DNA of 5,054 bases from NCBI GenBank assembly GCA_001799195.1, contig MGSU01000330.1, forward strand, positions 1 to 5,054, in the 5' to 3' direction. A program made the position numbers and the translations under genes. The DNA is from Deltaproteobacteria bacterium RIFOXYA12_FULL_61_11. GTDB lineage: Bacteria > Bdellovibrionota_F > JAHFAK01 > YA12-FULL-61-11. The notes under the pieces were generated by a model. The model was given only the letters and a program-made list of their open reading frames with translations, was not told the origin of the DNA and searched no databases. Position 1 is the stretch's first letter. Each line of letters begins with the position of its first letter. Below are positions 1 through 5,054 of this stretch, in pieces.

Positions 1-2
1 TG

Positions 3-3000
3 ACCCCTGAGAGCGACAAGCAGGCCTCCGGTCCAGAGGTCAAAGAACTGCTGCGACCGGTCGATCCTGCTCTCCTCGAACAGTTGCGGGAAGAAGAGGG
101 GAATGCCCTGTGGGTACCGATCGGGGAAGGGGGCGAGGAGGTGCCCCTGCAGGTAGATGCCCGGGGACGGAGCAGCGTCCAGTTTTTGCTCGAACGATTG
201 ACCGAGGGGCCGACACCCTGCGTCCTCGAGCTGGCCGGTCGCACCGTGGTCCAATACCTCGATCAACCGATGGAGACTCTCGGTCTGGAAGTTGTGGGGA
301 TGGCTCAGCTCCCTCTCTTGTTACCCGGGGAGACCTGCCGTCCGTGGCAACGCATCGCGATCGATCGCATCGGTCAGGGAAACAGGCCGGCCACCCGACA
401 CCGGCTGTTCCGGTTGGGTCCCTCCCAAACCTTGCGTTTCGGGCTACCCGGACCACGAGTGCCGGGCATCCTGCGCCTGGAGGTGCTCGGCGCTTCCCAG
501 AAGGATGTTTCTCGCCTGCGGGTCGAGACCGGGGGCACCGAGCTGCAGTTCGAACACCGCGGGAGCGAGGATTTGGCCGGCGCGGTCTTCGAGGTCCCGG
601 CAGCGACCGTCCTAGTCGAACTCGAGAATCTCGGACCCGAGACCTGGGTGGCCCTGCAGCTCCGCGCGCCGATCGACCGGTCGATTCCGGAAACCTCGAT
701 TCCCGGATCGACCCCCGCTCCCGACGAGGCGGCGCGGAAGATCGCCGAACTCTCGAACCTGCTTGGCTCCTCGAGCCAACCGGACGATCAGTTCGAATGG
801 CTCCTGGAACGGGCGAGCTTATTGGCGGAGAGCGGGGTGCCTGTCCAGGCCGGCCAGGACCTTTTCCAAGCCCACAACCTGGTCTCGACGCTCGACCAAC
901 TCGGCCGGGTCTCCGCCCTGCAGAACCGCTTCGAACAGGGGGTACGGGCAACTCCGCCCGGAGAGGTGCGGCCGCCGTATCTCATGCCTTGGAGCGGAAA
1001 GGCGGTGTTCCTGCCGCGGGGTATGAGAGAAAAGCTACTCTCGCCCGGAGCAACCACCTCGGCGCTCGGAATGGCAGGAGCGGGGGAGTACGCGGCCATG
1101 TGGGAAGCGTTGCAGCGCCTGGACGATCCCGTTCAGCCCTTGGAACCGCTCGAGCTGGTGCTCCTCCACGGGGTGGCCGTGCGCTTCGGGGATTGGAGCG
1201 TTGCCGCCAGGGTCAGCCGCCTCCTGGTGGAGAGGGAACCCGGCCGTTCACGTTCCGAACAGCTCGTCGTGTGGTTGCGGGAGGTGCTCCGCGCGGAAGC
1301 CGCGGGCCAGATCCTGCCGCCCGAGCTGCGAGTCGAGGCGGCCGTGGCCGCTTGGCAGGTACAGGCCGAATTGGGCGAGGATTTTTCCACCTTGGCCGCC
1401 TCGATCACCGCCTCGTGCCGCAGAGAACAGGTCTTCGGTTTTACCGAGAGCCGCGGACGGAAGGTCGTGCCGCGGCAAGAGAGGTCGACCGGGCCGGACG
1501 AGACCAAACGGCTTGCTGCCCTGCGGGCCTTGTGGGGGACCCCGAGTCCGCCCGAACAGGTGCAGATCCTGTTGCCCGGGGAACGCAGATTGATCGAACT
1601 GAGTCTTTCCGGGGCTTTCGGTCTGGTGCTCGAGACGGTCTGGCGCACGGACGGAGCGCCGGGTGAGACGCTCGAGGGTTGCGTGCTCTCCCTGCGCGCG
1701 AAGGGGACTGTCTTGTTCGAAGCAGGAGCGCCCTCCCACACCCTCGGTGCGGTGGTGACCCGTTCTACACCGATCGGTGTGAGCGTCGGTCGCCATGCTT
1801 TGAGTCTGGGTCTCGAATGTCCCGACGCCACGCAGCGGCCGAAGGTCCGGGTGCGTCTCCTCGCTGATCGGGAGCTGCCCGGTCTGACCGTGCCCTCGGA
1901 AGGAACGCCTCCCTCGTCCGAGAGCCACGTCCTGGTCCTCTCCGGCGACGAAACCTGGTTGGAACTCCCGGCCAAGCTTCCGAGCGAGCTGGAGGTGATC
2001 GGCCCTGACCTCCTAGAACTCCGTTGGCAGGCCCCGCGTGTCGGCACTATCTTCGACGTGCGTCTCCTTGGTCCCCGAGGCGTGGTCAGGGAAGAACAGT
2101 TCGTAGCCGCTGCCCCGGGCGAGGTTGGGGAACAGACGCTGGTCCTGCCCGAGGATCAGGTCTACAGGCTTGTACTTCGACCATCGAACAAACTGGATTT
2201 ACAGGTGTTTCACCTGGTACCCGAGGTGGTGCCGCCCGGCAGGAGGATGCGTCTGGAGCGCGCTCTAGCACCGAGCTTGGACGTAGGGGGAAGCGCGGGC
2301 GGAGCTCAACCGGGACCGGCTCCCGCCCTCGAAGAGCTGGGTACGCACGGCACCTTGTGGACCGGACTGTTCGCCCGCAACGATGCCCTGGACTTGGAGC
2401 AGGATCTCGGTTCGAGCGGAACCCTCGTCTTCGGCCCCGAACTCGGGTGGCACAGTTGTGCCCCAGAACACTTCTGCTGGAAGGTCGATAGCCAACTCCG
2501 GCTGCGCAGCGCGGGTACTCCAGGCGGAGTGGTGGAGGGAGAAATCCTGGTACCCTCCTTCTTCGGTTCGGTGCTCCGACCCGGGGCCCGACTCGCCACC
2601 CAACGCTTGCTCGGGGAGTGGCGTTGGACGTCCAGGGTGGATCTCGCGGTCGAATATCCTCTCCGCCTCTCGACCTGGAGCAGACTCACCCCGTTCGTCG
2701 GTGCCCAGATCACCAACCTGGGCCTCACCTCGGCGGAGCTTGGCCAAACCGTGCCGACCAGCGAGGTCGACACGCTCGTACACAATGCGTATCGCGAAGA
2801 TCATCCCCACAATCCGTCCCTCGGCCTCAAACTGGCGGCCAGGCCCCGTTTCGAGGACCTGATCGTGGCCGCGAGCACCCTGCACGGGAACAGCGACTGG
2901 GAGTTCTGGTACCCCGACCGCTTCGAGCACGTCCTGTCCTGGTACCATGGCCATCGCGGTGGCATGGTTAGGCCCGAAGTGGGCCTGGGGTACCGTTATG

Positions 3001-3278
3001 CCGATCTCGACCGGCTCGAGGGGTCCTGGCGACCCCATCTCGGTCTGGCCGCCGGACATGCCCATTGGTTGGCCCGGGACCTCCGGTTACAGCTCCAGGC
3101 CGGGGCTCGGTGGGCGCCCCTGGAAGGCTCAGCGCTGCTCAGCGTGGCCCTGAGTCTGGTCTGGTGCAGCGGCCGAGGAGTCACCGACGACCCCGCAACC
3201 TGGTTGCCGCAGAGTATCTTTTATGAGCTCAATCGGCCGGAATTCGAAGCGCCTCCGACCACCTCCGAAGAGGAATGA
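3..3278 (+). CDS. Large multi-domain protein with helical middle and barrel-like C-terminus (5' partial)
   Basis: I do not recognise this protein. The frame is open from the left edge to the TGA at 3276-3278. The TTG at 84 is in frame but has no Shine-Dalgarno sequence, and the coding pattern continues upstream of it, so the start is at or beyond the edge; the visible bases 1-2 (TG) could complete a start codon there. Counting visible codons: 1-40 charged linker; about 130-222 beta-rich (starts HRLFRLGPSQTLRFGLPG); about 240-490 mainly helical and TPR-like; about 517-627 beta-rich (ILLPGERRLIELSLSG); about 640-745 beta-rich (VLVLSGDETWLEL); about 750-780 Gly/Ala/Pro linker; about 782-1050 alternating polar/hydrophobic strands such as LRLQLQAGARWA and ALLSVALSLVW, as in outer-membrane barrels; then an acidic tail ending TTSEEE. 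No transmembrane helix is visible, and any signal peptide would lie off-window. Inference: an envelope protein loosely like TPR-plus-barrel porins (PgaA/NfrA type). The alternative is a soluble all-beta protein. The gene is certain, the function is not. Confidence 0.9.
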   Translation, partial: TPESDKQASGPEVKELLRPVDPALLEQLREEEGNALWVPIGEGGEEVPLQVDARGRSSVQFLLERLTEGPTPCVLELAGRTVVQYLDQPMETLGLEVVGMAQLPLLLPGETCRPWQRIAIDRIGQGNRPATRHRLFRLGPSQTLRFGLPGPRVPGILRLEVLGASQKDVSRLRVETGGTELQFEHRGSEDLAGAVFEVPAATVLVELENLGPETWVALQLRAPIDRSIPETSIPGSTPAPDEAARKIAELSNLLGSSSQPDDQFEWLLERASLLAESGVPVQAGQDLFQAHNLVSTLDQLGRVSALQNRFEQGVRATPPGEVRPPYLMPWSGKAVFLPRGMREKLLSPGATTSALGMAGAGEYAAMWEALQRLDDPVQPLEPLELVLLHGVAVRFGDWSVAARVSRLLVEREPGRSRSEQLVVWLREVLRAEAAGQILPPELRVEAAVAAWQVQAELGEDFSTLAASITASCRREQVFGFTESRGRKVVPRQERSTGPDETKRLAALRALWGTPSPPEQVQILLPGERRLIELSLSGAFGLVLETVWRTDGAPGETLEGCVLSLRAKGTVLFEAGAPSHTLGAVVTRSTPIGVSVGRHALSLGLECPDATQRPKVRVRLLADRELPGLTVPSEGTPPSSESHVLVLSGDETWLELPAKLPSELEVIGPDLLELRWQAPRVGTIFDVRLLGPRGVVREEQFVAAAPGEVGEQTLVLPEDQVYRLVLRPSNKLDLQVFHLVPEVVPPGRRMRLERALAPSLDVGGSAGGAQPGPAPALEELGTHGTLWTGLFARNDALDLEQDLGSSGTLVFGPELGWHSCAPEHFCWKVDSQLRLRSAGTPGGVVEGEILVPSFFGSVLRPGARLATQRLLGEWRWTSRVDLAVEYPLRLSTWSRLTPFVGAQITNLGLTSAELGQTVPTSEVDTLVHNAYREDHPHNPSLGLKLAARPRFEDLIVAASTLHGNSDWEFWYPDRFEHVLSWYHGHRGGMVRPEVGLGYRYADLDRLEGSWRPHLGLAAGHAHWLARDLRLQLQAGARWAPLEGSALLSVALSLVWCSGRGVTDDPATWLPQSIFYELNRPEFEAPPTTSEEE
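3269..3274 (+). promoter_or_regulatory. Ribosome binding site deciding the start of the downstream gene
   Basis: AGAGGA lies inside the last codons of the upstream gene. Its spacing is zero to the ATG at 3275 and 9 bases to the in-frame ATG at 3284, so it favours the second. Both genes being this close makes translational coupling (ribosomes terminating at 3278 and restarting) likely. The motif is only a partial match to the anti-Shine-Dalgarno sequence. Confidence 0.5.
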
Positions 3279-3283
3279 AGCCC

Positions 3284-5054
3284 ATGCAGCCGCCCCGGAG
3301 AGAGGAAACCGATCGCGAACAACGCGCCTATCTCGAACGGGCGTTCCAGACCTGTCTCGGCCGCTTGGCCCTGAAGGCCGGCCGCAAGGTCCTGGGGGAG
3401 GTGATCGACGAGCTTTTCGCCTCGCGCGAGCCCGACTTCGGTCCCTTCGAGTTCCTCGAGGTCGCGGTGGCCATGGTGACCATGTTGAACCGTTCCATCA
3501 CCCAGCGCCGCATGGACTGGTTCCGCCTCCGGAAAGAAGCGGTCACCGCGCAGGATCCGGGCGAGGCTGCCAGGATACGTCGGGAGTGGTGGCTCGAACA
3601 CACCTTTGCAAGCACGAAGGAAGCGACCCTGCGGTTGGCCCGGCAGCACGGACCGGAACTCGAAGCCTGCCGGGAATTGCACCTGCGGCTGTTGCACCGG
3701 CTCGACCAGAAGTACGAGTATCTCTGTGCCTTTATCGGGGCTTCCGAGAGCCTCGGTCGGCTCAACCCGAGCGAAGTCGACCATCTTGCGGTGCAATTCT
3801 GGGGGGGGGTGACGAGACCCTCTCGCTGGACGGTGCGGGTGGCGGCGCTGAACGGCTTGACCTCCTTGTTCCGGCTCCATCCCAAGACCTCGCTGGCACT
3901 TCGCCGCGATCTGCAACTGGTCTTCAATAATCCGGACCAGTTCTACGCGGTCCGGGCCGCGGCGTTCCGCCTCTTCCTCCTCCTCGACGAGGACACCGCC
4001 CTGCGCCAGGCCGACCACGTGCTCGGTCTCCTCGAACAACGGCCCGACGAATTCCTCTTCCGACGGGCCGTGCTCGCTCTGCTCGGAGAATTGCGCGGCA
4101 AATGTCCGACCAGTATCCCCCGCGCCGCCCAAGAAGATCCGAACAGCGCCGTTCGCCAGATGGCGGTACAGGTGTTATTGCAGGGCGAGGAAACCCAAGA
4201 AGAGGCCCTGCTCGAACGGTTCGCCCGCGATCCTTCCTTCCCGGTCCGAGGGTGTTGGCTCTTCCTCCTGAACGACCCCAAAGCGGTGACCAGAGTCAAT
4301 GCCCTGCGCTTGGGAAGTCTGCACCTCCGTGCCGAACGCTCTAGCGAATTGCTGGCTTCCTCGCTGCGTTGCTTGGCCGAGAGACTCTCGGACTGGGCAG
4401 CGGAAGAGCTATCCGAGCACGTCGGCGCCGAACTGCTCGACCTGGCCTCGGTACTACCAGGGTTGCTCCTCGAGGAGGGTCGGATTTCCTTACACAGTTG
4501 GGTCTGGCTCTGCACCGACCTCTGTCGCATCCTCCTCGATCCGGGGCTGCGCTCGGCTTTCCTCCGGCTGCGCGAGCAGGTACGTACGACGTCTCCGGGG
4601 AGCAAGCTGCTGCTACCGTCCCAGTCAGAGGTGTCGAGAGAGGCCTTGCAGCCCATCCTCTCCAGTGTGGCGGCCCTCGACCTCGGTCTCTTCGGGAGAG
4701 AACAGCCCGGGAAAGGTCTGGTGCTGCGGCGAGGCGCTCGACGGAACTACCGGTTGTGGCGCTGGCTCCACGAACTGCGCCACCCGGCCCACGACAAGCG
4801 GCAGGCCCATAGCCACCTCACCGGGATCTGCCTGGAGGGCGACCATTGGTACCCCAGCCTGGTCATGTCCGAGGTGACCCGGACCAGGGTGCCGGGCGAG
4901 AGCGTCTATCTCCCGGTCTTCGCTTCCGGAGCGCCCCATCTGCCGGGACCTACCCAGGCGGACAACCTCGCGGGCCGCGACGTGGTGCGGCTCTTCCTGC
5001 CGGGATCCGACCTCGAATTGTCCTGGCAGCATCCCCGCCGCCGGCGTTGGCGAG
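3284..5054 (+). CDS. HEAT-like helical repeat protein of unknown function (3' partial)
   Basis: I do not recognise this protein. The frame is open from the overlap with the upstream gene to the last base, with 590 residues visible and no stop. The ATG at 3284 is preferred because the AGAGGA at 3269-3274 sits 9 bases upstream. The in-frame ATG at 3275, overlapping the upstream TGA, has the same motif directly against it, which is too close. Residues 1-180 are charged amphipathic helices with no signal peptide or membrane helix. Residues about 182-351 contain successive short helix pairs of HEAT type (VRVAALNGLTSLF, YAVRAAAFRLFLLLDED, FLFRRAVLALLGEL, SAVRQMAVQVLLQGEE, FPVRGCWLFLLND). Residues about 352-470 are again helical and Leu-rich. 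From about 480 the character changes to mixed alpha/beta with a His cluster (H496, H500, H503, H509, H511). HEAT repeats usually scaffold protein contacts, so a cytoplasmic partner of the upstream product is plausible but inferred. The G9 run at 3801-3809 lies inside the repeat region's leading edge without breaking the frame. Confidence 0.88.
   Translation, partial: MQPPRREETDREQRAYLERAFQTCLGRLALKAGRKVLGEVIDELFASREPDFGPFEFLEVAVAMVTMLNRSITQRRMDWFRLRKEAVTAQDPGEAARIRREWWLEHTFASTKEATLRLARQHGPELEACRELHLRLLHRLDQKYEYLCAFIGASESLGRLNPSEVDHLAVQFWGGVTRPSRWTVRVAALNGLTSLFRLHPKTSLALRRDLQLVFNNPDQFYAVRAAAFRLFLLLDEDTALRQADHVLGLLEQRPDEFLFRRAVLALLGELRGKCPTSIPRAAQEDPNSAVRQMAVQVLLQGEETQEEALLERFARDPSFPVRGCWLFLLNDPKAVTRVNALRLGSLHLRAERSSELLASSLRCLAERLSDWAAEELSEHVGAELLDLASVLPGLLLEEGRISLHSWVWLCTDLCRILLDPGLRSAFLRLREQVRTTSPGSKLLLPSQSEVSREALQPILSSVAALDLGLFGREQPGKGLVLRRGARRNYRLWRWLHELRHPAHDKRQAHSHLTGICLEGDHWYPSLVMSEVTRTRVPGESVYLPVFASGAPHLPGPTQADNLAGRDVVRLFLPGSDLELSWQHPRRRRWR
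3801..3809 (+). repeat. Homopolymeric G9 tract inside the HEAT-like gene
   Basis: Nine consecutive G residues follow a T and encode the Trp-Gly-Gly of VQFWGGVTR (about residue 173-176 of the downstream protein), with the ninth G opening the following Val codon. The frame is open on both sides with nine G, so the gene is intact as given. A gain or loss of one G would shift the frame. Such tracts can be slippage sites in some bacteria, but they are also common places for sequencing error. Confidence 0.85.

Follow-up and report, generated by a model that had tools for sequence, protein, structure and literature searches.

What do two very long genes that resemble no named family do, when they lie packed against each other? 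The window analysed here, which raises this question, makes up all of contig C330 (5,054 bases), part of a 4.64 Mb MAG, 87% complete, in which no 16S was detected and whose phylum is represented by two genomes in the collection searched. A reading of its open frames gave two long co-directional frames on the + strand, each cut by a contig end, and called P1 and P2 hereafter:

3-3278, + strand: P1, 1,091 residues, 5′ open at the left contig end
3275-5053, + strand: P2, 593 residues, 3′ open at the right contig end
3275-3278, + strand: ATGA, overlap of the P1 stop (TGA, 3276-3278) with the P2 start (first ATG, 3275), 4 bases being common to both

Third-position G+C was 0.76 and 0.79 in the two frames, matching the coding expectation. 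The first-pass annotation had described a TGA/ATG junction with no intergenic space: the adjacency is real, but the genes actually overlap by 4 bases rather than merely abutting. An alternative in-frame ATG at 3284 is better spaced from the AGAGGA at 3269-3274, and the true start of P2 may lie there, 5 bases past the P1 stop; with either ATG, P1 and P2 would be coupled. Among 50 related loci (described below), 14 have an identical 4-base overlap where the two homologues meet, so the junction is not a matter of chance. Two candidate anomalies at the right end of the window were rejected. A frameshift, suspected from the loss of a GWRPYLP motif at the end of P2, was discarded, as LAGRxVVRLF continues in frame as it does in relatives, and a 25-base match between the window end and contig C336 was a chance one, lying in another frame of an acetyltransferase gene.

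Searched singly, neither P1 nor P2 gave anything above cut-off in Pfam, NCBIfam or PDB sequences, in line with the earlier remark that neither matches a family that can be named. No homologue was found among 59 relatives, viral contigs and plasmids, and P1 and P2 joined as one query retrieved no relative from 84,980 species genomes. P2 alone gave weak HEAT signals (Pfam HEAT_2, E 0.004). AlphaFold without an alignment produced no confident structure, with a mean pLDDT of 37-39 for the two proteins. In a search of 386 genomes, the end of P2 was matched in two, G219 (candidate division CSSED10-310) and G319 (Nitratifractor); in both, the P2 homologue is directly preceded by a gene for a very long protein whose start resembles a signal peptide. 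TIGR04012 (PgsB/CapB) matched the next gene after the P2 homologue in G219, and the second half of the P2 homologue itself in G319. The domain of P2 that is conserved in these two genomes is the following:

4565-4945, + strand: conserved C-terminal domain of the HEAT half, P2 residues 431-557, with motifs WRWLHELRHP, DKRQAHSH and TRVPGE

A HEAT alignment seeded by this domain was run against the 84,980 species genomes and yielded the 50 loci. They span Proteobacteria, Desulfobacterota, Nitrospirae, Planctomycetes, Verrucomicrobia, Myxococcota, Poribacteria, Campylobacterota and others, and include cultured strains. The order in related genomes is CapC (two copies), an ∼830-residue membrane-anchored protein, an ∼300-residue hydrolase-like protein, P1, and a HEAT-PgsB fusion. 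Among the 42 loci with room upstream of HEAT-PgsB, a P1-family frame lies directly upstream in 37, is 3.5 kb off in one, and is absent in 4. The PgsB domain is fused to HEAT in 41 of the 45 loci that hold a PgsB domain; HEAT and PgsB are separate genes in L070, L071 and L074. In the reverse search, a P1 profile was run against one class, represented by 369 genomes and including G389 (Methylococcaceae); six of these genomes contain P1, and HEAT-PgsB adjoins it in all six. Tabulated in this way, homologues stand mostly side by side and not apart, and the two genes form a coupled, conserved pair, as had been proposed, whether counted from the P2 or from the P1 side. We conclude that an operon with P1 and HEAT-PgsB is conserved in many phyla of double-membraned bacteria.

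Two loci have a different arrangement. A Sphingomonas MAG (L048, 5635-13984) has no P1 but retains CapC, the ∼300-residue protein, HEAT-PgsB and a stump, 270 residues long, of the ∼830-residue protein, which makes it a natural test case. In Thiomargarita nelsonii (L050), HEAT-PgsB is apart from the genes of the ∼830- and ∼300-residue proteins, which sit on the other strand, and there is no P1 in the stretch covered.

What P2 is in the window's own genome was examined with a HEAT-PgsB fusion profile built from 19 relatives. P2 aligned with profile positions 191-575 (E 4.5e-45), and a frame on contig C266 with positions 695-1383 (E 2.4e-189); about 14 residues seem to be missing between C330 and C266. 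The frame on C266 is open at its start, at the contig end, and is also the one that TIGR04012 matches:

C266 4018-6381, - strand: PgsB-like half of the P2 fusion, by the fusion profile and TIGR04012

Judged by these profiles, P2 makes up the HEAT half of a ∼1,400-residue HEAT-PgsB fusion whose PgsB-like half is on C266. The first-pass annotation had taken P2 for a separate scaffold partner; P2 is instead the N-terminal half of the ligase fusion. Positions 231-396 of the family profile also matched HEAT-type proteins of solved structure (alphaRep, PP2A A subunit). As for the ligase half, TIGR04012 matched it in 19 of the 19 members scanned, with a best E of 2.5e-66. C266 scored E 4e-58 and 197 bits, clearly homologous but under the equivalog cut-off of 222.7 bits; two relatives, with 202-213 bits, also fall below it. 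Aligned by hhalign with an annotated Fusobacteriota PgsB (99.7% probability), the ligase half keeps the core catalytic motifs GxRGKS, TG.E, ECM, TN..DH and NNRxDR, as well as an AN motif, and C266 holds the five core motifs too. The ligase half also has a long C-terminal extension, containing a QNIKGxGL motif, that the short Fusobacteriota PgsB compared does not have. Homology of the ligase half to PgsB-type synthases is solid.

The rest of the operon was found on contig C62, where CapC (PF14102, in tandem) is matched. In coding direction, C62 encodes a CHASE2/PAS sensor, the tandem CapC (1,053 residues), an 866-residue protein, a 333-residue protein, and a 391-residue signal-peptide protein whose frame is open at the contig end, at the place expected for the start of P1. 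Put together, the 391 residues on C62 and the 1,091 on C330 make 1,482, against 1,485 for the G319 protein. The C62 piece itself did not match the P1 profile, being too divergent, and no overlapping sequence was found between the ends of C62, C330 and C266. The order C62, C330, C266 is thus one that we infer from gene order and profile fit. With this order, the genes flanking the pair appear to belong to the same operon, as anticipated: CapC, the ∼830- and ∼300-residue proteins, and the PgsB-like half.

L029 (C62) 4786-7947, - strand: tandem CapC protein, by PF14102
L101 (contig C335, window's genome) 3876-6119: 747-residue CapA-domain protein, resembling the CapA proteins beside the operon in L053 and L100

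CapC on C62 reached 115.7 bits against a Pfam gathering cut-off of 27, in two copies, and 53 of the 96 bits asked by the narrower equivalog TIGR04011 (PgsC), which places it under that cut-off. In G219 and G319, CapC lies in one cluster with a CapB-type gene; in the window's genome this cluster is spread over the three contigs, joined as above. CapA (PF09587) is found directly after the ligase in L053 and L081, and upstream of CapC in Pseudoalteromonas (L100), while in the window's genome it is outside the operon cluster, on the fourth contig, C335. Two stretches resembling the ∼300-residue hydrolase-like protein of the operon were seen in the tandem CapC of several loci (L029, L030, L031, L100, L103-L105), both within its C-terminal half. 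The ∼300-residue protein itself has conserved PHxFxD, QLHGF and HxEM motifs, and these conserved histidine, aspartate and glutamate positions suggest a metal hydrolase. The closest known counterparts are the PghP-type gamma-PGA hydrolases (PF05908), but a match to PF05908 was obtained in only 1 of 15 members, a weak one (E 0.0024) below the Pfam cut-off, and the PF05908 model run against 12 whole genomes did not find the ∼300-residue protein.

P1 proteins are 1,400 to 2,000 residues long and secreted, with beta-rich regions, TPR-like helices and a C-terminal beta-barrel-like region. The P1 of the window matched, in its barrel-like region, a P1 profile built without the window's genome (E 6e-18). 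Two regions were delimited in it:

723-1532, + strand: helical region of P1, residues ∼241-510, probably TPR-like; helices in the low-confidence single-sequence model
2553-3191, + strand: C-terminal conserved region of P1, residues 851-1063, a probable outer-membrane beta-barrel; aligns with the family profile

Family consensus sequences gave weak matches in both: TPR families for the helical region (ANAPC3, E 6e-4; TPR_16, E 0.008), and barrel families for the C-terminal one (DUF7840, E 0.0025; autotransporter, E 0.08). In the C-terminal region, the alternating-residue pattern is modestly above that of shuffled sequences. A signal peptide, seen as an N-terminal hydrophobic stretch, is present on the C62 piece and in nearly all relatives with a complete start. 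With the barrel-like region, it agrees with the earlier description of P1 as an envelope protein. One relative (L034, 4242-9941) has an inserted OmpA domain at residues 488-582 (E 1.4e-14).

PelB, PgaA, BcsC and AlgK/AlgE are TPR-plus-barrel outer-membrane exporters of polysaccharides. No sequence match of P1 to any of them was found. Like them, it has a signal peptide, TPR-like helices, a probable C-terminal barrel, and a gene beside that of a synthase. Unlike them, it also has long beta-rich regions, and its partner synthase is predicted to be an amide ligase instead of a glycosyltransferase. P1 may be the missing outer-membrane export part of the polymer system.

How does the operon compare with known polyglutamate systems? 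In the model of the polyglutamate capsule, CapB and CapC are mandatory and encoded together, CapA being accessory, and such systems have been predicted widely from CapB and CapC (PMC5542703); PgsB-PgsC pairs were reported in 250 bacterial species (PMC4497714). With PgsBCA/CapBCA of Bacillus, the operon has in common a PgsB-type Mur-ligase amide ligase and the CapC membrane protein. It differs in several respects: its ligase is fused to the HEAT half and to the C-terminal extension; its CapC occurs in two copies joined in one protein with two hydrolase-like stretches; it has P1 and the ∼830- and ∼300-residue proteins in addition; and CapA is away from the cluster in the window's genome. Cetobacterium somerae (PgsB-PgsC-PgsW, NZ_CP143320.1) is a diderm too, and its PgsB core aligns over 310 columns. 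A gene for a desuccinylase-type hydrolase adjoins pgsB there, another likeness to the operon; its PgsB (376 residues) and PgsC (142 residues) are however short, without a HEAT half, and no P1-like gene was found within 7 kb. The ∼300- and ∼830-residue proteins were considered as Fusobacteriota PGA accessory proteins, and no tie was found: they have no detectable similarity to the Cetobacterium desuccinylase-like protein and PgsW. Annotated plasmid clusters of a Fusobacteriota species, a cyanobacterium and a Streptomyces likewise have a short PgsB, with neither HEAT nor P1 in the stretches covered. No account of the HEAT-PgsB fusion or of P1 was found in the open-access literature searched. The system, which had been presented as undescribed, is not wholly so: by homology, its PgsB and CapC parts are of the known polyglutamate-synthase kind, to which the HEAT fusion and P1 are new.

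The window probably contains the meeting point of the two final genes in an operon for the synthesis and export of a gamma-polyglutamate-type polyamide by a diderm. The conserved gene order, the ligase and CapC homology, the signal peptide and the TPR- and barrel-like parts of P1, the OmpA domain of one P1 relative, and the HEAT match all count for this reading; the scores under the PgsB and PgsC equivalog cut-offs, the modest barrel signal, the lack of a confident structure, the weak hydrolase tie, the 4 loci without P1 and the contig joins without overlap count against it. In this scheme, the PgsB-like Mur-ligase domain, carried on its HEAT solenoid, would link amino acids, most likely glutamate, using ATP. 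The tandem CapC, as inner-membrane partner, would move the growing chain across, with the HEAT half probably docking the ligase to CapC or to other parts. In the periplasm, the ∼830-residue membrane-anchored and ∼300-residue hydrolase-like proteins would guide and trim the chain, which P1 would bring to or through the outer membrane, in the manner of the TPR-plus-barrel polysaccharide exporters. The wider proposal, that this is a polyamide secretion machine of diderms from many phyla, with a HEAT scaffold on the synthase and P1 as the first outer-membrane exporter of a polyglutamate-type polymer, we regard as having an even chance of being right.

Three other explanations bear on different parts of this scheme. 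An incidental adjacency, between a P2 that is a HEAT scaffold in its own right and a P1 unrelated to it, could draw on the few genomes (L070, L071, L074) where HEAT and PgsB are separate genes and on the strong divergence of the P1 and P2 sequences, but it is refuted by the synteny table (fusion in 41/45, P1 directly upstream in 37/42, and 6/6 in the reverse search), and we consider it highly improbable. The second alternative concerns the polymer. Homology points to polyglutamate or a near relative; with the equivalog cut-offs for PgsB and PgsC missed wherever scores were taken, the ligase may instead make some other polyamide. A polymer of other amino acids, or the modification of an envelope component through amide links, would also fit a C-terminal extension that the short PgsB compared lacks and a hydrolase-like protein weakly tied to polyglutamate hydrolases. 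As the ligase keeps its core catalytic motifs and CapB remains paired with CapC, we find such a product somewhat doubtful.

The same operon could also work with a P1 that is no channel: P1 might hold or present the polymer at the outer membrane, or it might be a barrel-bearing surface protein with a structural role. The great length of P1, mostly periplasmic beta-rich and helical, would suit such a role, as would the OmpA domain of one relative and the four loci where P1 is not beside the synthase. On the other hand, the layout of TPR-like helices with a probable C-terminal barrel and the steady place beside the synthase resemble those of dedicated exporters, and the cluster has no second conserved candidate for the outer membrane; we judge a non-channel P1 unlikely. 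P1, as the export candidate, shows close linkage to a CapB-type ligase and is found in culturable species, such as Pseudoalteromonas peptidolytica DSM 14001 and Aromatoleum evansii KB740, which makes the question directly testable, and the operon gives a context to a number of long gene families without a match to any named one.

Finally, some observations concern the region upstream of CapC in the window's genome. The CHASE2/PAS/PhoR-like sensor (900 residues, L029 (C62) 7947-10649, - strand) has a one-base overlap with the start of CapC, and is itself preceded by a GGDEF-type regulator (L029 (C62) 11007-12413, - strand). Sensory input or cyclic-di-GMP may control the operon in this organism.
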